Shown here piece after piece: positions 1-28,628 of a DNA stretch of 28,628 nucleotides. Origin of the DNA: a virus. Location of the stretch: IMG/VR virus record IMGVR_UViG_3300013102_000060, positions 1 through 28,628 of that record. The stretch is one strand, 5' to 3'. The notes under the pieces are model-generated. The model was not told the origin of the DNA. It saw only the letters and a list, made by a program, of their open reading frames with translations, and searched no databases. Within the stretch, counting starts at the first letter, position 1. Each line of letters opens with the position of its first letter. The translations under genes were made by a program, and so were the position numbers.

Positions 1-1
1 C

Positions 2-778
2 GACCGTGGAAGGTGCCAGTGCCACCGTGCGGCGCGCTTTCTTCGTCTTTGGGGCTCCGACTGCACAGCCGTCTTCCATCTCTTGGTAGGCCTTCGTAAT
101 GCGCACACAAGGCGTAACAGCGTCGAGCTGGCAGTCAGCCCGGGTGAGCGCTGGTGCCTCGCCCAGACGCAGCCCAGCGCCGATGAGCAGGAGCCACATG
201 GGCCGCTGCCATTCGTCGGCTTGCTCGATGATGAGATTCATCTGGTCCATCGTCAGGAACATGGCTTTGTCTTCGGTGGTGTCATCCTTGGGCAGCAGTC
301 GGCCGTTGCATGGGTTGTCCGGCCGGAGGCGCCGGCGGACGGCCGAATTCATGGCGGCATGGATGAAGCCGTGCACGTTGGCTATGGTCTTCGGGGAGCA
401 GCCTTTCTTGACCATGCCCTTGATCCAGCGAATGAGATCGTCCTCGGTGACTTGGTCCACGGGCAGGTGGCCCAGCCCGGCGAAGTGGTTTTTGATGTAG
501 CCGCGGTAGCGCTTGATCGTGTACTCGCGGACGTTGATCAGTCGCTCGATGTGTCCCAGCGCGACTTCCTCAAATGATGGGGACTTGGAGACCTGACGCA
601 GCAGGGCTGTCTGCGCGGCTTGGGTATCGTGCTTGACTGCCTCGAGTAGTCCCTTCCACTGGATGGCCGCCGTCTCTGTTGGGAGGGTCTGCCGGTGCCG
701 CTTGCCTTTGTCGTACCACTCGACGCGGTAGCTGGTAATCTTCCCAGCGGCGTTCTTGCGGGTCTCGATGGTTGCCAT
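2..778 (-). CDS. int: Tyrosine integrase, N-terminal 259 aa (cut by window edge)
   Basis: Site-specific recombinase that would integrate the phage DNA at the host attachment site. Reading the minus strand from the ATG at 776-778 gives an unbroken frame to the window edge, so the C-terminus is missing. Residues 1-60 look like an arm-binding domain (basic, strand-rich start), 65-165 like the SAM-like core-binding domain, and the catalytic domain begins near 170. The first catalytic Arg lies in the motif GAGLRLGEAPAL (R204), and a Lys-rich hairpin PKTKKARRTV (about 243-252) fits the catalytic Lys region. The second Arg/His box and the Tyr are off the window. The ATG overlaps the preceding TAA by one base, so it is translationally coupled to the upstream small gene. 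The family call is secure; the att site it uses is inferred from the tRNA-like element upstream. Confidence 0.93.
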   Translation of the reverse strand, partial: MATIETRKNAAGKITSYRVEWYDKGKRHRQTLPTETAAIQWKGLLEAVKHDTQAAQTALLRQVSKSPSFEEVALGHIERLINVREYTIKRYRGYIKNHFAGLGHLPVDQVTEDDLIRWIKGMVKKGCSPKTIANVHGFIHAAMNSAVRRRLRPDNPCNGRLLPKDDTTEDKAMFLTMDQMNLIIEQADEWQRPMWLLLIGAGLRLGEAPALTRADCQLDAVTPCVRITKAYQEMEDGCAVGAPKTKKARRTVALAPSTV

Positions 779-1056
779 TACGCTGCCCACTCCTGCTGGT
801 AATCGGCGTGGTTGGAGTAGACGCTGGCGAGTGCATAGAGCGCAATGGAGCCAAGCTCAATCGTGTCGTCGTTACGGGTCAGCGAGTCCTCGTGGTCCTC
901 TCTGCACGCTGCGATGATCGCTCGTTTCGCCGCGCACTCAGCAAGCATCCTGTCCCCGGCAGCTTCCAGCCCGAAATCCATGTCGCCTTGAAGTTGCTTC
1001 GCTTCGGCCTCATCCTCGGCGATCCTGGCTTCGAGGAATTCGGTGATGCTAAGCAC
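778..1056 (-). CDS. DUF6221-like small phage protein
   Basis: Small acidic protein of about 92 aa with no enzymatic motif. It resembles the DUF6221 proteins frequent in actinophages: a start of the type LSITEFLEARIAEDEAEA, then a helical region containing CREDHED. I chose the GTG at 1054-1056, which has a good GGAGGG site just upstream; an in-frame GTG two codons earlier (1060-1062) is also possible. A longer frame reaches 1116, but it would only overlap the upstream gene. It overlaps the preceding gene's stop region by a few bases and the integrase ATG by one base, so it sits in a three-gene integration operon. Function unknown; an excisionase role is possible but no winged-helix signature is visible. 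Confidence 0.72.
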   Translation of the reverse strand: MLSITEFLEARIAEDEAEAKQLQGDMDFGLEAAGDRMLAECAAKRAIIAACREDHEDSLTRNDDTIELGSIALYALASVYSNHADYQQEWAA

Positions 1057-1330
1057 GGTCACCCTCCTTCGCAGACGAGAGTCCACTCCCTTTGCAGGTT
1101 GAGCAGATCGTCTCAAGGTCGATCTCTTCCGGATCCGCTAATCCAGTTCCCTCGCATGTTGGGCACAGATGGTGCGGAAGCATCAGAGGGGTGGCGGCAG
1201 CCAGTGCAGCCTCTGCGTCTCGCTGGAACGTGCCTCGGGTCTCTTCCGATTCGTTGTCCCAGTCAGTGCCATGGTGGCGCATGTAGATGGCCTTTGATGC
1301 GGCGTCCCTTGCCGCCTCCGTGATCCTCAT
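1049..1330 (-). CDS. Small zinc-finger protein with two CxxCxGxG motifs
   Basis: 93-aa protein whose C-terminal third carries CPTCEGTG (about 56-63) and CSTCKGSG (about 76-83). Two CxxCxGxG repeats form a DnaJ-type zinc-binding module, which mediates protein or nucleic-acid contacts in that family. There is no J domain, so it is not a DnaJ. The N-terminal half is a helical region rich in Ala, Arg and Glu. The ATG at 1328-1330 has a strong GGGGAG site five bases upstream. It is the first gene of the integrase operon and overlaps the next gene. Such stand-alone zinc-knuckle proteins are common in actinophages and unassigned. The gene is clear, the role unknown. Confidence 0.75.
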   Translation of the reverse strand: MRITEAARDAASKAIYMRHHGTDWDNESEETRGTFQRDAEAALAAATPLMLPHHLCPTCEGTGLADPEEIDLETICSTCKGSGLSSAKEGDRA

Positions 1331-1387
1331 TTGAGCTCCCCAATTCCCTCGATTGTTGGACCGGGAGGAACTGATGCGCTCACCCGG

Positions 1388-1425
1388 AAAAACGAAAACC
1401 CCCTAGAACTCACCGGTTCCGGGGG
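1388..1425 (-). terminator. Intrinsic terminator after the XRE-regulator operon
   Basis: On the minus strand an imperfect hairpin (GGGGG/CCCCC outer stem, GAAC/GTTC inner stem, six-base loop) is followed by TTTTCGTTTTT. It would stop transcripts coming from the immunity genes before they enter the integrase operon. Confidence 0.7.
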
Positions 1426-1477
1426 ATTCGTTGACCTGACTTTAACAGTTCTTGGGGGGATTTTCTCGGCTTCAGGG

Positions 1478-1515
1478 GGGAAGCCCGGTAACTTCGTTGA
1501 GTTACCGGGCTTCCC
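1478..1515. terminator. 15-bp perfect hairpin next to the tRNA-like element
   Basis: GGGAAGCCCGGTAAC at 1478-1492 and its exact complement at 1501-1515 enclose an eight-base loop. On the minus strand it lies directly after the tRNA 3'-end-like sequence, as a tRNA terminator would. It may be part of the att core acquired from the host tRNA locus, restoring the tRNA gene's terminator on integration. No long T-tract follows, so the termination role is inferred from structure and position. Confidence 0.6.
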
Positions 1516-1544
1516 GGGGCGGAGACGGGGGGATTTGAACCCCA
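1516..1544 (-). other. attP: Candidate attP core: 3' end of a tRNA-Ser-like sequence
   Basis: On the minus strand the bases read GGGGTTCAAATCCCCCC, a T-arm with its TTCAAAT loop, followed by GTCTCCGCC, an acceptor 3' strand plus discriminator. The acceptor end fits tRNA-Ser (GCU type), whose 5' strand would be GGAGACG. No such 5' half is found upstream, so this is a fragment, not a tRNA gene. Tyrosine-integrase phages commonly carry the 3' end of their target tRNA as the core crossover site, and the integrase lies close by. Phage genes on both sides argue for attP rather than attL or attR. The exact core boundaries need comparison with a host tRNA-Ser gene. Confidence 0.66.
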
Positions 1545-1703
1545 TTTTTCGAACTCGCTCAGTGTGCGCTTCTGCCTTGCAAATAAAGGGAAGTGGGCCG
1601 ATTTGGCCCGGATTATCGAAACCGCAGAAACAGCGCTATCGGGGGTGATTTGACCCTACTTCCCCCCATTGGGGGAAACAGTGCCCGCGTGTCGCAAGCG
1701 ACG

Positions 1704-1940
1704 TCAAAAGGTCTTCGCGACGTACTCGAACGCAGCCTCAAACGTGTCCCATTCGGTTACTAGCCCGCCCGCGGCTCGTACGGCCGTGAAGGGCCTGTAA
1801 TCCTGGTCGTCCTTGATGATCAGGGCTATTTGTACTTCACCTGCACTACTCAGCCGGTACACCTGCCATTCTTGCGAGTCTGGGTCGTGGCGCCGAGCAA
1901 TGTGCTTGACCCCGCGGTACGTCATCGTTGGTTCGCTCAC
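1704..1940 (-). CDS. Hypothetical small protein coupled to the XRE regulator
   Basis: 78-aa protein, not recognised. It reads as a small mixed alpha/beta domain: a strand-rich first half (WQVYRLSSAGEVQIALIIKD) and a C-terminal helix ending EAAFEYVAKTF. No membrane segment or Cys cluster. Its ATG overlaps the TGA of the XRE gene (ATGA), so the two are translationally coupled. That makes an immunity or partner role (antirepressor, toxin-antitoxin-like partner) conceivable but unproven. It is followed by a non-coding region and a terminator. Confidence 0.65.
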   Translation of the reverse strand: MSEPTMTYRGVKHIARRHDPDSQEWQVYRLSSAGEVQIALIIKDDQDYRPFTAVRAAGGLVTEWDTFEAAFEYVAKTF

Positions 1941-2209
1941 GAGCGTGCACCTTTGGTGCCGGGAAGCTCATCTGATTCGCCTAACAAATACGCGAGAGGA
2001 ATCCCCAGAGTCTCTTCGATCTTGAAAAGGTGTTCTGGCATCAGCCGGACCTCGTTGTTCACTAACCGACTGAAGTTGGGCTGAGACATGCCGAATCTTC
2101 GTGCTGCCTCTGCCTGACTAATTCCTAGGTCACTGAGCGCGGCTCGGATCCGAGCTGTCATTAGTCGCGAAGCTGAAGGCTTTCGCTTCGAGACATCTTC
2201 GTCTTCCAT
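1937..2209 (-). CDS. XRE/Cro-C1 family DNA-binding regulator
   Basis: 90-aa DNA-binding protein with a single Cro/C1-type helix-turn-helix. The motif ISQAEAARRFGMSQPNFSRLVNNE (about residues 30-53, quoted with its turn at RFGMS) has the canonical Q-x-x-x-A pattern. The helix after it (HLFKIEETLGIPLAYLLGE) is the typical fifth helix of XRE domains. There is no C-terminal peptidase or dimerisation domain, so it is shorter than a LexA/CI-type repressor. Position next to the candidate attP and integrase suggests the immunity repressor or a Cro-like switch protein. The ATG at 2209 has only a distant AGGGAG; an internal ATG at codon 17 lacks a ribosome site. Confidence 0.85.
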   Translation of the reverse strand: MEDEDVSKRKPSASRLMTARIRAALSDLGISQAEAARRFGMSQPNFSRLVNNEVRLMPEHLFKIEETLGIPLAYLLGESDELPGTKGARS

Positions 2210-2256
2210 GAGCGGAACGATACGCTCCCTGCTCGCCCGCGAGAAGGACAGTGTAG

Positions 2257-2637
2257 CTATTCAGGCAGGAATCCGGGCGGACGCTTGCCCCACTGAATGA
2301 CACGCAGCCATTCGGGGCAGCGGTTGTATTGGTCGATGTCCCATTCGGACTCCGTGACGGGTCGTACGTCATCCTTGGGCAGCCAGGCGGTGAGGCTGTC
2401 TTTGTCGTCGTCGTACCATTGGACGCTGATCTGGGTTCGGTTCCAGTGGGTGGCGTCGGCGTAGACGGCGACCTTCCCGCCGCCCTTCAGTGGCACTTGC
2501 GCGTGCACTTTGGGTTGATGGCCGGGCTCCCATGAGCGGACGTCCTCCACAGGCCCCACACGCGCTGGGTGGGTGAACTCGTACGTCACACCATCCAGCA
2601 GGAACGACGTCGGCGGATAGATCATGCCCACCATCAT
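2257..2637 (-). CDS. Hypothetical phage protein (WYDDD-type)
   Basis: About 122-126 aa, unassigned. The sequence is rich in aromatic residues and short strands (FLLDGVTYEFTHPARVG, then ISVQWYDDDKDSLTAWLPKDDVRPV), suggesting a compact beta domain. No membrane segment, signal peptide or catalytic motif. The start is uncertain: ATG codons lie at 2637, 2634 and 2625, and none has a clear GGAGG site. It is divergently oriented from the plus-strand gene starting at 2652, only 14 bases away, so their promoters must overlap each other's coding sequence. Proteins of this style recur in actinophage early or immunity regions. Confidence 0.65.
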   Translation of the reverse strand: MMVGMIYPPTSFLLDGVTYEFTHPARVGPVEDVRSWEPGHQPKVHAQVPLKGGGKVAVYADATHWNRTQISVQWYDDDKDSLTAWLPKDDVRPVTESEWDIDQYNRCPEWLRVIQWGKRPPGFLPE

Positions 2638-2651
2638 GCCAAGATGGTCCA

Positions 2652-2819
2652 GTGGAAGTTACCTTGACCATCGAGAACGCTGAGGGTGAGCAAGGCTCTG
2701 TGCAAGCTGCGGGCGCCGACTATGCATCCGCTTATGCCGCGGCCCGGGAACTCATCCCCGAAGGTTGCCGGGCCATCGCCATCCGCACCAACAACACCCA
2801 GGAGACCAGAGGCCAATGA
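2652..2819 (+). CDS. 55-aa hypothetical protein, first gene of plus-strand operon
   Basis: Short gene starting with GTG at 2652 and ending at the TGA at 2817-2819, which overlaps the next gene's ATG (ATGA). The product begins EVTLTIENAEGEQGS, contains an Ala-rich helix (ADYASAYAAARELIP), and then a strand CRAIAIRTNN. The pattern strand-helix-strand and the tight coupling to the next gene argue that it is real despite its size and weak ribosome site. No function recognised. It could be a small double-stranded-RNA-binding-like or regulator fold, but that is only a shape resemblance. Confidence 0.62.
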   Translation: MEVTLTIENAEGEQGSVQAAGADYASAYAAARELIPEGCRAIAIRTNNTQETRGQ

Positions 2820-3499
2820 CGACTGAGTATGCCGAGAATGACGCCATCCCCGCGGGTGTCCCCACGCAGGGGCACAAGGACCCGGACGGTAACGAGTGCC
2901 GCGGGCGGTGGATCACGGACACCAGCAATAAGGGTAAGCCGCAGGCGATCATGGTCGAGCGGTTTGTTGAGACGAAACCAGAGGTCAGCGAATGGGATAT
3001 CTGGATCGAAGCCAAGGAAGGTATCGGCGAAGCGGAGAAGCTAAACCCGAAACCGATCAAGGCTCCAACGTTCTTCGAAGCCGCCTCCGAATACATGTGG
3101 AAGGATAAGCAGCTTGCCCGGCCGGTCGGCCCCAACGGCAAGAAGGCTCGAAATCTTCTGCATAAGCAGGGCGGCAATTGGTACATGCGTTCCTGGGATC
3201 ACCCCAAAGACGAAATGGGCCGACGTCTCTGGCCTACCGAAGATCAGGCACGAGGCCTGACCATCTGGAACGTTTGGGTCGAGGGCCAGGCGGTCGGCGA
3301 AGAGCGCGAGCCTGCTTCGAAGGTTAACGGCCCGCACATCGTGGCGGATTCCTTCGACAAGGCTGTGCAGAAGTACATCGCGACCCTTGGCCCGGTGGAA
3401 GCATCAAACTTCGCCAAGGATGAAGAGCGGAACGTCTGGACCTACCAAGGGCGGAAGCTCTACCCAACCGAAGGACGCGCCCGCGTAACCTTCGGATAA
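2816..3499 (+). CDS. Hypothetical protein with an internal tandem duplication
   Basis: 227-aa soluble protein, not recognised. Two copies of a unit of about 85 residues can be seen. Each has an aromatic strand (EWDIWIEA near residue 60; IWNVWVEG near 150), then FFEAASEYM or SFDKAVQKYI, then a W-containing strand and the end motif RLWPTEDQAR or KLYPTEGRAR. The start ATG at 2816 overlaps the stop of the 55-aa gene, and a longer frame from 2765 has no ribosome site. The gene ends 11 bases before a strong hairpin. Transcribed against the neighbouring immunity genes and the late operon, it may belong to a lysogenic or early transcript. No catalytic motif is visible. Confidence 0.75.
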   Translation: MTTEYAENDAIPAGVPTQGHKDPDGNECRGRWITDTSNKGKPQAIMVERFVETKPEVSEWDIWIEAKEGIGEAEKLNPKPIKAPTFFEAASEYMWKDKQLARPVGPNGKKARNLLHKQGGNWYMRSWDHPKDEMGRRLWPTEDQARGLTIWNVWVEGQAVGEEREPASKVNGPHIVADSFDKAVQKYIATLGPVEASNFAKDEERNVWTYQGRKLYPTEGRARVTFG

Positions 3500-3510
3500 A
3501 TGCGACTCAT

Positions 3511-3548
3511 AATGGCCTCAACCCTCGGTATTGAGGGTGGAGGCCATT
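3511..3548 (+). terminator. Hairpin terminator of the plus-strand operon
   Basis: AATGGCCTCAACCCTC at 3511-3526 pairs with 3533-3548 (one mismatch) across a six-base loop, starting 11 bases after the stop codon. A T-tract is weak, as is common in actinobacterial terminators. It separates the duplicated-domain gene from the epimerase gene. Confidence 0.72.
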
Positions 3549-3564
3549 CGCGCTTCGGGTAAAG

Positions 3565-3591
3565 TTGACCCTTGGTAAATTGGCCTAAAAA
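3565..3591 (+). promoter_or_regulatory. Possible promoter of the epimerase gene
   Basis: TTGACC at 3565-3570 and TAAAAA at 3586-3591 are spaced 15 bases apart, between the upstream terminator and the gene. The -35 is good and the -10 mediocre. A dedicated promoter is expected because a terminator precedes the gene. Confidence 0.35.
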
Positions 3592-3601
3592 TGGGGAAAC
3601 A

Positions 3602-4927
3602 ATGAGTGCTGCTGGCACCTACATGACTAACGAGCAAGAGGTAGGCTTGCCGCCGCTCCGAGCTGAGCGGAAAGCGATCTGGGACTATTACCGGATCGAG
3701 TTCCTACCTAACGGATACCCGGGCCGCCGCACCGATGGCGTGCTGATGGCTCACCCCATCTACGGCCCATACGTCATCACTGACTACATCACCCAGTACA
3801 GGATCACGAAGGACCAACTTTTCCTCGACTCCGCGTTCAGGGTCGCAGACGCCGCCGTGGAGCAGATGCAAGACCTGCAAGGCAGCTTGGTCTTCATGTA
3901 CGACGAAGAAAAGGCGAAGGTTTCCAGCAAGAAGGGGACTTGGTACAGCGGGCTGACTCAGTCGCGCTATGTGGACGTTTTCGCAAAGCTCCTGAAATTC
4001 CCAGGCGGGGACCGGTTCCGCGAGCCGCTGTCCAGGATTCTCGCGAGCCTGACGATCCCCGTTGACAAGGGCGGTGTTGCCCGGTACACGCCCAACGGTG
4101 GACTCATCATCGAGGAGTACCCGGCCACTTTCCCGAACTGCACGCTCAACGGGTGGACCACTGCGACGACCATCATCAAGGATCTCGCCGTTTCGACCAA
4201 CGACGAAAGTCACTGGGAAATCTTCAGGCAGTCCGTCCGCGGCATGGAAAGCATCATCTCGCTCTACGACGTGCCTGAGTTGGCGAACTCACGCTACAAA
4301 CTGGAAGGCGACGCAACCTTCCGGCTGGCGGCGGCCGGATCGAACGTCGAGGTTCAGGACGTCCAAGTTATGGTCCCGGGGAGCGGTACTTTTGACGCGA
4401 ACGTGGACGGCGACGAAGCCGGCGAGGCGCTAAAGGCTGGCCCGGTCGAAATTGTTGATGGAAGCTTTGAGAACATCAAGGTTCGGATGAGCCGGTACTC
4501 CTGGCCGGACCCGAACAAGATACTGCTGAAGGTTGTTGCCGAGCAGGAAGGGCAGTTGAGCGTTTCCATCGGCGACGCGGATTACAACCCGTTTGGTAGC
4601 GTGCCAAAGATCAAGGGCTGGCGGCAGCTACAGGAGTTCACTGTGGAGGCTGGCGAGAATCTCATTGAAGTTGAGGTTCCCTGGATCGCGGCGGAGATGA
4701 TCGCGCACCCGACGAACTTCGCGAAGAAAATCACTAACCGTCAGTTCAACGTCTACCACTACATCCACATCGACACGATCAGCAAGATTCTCGAGCAAAG
4801 CAGCAGCAATATTCTGCGCTACTACCTCGACAAGTGGACCGAAGCGCCGAACATCTGGCCCGGGCACCCGGCCTATCAGGATGAGCGCCTCATGATGGAA
4901 CGCTTCGACATGCTGAAGCACAAATAG
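3602..4927 (+). CDS. D-glucuronyl C5-epimerase-like protein
   Basis: Predicted polysaccharide-modifying enzyme of 441 aa related to the D-glucuronyl C5-epimerase C-terminal family (PF06662, GLCE). That family inverts C5 of glucuronic acid residues in a polymer to iduronic acid. Seen in the sequence: a helical (alpha/alpha-toroid-like) N-terminal half with WYSGLTQSRYV (114-124) and GGLIIEEYP (166-174), the latter matching the Glu-Tyr catalytic signature. It continues with TLNGWTTATTIIKDL (181-195). A strand-rich segment (about 235-375) looks like an inserted beta-sandwich, and the C-terminal LRYYLDKW (405-412) returns to the helical fold. No signal peptide or membrane segment is visible. The ATG at 3602 has GGGGAA upstream; a TTG at 3572 has none. 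It has its own terminators on both sides and converges on a deacetylase gene. Family assignment is from motif recognition; the substrate is unknown. Confidence 0.78.
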   Translation: MSAAGTYMTNEQEVGLPPLRAERKAIWDYYRIEFLPNGYPGRRTDGVLMAHPIYGPYVITDYITQYRITKDQLFLDSAFRVADAAVEQMQDLQGSLVFMYDEEKAKVSSKKGTWYSGLTQSRYVDVFAKLLKFPGGDRFREPLSRILASLTIPVDKGGVARYTPNGGLIIEEYPATFPNCTLNGWTTATTIIKDLAVSTNDESHWEIFRQSVRGMESIISLYDVPELANSRYKLEGDATFRLAAAGSNVEVQDVQVMVPGSGTFDANVDGDEAGEALKAGPVEIVDGSFENIKVRMSRYSWPDPNKILLKVVAEQEGQLSVSIGDADYNPFGSVPKIKGWRQLQEFTVEAGENLIEVEVPWIAAEMIAHPTNFAKKITNRQFNVYHYIHIDTISKILEQSSSNILRYYLDKWTEAPNIWPGHPAYQDERLMMERFDMLKHK

Positions 4928-4932
4928 ATAGC

Positions 4933-4974
4933 ACAGGAACGCCCCCGCTCTGAAATAGAGTGGGGGCGTTCTGT
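4933..4974. terminator. Bidirectional terminator between epimerase and deacetylase
   Basis: A GC-rich stem (AACGCCCCCGCTCT against AGAGTGGGGGCGTT, flanked by ACAG/CTGT with one bulged G) encloses a five-base loop. It starts five bases after the epimerase stop and ends six bases before the deacetylase stop, so it serves both convergent genes. Confidence 0.85.
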
Positions 4975-4979
4975 TGCTA

Positions 4980-6287
4980 TTAGACAGGTCGGAAGTGTGG
5001 CTCGTCGAGGAACTCGATGGACCCGCCGGACTCCCGTCCGATAGTGGCCCGAATGGACAGTGTGGATAGATCGGCGGGCAAGGTTACGTGCATCCGACAA
5101 TCGACCGGGGACCCGTCCCCGGGAAGCGTGAACAGCCGTTCCTTCTTGAACCGCGTGTCATCTCCCGTGTCATGAACCTGCAAGCGAAGCGTTGCTTGGT
5201 CGCCGCCTGACGCCCTGGCTGGGACTGCCATCTCACAGACGCCCCCCATTGCCCATCCAAAGCGTGTGGCGAGGAAGATCCCTTGTGTCATGGGCCTCGC
5301 CATGTCAGATGCTGTCAGGAGGTGTTTCCCGTCCACCGTCCGCAGCGAGTATCCTGAACGTCCTCCCCAGCCCTCAAAGTCGTTGACGAATTGGGTGTTC
5401 GTCAGGAGGTCTTCACGTCTGGAGTGCGTTGCGTCAGCAACAGCCATGCCCGACACTGTCAGGACTTCGAGCCGGCCAGCCGACCGCTCCGCTGCCAGAT
5501 AGGCCAAGATCGTCTCGAAGTCTTCAAGCGCGATGCCTTTGGGGGAGTCGGCTTCCCCGGGGTGCATGTAGAGCGTTATTCCGCGGCCGTGCCGCTGCGT
5601 TTCCCGGATGATGTCTATCGTTCTCTCCACCGGCCGTCCCTCGACGGTCATGTGGGATGCGCCCAGTTTGATACGCCCGTCCAGCGGTTGCATGAATCCA
5701 GAGCTCTTGCCGTCACTGAAAGCATGACTGTTTTGGATGGCCGTGCCTGCCAGCGTGAAGAACGCACCAACGCCTCGGCCCAGATTGAATCCGTCGTAGT
5801 TTGAGGATCCATTGACCATGAACCCGTCAACGACAAGCTTGGGCCCGACGTATTCCTGCAGTCGTTGCTGACCGCCCACGATGGCGTCGATAATTCCTGC
5901 CTCGTCAGTATGAGGGCGGTGGTCGCCAGCGTGGTTCCAAACCTCAATGCCGTCATAAAGAGCCATGTCAGTGACTTCTTGCCACGTGACTTGGTTGTTT
6001 TGTTCGAAGGCCATGTTGTCCGCGTTCAAACAAATGCTGCCAGGCATCCTGTATTTCCGCATCAGCGGAAGCACTCTGTCACGCATAGCGTTCAGCCAGT
6101 GATCAAACCTCAGCGATACGACTGCTTTACCTTGGACGCCAAGAGCTCCCCGGCGCATATAAGCCTGCTGCTGAAGTATTGCGTGCCGGGCCCCGGCGTA
6201 CGGCAATAGAGCGGCTGGCGGCAAAGGACTCTCGCGCCCACTATTTTCTGCAGCTGAGGTGACCAGCTGTGTAATTTCCCCATTCAC
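4980..6287 (-). CDS. Polysaccharide deacetylase-like protein with C-terminal beta domain
   Basis: Predicted metal-dependent carbohydrate deacetylase of about 435 aa. The NodB-like core keeps the metal-binding elements: RFDH (60-63, Asp62) and NHAGDH (118-123, His119 and His123, compare the family HSxxH). It also shares a later YMHPGEAD segment with the fibre-fused deacetylase of this phage. From about residue 300 on, after SRREDLLTN, a strand-rich region beginning FVNDFEGWGG resembles carbohydrate-binding beta-sandwiches. The frame runs up to a GTG at 6341, but that codon lies inside the upstream terminator, so I prefer the GTG at 6287, six bases after a TACATT box (leaderless). It lacks a tail-attachment domain. 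It converges on the epimerase gene. Substrate unknown: N- or O-acetylated surface glycan is likely. Confidence 0.77.
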   Translation of the reverse strand: MNGEITQLVTSAAENSGRESPLPPAALLPYAGARHAILQQQAYMRRGALGVQGKAVVSLRFDHWLNAMRDRVLPLMRKYRMPGSICLNADNMAFEQNNQVTWQEVTDMALYDGIEVWNHAGDHRPHTDEAGIIDAIVGGQQRLQEYVGPKLVVDGFMVNGSSNYDGFNLGRGVGAFFTLAGTAIQNSHAFSDGKSSGFMQPLDGRIKLGASHMTVEGRPVERTIDIIRETQRHGRGITLYMHPGEADSPKGIALEDFETILAYLAAERSAGRLEVLTVSGMAVADATHSRREDLLTNTQFVNDFEGWGGRSGYSLRTVDGKHLLTASDMARPMTQGIFLATRFGWAMGGVCEMAVPARASGGDQATLRLQVHDTGDDTRFKKERLFTLPGDGSPVDCRMHVTLPADLSTLSIRATIGRESGGSIEFLDEPHFRPV

Positions 6288-6293
6288 TGCACC

Positions 6294-6320
6294 AATGTAC
6301 CGCCCGACTTGACTTGACAA
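6294..6320 (-). promoter_or_regulatory. Candidate leaderless promoter for the deacetylase gene
   Basis: Minus-strand TTGTCA (6315-6320) and TACATT (6294-6299) are 15 bases apart, and the GTG start follows six bases after the -10. It lies immediately downstream of the late-operon terminator. No ribosome site precedes the GTG, consistent with a leaderless mRNA, which actinobacteria translate well. Confidence 0.45.
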
Positions 6321-6330
6321 TAAACGACGA

Positions 6331-6362
6331 AAGACCCCCACCCGGCGAGGGGTGGGGGTCTT
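6331..6362 (-). terminator. Strong terminator ending the late/lysis operon
   Basis: AAGACCCCCACCC at 6331-6343 pairs perfectly with 6350-6362 (13 bp, six-base loop), four bases after the holin-like gene's stop. On the minus strand TCTTTCGTCGTTTATT follows. Confidence 0.88.
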
Positions 6363-6366
6363 GTCA

Positions 6367-6702
6367 CTAGTCTTTGGGTCGCTCTCGGGAGTCGAAGACT
6401 CTCAGTCCGTCGTTCTCGATGGTGACATGGCCGCTTACAGCTTCGTGCTTGCCTTCATAGGCGGGCGTCTTCGCGGAGCCGAGCACAGCGCGGATCAACC
6501 AATCCGGAAGCCGCGGTTCCAGCCAGCGCCAGAACGCATACCAAGCGCCGATCAGGATGGCCGCGACAATGGCGGACAGCGGCGTGCCATACTCTAGCAG
6601 CGCCTCGCGGTGTGGTTCGAGGATCGGCAGGAGCCCGATGGCCCACCCGATGAACGCGCCCCACAAAGCCGGGACGATGGTGCGGAGAATGGATGTGAAC
6701 AT
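6367..6702 (-). CDS. Two-helix membrane protein, probable holin
   Basis: 111-aa protein with two hydrophobic segments near the N-terminus: residues about 4-27 (SILRTIVPALWGAFIGWAIG) and about 41-60 (TPLSAIVAAILIGAWYAFW). A charged, hydrophilic tail follows. Two transmembrane helices plus a charged C-terminus, last in the lysis gene cluster and close to the endolysin, fit an actinophage holin. A longer frame extends to 6909, but the ATG at 6702 follows AAAGGAC and the upstream gene's TGA by one base, so 6702 is chosen. The four-helix protein at 7706-8089 is a competing holin candidate. Confidence 0.68.
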   Translation of the reverse strand: MFTSILRTIVPALWGAFIGWAIGLLPILEPHREALLEYGTPLSAIVAAILIGAWYAFWRWLEPRLPDWLIRAVLGSAKTPAYEGKHEAVSGHVTIENDGLRVFDSRERPKD

Positions 6703-6703
6703 G

Positions 6704-7108
6704 TCAGTCCTTTGTGATGTCGATGTCGGATGCGGCTTGGATCGTGACAGTGGCCGTGAGGTGCGCGAGGTTGTCATCGACGGCGTCCTTGATGGCAGCT
6801 TTGATGGCTTCCGGGTCCGCGCCGACTCCGGCCGAGAGCGCGGAGATCGCGGCCACGAGACCCGCGATAGTCCCCTCCAAGCGGAGAAGAATCGATTTGG
6901 AATCCGCAATCTCCTGATCGAGGTCGATCAAATCCTTTCCTCGAATCACTTTGGATTTCACGACCCGGCGAGGGATGTCATCGATCAGCGCCTGCAAGGA
7001 GGCCCCGTAGAGAGCGGACGGGCCACCATTCGCGAGAAGGTCGACAACGAAATCTAGCTTCTTCTGGTTGGACATGCTGGCGGTGGGCACAACTGGGGCT
7101 TTGGGCAT
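6704..7108 (-). CDS. Hypothetical protein of the lysis cluster
   Basis: 134-aa soluble protein between endolysin and holin-like genes. The middle is predicted helical and coiled-coil-like (LIDLDQEIADSKSILLRLEGTIAGLVAAIS). The C-terminal half has Asp/Ala-rich helices and ends with short strands (VTIQAASDIDITKD). No membrane segment is long enough, though an AGLVAAISALSAG stretch is mildly hydrophobic. The ATG at 7108 has AAGGAG six bases upstream and is preferred over one at 7132 inside the endolysin gene. Such proteins occur beside endolysins in Arthrobacter phages. It could be a minor structural or lysis accessory protein, but nothing in the sequence decides this. Confidence 0.68.
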   Translation of the reverse strand: MPKAPVVPTASMSNQKKLDFVVDLLANGGPSALYGASLQALIDDIPRRVVKSKVIRGKDLIDLDQEIADSKSILLRLEGTIAGLVAAISALSAGVGADPEAIKAAIKDAVDDNLAHLTATVTIQAASDIDITKD

Positions 7109-7118
7109 AGCTGGCTCC

Positions 7119-7709
7119 TTACGGGAGGGCAAGATTGAGGTCGATGAAGAACTGCTGATCCGCCGTGTAGACGGGCGCCGGTGCGGTTTCTCCGGCGTAC
7201 TCGACGGAGCCCGCGAACAGATCCTCGGGATTGCTACGGCCGTAGTAGCGGCTGTTCAGCACGTAGCCGTCACGCAGGATCTCGAAGTGCAGGTGCGGCC
7301 AAACGGAAGCGCCAGTGGAACCGGACAGGCCTATGACCTGGCCCTCGCTGACCCACTGGCCCACGGACACGCGAGCGGCGCTATCCAGGCAGTGGCCGTA
7401 GATGCCGATGAATGAGCCGTGATCGATGACATAGCCGTAACCGAAGAAGCTAGGCAGGATCCACCAAGGATTTGTGGCGTACGTGCCGCCGAGCCTCCCG
7501 ACGTGGAGTACCTTTCCGGATGTGACGGCGTAGACCGGCGAGCCCGACGCGGCACCGTAGTCCTGCCCGGTGTGCCCGTCTGGCTGGTAGTTGCCGTACA
7601 GGTAGACGTAATACCCCATGCCAGAGTTGGGATTCGAGTTCGGTACGACACCGGCCGTGGCACCAGATCCGAAGTCTTGCGTCAGCGGCGCATCTACTGG
7701 TCGCCTCAT
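7119..7709 (-). CDS. M23-family metallopeptidase endolysin
   Basis: 196-aa zinc endopeptidase that would cleave peptide cross-bridges of peptidoglycan for host lysis. The LytM/M23 signatures are complete: HTGQDYG (His46, Asp50) and HLHFE (His139, His141), with a further His106 in IYGHCL. The usual beta-rich segments lie between them (VYAVTSGKVLHVG, GQWVSEGQVIGLSGSTG). No signal peptide is seen, so release depends on the holin. The C-terminal 40 residues (after PEDLFAGSVEY) are low-complexity plus a short tail, too short for a wall-binding domain. It overlaps the upstream membrane-protein gene by four bases. A virion-associated role is less likely, given its place next to holin candidates. Confidence 0.9.
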   Translation of the reverse strand: MRRPVDAPLTQDFGSGATAGVVPNSNPNSGMGYYVYLYGNYQPDGHTGQDYGAASGSPVYAVTSGKVLHVGRLGGTYATNPWWILPSFFGYGYVIDHGSFIGIYGHCLDSAARVSVGQWVSEGQVIGLSGSTGASVWPHLHFEILRDGYVLNSRYYGRSNPEDLFAGSVEYAGETAPAPVYTADQQFFIDLNLALP

Positions 7710-8089
7710 TTGCGGTCCTTTCGAGGCGCCCAGTCGGGGCCGAGTCTGAGTTGGAAGAACAGGACCGCGAGCCTGACAGCAGCCACGAGGACGGCACTAT
7801 AAATGACGATCCGGAAGATCTCACGTAGGGGGGTCGCGCCAAAGAGACCGCTTGTGATGATCAGGATGAACAGTGCTGCGAGCGAGCCGAGCAGCATCAT
7901 GAGCGCCCGGCCTAGCCGGGTCTTCCACCACTCTGGATGGCAGACCCAATAGATGATCGGCAGGGCAACCCAGAACGAGCCAGCCACGTAGCCGATGTAC
8001 AAGCCGGGCAGGCCGAGCATCGAATACGTGGTCAGAAACCCCGCTCCGATCAGGGCCCAAGTGAACGCCTTGAAGATGGTCCGCTTCAC
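7706..8089 (-). CDS. Four-helix membrane protein of the lysis cluster
   Basis: 127-aa membrane protein. Hydrophobic segments lie at about 9-24 (FTWALIGAGFLTTYSMLGL), 26-49 (GLYIGYVAGSFWVALPIIYW), 62-83 (ALMMLLGSLAALFILIITSG) and 90-112 (IFRIVIYSAVLVAAVRLAVL), followed by a basic tail PRKDRK. It overlaps the endolysin start by four bases and the upstream small gene by four bases, so it is part of the lysis operon. A role as holin, second holin or lysis regulator fits the position, but the family is not one I can name with certainty. Confidence 0.7.
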   Translation of the reverse strand: MKRTIFKAFTWALIGAGFLTTYSMLGLPGLYIGYVAGSFWVALPIIYWVCHPEWWKTRLGRALMMLLGSLAALFILIITSGLFGATPLREIFRIVIYSAVLVAAVRLAVLFFQLRLGPDWAPRKDRK

Positions 8090-8328
8090 GTGGCCCCTCC
8101 TAACTTCCTCATAATCTGTGCTTCGATAGCCGGCGCGAATCCATTGCGAATATTCACCTCGCGCAGATTGGTTACTACCTGCGTTGCCTCGGCCCGCTGC
8201 TCCTGAGCAGCGCGGTGAGCGTCCACCGCATGCTCAAGAGCAGCCTCAGCCAACGTGTGATCCACAGGCTCCAACTGTGGGAGTTGGCGGACTGACGCCC
8301 ACCTAGCCCGTAGCTTGCTGAACAGCAT
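8086..8328 (-). CDS. Small helical phage protein
   Basis: 80-aa mostly helical protein: a basic start (MLFSKLRARWASVRQ), then a long amphipathic helix (HTLAEAALEHAVDAHRAAQ) and a conserved-looking end (NLREVNIRNGFAPAIEAQIM). It closely resembles the small helical proteins next to lysis genes in many Arthrobacter and Streptomyces phages. The ATG at 8328 follows a G-rich GGGGGGTG site and overlaps the end of the preceding membrane-anchored gene in another frame. A longer frame from 8427 is Arg/Ser-rich and is a shadow of that gene. Function unknown. Confidence 0.68.
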   Translation of the reverse strand: MLFSKLRARWASVRQLPQLEPVDHTLAEAALEHAVDAHRAAQEQRAEATQVVTNLREVNIRNGFAPAIEAQIMRKLGGAT

Positions 8329-8632
8329 GCGAGACACCCCCCGCCGCGTTCTCCTGGATGGCAGACATGACATGTGCCGAGAACTTTGCGTTCTCGATGA
8401 AGTCACTGTTCGTCTTGGCGAGGTCACTGTTTGTTTGGTTCGCCAGCGTCGCCGCTGACTGCCAGTTGTTCCGGTCGGTGACGAGTGCGGCGATTTGATC
8501 CTCCAGCACGCGGACTACGTCCATGTGCGCGGCCTTGGTCCACAACCTGCCCGTGAACACCAAGTAGAAGACCGCAATCGTCGCCGCCAACGGGCTGGCG
8601 AGGTTTACTACGGCGGGAATGCCGTCAATCAT
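8303..8632 (-). CDS. Single-pass membrane protein with coiled-coil tail
   Basis: 109-aa protein with one transmembrane segment at about 12-29 (SPLAATIAVFYLVFTGRL) followed by a long helical, coiled-coil-like region rich in Asn, Asp and Gln (VVRVLEDQIAALVTDRNNWQ). That makes it a bitopic protein with a soluble helical domain. The ATG at 8632 has AGGAGG four bases upstream, immediately after the fibre gene's stop. Its 3' end overlaps the next gene by 26 bases. Membrane topology and position between fibre and endolysin suggest a spanin-like or holin-accessory part; no family is claimed. Confidence 0.72.
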   Translation of the reverse strand: MIDGIPAVVNLASPLAATIAVFYLVFTGRLWTKAAHMDVVRVLEDQIAALVTDRNNWQSAATLANQTNSDLAKTNSDFIENAKFSAHVMSAIQENAAGGVSHAVQQATG

Positions 8633-8640
8633 TGGGCCTC

Positions 8641-10446
8641 CTAGAGGACATCGCAGAGAAGCTGCTCGTAGGGGCCGACGATCTTCAGCCGGCCAGCGGT
8701 TTCTTCTGCCTTGACGTAGTCCAAGATCGTGATGAACGTTGCCGTCGTGATGTATCCCTCGGTGTCCAAGCGGGACGGGTGCAGCATGAACTGCAGTGCC
8801 CGCTTTCCCGTCTCCGCTGCCTGAATGACGGTCTGCGCCTGGGCGAGCGTGTACGCGTCAATAGTGAGGTGGCCGAGGCCTTGACGGACCATTCCGTCCT
8901 GCCAGCGGGTAGTAGCGCCGATGTAGCCGGCAGCCACAGGGTGGTGGGTCAGGATGAAGCGGCCGCCGTCCGTGGCGTAGAACTGTTCCAACGTCTGCCC
9001 GTCGACGAACCCGCCGAAGTCAGTGCCCGTGGACCCGGGAGGGGCAAATCCGTCGATCTGGGCTGCTGGGATCTGCGCCCGAAGTTCCGTGAGCCCGTCA
9101 AGGATCGCGGCTTTCCATGACGCTTCGGAGTTGTCCCCGGATCCGTGGTCCTTGGAGTGGTTCCAAATCTCGGCCAACCCAGCGGTAACCCAGTCGTTCA
9201 CCATGGAGGCGGTCACTCCCACGTTTTCAGTGCGATCCCACTGTCCGGAGCAAAGCGCCAGAGAGTACTTGAAGTTGCGGGACTCCATCTGCGCACGAAC
9301 CAGAGCGTTGAAGTTCGCAAGCCCATGATCGAACCGGAACGCCAAGGTGGCGGTGGTGACCTTCTTTCGGCCGCCGCGGCGGCGACTGAAGTCCTGAATC
9401 AGGACTGCATTACTCAGGCCGGCGTCACTGACAACAGTTACCGGAGTTGTGCCTCCACCCGTCCCAAGCTGCTTCCAAGCAATCCCAGCCCAACCAGCCA
9501 ACACTGTGGAGGTTCGGATGAACACGCGTCCGTCAGCCGTTGTGAGTCGCTGCAGCGCAACGCCCGACTTGGACGTGACGAAGTTTTCTACGGTGATCGC
9601 TCCCGAACTCACTCCGGCTGGCACGCCAACGAGTGCGCTGGGGTTGGTGCTGGTCCACACACCTGTTTCACGGAATGTGTCCAGGTTTGTGCCGTCCAGC
9701 AAGGGCCCACGCAACCACGCGCCGTAGCCCCATGCCGTCCACGACGTGTTGGTGCTGGCTCGCGTCGTCCGGAAGTATCGATCCGGCGGCGCCGTCGTGG
9801 AGACGAGCGCGAGCACTTCCTGGCTCGTGAAGTTCCCGGCTTTCGCCTTGCCAACAAACAGCGAGCCCGTGAAGCTTCCTGCCGGCCAGTTCAGCAGCGT
9901 CGCAGCGACTGTCGTGGACGGGCACGTGTACAAGCCAGGGTCGCGGATGTTGTTGATGTCCTCGCCGGTAACCAATTCGCGCTGCGGCAGGCCGCGGTAT
10001 TCGATGGCTGCGCTCGGAGCGGAGGGGTTCCAGTTGGTGGCACTGTACGTGCCAGCGGATGTGAAGGCTACCTTGGCGGTTACCACGTCACCGTCCGGGG
10101 CAACGACCTGCTGCCCAGCGGAGTAGGGCGTGTTCGCTTTCCACCGCGGGAGTGCCTGGACAGCCAAAGCCGTGGCCTGGGACGCTACGCCTTCGACCGT
10201 TCCAAGGCGGGTGTCCTGCGTGGACGGGTTCCAGTTCGCCGCGTTATACGTAGCACCAGACGTGAAAGCCACCTTCGCCCGGACAGGATCACCGTTCGGG
10301 GCGATGGCGTACTTGTTGGCCGCGTAGAAGGTGTTTGGCTGCCAAGCGTCCAGTCCTCCCGGACTGCCGGCGGCACCCGTGTCGCCTTTGTCGCCCTTAG
10401 AACCGCGGAGGTTGGCGACGTAGACCCATGCCCAGTTTGCGACCAT
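8641..10446 (-). CDS. Tail fibre/spike with pyocin-knob repeats and polysaccharide deacetylase domain
   Basis: 601-aa modular receptor-binding protein. Residues 1-14 are hydrophobic and aromatic, and 15-31 are a collagen-like Gly-x-x run (GSKGDKGDTGAAGSPGG). Two copies of a chitin-binding-like unit follow at about 34-75 and 101-142, each with A-P-(N/D)-G-D, AKVAFTS and NWNPS. Residues about 155-330 hold two knob-like modules of the pyocin-fibre type (GLYTCPS, then GVWTSTNPS). From 365 on comes a NodB-like deacetylase with RFDHG (371-375, Asp373) and NHSKDH (429-434, His430/His434), and a distal FMLHPSRLD. It probably binds and de-acetylates the host surface polymer during adsorption. The ATG overlaps the upstream stop by one base and has AGGAGT upstream. 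Confidence 0.87.
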   Translation of the reverse strand: MVANWAWVYVANLRGSKGDKGDTGAAGSPGGLDAWQPNTFYAANKYAIAPNGDPVRAKVAFTSGATYNAANWNPSTQDTRLGTVEGVASQATALAVQALPRWKANTPYSAGQQVVAPDGDVVTAKVAFTSAGTYSATNWNPSAPSAAIEYRGLPQRELVTGEDINNIRDPGLYTCPSTTVAATLLNWPAGSFTGSLFVGKAKAGNFTSQEVLALVSTTAPPDRYFRTTRASTNTSWTAWGYGAWLRGPLLDGTNLDTFRETGVWTSTNPSALVGVPAGVSSGAITVENFVTSKSGVALQRLTTADGRVFIRTSTVLAGWAGIAWKQLGTGGGTTPVTVVSDAGLSNAVLIQDFSRRRGGRKKVTTATLAFRFDHGLANFNALVRAQMESRNFKYSLALCSGQWDRTENVGVTASMVNDWVTAGLAEIWNHSKDHGSGDNSEASWKAAILDGLTELRAQIPAAQIDGFAPPGSTGTDFGGFVDGQTLEQFYATDGGRFILTHHPVAAGYIGATTRWQDGMVRQGLGHLTIDAYTLAQAQTVIQAAETGKRALQFMLHPSRLDTEGYITTATFITILDYVKAEETAGRLKIVGPYEQLLCDVL

Positions 10447-10916
10447 CAGACATCACTCCTAAGGAAGAGGTGGAGCTTCCCCGTGTTGAGTGGGTTAGCG
10501 GGGTTGGTTGGGTCGTCTTGCAGCCACGCGGAGTTTTTGCGCGGGTTGACGGGCGGCTCAAGGGACACGTAGAACATGAGAGGGTTTTTCGGTGGTCTGC
10601 CGAAGAGGTCCGAGAAGGATCCGCCGCCTGTTGGGACTTGCAGGTACCAATCGGGGAAGTCTGCTCGGACGTAGTTCCCAGCGCTGTCCAACCACTGGAT
10701 CGAGACCGTGTACCAGGCGTCATCATTCATGTCCACGGTGGACTGAAGGTTGGCCGTCCATGTGCCGTCGGAGGCCGGTTGCACCGTCAGTGGCTCCGTC
10801 GGGAGCATCACGCCCGCCTTGGCGTTGGGCGAATTCAACGTGAAGTGAATCTCTGGAATTTTCCCTACGAGATGCCCGCCCCCGACGTCAGTCAGGGTGC
10901 CGGTAACTGCTGGCAT
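10446..10916 (-). CDS. BppU-like baseplate/fibre-associated protein
   Basis: 156-aa protein of strand-rich character, ordered as a small beta domain. It begins MPAVTGTLTDVGG and includes WTANLQSTVDMNDDAWYTVSIQWLDSAGNY, similar in layout to the upper baseplate/receptor-binding accessory proteins (BppU-like). A Pro/Asn-rich tail (LEPPVNPRKNSAW, NPANPLN) follows. No enzyme motif. The ATG at 10916 has a perfect GGAGG site and lies directly after a terminator hairpin. It is coupled to the fibre gene, whose ATG overlaps its stop, which supports a joint role in the receptor-binding device. It could be a fibre adaptor. Confidence 0.62.
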   Translation of the reverse strand: MPAVTGTLTDVGGGHLVGKIPEIHFTLNSPNAKAGVMLPTEPLTVQPASDGTWTANLQSTVDMNDDAWYTVSIQWLDSAGNYVRADFPDWYLQVPTGGGSFSDLFGRPPKNPLMFYVSLEPPVNPRKNSAWLQDDPTNPANPLNTGKLHLFLRSDV

Positions 10917-10935
10917 AGGTGCCTCCTGGGCATAG

Positions 10936-10958
10936 AAAAGGCCCCGGAGTGCGGGGCC
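10936..10958 (-). terminator. Intrinsic terminator inside the late operon
   Basis: Minus strand: GGCCCCG, five-base loop, CGGGGCC, then TTTT. It separates the tail module from the receptor-binding and lysis genes, and lies only 12 bases upstream of the next gene's GGAGG site. Downstream genes then depend on read-through, antitermination or a nearby promoter. Confidence 0.75.
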
Positions 10959-10980
10959 CTGACTGGGTATGAAATTGGGG

Positions 10981-11154
10981 TTAGGCTTCGGGAGTCGTCG
11001 CGAGGTCGAGCAAGTTCAAGAGCTCGACGATGCGCGCCTCTTTGACCTTCTCTCGCGCATTCGCCTGAGCCAGCGCCCATTGCGCTTCCGCGAGTGCGGT
11101 CCTGTACTCGGCGTGGATGCTTTCGTGAAGCATCTGGATTTCTTTTTTATCCAC
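10981..11154 (-). CDS. Small helical protein, 57 aa
   Basis: Short gene starting with GTG at 11154, which follows AAGGGTG with normal spacing; an ATG seven codons on has no better site. The product is almost wholly helical (LHESIHAEYRTALAEAQWALAQ, then REKVKEARIVELLNLLDLATT), charged and amphipathic, compatible with a coiled coil. It sits alone between a plus-strand lipoprotein gene and a terminator. Because the lipoprotein gene interrupts the late operon here, this small gene may be transcribed by read-through from the fibre gene at 11630-12442. Unassigned. Confidence 0.55.
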   Translation of the reverse strand: MDKKEIQMLHESIHAEYRTALAEAQWALAQANAREKVKEARIVELLNLLDLATTPEA

Positions 11155-11172
11155 TGGAATCACCCTTGGGGG

Positions 11173-11201
11173 TTTTAATTTGGCCGCACGGCCGTTAACG
11201 T
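11173..11201 (+). promoter_or_regulatory. Candidate leaderless promoter of the lipoprotein gene
   Basis: A TAACGT box (11196-11201) lies six bases before the ATG at 11208, and TTTTAA is a weak -35 at 11173-11178. The dyad GGCCG-CA-CGGCC at 11183-11194 sits between them and could be an operator. No GGAGG-type site precedes the ATG. The call rests on spacing alone. Confidence 0.35.
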
Positions 11202-11207
11202 TCGGGC

Positions 11208-11633
11208 ATGAGAAAACTTGGGGGAATCGTCCTTTTGACGGCCTTTGCACTCACCGCATGCTCGACACCAGCAACCACGACATCGACGGTCCCGGCGACT
11301 TCCACAACCGACGTCGCGCAGGCCGCCAAGATGGCGCCGTTGCTCACAGTGCCGGAACCGTCGCCATCTCTCGCGCCGGAATTCAGCGAACCGACAGCCC
11401 GCGAGAAGTTCCTTGTGGGCGTCAAGAAGAACTGGAGGGAAAGCAGTATCCCTTCGGACGATGTCCTCGTGCAGCGTGGCGTAGAGTCATGTGCTCTTTT
11501 TGACCAAGGCCTGACAATGGGTGAGATCGGCGAGCGCGGTGGCAGCACAATCGCTGATTGGGATAATGCTGCGGCTATCGCGATCTATGCCAGCCGCGTC
11601 TTCTGCACGCAGCACAATACCGACAGCCACTAG
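11208..11633 (+). CDS. Phage-encoded lipoprotein (DUF732-like), probable moron
   Basis: 141-aa lipoprotein on the opposite strand to the surrounding late genes. A basic N-terminus, hydrophobic stretch and lipobox LTAC (Cys18) give a type II signal peptide, followed by a Thr/Ser/Pro-rich linker (20-60). The folded part has two Cys (95 and 133) in an arrangement like the DUF732 domain of actinobacterial secreted proteins: VQRGVESCALFDQG and ASRVFCTQH. It should be anchored outside the cell membrane. Its stop overlaps the fibre gene's stop region (convergent, four bases). Independent orientation and a private promoter suggest expression in the lysogen, with superinfection exclusion as one possible role. 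The DUF732 link is by cysteine pattern only. Confidence 0.74.
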   Translation: MRKLGGIVLLTAFALTACSTPATTTSTVPATSTTDVAQAAKMAPLLTVPEPSPSLAPEFSEPTAREKFLVGVKKNWRESSIPSDDVLVQRGVESCALFDQGLTMGEIGERGGSTIADWDNAAAIAIYASRVFCTQHNTDSH

Positions 11634-12442
11634 GGAGTGATCTTCCGGATGTTCCCAGCGCCATCAATGTAAACGTTCGGTTCCACGCCGGACACCGTGC
11701 CGGGGCTGTTGACCTTTAGGGTGCCTTGGATTTCCACCGCACCAACGAGGTCGATGTCGGTCGCCTGCATTCCAGCCTTGCCGCTCCGCGTGAAGACGAA
11801 GGAGTTCCCAGCCGGTCCGGTTAGCTGTGGACCCGACGCCGTCCCCGATAGGTAACCGCCAGCGCTGAACTGCACGCTGCCGCCAAACAGACTTGGGTCC
11901 ACGGTCATTCCGCCAGCTTTGATCTTGCCGGTGGTGACGTTGAGGTCGTTCTTCAGGGTGGTCACACCCTCAACTGACAGCGTCCCTGTCGTTTTCATCG
12001 GGCCGTTCACGTTGAAGTCACCAGTAACTGTGGTGTTGCCAGCAACCGTTGTGACACCGTTCAGGTCAGTCGGGCCGGTGACAGTGAATTCGCCAGTGAC
12101 GGTGGTGACGCCATCCAGGTCCGTGTCACCGGTGACAATGAGCGGTCCCCATACATCGGTTTGACCACTGAGCCGAACAGTTCCCGTGGCGGTGAATGTG
12201 CCCGTCATGTTGACGGACCCAGACATGTTGATGGTCCCGGTAGCTTCCAGCAGCCCGGAGACAGTTGCGGAGCCTGTGACGTAGAGGCCGCCGTTCTCGA
12301 TGGTGATCGACCCGCCGTTGTAGACCGACATCCCGCCCCGACCGATGGCCATGCTGTTCTGGTTCGTTGCGAACTGCAGTGCCCTTAGCTGCCGGAAGAT
12401 CTCGTTGACGTCTCCGCGGGTAAGGTCATTGATCTGGCCCAT
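11630..12442 (-). CDS. Repeat-rich tail fibre/baseplate protein
   Basis: 270-aa protein. An N-terminal helix (GQINDLTRGDVNEIFRQLRAL, reading on to ATNQNSM) probably forms a trimerising or attachment segment. Residues about 43-175 are a run of Gly/Thr/Val-rich short strands with a recurrent V-T-G/L-x-G-V-T-T-V pattern, the look of a beta-helical fibre shaft. The C-terminal 90 residues (GGYLSGTASG onward to VYIDGAGNIRKITP) form a compact domain. The start at 12442 follows the preceding TGA by four bases. A longer frame to 12541 overlaps the upstream gene and is not used. It is the third gene after the distal tail protein, so it probably belongs to the tail tip. Confidence 0.75.
   Translation of the reverse strand: MGQINDLTRGDVNEIFRQLRALQFATNQNSMAIGRGGMSVYNGGSITIENGGLYVTGSATVSGLLEATGTINMSGSVNMTGTFTATGTVRLSGQTDVWGPLIVTGDTDLDGVTTVTGEFTVTGPTDLNGVTTVAGNTTVTGDFNVNGPMKTTGTLSVEGVTTLKNDLNVTTGKIKAGGMTVDPSLFGGSVQFSAGGYLSGTASGPQLTGPAGNSFVFTRSGKAGMQATDIDLVGAVEIQGTLKVNSPGTVSGVEPNVYIDGAGNIRKITP
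11918..12280 (-). repeat. Beta-solenoid-type repeats within the fibre gene
   Basis: The encoded segment repeats a short Thr/Val/Gly motif about every 10-20 residues: ATGTINMSG, ATGTVRLSG, VTGDTDLDGVTTVTG, VTGPTDLNGVTTVAG, TTGTLSVEGVTT. At the DNA level the two best copies are of about 54-60 bases (near 12040-12160). Such repeats can expand or contract by slippage. Confidence 0.65.
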
Positions 12443-12446
12443 AACT

Positions 12447-13529
12447 TCACCCGCCGATCTGCTGCATTTGAAGGTAGATCCATGTCCGGTCAAAGGTGAA
12501 CTTGATAAGGCGCCATTCGTGCCAGCCAGCGGACAGCCCATAAATGCCTGAGGTCTTGACGCGGCAGGTGCCGCCCAGGATCAGATCCCCAACCTTTACG
12601 GCGCCGGTCACTGGGATCCGGAAACTGAGTTGCTGTGTGGGGTTGTTGTGGGCGTTCAGGTCTGCTGTGACGCGGGCTTGAAGCTGGCCAGCATCGGACA
12701 TGCCAGAGTAGCTCTCGACCCGTTCCAGAGCAGGAGCTGTGGTGTTGAAGGATGAGTCGTCCCGGACAAGGATGTTCCGCTCGGAACCTTCGCCAGCGCC
12801 GATGACCTTGTTCGTCACCTTGGATGCGTCAGTCTTGAACTTGATGCGGCTGACTTCCGTCTTTGGTGCTGTGGCGTCCCATTCCCATTTGCCGGTGGTC
12901 AGGGCCCCCGAACGCATCACCCACTGGAGGGCGGTGGTGCCAGGACCCCAGCGCACATCGAAAGCGACATCCGGTCCGCCGTTGGTTTTCATGACTTCGT
13001 CCAAGGCATCCTCCACGGAGGTGAACTTGAAGCCCTCATAGCGGCGAGAGTTTGCGCCTGCGACGTCTGCCGTGAAGATCATCGGCAGGGAGTACCGGTC
13101 CGCGGGTTCCGCCTGGAGGCCCTTCGCCACGATCTTGTTCGCCAGCGTGGCCAGCGTTAGGTTCGAGAATGTCACGTCAGATGCTGTTTGCGCCCCGTTG
13201 CCATGGATGTTGAGCAGGTATCGGAACGCCCAAATCCACCAAACATCGGTGTGCTGGATCGTCACTATGCCTGCGTCCAGGTCCTCGTCTACCTCGAGGA
13301 TGAACCCGGCGTAGACGGCGTTCCCGTCCCATTCAGCAACCAGCACCCGTTCGAGAGGCGCGATCCTGGCCCACGTCATCGGCTCGGCAACCTTGGGGTC
13401 CTTTACGAAGAAGGTTGAAGTGCCGCTTTCGCCTCCTCCGATTGCTTGCCCACCAGTCGAGTCCGCAGCGTACAGCTCAACCTTGTCGTCCCATGTGACG
13501 GTTCCTACGGAGAAGTACCTCCAACCCAA
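12447..13529 (-). CDS. ReqiPepy6 gp37-like tail protein
   Basis: 360-aa minor tail protein that probably forms the tail-tip hub. It has the composition of the siphovirus ReqiPepy6 gp37-like family common to actinophages. A barrel-like first part contains RIAPLERVLVAEWDGNAVYAG near residue 60. A central part begins VTIQHTDVWWIWAFRYLL, and a later SSFNTTAPALERVESYSGMSD precedes a C-terminal beta region with VKVGDLILGGTCRVKTSG. The start at 13529 follows AGGAGG. It lies between the distal tail protein and the repeat-rich fibre, the normal position of tail-tip lysin or hub proteins. No lysin motif is visible. Confidence 0.72.
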   Translation of the reverse strand: MGWRYFSVGTVTWDDKVELYAADSTGGQAIGGGESGTSTFFVKDPKVAEPMTWARIAPLERVLVAEWDGNAVYAGFILEVDEDLDAGIVTIQHTDVWWIWAFRYLLNIHGNGAQTASDVTFSNLTLATLANKIVAKGLQAEPADRYSLPMIFTADVAGANSRRYEGFKFTSVEDALDEVMKTNGGPDVAFDVRWGPGTTALQWVMRSGALTTGKWEWDATAPKTEVSRIKFKTDASKVTNKVIGAGEGSERNILVRDDSSFNTTAPALERVESYSGMSDAGQLQARVTADLNAHNNPTQQLSFRIPVTGAVKVGDLILGGTCRVKTSGIYGLSAGWHEWRLIKFTFDRTWIYLQMQQIGG

Positions 13530-13538
13530 GGGGGCCTC

Positions 13539-14294
13539 CTAGATGTAGGTGTCGGTCAGCGTCAGAGTCACCGTTGCAGTACCTGTGGTGAGGGGGACGA
13601 TGGACAGTGCCGTTACGACGCCCGGGGTGACCAGCGGCGTGAACCCATAGCCAATGCCGCCGGCGACGATCGAGCCGCCGATTCGTAGGCGCCCGTCAGC
13701 GTAATCGATACTGTGAGGAACGCCGGCCACCAGAGGTTGAGTCACGGTGAAGATCTGGCCCTTGATGGTGAGCCTGTAACCGCCGGGCATCGAGCCTTCC
13801 ACGAAGAATCGAGGGACCGCGTTGTAATTGCCCCGGTGTGCGATGTTGAGTGCGTTGGAGCCAACGGACGCTGTCCAGGTCTTCGTGTCCCCGTACTGGC
13901 ATGGGTCCACGAACTTGATACGAACCTGCCACTTCGCGAAACTGTCTGTGACCGGCAGGAACTGAACCCCGCTGTTTCGGCGGCCGTCAGCCCACAACGT
14001 TGGCCCGTGTCCTTGGACCTTGAACCGGCCGAACATGGAGCTTGACAGGTAGTACCCTGCCTCGTGCAGCTGGTCGTGCCCGCTTGAATGCAGGTGGCCC
14101 TGGAGGGTTAGCAGACGCGCTTGATTGTACACGGGAAGGTCGAGTTCGCCGTCACTATCGGGGCGGTCTTCAGTATCGCCCCGGGTGTCCGGCGAACCCC
14201 ACCATGACTCCATGCCATCCGTGACCACCCAGCGGCCGAATCGGTCAACTCCAGAGAGGGTTCGCGCGCCCCACGTGATTTGCTCAACCGCCAA
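13539..14294 (-). CDS. Distal tail protein (Dit-like)
   Basis: 251-aa minor tail protein. The first 150 residues are arranged like distal tail proteins: GHLHSSGHDQLHEAGYYLSS, then WADGRRNSGVQFLPVTDSFAKWQVRIKFVDPCQYG (Pfam-type Sipho_tail). The remainder is a beta-sandwich (RFFVEGSMPGGYRLTIKG, then SIDYADGRLRIGG). It attaches the tail tube to the tip complex. It overlaps the tape measure gene by 11 bases, consistent with the conserved order tape measure, Dit, tail tip. The fold is inferred from order and sequence style. Confidence 0.78.
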   Translation of the reverse strand: MAVEQITWGARTLSGVDRFGRWVVTDGMESWWGSPDTRGDTEDRPDSDGELDLPVYNQARLLTLQGHLHSSGHDQLHEAGYYLSSSMFGRFKVQGHGPTLWADGRRNSGVQFLPVTDSFAKWQVRIKFVDPCQYGDTKTWTASVGSNALNIAHRGNYNAVPRFFVEGSMPGGYRLTIKGQIFTVTQPLVAGVPHSIDYADGRLRIGGSIVAGGIGYGFTPLVTPGVVTALSIVPLTTGTATVTLTLTDTYI

Positions 14295-17200
14295 GTCGCA
14301 CCCCCTGTTTTTGTAGTTCGAACTTGACCATGCCCATCACTTCGTCAGCGACCTCCCGTGGTGCGGTAGTGCCATGCACGTCGATCTTCAAACTCACGCT
14401 CGTGTTCGGCGCCGCCGCCGCTGGCGCATAGCCCACCTGCTGCGCTGAGTACTCCTTGAACTTCGGGAACGTGCCCGCATTGATCGCCGCCAGTTCGGAG
14501 TCGTACTTGTCGCTGTTGGCGCCCTTGATGACCCACTCACGCCCCTGCAAGCCAATTGGCCTGCCGCCATTCACGAACCCGAGAACGTTGTCCTTGGACA
14601 TATCGGAAGGGCGTGGGTACGGAACTCGACCACCGTTGAACAACCCGAGAATGTCAGACACTCGACCGCCAGTAGCGCCACCCAGGATCTGCTGCGGACC
14701 ACCATTGGGCACTGCGCCAGGGTTGATACTCGACTCGTAGTTCCGTTGGATCCGCTCAAGAGTCGTGATGGTTACAGTCGAGGTCTTGCCGTCAAGAGCG
14801 TCAGCTTTCGCCTTCACCGCGTCGAGCTTGGCAGTAGCCTCGTCATTGACCCACGTCTTGATGGGAACGTCTTTCGGGATTCCCAACGCCTTGCGAGCCA
14901 TCTCATCCGCGGCGTCACCAGTAATACCGAACTGGCCAGCAGCCGCAATGAGATCGTCATAGCTCGCCTGCAATGAGCTCTGAAGAACGCCTTGAGCCGC
15001 CGCCGAACCTTGGCTGGCCAACGTCTCAGCAGCCTGCGCCTCGGCCGTAGCCATAGCCGCTGACGCGAGCCCGTTATAAGCGGACTGGTTGGCGCGACCC
15101 TGCTCCGTATTTACGTCAAGGGTCTTGCCGTTCTTCGTGATCGACTCAGTGACAGCATCAATCGCAGCCTCATAAGCGATGACCGAATCCGACGCCGAAA
15201 GGTGGAGCAAACCGGCGCTGAACAAGGACTTCGCGAACTTGTCGATGTCCGTCACGGAACCATCAGCCGCTAGGCCAATGTCCTCGAGCGACTTCGCCAG
15301 GTCTTCTGCTGACTGCTTGGCCATGGCAGCCTTGTCGTTGAGGCCACCAATCGCACCAGCTGCCTTGTCACCAGATGCGGCCGCATTCTTACTTTCGGCG
15401 TCAGCCTTCTGCAAAGCGTCGGCATACTCAGGGAACTTCTTCTTGAGTTCATCAACACTGATGCCTTGGGCATCAGCAGATGACTTCAGCCGATCGAACA
15501 CCTTTTTGGCGTCGTCAGCCTTCCCTCCAGTCACGAGGCTCGCCAGCGTCTCATCTACGCGCTTGAATGAATCGCCAAGGATCTGGCTGGAACCCTTCAC
15601 CCCGGTGATTGAGTTGATGAGACCTTCGCCCCAGTCGTTGAACTGGCGGCCAGCGTCCGGCCGGAAGGTCCTCTTCATAGCCGAGTCGAGACTATCGACG
15701 TCGTTGATGAGTTCCTGGCCATCTTTGTTCTTGAATAGCGAGTCAAGTCCGGATGCAGCGTTCGGCGAGTTCCGCGCCACGTCAGCGAGGACGTTCGCAA
15801 CCCGGCCCATGCCCGTATCGATCTTGGACATGTAGTCAGACTCGGCGAGCTTCGCCGCGATCATCGTCAGAGTACCGATGACCATGGCGCCCTCGGCGCC
15901 CTTAGCTACTTTGTCGAGAGCGTTGCGTGCTTTGCCGCCAGCTGGCGCCAGCTCGTTCAGAGCATCGCGGGTGTCCCGGATCTTCGGAACCACAGTGAGG
16001 AAAGCCCCGGCAGCAAGCGCCGCGACGCCGACCAATCCGGCCACGGTTGCCGCAGCAGACAATGCGATCGGGTCAAGCTGTCCGATCCAATCAACCGCGT
16101 CTTCTGCGCCTTGAGCCAGACCCCGTAGGAAGTCGTTCGCCCCTGACCCCGACTTGAGGAACACAGAGTCGATGGAGCCACCGAGCTTCTCGATGTCGCC
16201 GGCGAGGTTGTCCTGCATGATCGCAGCGGTCTCGGCTGCGTAGCCAGCGTCGTTGACCGCGGCTTCCCACTTGTTGATGCCGGCCGCGCCCTGTTCGTAC
16301 AGGACGTTCGCGGCACGCACAGCGTCGGTGCCAAAGAGGGTCTTGAGGGTCGCGTTACGCTGCTCGTCGGACATGTTCCGCAGAGCGTTCTGCAAGATTC
16401 CGGCGTACTCGGACATGCCCACGAACTTGCCCTGAGCGTCGTATGCCGAGATGCCCAGCTCGTTCATGAGTGAAGCGGCAGCCGCCGAGTTCGGGTTGAG
16501 GCTCATCAGCATCGTCTTGAACGACGTGCCCGCGTCGGAACCGGTCAGGCCTGCTGAGGCGAATGCCGCCAGGGCGCCCGTGGTTTCCTCGATAGTGAGG
16601 CCAGTAGAGGCCGCCACAAGGCCGGACTGGTTCAGGGCCGCGCCGAGGTCACTGACGGAGCCCTGCGCTTTACCAGCGCCCGCCGCAAGCAAGTCCGCGA
16701 GGTGAGGAATCTTGTCGCCGGACAGTTTGAACTGGGTCAGAGCGGAGGCGCTGATTTCCGCAGACTCGGCAACACTGAGGTTGCCAGCGGCGGCGAGGTC
16801 CAAGGATCCTTTAAGGCCGCCGCCCATGATGTCCTTGGTCGAGACGCCAGCCTTAGCAAGCTCCTCGATGCCTTGCGCTGCGTCGACGGCAGAGAATGCC
16901 GTGTCCGCGCCGGCCTTAACAGCTGCGTCGCGCAGGATCCGCATGTTCCCGGAAGACTCGTGAGTCGCCGCCTGGACTGAGGACATCTGCTTGTCGAAGT
17001 CCGCGTAGGACTTAACGGCCATGCCAACGGCAGCGCTTATGGCCAGGCCAGTAATGGTCGAGACTTCCCCGACGTTCTGAATGGCGTTCTTGCGCTTTTC
17101 GGCGGCCTCAGCAGCCTTCTTCTCGGCAGCTGCAGCTACCTTTGCCGCTTGTTCGGCCGCTTCGCCCGCGGTTACGGCAGCGCGCCCAGCAAGGTACGCC

Positions 17201-17490
17201 TCCTTGGAGAACGTCTGCAACCCATGCGCAGCCGCCTGCTGCGACGAAACAGCCTTGCCGTTCATCGTGACCAGTTGGCCGGTCTTGTCGTACTGAAGGT
17301 TTACAGCCTTCGCCGCGGCGTGATGTGCCAACGACTGTTTCTTGACGTCCTCCGCAGCCTTATCGGCGGCTTTACCCGCCGCGTCGGCAGCGTCCTTGGC
17401 CTTTTTGTTGGCCTGCTCAAGCTCGGCCATCGCCTTTCGGTAGCCACTGATCTCAGCGCTGTATATGACTTTGACGCGGCGCTCAGGCAT
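14284..17490 (-). CDS. Tail tape measure protein
   Basis: 1068-aa protein that sets tail length and is ejected into the host. The first 130 residues are Ala/Lys-rich coiled coil (ANKKAKDAADAAGKAADKAA, AAEKKAAEAAEKRK). A TP901-type core spans about 155-420: SYADFDKQMSSVQAATHESS, GIEELAKAGVSTKDIMGG, TSFKTMLMSLNPNSAAAA. A hydrophobic segment at about 480-515 (LSAAATVAGLVGVAALAAGA) probably inserts in the membrane. The C-terminus has Gly/Arg-rich linker regions and ends VRLGG. At about 0.15 nm per residue the tail would be about 160 nm. It follows the tail chaperone genes as usual, with a GGAGGG ribosome site before the ATG at 17490. Confidence 0.95.
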   Translation of the reverse strand: MPERRVKVIYSAEISGYRKAMAELEQANKKAKDAADAAGKAADKAAEDVKKQSLAHHAAAKAVNLQYDKTGQLVTMNGKAVSSQQAAAHGLQTFSKEAYLAGRAAVTAGEAAEQAAKVAAAAEKKAAEAAEKRKNAIQNVGEVSTITGLAISAAVGMAVKSYADFDKQMSSVQAATHESSGNMRILRDAAVKAGADTAFSAVDAAQGIEELAKAGVSTKDIMGGGLKGSLDLAAAGNLSVAESAEISASALTQFKLSGDKIPHLADLLAAGAGKAQGSVSDLGAALNQSGLVAASTGLTIEETTGALAAFASAGLTGSDAGTSFKTMLMSLNPNSAAAASLMNELGISAYDAQGKFVGMSEYAGILQNALRNMSDEQRNATLKTLFGTDAVRAANVLYEQGAAGINKWEAAVNDAGYAAETAAIMQDNLAGDIEKLGGSIDSVFLKSGSGANDFLRGLAQGAEDAVDWIGQLDPIALSAAATVAGLVGVAALAAGAFLTVVPKIRDTRDALNELAPAGGKARNALDKVAKGAEGAMVIGTLTMIAAKLAESDYMSKIDTGMGRVANVLADVARNSPNAASGLDSLFKNKDGQELINDVDSLDSAMKRTFRPDAGRQFNDWGEGLINSITGVKGSSQILGDSFKRVDETLASLVTGGKADDAKKVFDRLKSSADAQGISVDELKKKFPEYADALQKADAESKNAAASGDKAAGAIGGLNDKAAMAKQSAEDLAKSLEDIGLAADGSVTDIDKFAKSLFSAGLLHLSASDSVIAYEAAIDAVTESITKNGKTLDVNTEQGRANQSAYNGLASAAMATAEAQAAETLASQGSAAAQGVLQSSLQASYDDLIAAAGQFGITGDAADEMARKALGIPKDVPIKTWVNDEATAKLDAVKAKADALDGKTSTVTITTLERIQRNYESSINPGAVPNGGPQQILGGATGGRVSDILGLFNGGRVPYPRPSDMSKDNVLGFVNGGRPIGLQGREWVIKGANSDKYDSELAAINAGTFPKFKEYSAQQVGYAPAAAAPNTSVSLKIDVHGTTAPREVADEVMGMVKFELQKQGVRLGG

Positions 17491-17504
17491 GGGCCCTCCG
17501 ATAT

Positions 17505-17819
17505 TTAGTTGCGGACGATCAGTTCTTCGTCGATTTCTGTCGCGTAAAACCGCTGACCAGGCTCGGGCTTGAAGTCCTTCTGCCCGGTGTGCTCTTCAAC
17601 GGCGGCCTGCCGGTAGCAGGTGGTTTCCTGGACCTCATATAGGCCCTCGTTGGCTTTGTTCCTGCATTCAGCGCGAGGACCGCCGCAGACGTTGCAGATG
17701 CCGTCCAGATACAGCGTGTAGGCGTACTCCAAGAGCCTGTCCTTGCGATCGGACAAGGGCCCGAGATACGCAGACGGCGGCCGCTGGAAACGCTCGCTGG
17801 TCTTTAGCGCTGCGACTAC
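17505..17819 (-). CDS. Tail assembly chaperone, frameshift-extended T part
   Basis: Encodes the C-terminal extension of the tail assembly chaperone (gpT-like). The conventional open start is a TTG at 17756. The -1 frame is open up to the chaperone G stop region and continues with VVAALKTSERFQRPPSAYLG, before DRKDRLLEYAYTLYLDG and the CNVCGGPRAEC cysteine cluster. That cluster and the following acidic tail are typical of actinophage T parts. It has no convincing ribosome site of its own, so production by -1 frameshifting from the gene at 17816-18334 is preferred. The product chaperones the tape measure during tail assembly. A zinc-knuckle role for the Cys is possible. Confidence 0.7.
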   Translation of the reverse strand, partial: VVAALKTSERFQRPPSAYLGPLSDRKDRLLEYAYTLYLDGICNVCGGPRAECRNKANEGLYEVQETTCYRQAAVEEHTGQKDFKPEPGQRFYATEIDEELIVRN

Positions 17820-18334
17820 TCGCCCCCACCCTCCGGAGTGGAGGACTTGAGCAAAAAATCAGCGCTCACAGAAGGGATCTCGTTGGATGCCCGGTGGTAG
17901 GCGTGGGCCACAAGTTGGAACTGCGCCTGGCCAACCTTCTCTTCAAGCTTCCCCACCTGCTTGGGGGTGAACTTCGGTTCAAGGATGGCATCAGCGAGGA
18001 TCACGCAACCGAGGTCCTCAGTACTGCCGCTTTCCTTGTGCTTGTCCGCGAATGCTTGCTTCTCGTCGTCGTCATGCCCCTTGAGGCGGATCACGAGCGC
18101 GGAGTCGTGGAACTTCTTCGCGATTTCCGCGTACTTGGCCCGCAACTTCCCGATCCCGCCGCCCATGGAAGGACCGTCGATCTCGTCATCGGGGTCGGCG
18201 TTCTCGATCTGGTGCTCCAAGGCATCAAGGTCCGCGAGAAGGCTTGGCTTCTGGTAGACGGTCACGGAGCGCTCGGGGCGGTCGGCATCATCAAGCCAAG
18301 CGTCGAGGTCAAATTCCTGTGGTGTCGTGCTCAT
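17816..18334 (-). CDS. Tail assembly chaperone (gpG-like)
   Basis: 172-aa cytoplasmic protein that helps assemble the tape measure with the tail tube. It lies between the tail tube gene and the tape measure gene, the invariant siphovirus position. It starts with an acidic segment (FDLDAWLDDADRPER) and has a central helical region (ALVIRLKGHDDDEKQAFAD), followed by KFTPKQVGKLEEKVGQAQFQL, and ends in a short SSTPEGGGE. The last codons, GGT GGG GGC GAG TAG, are a probable slippery site. The ATG at 18334 is two bases after the preceding gene's stop. Family call is by synteny and frameshift arrangement. Confidence 0.8.
   Translation of the reverse strand: MSTTPQEFDLDAWLDDADRPERSVTVYQKPSLLADLDALEHQIENADPDDEIDGPSMGGGIGKLRAKYAEIAKKFHDSALVIRLKGHDDDEKQAFADKHKESGSTEDLGCVILADAILEPKFTPKQVGKLEEKVGQAQFQLVAHAYHRASNEIPSVSADFLLKSSTPEGGGE
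17822..17830 (-). promoter_or_regulatory. Probable -1 ribosomal frameshift site (GGTGGGGGC)
   Basis: On the minus strand the zero frame reads GGT GGG GGC GAG TAG. A -1 shift on GGC to GGG avoids the TAG and enters the T reading frame (CGA GTA GTC...). It is a poor match to the ideal XXXYYYZ (T GGG GGC), but tail chaperone shifts at G-runs just before the G stop are common. Confidence 0.6.
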
Positions 18335-18336
18335 GG

Positions 18337-18561
18337 TCAGTCCTCTACCGGGATGTAGATCGAGTGCTTGGCAAATCCTTCGACCATTGGATCAAGGATG
18401 CGCTTGCCATCTGCGTCGAGCGCGAAGACTTCGGCGTAGATTCCGTCACTCTTGAAACTCAGCTGCAGGGTTTGCTCCGGCTTGATGCCGGCTGCTTCGA
18501 AAAGCCCTATGTACGCCTCGCGGGTTATTGATTCCGGGACACCGGGGATTTCTTTGCTCAT
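18337..18561 (-). CDS. Hypothetical protein between tail tube and chaperone genes
   Basis: 74-aa protein, not recognised. It begins MSKEIPGVPESITREAYIGLF and contains a helix-rich first half (GLFEAAGIKPEQTLQLSF) followed by strands (GIYAEVFALDADGKRI, HSIYIPVED). The ATG has GGAG upstream. It is separated from the tail tube gene by a hairpin region and is two bases from the chaperone gene, so it is co-transcribed with the tail genes. A tail completion or chaperone-accessory role is possible from position only. Confidence 0.65.
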   Translation of the reverse strand: MSKEIPGVPESITREAYIGLFEAAGIKPEQTLQLSFKSDGIYAEVFALDADGKRILDPMVEGFAKHSIYIPVED

Positions 18562-18606
18562 TGGATAGGCTCCATTTCTTTGGGGTTCAGGCTCGGGGGA
18601 GTTGTG

Positions 18607-18643
18607 GGGTGGCGGCGCGGAGCCTAATCACGCGCCGCCACCC
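18607..18643 (-). terminator. 13-bp perfect hairpin after the tail tube gene
   Basis: GGGTGGCGGCGCG (18607-18619) pairs perfectly with 18631-18643 around an 11-base loop, seven bases after the tail tube stop. No T-run follows, so it may act as a partial terminator or a 3' mRNA stabiliser that sets high tail tube output relative to genes downstream. Confidence 0.65.
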
Positions 18644-18650
18644 GGCCTAA

Positions 18651-19163
18651 CTACGCCGCAGCGACAACAATCTCGTTGTGCATCTTGCGGGGCTTGATCG
18701 GAACACGGCGCTTGATGAAGCCGGTCCCGTCCGTGCGCTGGGGCTGGTCGCAGGAAACCTTGCCGCCGAGGTAGATCTCGTCGCCGGCCTCCCAGGGCTC
18801 GGTGGAGTCCTTGTCGGATTCACGGGCGTAGGCCCAGAACTCGGCGCCCTTCTCCTTCATCACTGCCCAGCCCGCTTCGGCAGCGTCATCCGGGCCGCCG
18901 GCGGTCGCGTACTTGCGCCACAGGGTCACACCCAGGTTGTAGTTGCCCTTGCCGAACGCCTCGTTTGTGTCCTTGTCGCAGAGTGCGTCTTCTGCGATGG
19001 ACTCCGAATCGGTGGCCGTCCAGTTGAAGTCGGACTTCAACACATCGCAGGACATGTCGATTCCGGCATTCAACTCAGTCGCGGTTGGAGCCGCTTCGTT
19101 TACGGGGGCGGTGACCAGCACCGTCCATTTCGTCTTGCCCTCAGCAAGCATTCGTGCACCCAT
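18651..19163 (-). CDS. Major tail (tube) protein
   Basis: 170-aa protein that polymerises into the tail tube. It begins with a strand-rich part (WTVLVTAPVNEAAPTATELNAG) typical of phage tail tube proteins, has an intervening ISMSCDVLKSDFNWTATDSE-like segment (sequence IDMSCDVLKSDFNWTATD), and ends in a beta segment (FIKRRVPIKPRKMHNEIVV). Position after the tail terminator and before the chaperones, plus the following hairpin, supports the call. The ATG at 19163 has AAGGAG six bases upstream. Family-level homology is inferred from order and fold pattern rather than a single decisive motif. Confidence 0.8.
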   Translation of the reverse strand: MGARMLAEGKTKWTVLVTAPVNEAAPTATELNAGIDMSCDVLKSDFNWTATDSESIAEDALCDKDTNEAFGKGNYNLGVTLWRKYATAGGPDDAAEAGWAVMKEKGAEFWAYARESDKDSTEPWEAGDEIYLGGKVSCDQPQRTDGTGFIKRRVPIKPRKMHNEIVVAAA

Positions 19164-19166
19164 GGG

Positions 19167-19349
19167 TTACTCCTTCGGGTCCGGCGAGGCCGGGTTGGTG
19201 GTTTCGGCCTTAGCCGCTTCCCGCGCCTTTTGGCTCGGTGTCTTCGACAAGTCATCGAAGGGTGGGTCCTTGCGATCGAGCCAGGCCGCAGGAACAACCC
19301 GCTTCGCGCCGGTGGACTTGGAATAGGCATCAATGAGATTCGGAGCCAT
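19167..19349 (-). CDS. Small hypothetical protein before the tail tube
   Basis: 60-aa basic, Ser/Lys-rich protein (APNLIDAYSKSTGAKRVVPA, then LDRKDPPFDDLSKTPSQK) that ends in a low-complexity, disordered-looking tail (EAAKAETTNPASPDPKE). The ATG at 19349 follows a modest AAAGG site; a frame extending to 19403 lacks one. It sits between the tail terminator and tail tube genes with three bases to the next gene. Small disordered proteins at this spot occur in several actinophages. Function unknown. Confidence 0.62.
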   Translation of the reverse strand: MAPNLIDAYSKSTGAKRVVPAAWLDRKDPPFDDLSKTPSQKAREAAKAETTNPASPDPKE

Positions 19350-19362
19350 GACAGGCCGCCTT

Positions 19363-19803
19363 TCAGGTTTTGTGGGAGACGAGGGAGAACTCGTCAGCAG
19401 CAAACATTGGGTTGCCGTACGTCGGAATCGTCACGTCGGTGTCAGGCTGGGCATCAAGCAGGGGAGACTGCCGGAGCTTCGACAGCTTCCACCCCTCCAC
19501 AACCGGTGTTTTTCTGTTCAGGGCTGCCCGAACGTTCCGGATGACGATGCCCAGAGAGTCGCCGTTGACGGCCGCGTACGTGGCGCGGATCCGGAGGGTT
19601 AGGACGTCGGGCACATCCTGCAGCGAGTCTCCGTCTGGGCCGCCAGAGGACTCTTCACCGATGTCTCCCCAAAGGCAGACGTACGGGTACTTGATCGGCT
19701 CGCGGGAGCCGTTCGGCAGTAGGGCGCCTTCGACCTTCCACATGTAGACGTTCACAGTTGGAGGCAGCAGCGCTTTGACCGCGGCGTAGTGCTGGTTGAT
19801 CAC
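19363..19803 (-). CDS. Tail terminator/minor tail protein
   Basis: 146-aa protein of the tail terminator (gpU-like) type, which caps the tail tube at the head side. Strand-helix pattern: VNVYMWKVEGALLPNGSREP, then YPYVCLWGDIGEESS, followed by a helix-rich middle (LRIRATYAAVNGDSLGIVIRNVRAAL, shown in part) and a VTIPTYGNPMFAADEFSLVSH end. The GTG at 19803 has GGAGGGG upstream and overlaps the preceding gene's TGA (GTGA). Placed after the HK97 gp10-like gene and before the tube gene, exactly where tail terminators lie. Confidence 0.75.
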   Translation of the reverse strand: MINQHYAAVKALLPPTVNVYMWKVEGALLPNGSREPIKYPYVCLWGDIGEESSGGPDGDSLQDVPDVLTLRIRATYAAVNGDSLGIVIRNVRAALNRKTPVVEGWKLSKLRQSPLLDAQPDTDVTIPTYGNPMFAADEFSLVSHKT

Positions 19804-20210
19804 AGCAGCCCCTCCGTCGCTTTGAAGGCGTACTCGTAGAAGTTCGGAGCTTCCTCCAACATCGCGGCCTCTGGATCACGAACCGTCCCGCCGCCTGGGC
19901 GTGAGGATCCGTAGTAGGCGATGCCGGCCAGCGCGGCGCCCGGGTTTCTCTCGGGGTTGGGGCCGATCTCAGCCTCAATAACGGCATCTCCACCGAACTC
20001 GTGTTTTTCGATGGTGTAGTCGATCGAGGCGTCAAGCCCTGGTCTTTTCTTCCCCCGGAAGTGTTCGGATTTACGAACGTCCGCCTGCATGATCTTCTTG
20101 GTGTTCAGCGCAGACCTAGCGACCACTGCTTCCAACTTCGGGATCATCTTGGCCGGGATCTGCAGGAGCTCCTTGCCGATCGAGTCGAATTCCGAAGTGT
20201 CAGCGCTCAA
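19800..20210 (-). CDS. HK97 gp10-like head-tail connector protein
   Basis: 136-aa neck or tail-completion protein. A long amphipathic N-terminal helix (GKELLQIPAKMIPKLEAVVARSAL) is followed by a beta domain with GLDASIDYTIEKHEFGGDAV and IEAEIGPNPERNPGAALAG, the layout of the HK97 gp10-like family. The TTG start at 20210 has GGAG about eight bases upstream and overlaps the preceding stop (TTGA). It links the head completion proteins to the tail terminator. Confidence 0.75.
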   Translation of the reverse strand: MSADTSEFDSIGKELLQIPAKMIPKLEAVVARSALNTKKIMQADVRKSEHFRGKKRPGLDASIDYTIEKHEFGGDAVIEAEIGPNPERNPGAALAGIAYYGSSRPGGGTVRDPEAAMLEEAPNFYEYAFKATEGLL

Positions 20211-20620
20211 GACGTGATCTCCTCGACTCTGGTCCGCTGCGCGGTGGCCATGCTCTTGTGAAAGACCTCGACAATCCGAAACATGCGCCCGACAAGCTGA
20301 GGGTCGAGTTCGGAGGTTTTGAGCGTTGCGACGTCGTTGACGTGGAAGGGTCCAGCGGAAACCGGGAAGTCAATCCGAGCGTCCTGCACCGTGAAGACCA
20401 GCCCGCCAGCCTCAGGTTTCGACGATTGGGCGATAGTTTGCTGGACCTTGCACTTCCCCTTCTCAGGAGATTCGGGCCCATAGACCACAGGGCCGGAAGT
20501 CGAAACCTCGCCAGTGTCCGGGTCTGTGGTTTGCCCGCCCGGGCGCCTGACTTCGCAGGTGTCGATCATCAGAGCCTCGGCTGCTTCACGTCCGCGCAGT
20601 ACAGCAGCGCGGGCACTCAT
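20207..20620 (-). CDS. DUF6093-like head-tail stopper
   Basis: 137-aa connector protein. Order and features fit the DUF6093 or head-tail stopper group. There is a short basic start (ARAAVLRGREAAEALM), then a strand CEVRRPGGQTTDPDTGEV and a beta-barrel-like second half (ARIDFPVSAGPFHVNDVATL, then RMFRIVEVFHKSMATAQR). It lies between the gp6-like adaptor and the gp10-like protein, and both ends overlap their neighbours by four bases. It probably closes the portal channel after DNA packaging. Confidence 0.7.
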   Translation of the reverse strand: MSARAAVLRGREAAEALMIDTCEVRRPGGQTTDPDTGEVSTSGPVVYGPESPEKGKCKVQQTIAQSSKPEAGGLVFTVQDARIDFPVSAGPFHVNDVATLKTSELDPQLVGRMFRIVEVFHKSMATAQRTRVEEITS

Positions 20621-20979
20621 GAGCCACCGAGCCTAACTTCGAACGCCTTGCCGGCCGTCCGGACTCCGAAGTAGCTGAGTTCTTCGTCGGAGACGTAAAG
20701 CTCTCCGGTGGAGAGCGAACTGTCGATCGTCCCACCCTCGGTGTAGTCATCGATGGACTCGTTGCGGATCCGGTAGCCATCAGGGTTTTTGAGGACCCTG
20801 CGGACCATGTTTTCGATGACGAACTTCACGAGGGCGTCCGGCTTGGCGTCAAGACTTGGGACCTTGACGCCAAGCAGGACTGTGGCGCGAGGGACGAGAG
20901 CCGTGGCCGCTACCGTTTCAGCCTCGGTGAGGGGGCGCCAGCCAGCTGCGACATCTTCTGGAGTTACGACTACGGGCAT
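20617..20979 (-). CDS. Head-tail adaptor (gp6/gp19-like)
   Basis: 120-aa protein with helix-rich first half (ETVAATALVPRATVLLGVKV; LVKFVIENMVRRVLKNP) and a second half with strands and short loops (SIDDYTEGGTIDSSLSTGEL, then LSYFGVRTAGKAFEVRLGG). That pattern is typical of phage Gp19/Gp15/HK97 gp6-like head-tail adaptors, which bind the portal ring. The ATG at 20979 has a GGGGG site. It is the second gene after the capsid gene and starts the connector series. Confidence 0.75.
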   Translation of the reverse strand: MPVVVTPEDVAAGWRPLTEAETVAATALVPRATVLLGVKVPSLDAKPDALVKFVIENMVRRVLKNPDGYRIRNESIDDYTEGGTIDSSLSTGELYVSDEELSYFGVRTAGKAFEVRLGGS

Positions 20980-20995
20980 GTCGCCCCCTTCCTAG

Positions 20996-21343
20996 CTACT
21001 CGCCAGACTCGTTAGCCTTGGAGGCTTCCGCGATCTTGGCGAGGATGTCAGGCTTTGCCTTGGCGTCGGCCAGGTCGATGTTCTCGGCCTTCGCGTATGC
21101 AGTCAGCTGCTTGACCGTCCACTTCTCAGTGATGTCCCCTTCGGGGAGTTCGACCTGTTCCTGATCGTCACCATCAGCCTTGCCGTCGTCCGAGTTTTCA
21201 GACTCCTTCACAGGAGCCTCCGCCCAGACGGAGTCGTTGGTTATGGCGTTCTCCGCCCATTCGGGCACGGTGTCGTCCGGCCCGAATGCGTGGGAGACGC
21301 CGTCCTTGTCGTGCACGTGCACGTATGTGTTCAGCTTCGACAT
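20996..21343 (-). CDS. Head protein with C-terminal SAP-like motif
   Basis: 115-aa acidic protein between capsid and adaptor genes. The N-terminal part (TYVHVHDKDGVSHAFGPDDT) is a short beta region. A highly acidic, probably disordered linker covers 46-70 (ESENSDDGKADGDDQEQ). The C-terminal 35 residues (WTVKQLTAYAKAENIDLADAK plus the LAKIA helix) resemble a SAP/Rho-N helix-extended-loop-helix, a nucleic-acid- or protein-binding unit. The ATG at 21343 has AAGGAGG. Similar proteins are annotated as head-fibre or head-closure parts. Not decided here. Confidence 0.7.
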   Translation of the reverse strand: MSKLNTYVHVHDKDGVSHAFGPDDTVPEWAENAITNDSVWAEAPVKESENSDDGKADGDDQEQVELPEGDITEKWTVKQLTAYAKAENIDLADAKAKPDILAKIAEASKANESGE

Positions 21344-21354
21344 GGGGCGCCTCC

Positions 21355-22392
21355 TTAGAAGACGTCAGCGACAAGGAGCCGCTTCGGGTTGGCGAGCACG
21401 GGCATGCCGACGGCGTCAACGAAGGTCTCTTCGCGGAACGGCGGGCCGTCCTTGATGACCACGCCGACGATGCCGGGTGCCTGTTCAAAGGAGAAGTCCA
21501 CCTTCGCGGCGTTCACGAGTTCAAGAGCCGTCGCGGAGACGCCCCATGCCGTGTAGCCGAGGTCGGCCGGGTTCGGCGGAACGAACAGCACCTTGTCCTC
21601 AGGGAGGACGCGGGTGGCGTTTCCATCCACATCGACCTGCGTGTCGTAGACAAACAGGATCGGCGGGAGGCCGAACGTATCCAGCACCTGATCAAGCGCG
21701 GCGCGGGATACGATGCCTGGGGTGCCGGCGAGGGAGCCGGCGAGAGTCCGAACCTCCGCGTTGCGGAGCAAGTAGCCCAGAACCTTGTTGCTCAGCGCCA
21801 TGCCGCCTGGACGGAAGCCGTTTGTTGCGACGTACACGTCGACCCATGCGGTGAGGTCAGCGATCACCGTTGCCGTCGCGGTGTTCGACCACACGGTGCC
21901 GGCGGAAACGCTGTGGTTTGCCGGGAGGCCGAAGTCGGCTTCAAGGTAAAGGCCGTTCTCACCTGCGAGGGTGAACTTGCCGTCGGTGAGAACGTCACCG
22001 CGTGCAAGTTCCATTCGGGTGTGAACTTCGCCCGTAAGGATGGTCGCGTCGTCGTAGATCGCGTTGATCACGGCAGCGTTGGAGCCGCCGTTCTGTCGGG
22101 CAGCTTCGAGGTTCAGACGCTCGAGTTCGCCGATGCCGTTCATCGTGGAAACGGGAGGCAGCTTGACGGAGCGAACTTCGAGCGCGTCTCGCTCGGTCCG
22201 GTGAATCCGACCATCGAATGCGCGGAACTTGGCCGCACGGTTCGTCTTGGTCAGCTCGGAGACCTCGATCGTGTTCTTGTCGAAGTATCGATCCGGCAGG
22301 AGCTGATTGAGGACGTAAGTCGCGGGCGTAGGAACGTCGCGAACGAAAGCGGTCAGGGCATCCGGAGTAACCGGACCATCAAATACGATCAT
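21355..22392 (-). CDS. Major capsid protein (capsid E family)
   Basis: 345-aa shell subunit of the gpE type (PF03864). The N-terminus (PATYVLNQLLPDRYFDKNTIEVSELTKTNRA, quoted by its start PATYVLNQLLPDRYFD) and the repeated DGRIHRTERDALEVRSVKLPP element match this family. Residues 185-260 hold GGMALSNKVLGYLLRNAEVR and the IVSRAALDQVLDTFGLPPIL region, with KVLFVPPNPADLGYTAWGVS following. No N-terminal delta domain is visible, consistent with a separate scaffold gene downstream in the sequence (22828-23331). The ATG at 22392 has AAGGGG upstream. Confidence 0.92.
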   Translation of the reverse strand: MIVFDGPVTPDALTAFVRDVPTPATYVLNQLLPDRYFDKNTIEVSELTKTNRAAKFRAFDGRIHRTERDALEVRSVKLPPVSTMNGIGELERLNLEAARQNGGSNAAVINAIYDDATILTGEVHTRMELARGDVLTDGKFTLAGENGLYLEADFGLPANHSVSAGTVWSNTATATVIADLTAWVDVYVATNGFRPGGMALSNKVLGYLLRNAEVRTLAGSLAGTPGIVSRAALDQVLDTFGLPPILFVYDTQVDVDGNATRVLPEDKVLFVPPNPADLGYTAWGVSATALELVNAAKVDFSFEQAPGIVGVVIKDGPPFREETFVDAVGMPVLANPKRLLVADVF

Positions 22393-22405
22393 TTTCTATG
22401 TCCCC

Positions 22406-22801
22406 TTAGACGTAGCGGATCCAGCCAGCGACGTCAGCCTTGCCAGCTGCGTCGATGGGGAGGAAGAGTTTGGATTCCTTCACGACGCCGGCGAACAGGA
22501 GCGGTGCGCCTGCGTCCTTCGTGGTGTCGGCAGGGTTTGGAACCTTCGTGGAGGTGCCCAGGTGGCCGCGGAAGACCTGGCGGCCATCCGTTGCCGTGTC
22601 GTCGTACGGGCCGTAGAGCTTCGTGGCCGTGATCTGACCCAGCGGGACACTGGAGGGGATGAAGCCGTTGGGGTAGTGGGTGGCCGGCGTGAAGGCGGAG
22701 ATGTCGAGCGTGATGCTCTCCTGCTCCCAGCCGCCGCGGTCAAGAAGCCAGGACAGCTTCTCGACCTGAAAACTGGTCTTGCTAACCGAGATATCGGTCA
22801 T
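22406..22801 (-). CDS. Head decoration protein (lambda gpD-like)
   Basis: 131-aa capsid-decorating protein. It carries the elements of the head decoration family (PF02924): an N-terminal arm, then GFIPSSVPLGQITATKLYGP, the DTATDGRQVFRGHLGTS segment and a beta end (GVVKESKLFLPIDAAGKAD). Such trimers bind and stabilise the shell. It lies directly before the major capsid gene in transcription, the usual order scaffold, decoration, capsid. The ATG at 22801 follows AAGGAG. Confidence 0.8.
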   Translation of the reverse strand: MTDISVSKTSFQVEKLSWLLDRGGWEQESITLDISAFTPATHYPNGFIPSSVPLGQITATKLYGPYDDTATDGRQVFRGHLGTSTKVPNPADTTKDAGAPLLFAGVVKESKLFLPIDAAGKADVAGWIRYV

Positions 22802-22827
22802 CGTGAAACTCCTTATTCAGGGGTGGA

Positions 22828-23331
22828 TTATTTTTTGCCGAAGCGCTTTGCAGCCTCGGCCTTGCCTGCGTCCCAGCCGCCGATTTTTGCGGTCTGCCGT
22901 GCGCCCTGCGAAGCGTCCGGCGCAGGCTTCTTCGGCTTGTTCAGATCAGCGAGGATTGCGCGAGCGTCAGCCACGAGCTCTTCCTCGGTTTCGCCCACCA
23001 GACGGTTGACCCACTTCGCGGGCACGCCCTCGGCGAGCGCCACGGTCTTGAGGAGGTTGTCGCGCTGGATCTTCGCGAGCTCTTGCGTGGCCTCGGCAGC
23101 ATCTCGCTTCGCCTTTTCGACCTCAGACAGCTGAGCATCGTCAGCTTCCTTTGCCTTGAGTCGCCAGTGCTCGGACTGCTTGTTGGCTTTTGCCAGAGCA
23201 GCGCGAATGCGGGCAGCTTCCTCGGCGGAGATCGGCTCGGCGGCCACAGTCTCCGTCGTCTCCTGGGTTTCCTCGGTCGACTCAGTGTCGCCTGCGGTTT
23301 CCGTATCGGTGCTGGTAGTTTCGTCAGCCAT
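22828..23331 (-). CDS. Capsid scaffolding protein
   Basis: 167-aa highly charged, mostly helical protein needed to build the procapsid. The first 45 residues are an acidic, Thr/Glu-rich disordered start (TTSTDTETAGDTESTEETQE). A long helix follows (AAEATQELAKIQRDNLLKTV, ELVADARAILADLNKP) and the end is basic (AGKAEAAKRFGKK). The start at 23331 has AGGAGG five bases upstream; a frame to 23484 lacks a site and is low-quality. Basic C-terminus and acidic rest are typical of phage scaffolds. Position before the decoration and capsid genes supports this. Confidence 0.82.
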   Translation of the reverse strand: MADETTSTDTETAGDTESTEETQETTETVAAEPISAEEAARIRAALAKANKQSEHWRLKAKEADDAQLSEVEKAKRDAAEATQELAKIQRDNLLKTVALAEGVPAKWVNRLVGETEEELVADARAILADLNKPKKPAPDASQGARQTAKIGGWDAGKAEAAKRFGKK

Positions 23332-23414
23332 CACGGCCTCCTGATCTTTTCGTATGGTTTTCCGCATCCATCCCGGAATCTGGAATCTGTGGGCCCGTGT
23401 TCGGGCAGGCTCGA

Positions 23415-23828
23415 CTAGAGCCAGAGGATGGCCGCAGTGTTGATCAGCAGGTGGACGGTGTTGTCCGCGATGATCATCAGCCACACGGCCATGAAGGGAG
23501 CTTTGTCAGCGGGATAGCCGGTACCTCGGCACTGGTCCCAACTCGATCGATAGGCCTTGGGAGCCGCCTGATTCTTGAACCAAGCAAGATGACGTGCCAG
23601 GCGGTAGCGATCGATGATGATGTGCGTCCCAGCGATAATCGCGAGCGCTGGAACCGAAACCTCGCCCCACATGTGTGGCAGCAGGTTGAGCGCCGCGTAG
23701 GGAAGTGTGTAGCTGAGCCCATGCGCTACAGCTGGCCACCATCTCTTGGTCTTCTCGTTGGCCATCCAGTCCGACTGGATGATGTAGTCGCCGACGAGAT
23801 GAGCCAGGACGATCCAGAGAGCGAGCAT
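23415..23828 (-). CDS. DUF3307-family membrane protein
   Basis: 137-aa integral membrane protein with several hydrophobic helices (LALWIVLAHLVGDYIIQ near the start, then YAALNLLPHM, VPALAIIAGTHIIID and FMAVWLMIIADNTVHLLIN). The paired H-x-x-x-D patterns HLVGDYIIQSDWMANEK and HIIIDRYRLAR, plus the late DNTVHLLIN, are typical of DUF3307. That family has no biochemical role assigned. Position between MuF and scaffold genes is not a classic structural place, so it may be an accessory membrane gene carried within the head operon. The ATG at 23828 has AAGGAG upstream. Confidence 0.78.
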   Translation of the reverse strand: MLALWIVLAHLVGDYIIQSDWMANEKTKRWWPAVAHGLSYTLPYAALNLLPHMWGEVSVPALAIIAGTHIIIDRYRLARHLAWFKNQAAPKAYRSSWDQCRGTGYPADKAPFMAVWLMIIADNTVHLLINTAAILWL

Positions 23829-23837
23829 GAGGCTCCT

Positions 23838-25049
23838 TCAATATCCGAGGATGTGTTTGCGGTACTCGCGTTCGACGCGGGCAGCGACTTCGGGAGTCAC
23901 CTTGGCGTTCTTCGCGTTGGTGAACGGGTTCCGGCCGGACCGGACGGCATCCCAGTTGGCTTGGGCATCGAAGACTCGACGCTCGGCGGCCGTCATCGTT
24001 GCGCGGATCCTCGGATCGCGGACACCATCCGCACGAGCACGCTCAACAGCTTCACGAGCGCCAACCCGTGTACCGCCACGACCCAGTGCGCCATAACCTT
24101 CACGTTGCCCACGGATGACTCCTTCAGGGTTCTGGCCGCCTGGCAGGATGTAGCCGTACCGTTCAAGGTCGGCCAACGTTTCCTCGCGGCTGAGGTTCTT
24201 GGCGTAGATCGCTTCCGGCGTCAGCCGCGGGCCCCGGGTGTTCCCGTAGTTGCCTCTGCGCGTCACGCCTTCTTTGGTGATGCCACCCGGGCGGACGCCG
24301 CGTTGAGCGTTCACTACTTGGAAGATGTCGGCGCCATCTCGCAACGCCTGAGCATCAGCTTTGCCGTACGTCTTGTCCTGCTCGTCGGTAGAGAGCGACT
24401 TGAAGTACTCGTATGGGTCATGCACCAGCCCCTCTGTCTCGGCCGCCTGCACCGACGTCGTCTGCACGTGTATGCAGTCGCACCTCGGATGCCGCTTGAA
24501 ACCGGCGTTCCAGCGGTAGAACTTGCCAGCGAGGATCGAGCATCGCGAGCACGACGGTGGATTCAGCATCCGGACGTAGCCGACATTGCGACGTGTCGCA
24601 GTATCAACACCCGCCGCAGCGCGGCCAGCGTCCGCCACCTGAGTCCGCACGAGGGTTGTCAGGAACTTCCCGCCCTGCGCCAGCGCTTCCCGAGGTTCTA
24701 GGCCGCCTGCAATCAGCGACTTTGTGTGCGGCACCGGCGCATATAGCAGACCCACCAGCGAGCGCCCGTCTGAGGCCGCGCCCGCGAACCCATCCGGGTT
24801 CACGAAAGCAGCCGGAGCCTCGTACAAGCCTTGGTCCGCGAGCGTCGCCGCTCCGTAGGTTGCCCCAGCTTCAGCAGCTTTCACCTGCGCGCCGGCAAGG
24901 ACCGGAACAAGGGCAGCAATCTGTGGCGCCCAGGATCCCGTCAAGTCAGCCAGCGAGGTCTCAGCCCACAGATTGGCGGCCGAAACGACAACTAGAGCCT
25001 GAATCCGCTGCATCCGTTTGTAGTGAGCAACAGCGTGTTCCGGAATCAC
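23838..25049 (-). CDS. MuF-like minor capsid protein
   Basis: 403-aa portal-proximal minor head protein of the Mu gpF type. The N-terminal 130 residues are helical. The MuF core has CSRCSILAGKFYRW (167-180) and HPRCDC (187-192), a zinc-like Cys/His cluster found in this family. The C-terminal 200 residues are basic and repetitive (RGQREGYGALGRGGTR, AREAVERARADGVRDP). No protease or toxin catalytic motif is obvious in the tail, although MuF proteins sometimes carry ADP-ribosyltransferase or other toxins. GTG start at 25049 with GGAG upstream; two bases between portal stop and this start. Confidence 0.85.
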   Translation of the reverse strand: MIPEHAVAHYKRMQRIQALVVVSAANLWAETSLADLTGSWAPQIAALVPVLAGAQVKAAEAGATYGAATLADQGLYEAPAAFVNPDGFAGAASDGRSLVGLLYAPVPHTKSLIAGGLEPREALAQGGKFLTTLVRTQVADAGRAAAGVDTATRRNVGYVRMLNPPSCSRCSILAGKFYRWNAGFKRHPRCDCIHVQTTSVQAAETEGLVHDPYEYFKSLSTDEQDKTYGKADAQALRDGADIFQVVNAQRGVRPGGITKEGVTRRGNYGNTRGPRLTPEAIYAKNLSREETLADLERYGYILPGGQNPEGVIRGQREGYGALGRGGTRVGAREAVERARADGVRDPRIRATMTAAERRVFDAQANWDAVRSGRNPFTNAKNAKVTPEVAARVEREYRKHILGY

Positions 25050-25051
25050 AG

Positions 25052-26386
25052 TTACTCCCCGTTTACAGCCCTTGTCAGGTTCTCGATGTCAGGGTTCGAC
25101 TTGGCGCGGAGGTCCATTTCCAACATGCGTGCGCGCTGCTCAGGCGTGTACCCGAGGTCCTCGCGAGCCTGCTCAACAGGGATGATGCCCGCCTGGACCT
25201 TCTTCACGACGGCGTCAGCCGTCTGAGCGATCGTCGGAGTGGACGGATCGCGCCAGACAGTCTCCAAGCTGAGTGCTTTCGGGTCCCATTGGCCGGTCTT
25301 GAAGCGAAGGATGAGGCGCTGCACGTCCTCCCACGCCCCTCCGAGGTACGTGTGCTTGCGCTCCACGCGTTTGACCAGCTGCGTCTCCGAAGAACGGATG
25401 GCAGCGTCCGACGTCGGGTTGCCGCCAACGAAGCTTGCGTAGTGCGGTGGGAGCGCCAGCAGTTGGGCGCCAATCTGGATCAGCAACTGCATCGACTTAT
25501 GGAAAACAGCGAGGTCAGTCTCGTCGAACTGGCCGAACTTGGTGTCCTTCGACTCCGTCGCCCACAACCGGCCGGCGTCACGGGACCACACCCCGATCGG
25601 GTTTCCGTCAGCGTCCACGAAATCTTCAGCAGACAGCGCAGTGGCCCATCGGCGCGGCATCGCGTGGTACTCGCCGCTGATCATCATGTCCGTGGCCATC
25701 TTGTTCAGCGCGTCAGCGATGCCAACGACATCATGGAACTCAGAACGGCCGTCCGGACGCAGGATCCGCGGGTTGTTGACCAGAGGCACAACAGGGCAGG
25801 CGCCCAGCTCGTGCACATCAGCCGGGCCCGTAGACCACCATTCCTTGCGGAAGAACGCGAACGACTCAGTCGAGTTCGGCAGGTACAGCGTGGCCCGCTG
25901 GACCTGGTCGTTGCCTTCGCCCTCAGCCCACCGCTTGATCGCGGACGAAACCTTGCGCGTGCGAGGGTCACGCTCTGCAAAGACCTGGAAGGGGCTCTCA
26001 ACAGTGACAATCGGGTCAGCATCGTCGTCGTCGCCGGAGCCGACGATAGCGTAGGAGCGTTTCAGTGCCAGCGAGTCGAGGTGGCCCTGCTGCGACTGCT
26101 CATCCAAGCCGTTCGCCTGCCAGATACGCCACAGTTCCTCGTCGCTGGAGGATGAGCCGCGGTAACGGAATCCCTCGATGTCGAGGCGGTTCTCGTAGGC
26201 TTCGGTGCCGATGCGGAGGATGTTGATGATCAGCTGATGGACTCGGTCGCCGATCTCGTCCTGCATTGCCGCGGCCATGTACTTGAGCGGCTGTTCACCC
26301 TCGAAGTACCTGTCCAAGCGGTCAAGCTCCGGGATTTCGGCAGCCAGCTTCTTGTCCAGGCGTACAAGGGCATCAGAAACAGCCAT
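25052..26386 (-). CDS. Portal protein (SPP1 gp6-like)
   Basis: 444-aa portal subunit of the SPP1 gp6-like family, forming the DNA entry/exit ring. Visible features include KLAAEIPELDRLDRYFEGEQ and a core with LYLPNSTESFAFFRKEWWST. The C-terminal half has SKDTKFGQFDETDLAVFHKS, then QIGAQLLALPPHYASFVGGN and SETQLVKRVERKHTYLGGAW, which are typical portal helices. I chose the ATG at 26386, which has GGAGGG upstream, instead of the ATG at 26398, which has none. It follows the terminase genes directly, as expected. Confidence 0.9.
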   Translation of the reverse strand: MAVSDALVRLDKKLAAEIPELDRLDRYFEGEQPLKYMAAAMQDEIGDRVHQLIINILRIGTEAYENRLDIEGFRYRGSSSSDEELWRIWQANGLDEQSQQGHLDSLALKRSYAIVGSGDDDDADPIVTVESPFQVFAERDPRTRKVSSAIKRWAEGEGNDQVQRATLYLPNSTESFAFFRKEWWSTGPADVHELGACPVVPLVNNPRILRPDGRSEFHDVVGIADALNKMATDMMISGEYHAMPRRWATALSAEDFVDADGNPIGVWSRDAGRLWATESKDTKFGQFDETDLAVFHKSMQLLIQIGAQLLALPPHYASFVGGNPTSDAAIRSSETQLVKRVERKHTYLGGAWEDVQRLILRFKTGQWDPKALSLETVWRDPSTPTIAQTADAVVKKVQAGIIPVEQAREDLGYTPEQRARMLEMDLRAKSNPDIENLTRAVNGE

Positions 26387-26401
26387 CAGGCCCTCCATCG
26401 G

Positions 26402-27013
26402 TTAGGAAACGATGACCCGCCGGCGCTTTGGCGTGGGGTCCCAGCCGCCCTCGCGAGCATCACTGGCAGCCGTGTGGGCCAAAATTCGGGCCATGGCAGC
26501 ATCAATCTTTTGGTGGTCAGCAGGCTTGATCAGCACATACTGTTGGCCAGGCTTGGAAGCCTTGCGGGCATTGCCCATGTGGATCGTGGCGATGGGGCAG
26601 CCGTCATGCTTGATCCGTTTCTGAGCGAGGTCGATTTCGAAGCGCTTGATTTCCGCGTACATCGGCTTGATGCGGTTCGTTGGCCACTCGAAGACGTGCT
26701 CATCTCCATGGGCCAACGACCATTCACCGATCTCCGTGTACCAGTCCTGCGGGTCGCAATACATCCGCTCCACCCGGTACCGCGTGAAGATCTCATCAAC
26801 GGCCGCATGGACCTCACCACGGGGAATCTGGCCATTCCACTTCGCCGGGTTCCAGATCGTTGGCTCCTTATCGGAACCGTATCTGGGAGTGAAGGAGAAT
26901 CCGTCGAAGGTTTCCGCCTGAATGGCCGTCCAGTCGTTGTTCTCCGAGCCGTCAAAGCCCACACAAATCGACGTGCCATCAGGCGGATTGGGCAACCACA
27001 GCTGCTTCTGCAT
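26402..27013 (-). CDS. terL: Large terminase, nuclease part (frame-separated from the ATPase)
   Basis: 203-aa RNase H-like nuclease domain that cuts concatemeric DNA during packaging. Metal-binding acids appear at ICVGFDGSENND (Asp21), MYCDPQDW (Asp87) and KIDAAMA (Asp171). It is in a different frame from the ATPase part (26979-28061), which it overlaps by 35 bases. An ATG at 27011-27013 has a GGGAGG site six bases upstream, so it could be translated as a separate protein. Alternatively a +1 frameshift, or a sequence error, joins both. In related phages these are one polypeptide. A longer frame to 27322 is Arg/Ser-rich and is a shadow of the ATPase gene. Confidence 0.85.
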   Translation of the reverse strand: MQKQLWLPNPPDGTSICVGFDGSENNDWTAIQAETFDGFSFTPRYGSDKEPTIWNPAKWNGQIPRGEVHAAVDEIFTRYRVERMYCDPQDWYTEIGEWSLAHGDEHVFEWPTNRIKPMYAEIKRFEIDLAQKRIKHDGCPIATIHMGNARKASKPGQQYVLIKPADHQKIDAAMARILAHTAASDAREGGWDPTPKRRRVIVS

Positions 27014-28061
27014 ATGCGGCCTCCCACAAACCGTCGCGCAACCATGTACCCGCGCCCGAGACGAGACGGTTTCCGAAGAACCGTTCCGCCTGGGCAGGAT
27101 CCGTGGCCATGAGCTCGGCAGCCTCAGCCTCGATGTTGTCCAAGTCGACCCACGGCGAACCAGAGTAGACGTAGGCATGGATCTTCCGGCGGCCAGCCTT
27201 GGAACGGTATGACCAGTCCTTGGGCGGTTCCCGGAAGAACTTGAAGATGTCTTTGGCCTGAGACTCGTACGACTGCTGCGCATAGGAGTTCTCGGCAGGA
27301 TCCCAAGCGTTCGTTGTCGCAACAGATCGGCCGTTCATACCAGCCAAACCACGACGTTGAGTCGTAGCGACCTCGATCAGCTTGTTTTCCTTCGTGTACA
27401 AGCCAACTTCGTCTTGAATGGCAAAAGTGATCGGCTGGCCAAGTCGAGACTTAGCAGAGGACGACACCACGTCGATACGGTTGGACTTCGGACCACCATC
27501 GCCGTCGAGGATACGGATGAACCCTTCACGGATGGCCATGAGCTCAGTGAGCGGGCCTTCCATGACGATCGTGGACAGCGGGCCGTACACGTTGCCGGCC
27601 TGCTCTTCCGAAGACGCAAGCAACTGGATCAACGGTCCGGGACGACGTCGCCCCATAGGCTCGCCCGGCTCGTACTCGAACTCCCAGCCACAAGAGCAGC
27701 CGTTATCCTCACACAGGTACTTGTCACCGGCCTGAGCCCAGCCACAAAACATCGACGGGCCAACGGCCTCGCCGGCGGTGATGGCCGCGGTCCACGGACC
27801 CTTGCCAGTCTTCTGCGGCGCAACAACGAGCGAACGGCGATAAACGAACGCCTGAGCGAGCGGAGGATTATCCTCATCCCACTTGGCAGTTTCACGGATC
27901 CGGTAATGGTTCGCCGTGCACCAAAACTGCCAGTCAGACTGACGGAAAGGGATGCGAAGACCCAAAGAGTTCGGAATCGTGCAGTGCTGCTCATACCAAG
28001 CGTCTAGAAGGTCCCCAAGAGTCGGGAAGTCAACAACGCCCAGACCATCATCCGCTGCCAT
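26979..28061 (-). CDS. terL: Large terminase, ATPase part
   Basis: 360-aa N-terminal motor of DNA packaging. A Walker A-like loop APQKTGKGPW lies at 81-90, and the Walker B TFAIQDE with catalytic Glu218 at 212-218. A coupling motif follows (SVATTNAWDP). A Cys-rich insertion MFCGW...CEDNGCSCGW (104-126) looks like a zinc knuckle. The frame stops at TGA after VVAQSA, short of the nuclease domain, which continues in the +1 frame. The ATG at 28061 overlaps the upstream gene by 14 bases. Family is secure; the break is either real or an error. Confidence 0.92.
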   Translation of the reverse strand: MAADDGLGVVDFPTLGDLLDAWYEQHCTIPNSLGLRIPFRQSDWQFWCTANHYRIRETAKWDEDNPPLAQAFVYRRSLVVAPQKTGKGPWTAAITAGEAVGPSMFCGWAQAGDKYLCEDNGCSCGWEFEYEPGEPMGRRRPGPLIQLLASSEEQAGNVYGPLSTIVMEGPLTELMAIREGFIRILDGDGGPKSNRIDVVSSSAKSRLGQPITFAIQDEVGLYTKENKLIEVATTQRRGLAGMNGRSVATTNAWDPAENSYAQQSYESQAKDIFKFFREPPKDWSYRSKAGRRKIHAYVYSGSPWVDLDNIEAEAAELMATDPAQAERFFGNRLVSGAGTWLRDGLWEAAYAEAAVVAQSA

Positions 28062-28596
28062 CCTTCACCGCCCTCAACCGGCGCTCACGCTTGCCAGTCG
28101 AAGACGAATCGGGCTCTGACTCCTTCTCGGCACGCCGCGGCGCGACCTCATCACGGGCAATCGCCCAGCCGTTCAGCTTCAATCCCGAGGGAGTGAGGCC
28201 AATCTGCTCTTGCAGCCTCAGCAGGCCAGTGCGATCGGCGGCCGAAGCGTCGCTCGTCTCGCAATGGGCTTTCATGCGGACCCAGTCAGCAACGGACTGC
28301 CAGCGCCAGGACTCCAACGCCCACGCAGCAGCCTGCGGAGTACGCCACGCCCAGCACCACAACTCGTTCTCACGAGAGAACCGCTCAGCGCTCGCCCCCT
28401 CGTCCACTTCCGTGAGCTTCTGCCCATCGTCAAAGTAGGTCGAAGTCACTTCCAACCGAGGCAAAGGGAACTCCGGAACATCGCCGTCATAGCCGGAAGC
28501 GGGGAGCTTCTCATAGCTCAAACCGCGAGATTCAGATCGAGCCGAATTGATATCGGCGTTGGGGCCAGAACGGGCCCGAGCTCCACCGGACGTCAC
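28048..28596 (-). CDS. Probable small terminase subunit
   Basis: 182-aa protein directly upstream of the large terminase and overlapping it by 14 bases. The central part (RENELWCWAWRTPQAAAW, then SWRWQSVADWVRMKAHCE) and the later LLRLQEQIGLTPSGLKLNGW match the small terminase-like proteins of actinophages: helical, Trp-rich, with an LTPxGL motif. The N-terminus (about 1-40) is Ser/Arg/Gly-rich and disordered. The C-terminus is charged (RRAEKESEPDSSSTGKRERR). GTG start at 28596 with GGAGGAGG upstream. It would recognise the pac or cos site. Alternative: a terminase-linked DNA-binding protein of unknown type. Confidence 0.65.
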   Translation of the reverse strand: MTSGGARARSGPNADINSARSESRGLSYEKLPASGYDGDVPEFPLPRLEVTSTYFDDGQKLTEVDEGASAERFSRENELWCWAWRTPQAAAWALESWRWQSVADWVRMKAHCETSDASAADRTGLLRLQEQIGLTPSGLKLNGWAIARDEVAPRRAEKESEPDSSSTGKRERRLRAVKDGSG

Positions 28597-28628
28597 GCCG
28601 ACCTCCTCCGAAAGCAGGGACCTTGAAA

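Follow-up and report, generated by a model that had tools for sequence, protein, structure and literature searches.

The locus between the lysis and the immunity genes of this phage raises the question of why a virus should carry a glucuronyl C5-epimerase-like gene and a polysaccharide deacetylase gene facing one another. C5-epimerases of this kind make iduronic acid in heparin. The window, i.e., the whole stretch of DNA that was analysed, comprises 28,628 nt of the IMG/VR virus record IMGVR_UViG_3300013102_000060, and the phage is a temperate Arthrobacter siphophage, the host genus being one from soil. As argued below, this phage probably redecorates the sugar coat of its host.

Cargo island and its boundaries

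The epimerase gene and a stand-alone deacetylase gene occupy an island of approximately 3.5 kb outside the particle-building genes. The features are as follows.

1937 to 2209, minus strand: helix-turn-helix repressor-like gene on the far side of the cargo (PHROG transcriptional repressor families)
2796 to 6325: cargo island, flanked by the late-operon terminator and the gene at 2257-2795, both of which are conserved
2816 to 3499, plus strand: cargo gene, function unassigned (ORF; phrog_26055, E = 1e-6)
3511 to 3548: hairpin 5' of the epimerase gene, terminator status uncertain (z = -4.2 on the plus strand and -5.5 on the minus strand)
3554 to 3601, plus strand: putative upstream (promoter/leader) region of the epimerase gene, common to host copies
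3602 to 4927, plus strand: predicted D-glucuronyl C5-epimerase, long form, with a β-rich insert between two catalytic tyrosines (PF06662, AlphaFold model, catalytic residues)
4933 to 4974: bidirectional terminator between the convergent genes (terminator scan and folding)
4980 to 6341, minus strand: CE4/NodB-fold deacetylase, stand-alone, with a C-terminal carbohydrate-binding-like β-sandwich (PF01522, phrog_11373, AlphaFold model)
6331 to 6362, minus strand: late-operon terminator, with the deacetylase gene beyond it (z = -6.0/-5.5)
8641 to 10446, minus strand: second deacetylase-domain protein with a collagen-like N-terminal part, tail fibre of the same phage (phrog_11373)

A gap of 6 bp separates the corresponding terminator (6002-6038) from the corresponding gene region (from 6045) in the Arthrobacter phage MargaretKali (L073), whereas the same two sequences are 3.5 kb apart in the window. 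Another related phage (L087) has the same flanks with other cargo between them. The island therefore has the position expected of a moron: the site is variable, the cargo is missing in relatives, as in MargaretKali, and the genes lie outside the late operon. The window end that carries the repressor-like gene shares 78% DNA identity with phage Bauer. Contamination of the contig with host DNA was rejected because the genes on both flanks are phage genes, and the predicted position of an insulated cassette between lysis and integration/immunity genes is supported. The gene at 2816-3499 gave zero matches in the phage records searched.

The convergent genes meet, as predicted, at a very strong hairpin. 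The segment 4925-4985 folds with -42.2 kcal/mol (z = -10.3) on the plus strand and -35.1 kcal/mol (z = -7.8) on the minus strand, and 4933-4974 within it is the best stem of the terminator scan, with 17 pairs. The two outer terminators that had been proposed both exist as hairpins. The one at 6331-6362 is kept in two related phages, L087 (84% over 45 bp) and MargaretKali, while the one at 3511-3548 lacks a T-run and is missing from the calls of the terminator scan, so that its role as a terminator is uncertain. Candidate promoters had also been proposed for each gene and were not borne out: the scan places -35/-10 boxes for the epimerase gene at 3565-3592, but its three sites in the region compare with 2.6 expected by chance, and it finds zero sites for the deacetylase gene.

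The related Arthrobacter phages belong to cluster AY (MidnightRain announcement). In 16 of 21 of them, the genes that converge on the last late gene encode glycan enzymes, namely, GDSL esterases, an alpha/beta hydrolase lipoprotein, Acyl_transf_3 and Wzy_C-like proteins, and hexapeptide transferases; these 16 cases are not independent because most of the convergent genes elsewhere are esterases of one type. The last late gene itself codes for a tail enzyme and lies opposite the conversion gene. A role in surface-polymer modification, part of the original prediction, thus agrees both with these glycan enzymes at the same place and with the location of the host relatives in capsule clusters.

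A predicted C5-epimerase of host origin

The plus-strand ORF ends at 4927 and starts at TTG 3572 or, preferably, at ATG 3602. Its product matches the PF06662 profile with 73.6 bits (E = 1.9e-20; curated cut-off, 23.3 bits), in agreement with the predicted glucuronyl C5-epimerase-like gene. The AlphaFold model is confident (pLDDT = 87), and every one of its best PDB matches is an animal GLCE structure (top five, VIA Z = 20.9-21.3; rmsd = 3.5-4.0 over 252-259 residues), with the next fold scoring Z = 15.5 against 21.3; Foldseek gives E = 1e-6. The catalytic residues of human GLCE are Glu499, Tyr500, Asn510, Tyr560, and Tyr578 (PMC13308652), and all five have counterparts in the phage protein, i.e., Glu172, Tyr173, Asn183, Tyr232, and Tyr385, respectively. 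The spacing from Glu172/Tyr173 to Asn183 equals that of the human enzyme. Tyr232 and Tyr385, which were placed via a motif and the family alignment rather than superposed coordinates, are 153 residues apart, as opposed to 18 in human GLCE. The fold and the catalytic residues that had been predicted are thus both present, and the gene product is, judging from profile, model and residues, a predicted D-glucuronyl C5-epimerase that would convert GlcA to IdoA on a polymer. The gene is under purifying selection (dN about 0.21, dS about 1.4-1.6).

Arthrobacter sp. 18067 encodes a relative with 71% identity, and the capsule cluster around it also has genes for heparinase II/III-like proteins, UDP-GlcNAc 2-epimerase, UDP-sugar dehydrogenase, glycosyltransferases, and an ABC exporter. 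In the tree, the phage epimerase groups with Arthrobacter/Paenarthrobacter copies with a support of 100/99. Approximately 48 bp 5' of the gene are conserved with three host copies (L008, L009, and L011), and in each case none of 2000 shuffles was as good; the blastn alignment begins at 3558. The epimerase gene therefore appears to have been captured from a Micrococcaceae capsule cluster along with its upstream region, and this conserved stretch points to a regulatory region better than the promoter scan does. A shared operator-like motif before other capsule genes, or a regulon, was dropped as an explanation; the upstream element re-matched just twice, each time with four mismatches, once in the window and once in another sequence (L050).

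Relatives of the epimerase were found neither in 50,697 phage records (tblastn) nor in 2.9 million viral contigs scanned with one single-sequence and two profile patterns, which distant relatives can escape. The BFVD fold search gave zero matches at E < 0.001, and no published phage C5-epimerase was found in the literature searched.

Deacetylases and the role of the island

The minus-strand ORF at 4980-6341 matches PF01522 with 29.6 bits (cut-off, 23.1 bits) and the tail family phrog_11373 with E = 1e-68, which bears out the predicted polysaccharide deacetylase gene. CE4 and CBM structures are among the PDB matches of its AlphaFold model (pLDDT = 82), as expected for a NodB/CE4 fold; Cry proteins in the same search most likely mirror carbohydrate-binding-like domains rather than function. 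Because residues 1 to 47 of the model are disordered, GTG 6287 may be the true start codon instead of GTG 6341 or TTG 6320. Motif 1 reads Asp80-His81, in which the catalytic base is retained and the metal-binding Asp is replaced by His; His137 and His141 of motif 2 (HxxxH) and His260 of motif 5 are present, and motif 3 is indistinct. The Asp-His pair occurs in every aligned subfamily member except one (L078, 9983-11260), which has Asp-Asp. The protein is thus NodB-like in fold with what appears to be a variant metal site, and its activity is not certain because nearly the whole family has His in place of the metal-binding Asp. Other members of the family are either tail proteins of phages or host enzymes exported via Tat, so GlcNAc N-deacetylation is just one possible activity. 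The phage protein itself has neither a signal peptide nor a tail module, and it shares 61% identity with the C-terminal part of a prophage tail protein of 737 aa. Its assignment as an ordinary late tail gene is weakened by its position past the conserved late terminator.

The second deacetylase-domain protein (8641-10446) was overlooked in the original prediction. It matches the phrog_11373 tail protein with E = 2e-156 and the stand-alone protein with 29% identity over 250 aa.

The epimerase and the deacetylase do not form a recurrent pair. Among 395 Micrococcaceae genomes, none encodes both proteins; the epimerase clusters of hosts lack an adjoining polysaccharide deacetylase gene; and among the phages and host clusters compared only the window phage has the two genes side by side. 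Co-occurrence in related phages therefore fails for the specific pair and holds for the general arrangement of glycan enzymes at the site; the idea that the two enzymes make up a recurrent, heparan-like pathway is not upheld. Both types are present in Arthrobacter sp. 18067, one of the strains chosen for having the epimerase: in addition to the capsule-cluster epimerase, its prophage encodes the closest known relative (61-63%) of the window deacetylase.

We favor the reading that the island is moron cargo for lysogenic conversion of the host capsule, including superinfection exclusion, a proposal that could equally well hold or fail as a whole. It builds on what the genes encode, on the folds and catalytic residues of the products, on the purifying selection that acts on the epimerase gene, and on the cargo position and host origin. 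The epimerase has no signal peptide and is therefore most likely cytoplasmic; expressed in the lysogen, it would act on a glucuronate-containing polymer and convert GlcA to IdoA before export by the ABC transporter. The stand-alone deacetylase would most likely strip acetyl groups off the same polymer, a link that the two genes of strain 18067 favor. The changed capsule would alter or hide the receptor for phages with deacetylase tails, including the phage's own protein at 8641-10446, and superinfection would thereby be excluded.

Possible, though rather unlikely, is a division into two functions, in which the deacetylase is a particle or late protein that deacetylates the receptor polymer at adsorption or release and the epimerase alone is a conversion gene. 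The tail protein that is its closest relative, the tail annotation of its family, the late direction of its gene, and the tail enzyme opposite the conversion gene in related phages fit this division, but its location beyond the late terminator, its lack of a tail module, and the tail deacetylase already present at 8641-10446 do not. A narrower form of capsule conversion, heparan-like maturation, is doubtful: here, cytoplasmic N-deacetylation of GlcNAc would precede C5-epimerization and yield an IdoA-rich, partly free-amino capsule. That both proteins are cargo without signal peptides, and that host clusters encode UDP-GlcNAc 2-epimerase, UDP-sugar dehydrogenase, ABC export, and heparinase II/III-like proteins, agrees with it; against it, the pair does not recur in phages or host clusters, the GlcNAc specificity is presumed, and the deacetylases of this family in hosts are exported. 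It is similarly improbable that the prophage installs such a two-enzyme step and gives lysogens an iduronate coat unusable by deacetylase-tailed phages. Least probable, and quite improbable in itself, is neutral or decaying cargo from a host genome from which the phage gains nothing. The single viral record of the epimerase would suit this, as would a recent, neutral acquisition of the gene, but the frame and catalytic residues are intact after about 29% protein divergence, dN/dS is low, the upstream region is conserved, and hairpins insulate the genes.

Comparison with known systems

If the two-enzyme, heparan-like reading is true, it would amount to the first C5-epimerase encoded by a phage and to a lysogenic conversion through sugar stereochemistry. 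A C5-epimerase in this phage would also point to some Arthrobacter capsules as IdoA-containing polymers. According to PMC13308652, only a single bacterial enzyme of the type has been characterised, and the phage-borne epimerase has a testable predicted activity. A wider pattern is also suggested: a glycan enzyme lies opposite, or comes after, the enzyme with which the phage itself modifies its receptor, and the two would be matched entry and exclusion enzymes; this idea is testable in the isolated phages Seahorse, Kukla, Faja, Gorpy, and EvePickles.

The predicted epimerase shares the helical catalytic domain fold, the five catalytic residues, and the WYSGLTQ-like and EEYP...LNG motifs with animal GLCE (PDB 6HZZ and 4PW2) and the bacterial PF06662 enzymes. 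It differs from GLCE in being phage-borne and in the β-rich block of approximately 130 residues between the catalytic tyrosines, an arrangement that is also found in its bacterial capsule relatives. The deacetylase has the fold, catalytic Asp, HxxxH metal motif, and C-terminal His motif of CE4/NodB enzymes (PF01522; PDB 2C71 and PdaC, 6H8L), whereas the change of the metal Asp to His, the indistinct motif 3, and the carbohydrate-binding-like C-terminal domain set its subfamily apart. Heparan sulfate maturation (NDST, then GLCE) uses the same two activity classes; in contrast, the window has no sulfotransferase, the genes are unclustered in hosts, and order, substrate, and coupling are presumed.

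Prophages are known to glucosylate or acetylate the surface sugars of their hosts. The serotype-converting and O-acetylating genes (Gtr, Salmonella A3/A4, and Klebsiella prophage acetyltransferases) are of the same class as the proposed system, i.e., prophage enzymes through which the surface polysaccharide and the sensitivity to phages change. In the window, on the other hand, the chemistry would be the stereochemical inversion of a uronic acid inside a polymer; a C5-epimerase would reshape a sugar residue that is part of the chain and would need no donor molecule, and this chemistry is unreported for phages in the literature searched. The tail deacetylases and esterases of temperate phages (G7C gp63.1 and Klebsiella SGNH receptor-binding proteins; PMC13123978) are likewise phage enzymes that deacetylate host polysaccharide, whereas the deacetylase considered here is a stand-alone protein encoded outside the late operon.

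Position of the cargo genes in the phage genome

The window is a virus record of 28.6 kb whose portal protein shares 84-87% identity with those of Arthrobacter globiformis phages, including Anekin, Seahorse, and MidnightRain, the last of which belongs to cluster AY and has been described as likely temperate (PMC10871062). The late genes are located on the minus strand and run from terminase to lysis, and the left end shows 78% DNA identity to the integration region of phage Bauer. Phage genes flank the epimerase and deacetylase genes on either side, and both therefore lie inside the phage genome.

A related phage (L087) and MargaretKali have conserved counterparts of the hairpin at 6331-6362. 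In MargaretKali, the counterpart of window 2265-2795 begins 6 bp past this hairpin; in the window, the two are separated by 3.5 kb, with the following genes in the gap:

2816-3499, gene of unassigned function
3602-4927, plus strand, epimerase gene
4980-6341, minus strand, deacetylase gene

L087 has the same flanks as the window and carries different cargo, including the following gene:

L087 13173-13931, DUF6270 protein (PF19786, E = 1e-62)

The comparison of this site among the window, MargaretKali, and L087 thus identifies the deacetylase gene as cargo beyond the late terminator. DUF6270-like ORFs were also spotted by eye in two host loci (L052 and L054). Elsewhere in the window, a lipoprotein-like ORF (MRKLGGIVLLTAFALTACSTP...) at 11208-11633 on the plus strand, which matches PHROG 658 weakly, is situated within the minus-strand tail operon and is possibly a second cargo gene.

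The epimerase and its host relatives

The sole profile match of the ORF at 3602-4927 is PF06662 (E = 1.9e-20), and a sequence comparison with the PDB gave the enzymes of zebrafish and human as relatives. The top structural matches of its AlphaFold model (mean pLDDT 87.1, pTM 0.87) are to the animal D-glucuronyl C5-epimerase (GLCE), with Z of about 21 versus 15.5 for the next fold. Glu172, Tyr173, Asn183, Tyr232, and Tyr385 are the counterparts of Glu499, Tyr500, Asn510, Tyr560, and Tyr578, respectively, which are named as the catalytic residues of human GLCE (PMC13308652). A β-rich block (strands 235-359 in the model) lies between Tyr232 and Tyr385; it is found in bacterial relatives too, and the window epimerase and these relatives thus constitute a long-form subfamily. 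Neither a signal peptide nor a transmembrane stretch was observed in the hydropathy profile, and no phage C5-epimerase was found in the literature searched.

The nearest proteins are those of Arthrobacter sp. 18067 and Paenarthrobacter aurescens TC1 (71% identity), with which the phage epimerase groups in the tree (support 100/99), and the Agrococcus epimerases are 55-56% identical to it. The long form occurs in 4 of 395 Micrococcaceae genomes, a count that leaves out three further matches, which are weak and partial. Approximately 48 bp upstream of the gene are common to three host copies (0/2000 shuffles for each). The pairwise dN is about 0.21 against a dS of 1.4-1.6, and the protein has therefore retained its function. 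The epimerase gene of strain 18067 is surrounded by genes for two heparinase II/III-like proteins, glycosyltransferases, a UDP-GlcNAc 2-epimerase, a UDP-sugar dehydrogenase, and an ABC exporter; the Agrococcus cluster resembles it, without a heparinase II/III match. The TC1 copy (L009 10001-11326), which is 93% identical to that of strain 18067, is an orphan: it is flanked by a MarR-like/SelO region and a TPR gene, and no capsule genes lie closer than 10 kb.

The deacetylase and its relation to the epimerase

The ORF at 4980-6341 matches PF01522 (29.6 bits) and PHROG tail family 11373 (E = 1e-68), and the structural matches of its model (pLDDT 82.3) are CE4 deacetylases and carbohydrate-binding modules. 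Asp80, His81, His137, His141, and His260 are conserved. The usual second Asp is replaced by His in nearly all members of the family, and the metal site is therefore a variant; the protein is likely, but not certain, to be enzymatically active. Its start is ambiguous, i.e., residues 1-47 are disordered in the model, and a GTG at 6287 is preceded by a TACATT hexamer. In phages, the relatives form the C-terminal portions of long tail proteins; among the host relatives, several bear Tat-like signals and one is encoded close to a UDP-GlcNAc 2-epimerase gene. The window protein lacks both a tail module and a signal. A second deacetylase domain encoded by this phage belongs to a collagen-like tail protein (8641-10446).

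When epimerase-bearing genomes were searched for the window deacetylase, the only match, at 63% identity, came from Arthrobacter sp. 18067; it is a prophage tail protein, and the prophage is identical to viral contig L077. The contig from which L077 was taken is as long as the window (28,628 bases) but differs from it in sequence, and the equal length is presumably a coincidence. A strain with the epimerase in its capsule cluster thus hosts a phage that bears on its tail the closest relative known for the window deacetylase. This result, which comes from a small number of genomes selected for having the epimerase, is a hint; it suggests that a polymer open to C5-epimerisation is the substrate of the deacetylase. 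In this prophage, the late operon is faced by a gene (L077 13455-15233) for a 592-aa protein weakly related to asparagine-synthase-like enzymes.

Glycan enzymes in related phages and the proposed role of the cargo

The equivalent region was read in 21 related phages. The final late gene of 19 of them carries an annotation as carbohydrate esterase, hydrolase, glycoside hydrolase, or deacetylase, and an Mtd_N domain is present in several. In 16 of these 19, the opposite-strand genes facing this late gene encode glycan enzymes, although these counts are not independent and most of the 16 share a single GDSL gene type, in several cases assigned by annotation only. The facing enzymes comprise GDSL esterases, an alpha/beta hydrolase lipoprotein, Acyl_transf_3, Wzy_C-like proteins (scoring below the curated cut-off), and hexapeptide transferases. 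In Auxilium and Tiff81, the two without a tail enzyme there, no facing glycan-enzyme gene was found. The two GDSL proteins of Kukla are detectably related, and the tail enzyme and facing lipoprotein of Seahorse are homologues (38.5% identity, E = 3e-19) that have a homologous domain in common:

L004 7324-9408, tail hydrolase
L004 9405-10232, facing lipoprotein hydrolase

The Seahorse lysogen may display the same enzyme as is carried by the tail. In Gorpy, the region equivalent to that of the cargo encodes a NodB deacetylase that bears an export signal (L093 5768-7129) and adjoins a hexapeptide acetyltransferase.

The original prediction likened the epimerase and deacetylase to heparan maturation, and this likeness holds for the activity classes. 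The pair itself recurs neither in host clusters nor in phages, and a coupled heparan-like pathway is for this reason a minority reading. Lysogenic conversion of a uronate-containing, ABC-exported capsule is best supported: the cargo, if expressed in the lysogen, would alter this capsule, and the altered capsule would exclude phages with deacetylase tails, which is the likely benefit. Of the steps in this reading, the gene identities, catalytic residues, folds, selection, origin, and position are shown; the substrate, the time of expression, the capsule change, and the exclusion are inferred. In Klebsiella phages, both prophage-encoded acetyltransferases and capsule-deacetylating tail esterases have been described (PMC13123978).

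Follow-up and report, generated by a model that had tools for sequence, protein, structure and literature searches.

The DNA-packaging enzyme of phages, the large terminase (TerL), is normally a single protein. In packaging models, a hinge joining its ATPase and nuclease domains couples ATP hydrolysis to DNA movement, and gp17 of phage T4, when cut at the interdomain linker, kept its ATPase and nuclease activities and lost DNA translocation (PMC3012670). A naturally split terL is described as characteristic of most cluster AY phages of Arthrobacter, with BlueShadow placed in that cluster (PMC12820723). The phage records nearest to the locus described here are likewise those of Arthrobacter phages, in which one ORF is labelled “terminase large subunit, ATPase domain” and another “nuclease domain”; the Gordonia Nyceiraevirus phages are annotated in the same way. 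The split terL is, as such, already present in annotations that precede this analysis. Full-text searches, whose coverage leaves out most subscription journals, returned no paper testing whether these ORFs yield two proteins or one. In the respective reports, 9-base 3′ extensions are given for both BlueShadow (PMC12820723) and Nyceirae (PMC5559632), making cos packaging likely for this group.

Here, a split terL is described from a stretch of viral DNA of 28,628 nucleotides (IMG/VR record IMGVR_UViG_3300013102_000060; hereafter, “the window”). Judged from sequence comparisons, its large terminase is most probably made as an ATPase motor and an RNase H-like nuclease that are translated separately, with the two chains presumably reassembling (rough probability, 0.88).

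The terminase locus of the window

The features of the locus, all on the minus strand, are as follows.

28048–28626, minus strand: ORF of the likely small terminase subunit, running off the window (possible GTG start at 28596)
26979–28061, minus strand: terL ATPase gene (phrog_19179, E 1.3e-171, “terminase large subunit”)
27798–27818, minus strand: Walker A-like PQKTGKG of the ATPase (Q83, K84, G86, K87 and P89 invariant in 42 sequences)
27408–27413, minus strand: Walker B acids D217-E218 of the ATPase (invariant in 42 sequences)
27020–27025, minus strand: Shine-Dalgarno sequence GGGAGG of the nuclease gene, overlying conserved Trp-Glu codons of the ATPase
26979–27013, minus strand: 35-nt overlap read in both frames, its end being the ATPase stop TGA (26979–26981)
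26402–27013, minus strand: terL nuclease gene, RNase H-like (phrog_21277, E 3.2e-103, “terminase large subunit”; Pfam PF20441)
26951–26953, minus strand: candidate catalytic acid D21 (GFDGS) of the nuclease (invariant in 44 sequences)
26753–26755, minus strand: candidate catalytic acid D87 (YCDP) of the nuclease (invariant in 44 sequences)
26501–26503, minus strand: candidate catalytic acid D171 (QKID) of the nuclease (invariant in 44 sequences)
25052–26398, minus strand: portal protein gene, directly downstream of the nuclease (phrog_104, E 3.3e-126; Pfam SPP1_portal)

The ATPase ORF encodes 360 amino acids and ends in VVAQSA followed by the TGA, in the context GCC TGA T. The nuclease ORF, of 203 amino acids, lies in the +1 frame relative to the ATPase and runs from the ATG at 27013 to a stop at 26402, although its frame is already open from a TTG at 27322. 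The GGGAGG stands six bases before the ATG. A first-pass annotation made from the sequence alone had described precisely this arrangement, namely an ATPase frame closed by TGA after VVAQSA, an overlapping +1 nuclease frame and a well-spaced ribosome-binding site, and the ORFs and coordinates bear it out.

Both halves are predicted to fold as complete domains. AlphaFold models built as single chains, from alignments of 42 (ATPase) and 44 (nuclease) sequences, reached mean pLDDT values of 90.0 and 90.6, respectively, with lower certainty at the ends facing the junction (55 in the last block of the ATPase and 73 in the first block of the nuclease). The best fold match of the ATPase model in the PDB was the large terminase of HK97 (6z6d; E 7.3e-12), while the nuclease model best matched the G20c terminase nuclease, followed by HK97; these matches place the cut at the interdomain linker, each half being one full domain. 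Sequence searches of the PDB with either half gave no relevant match, such that fold comparison alone provided one. Pfam TerL_nuclease scored 29.5 bits on the window nuclease, against a cut-off of 24, and phrog_19179 (347 positions) and phrog_21277 (208 positions) each span only one TerL half. Two hallmarks of an HK97-type TerL are therefore found here, Walker A and B motifs in an ATPase domain and conserved acids in an RNase H-like nuclease; the third, both domains in one polypeptide, is replaced by separate frames divided by a stop, and apparently by separate translation.

The surroundings of the locus are those of a temperate siphophage module, as marked by gene order and by an integrase gene at the left end (2–790; phrog_1), and the presence of this integrase makes it probable that the phage is temperate. 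Portal and then protease genes follow the split terL, and the wider order is portal, head decoration, major head, major tail and tape measure. The likely small terminase ORF overlaps the ATPase gene by 14 nt and matches phrog_226 (E 1.8e-12), a family labelled “minor tail protein”; the syntenic gene in Seahorse and its relatives carries a “terminase small subunit” annotation. RefSeq agrees with the phrog_226 label, the original submissions of the same phages say terminase small subunit, and phrog_226 is probably a mislabelled family. Elsewhere in the window, two tail ORFs (4980–6341 and 8641–10446) match overlapping parts of one family, phrog_11373, which suggests duplicated tail domains. Finally, a close relative of the window resides in the genome of Arthrobacter sp. 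cf158 (96% DNA identity over 3.6 kb).

Occurrence of split and fused terL genes

A survey of viral contig scans, genome contig scans, phage records and the window gave 294 terL loci, redundant between scans, comprising 230 split, 57 fused and 7 incomplete loci; a locus with a nuclease only, for which the ATPase was not found (L214), was left out as incomplete. Among the split loci, 227 have the nuclease in the +1 frame, two have an offset of 0 (one contig fetched twice, L138/L261) and one has an offset of 2 (L195). Once redundancy was removed on the basis of the junction-flanking DNA, 123 distinct split junctions remained, alongside 50 distinct fused loci. The +1 phase was scored in 121 of these 123 junctions; for L200 and L212, whose nuclease is broken, the score refers to the fragment lying downstream. 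Named genomes with such loci include Nocardia, Rhodococcus, Corynebacterium, Brachybacterium, Microbacterium, Bifidobacterium and Nocardioides, among others, and ten further contigs retrieved with a Bifidobacterium-type nuclease were all split in +1 (10/10). The split is the usual state of terL in this actinophage clade. The first-pass annotation had called a split motor unusual for tailed phages, a reasonable view of tailed phages in general that does not hold within the clade, where it is both common and already annotated.

Two irregularities were seen among the loci. In L148 and L206, the open ATPase frame extends to approximately 2 kb, roughly double the usual length. In L200, L212 and L195, the nuclease frame is broken at the same GFDGS catalytic motif, with intact copies elsewhere; this shared break could reflect decay or a preferred insertion site.

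Start of the nuclease gene and coding in the overlap

A start codon for the nuclease is retained across the split loci. Within 18 codons upstream of a conserved Trp, a nuclease-frame ATG was present in 105 of 112 scored distinct junctions, related sequences among them meaning that these are not independent counts; the best candidate in the other seven was TTG (four) or GTG (three). By comparison, 20/112 of these junctions have an ATG in their third frame, and 11/46 fused relatives have one in the +1 frame. If GTG and TTG are counted along with ATG, the discrimination is lost, with figures of 112/112 (nuclease frame), 98/112 (third frame) and 31/46 (fused +1 frame). The count omits L200 and L212, owing to their broken nuclease, as well as L195 and L138/L261, which are not in +1. 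The motif pattern also missed nine loci, of which L269, L270, L282 and L290 are contigs already fetched as L145, L146, L155 and L162; these last four and L206, viewed in the junction tables, each have an ATG. In the fused control, the pattern missed L095.

The ATG shifts its place instead of disappearing. It is mostly formed by TAT-GC, lies further upstream at GAT-GC in a group that encodes the Tyr by TAC, and elsewhere directly precedes the Trp. A Shine-Dalgarno sequence appears to move with it: an AAG four codons earlier, making AAGGA, is found in 22/40 junctions whose ATG lies in the Trp-Asp codons versus 6/72 of the rest. The best duplex energy was −6 or lower in 88% of the 112 junctions, compared with 10.6% of 1670 background positions, a figure based on the most favourable among several candidate starts and uncorrected for relatedness.

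It is the nuclease frame that is conserved in the overlap. From the Trp onward, its residues read W in 111/111, L in 102/111, P in 100/111, N in 96/111 and P in 111/111 sequences, and the ATPase frame varies, a single position showing E, Q, K, S, T or a stop. Codon differences of one base, counted over sequence pairs that are not independent, were 8140 synonymous versus 638 nonsynonymous in the nuclease frame and 425 versus 8465 in the ATPase frame; restricting the count to 49 tree representatives gave 1614 to 100 and 96 to 1405, respectively. A ribosomal shift at the ATPase stop would leave the nuclease codons upstream of it untranslated, and their conservation argues against frameshifting at that site.

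Alternative explanations

Separate subunits, +1 frameshifting near the UGA and a one-base error had been left unranked in the first-pass annotation; of these, the first is well supported, the second disfavoured and the third refuted. The strongest competitor is programmed +1 ribosomal frameshifting near the ATPase stop (GCC UGA U), producing a fused TerL either alone or alongside the separate halves. It would account for the +1 phase of 121/123 distinct junctions (L200 and L212, with their broken nuclease, included) and for the two frames being nearly always open around the junction. An NCC-stop is present in 102 of the 123; +1 shifting is known from UCC_UGA and CCC_UGA in other systems, GCG_UGA_C serves in yeast antizyme, and recoding of a terminase has a precedent in bypassing in phage Hau3 (all from PMC5009743). 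By eye, phiHau3 proved to be a different case, its terminase being interrupted within the ATPase part.

Several observations speak against such a mechanism. The shift-prone site is not common to all members, with the NCC-stop missing in 21/123 junctions, including those of Nyceiraevirus and of the Bifidobacterium/Luteimicrobium groups, and no other shared slip site was seen by eye in the junction tables. The ATPase stop falls in the Pro-Asn or Pro-Asp/Glu codons at three places, 8, 14 and 17 bases after the Trp; given these three positions and the 21 junctions without NCC, the NCC-stop is best read as a by-product of the nuclease Pro codons. Frameshifting would likewise not call for a nuclease frame conserved upstream of the ATPase stop, or for an ATG and Shine-Dalgarno sequence that are conserved and relocated. 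RNA structure at the junction, assessed in the window, was not notable (z −0.67).

In L138 and L212, frameshifting cannot join the halves at all. In L138, an HNH endonuclease ORF (1658–2359; phrog_1271, Pfam HNH) separates an intact ATPase from an intact nuclease, which has its own start. An intron was considered for this contig and rejected: Rfam gave no match up to E 1, and the non-coding stretch before the HNH ORF is shorter than 80 nt, a length we judge insufficient for a group I intron. When the insertion was searched for elsewhere, the same contig alone came up. In L212, the nuclease start lies beyond the ATPase stop, and all frames of the intervening stretch are closed by stops, although its nuclease is broken and it may be a decayed prophage. 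Finally, in L200, an AGGAGG precedes an intergenic ATG. Taken as a whole, programmed frameshifting is thus quite unlikely as the explanation, although some low-level shifting may accompany separate translation.

Decay of a prophage with a broken terminase is more improbable still. The window does carry an integrase and is a fragment, and the nuclease is really broken in some split loci (L195, L200 and L212). However, plaque-forming phages carry the same split, both halves in the window are intact with their candidate catalytic residues invariant, and the genes running from terminase to tape measure form a complete, correctly ordered module.

Least credible of all is a one-base sequencing or assembly error splitting one normal gene, for even though fused relatives exist (57/294 loci) and one-base mistakes are common in raw assemblies, it is refuted by the recurrence of the identical split in independently sequenced Arthrobacter and Gordonia phages and named actinobacterial genomes, at junctions with diverged sequence, differing stop codons and a retained start codon.

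Evolutionary history of the split

All trees were quick searches and excluded L195. With both domains concatenated, the tree of 59 split and 21 fused representatives (80 in all) required at least five changes between the two states. The ATPase alone required six changes, four of them forced by starred branches, and the nuclease alone required three, one of them forced. Holding all split rows together was rejected by the ATPase data (AU p = 1e-43) and not rejected by the nuclease data (AU p = 0.34); in AU tests of smaller groups, the groups were picked after identities had been seen. The disagreement between the two domains indicates that split-type nucleases have been joined to several ATPase lineages, and the split-type nuclease itself probably had a single origin.

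Individual loci illustrate how the halves of terL can be inherited separately. For example, the ATPase of L136 is 70% identical to that of the fused Streptomyces phage Kromp, and its split-type nuclease is 74% identical to that of L036. The window itself shares 79.9% (ATPase) and 60.2% (nuclease) identity with L022 and, conversely, 63.9% and 81.6% with L179. Five fused loci (L043, L046, L048, L049 and L051) have an ATPase near the split-type ATPases and a nuclease of another kind, the identities of L043 to the window being 62.5% for the ATPase against 43.3% for the nuclease. The data nonetheless give no support to the idea that only split loci shuffle their domains: the spread of ATPase-minus-nuclease identity is equal in split and fused pairs (SD 7.8 and 7.8), so that the split is no precondition for shuffling. 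Finally, the fused loci L175 and L215 are nested, in a weakly supported placement, among split nucleases and may be re-fusions.

Proposed model and its significance

Separate translation of the two halves is well supported by the sequence comparisons above; we further infer that their translation is coupled, that the chains associate, and that they jointly package DNA and cut it at cos. From a single mRNA, the ribosome would first make the ATPase. Translation of the nuclease would then begin at a dedicated ATG within the 3′-terminal part of the ATPase gene, where conserved ATPase codons also form the Shine-Dalgarno sequence; this placement makes coupled translation of the two chains probable, the second initiation likely being helped by ribosomes ending the ATPase approximately 35 nt further on. 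The chains presumably reassemble non-covalently on the portal as an ATPase ring with docked nucleases, which would package DNA and then cut it at cos.

A broader reading, to which we lean slightly, is that throughout a large actinophage clade, the motor ATPase and the nuclease are never covalently linked, such that the nuclease is exchangeable, separately dosed and passed between ATPase lineages, and a T4-type hinge is not generally required. If true, the covalent interdomain hinge held to be necessary from work on T4 would be no general requirement of viral packaging motors. With a natural split that is widespread and stable, plaque-forming phages also become available for testing if the nuclease domain has a role in translocation or in cutting only, and for determining the assembly ratio of the ATPase and nuclease chains. 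The novelty is limited by the fact that the split is already annotated.

Comparison with known systems

The closest systems are the Arthrobacter cluster AY phages, namely BlueShadow together with Seahorse, Isolde and Richie, which we take to be members, and these share the gene order, the +1 overlap and the layout of start and Shine-Dalgarno sequence seen in the window. Identity to them is 82–83% at the DNA level over 84–100% of a 2.6-kb query (19 nearest records). Like them, the window has two adjacent terL ORFs between terS and portal, with the nuclease start and its Shine-Dalgarno sequence inside the 3′ end of the ATPase gene; no difference in kind was found, and the window is a diverged member. 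The Gordonia Nyceiraevirus phages (Ewald, Nyceirae, Meyran, Phishy and Dogfish) also carry ATPase and nuclease in separate +1 ORFs, at 66–68% DNA identity, but their ATPase stop lies upstream of the nuclease WLPNP, and the annotated overlap is shorter or absent.

More distantly, the single-chain HK97-type TerL proteins (HK97; Streptomyces phages Dubu, phiSASD1 and Kromp; Arthrobacter phage Persistence) have the same domain folds in the same order, and the fused relatives align across both domains; they differ in having one continuous frame, in which the nuclease-frame start is not conserved. Parabacteroides phage PDS1 likewise has two “terminase large subunit” ORFs, which the original report tentatively put down to the codon table or the assembly (PMC10773633), but the phage is unrelated by host and genome, and a 92 nt gap lies between its ORFs. 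Finally, the artificially split gp17 of T4 was cut at the interdomain linker just as the terminase of the window is, with the difference that here the cut is natural and is found in plaque-forming phages.
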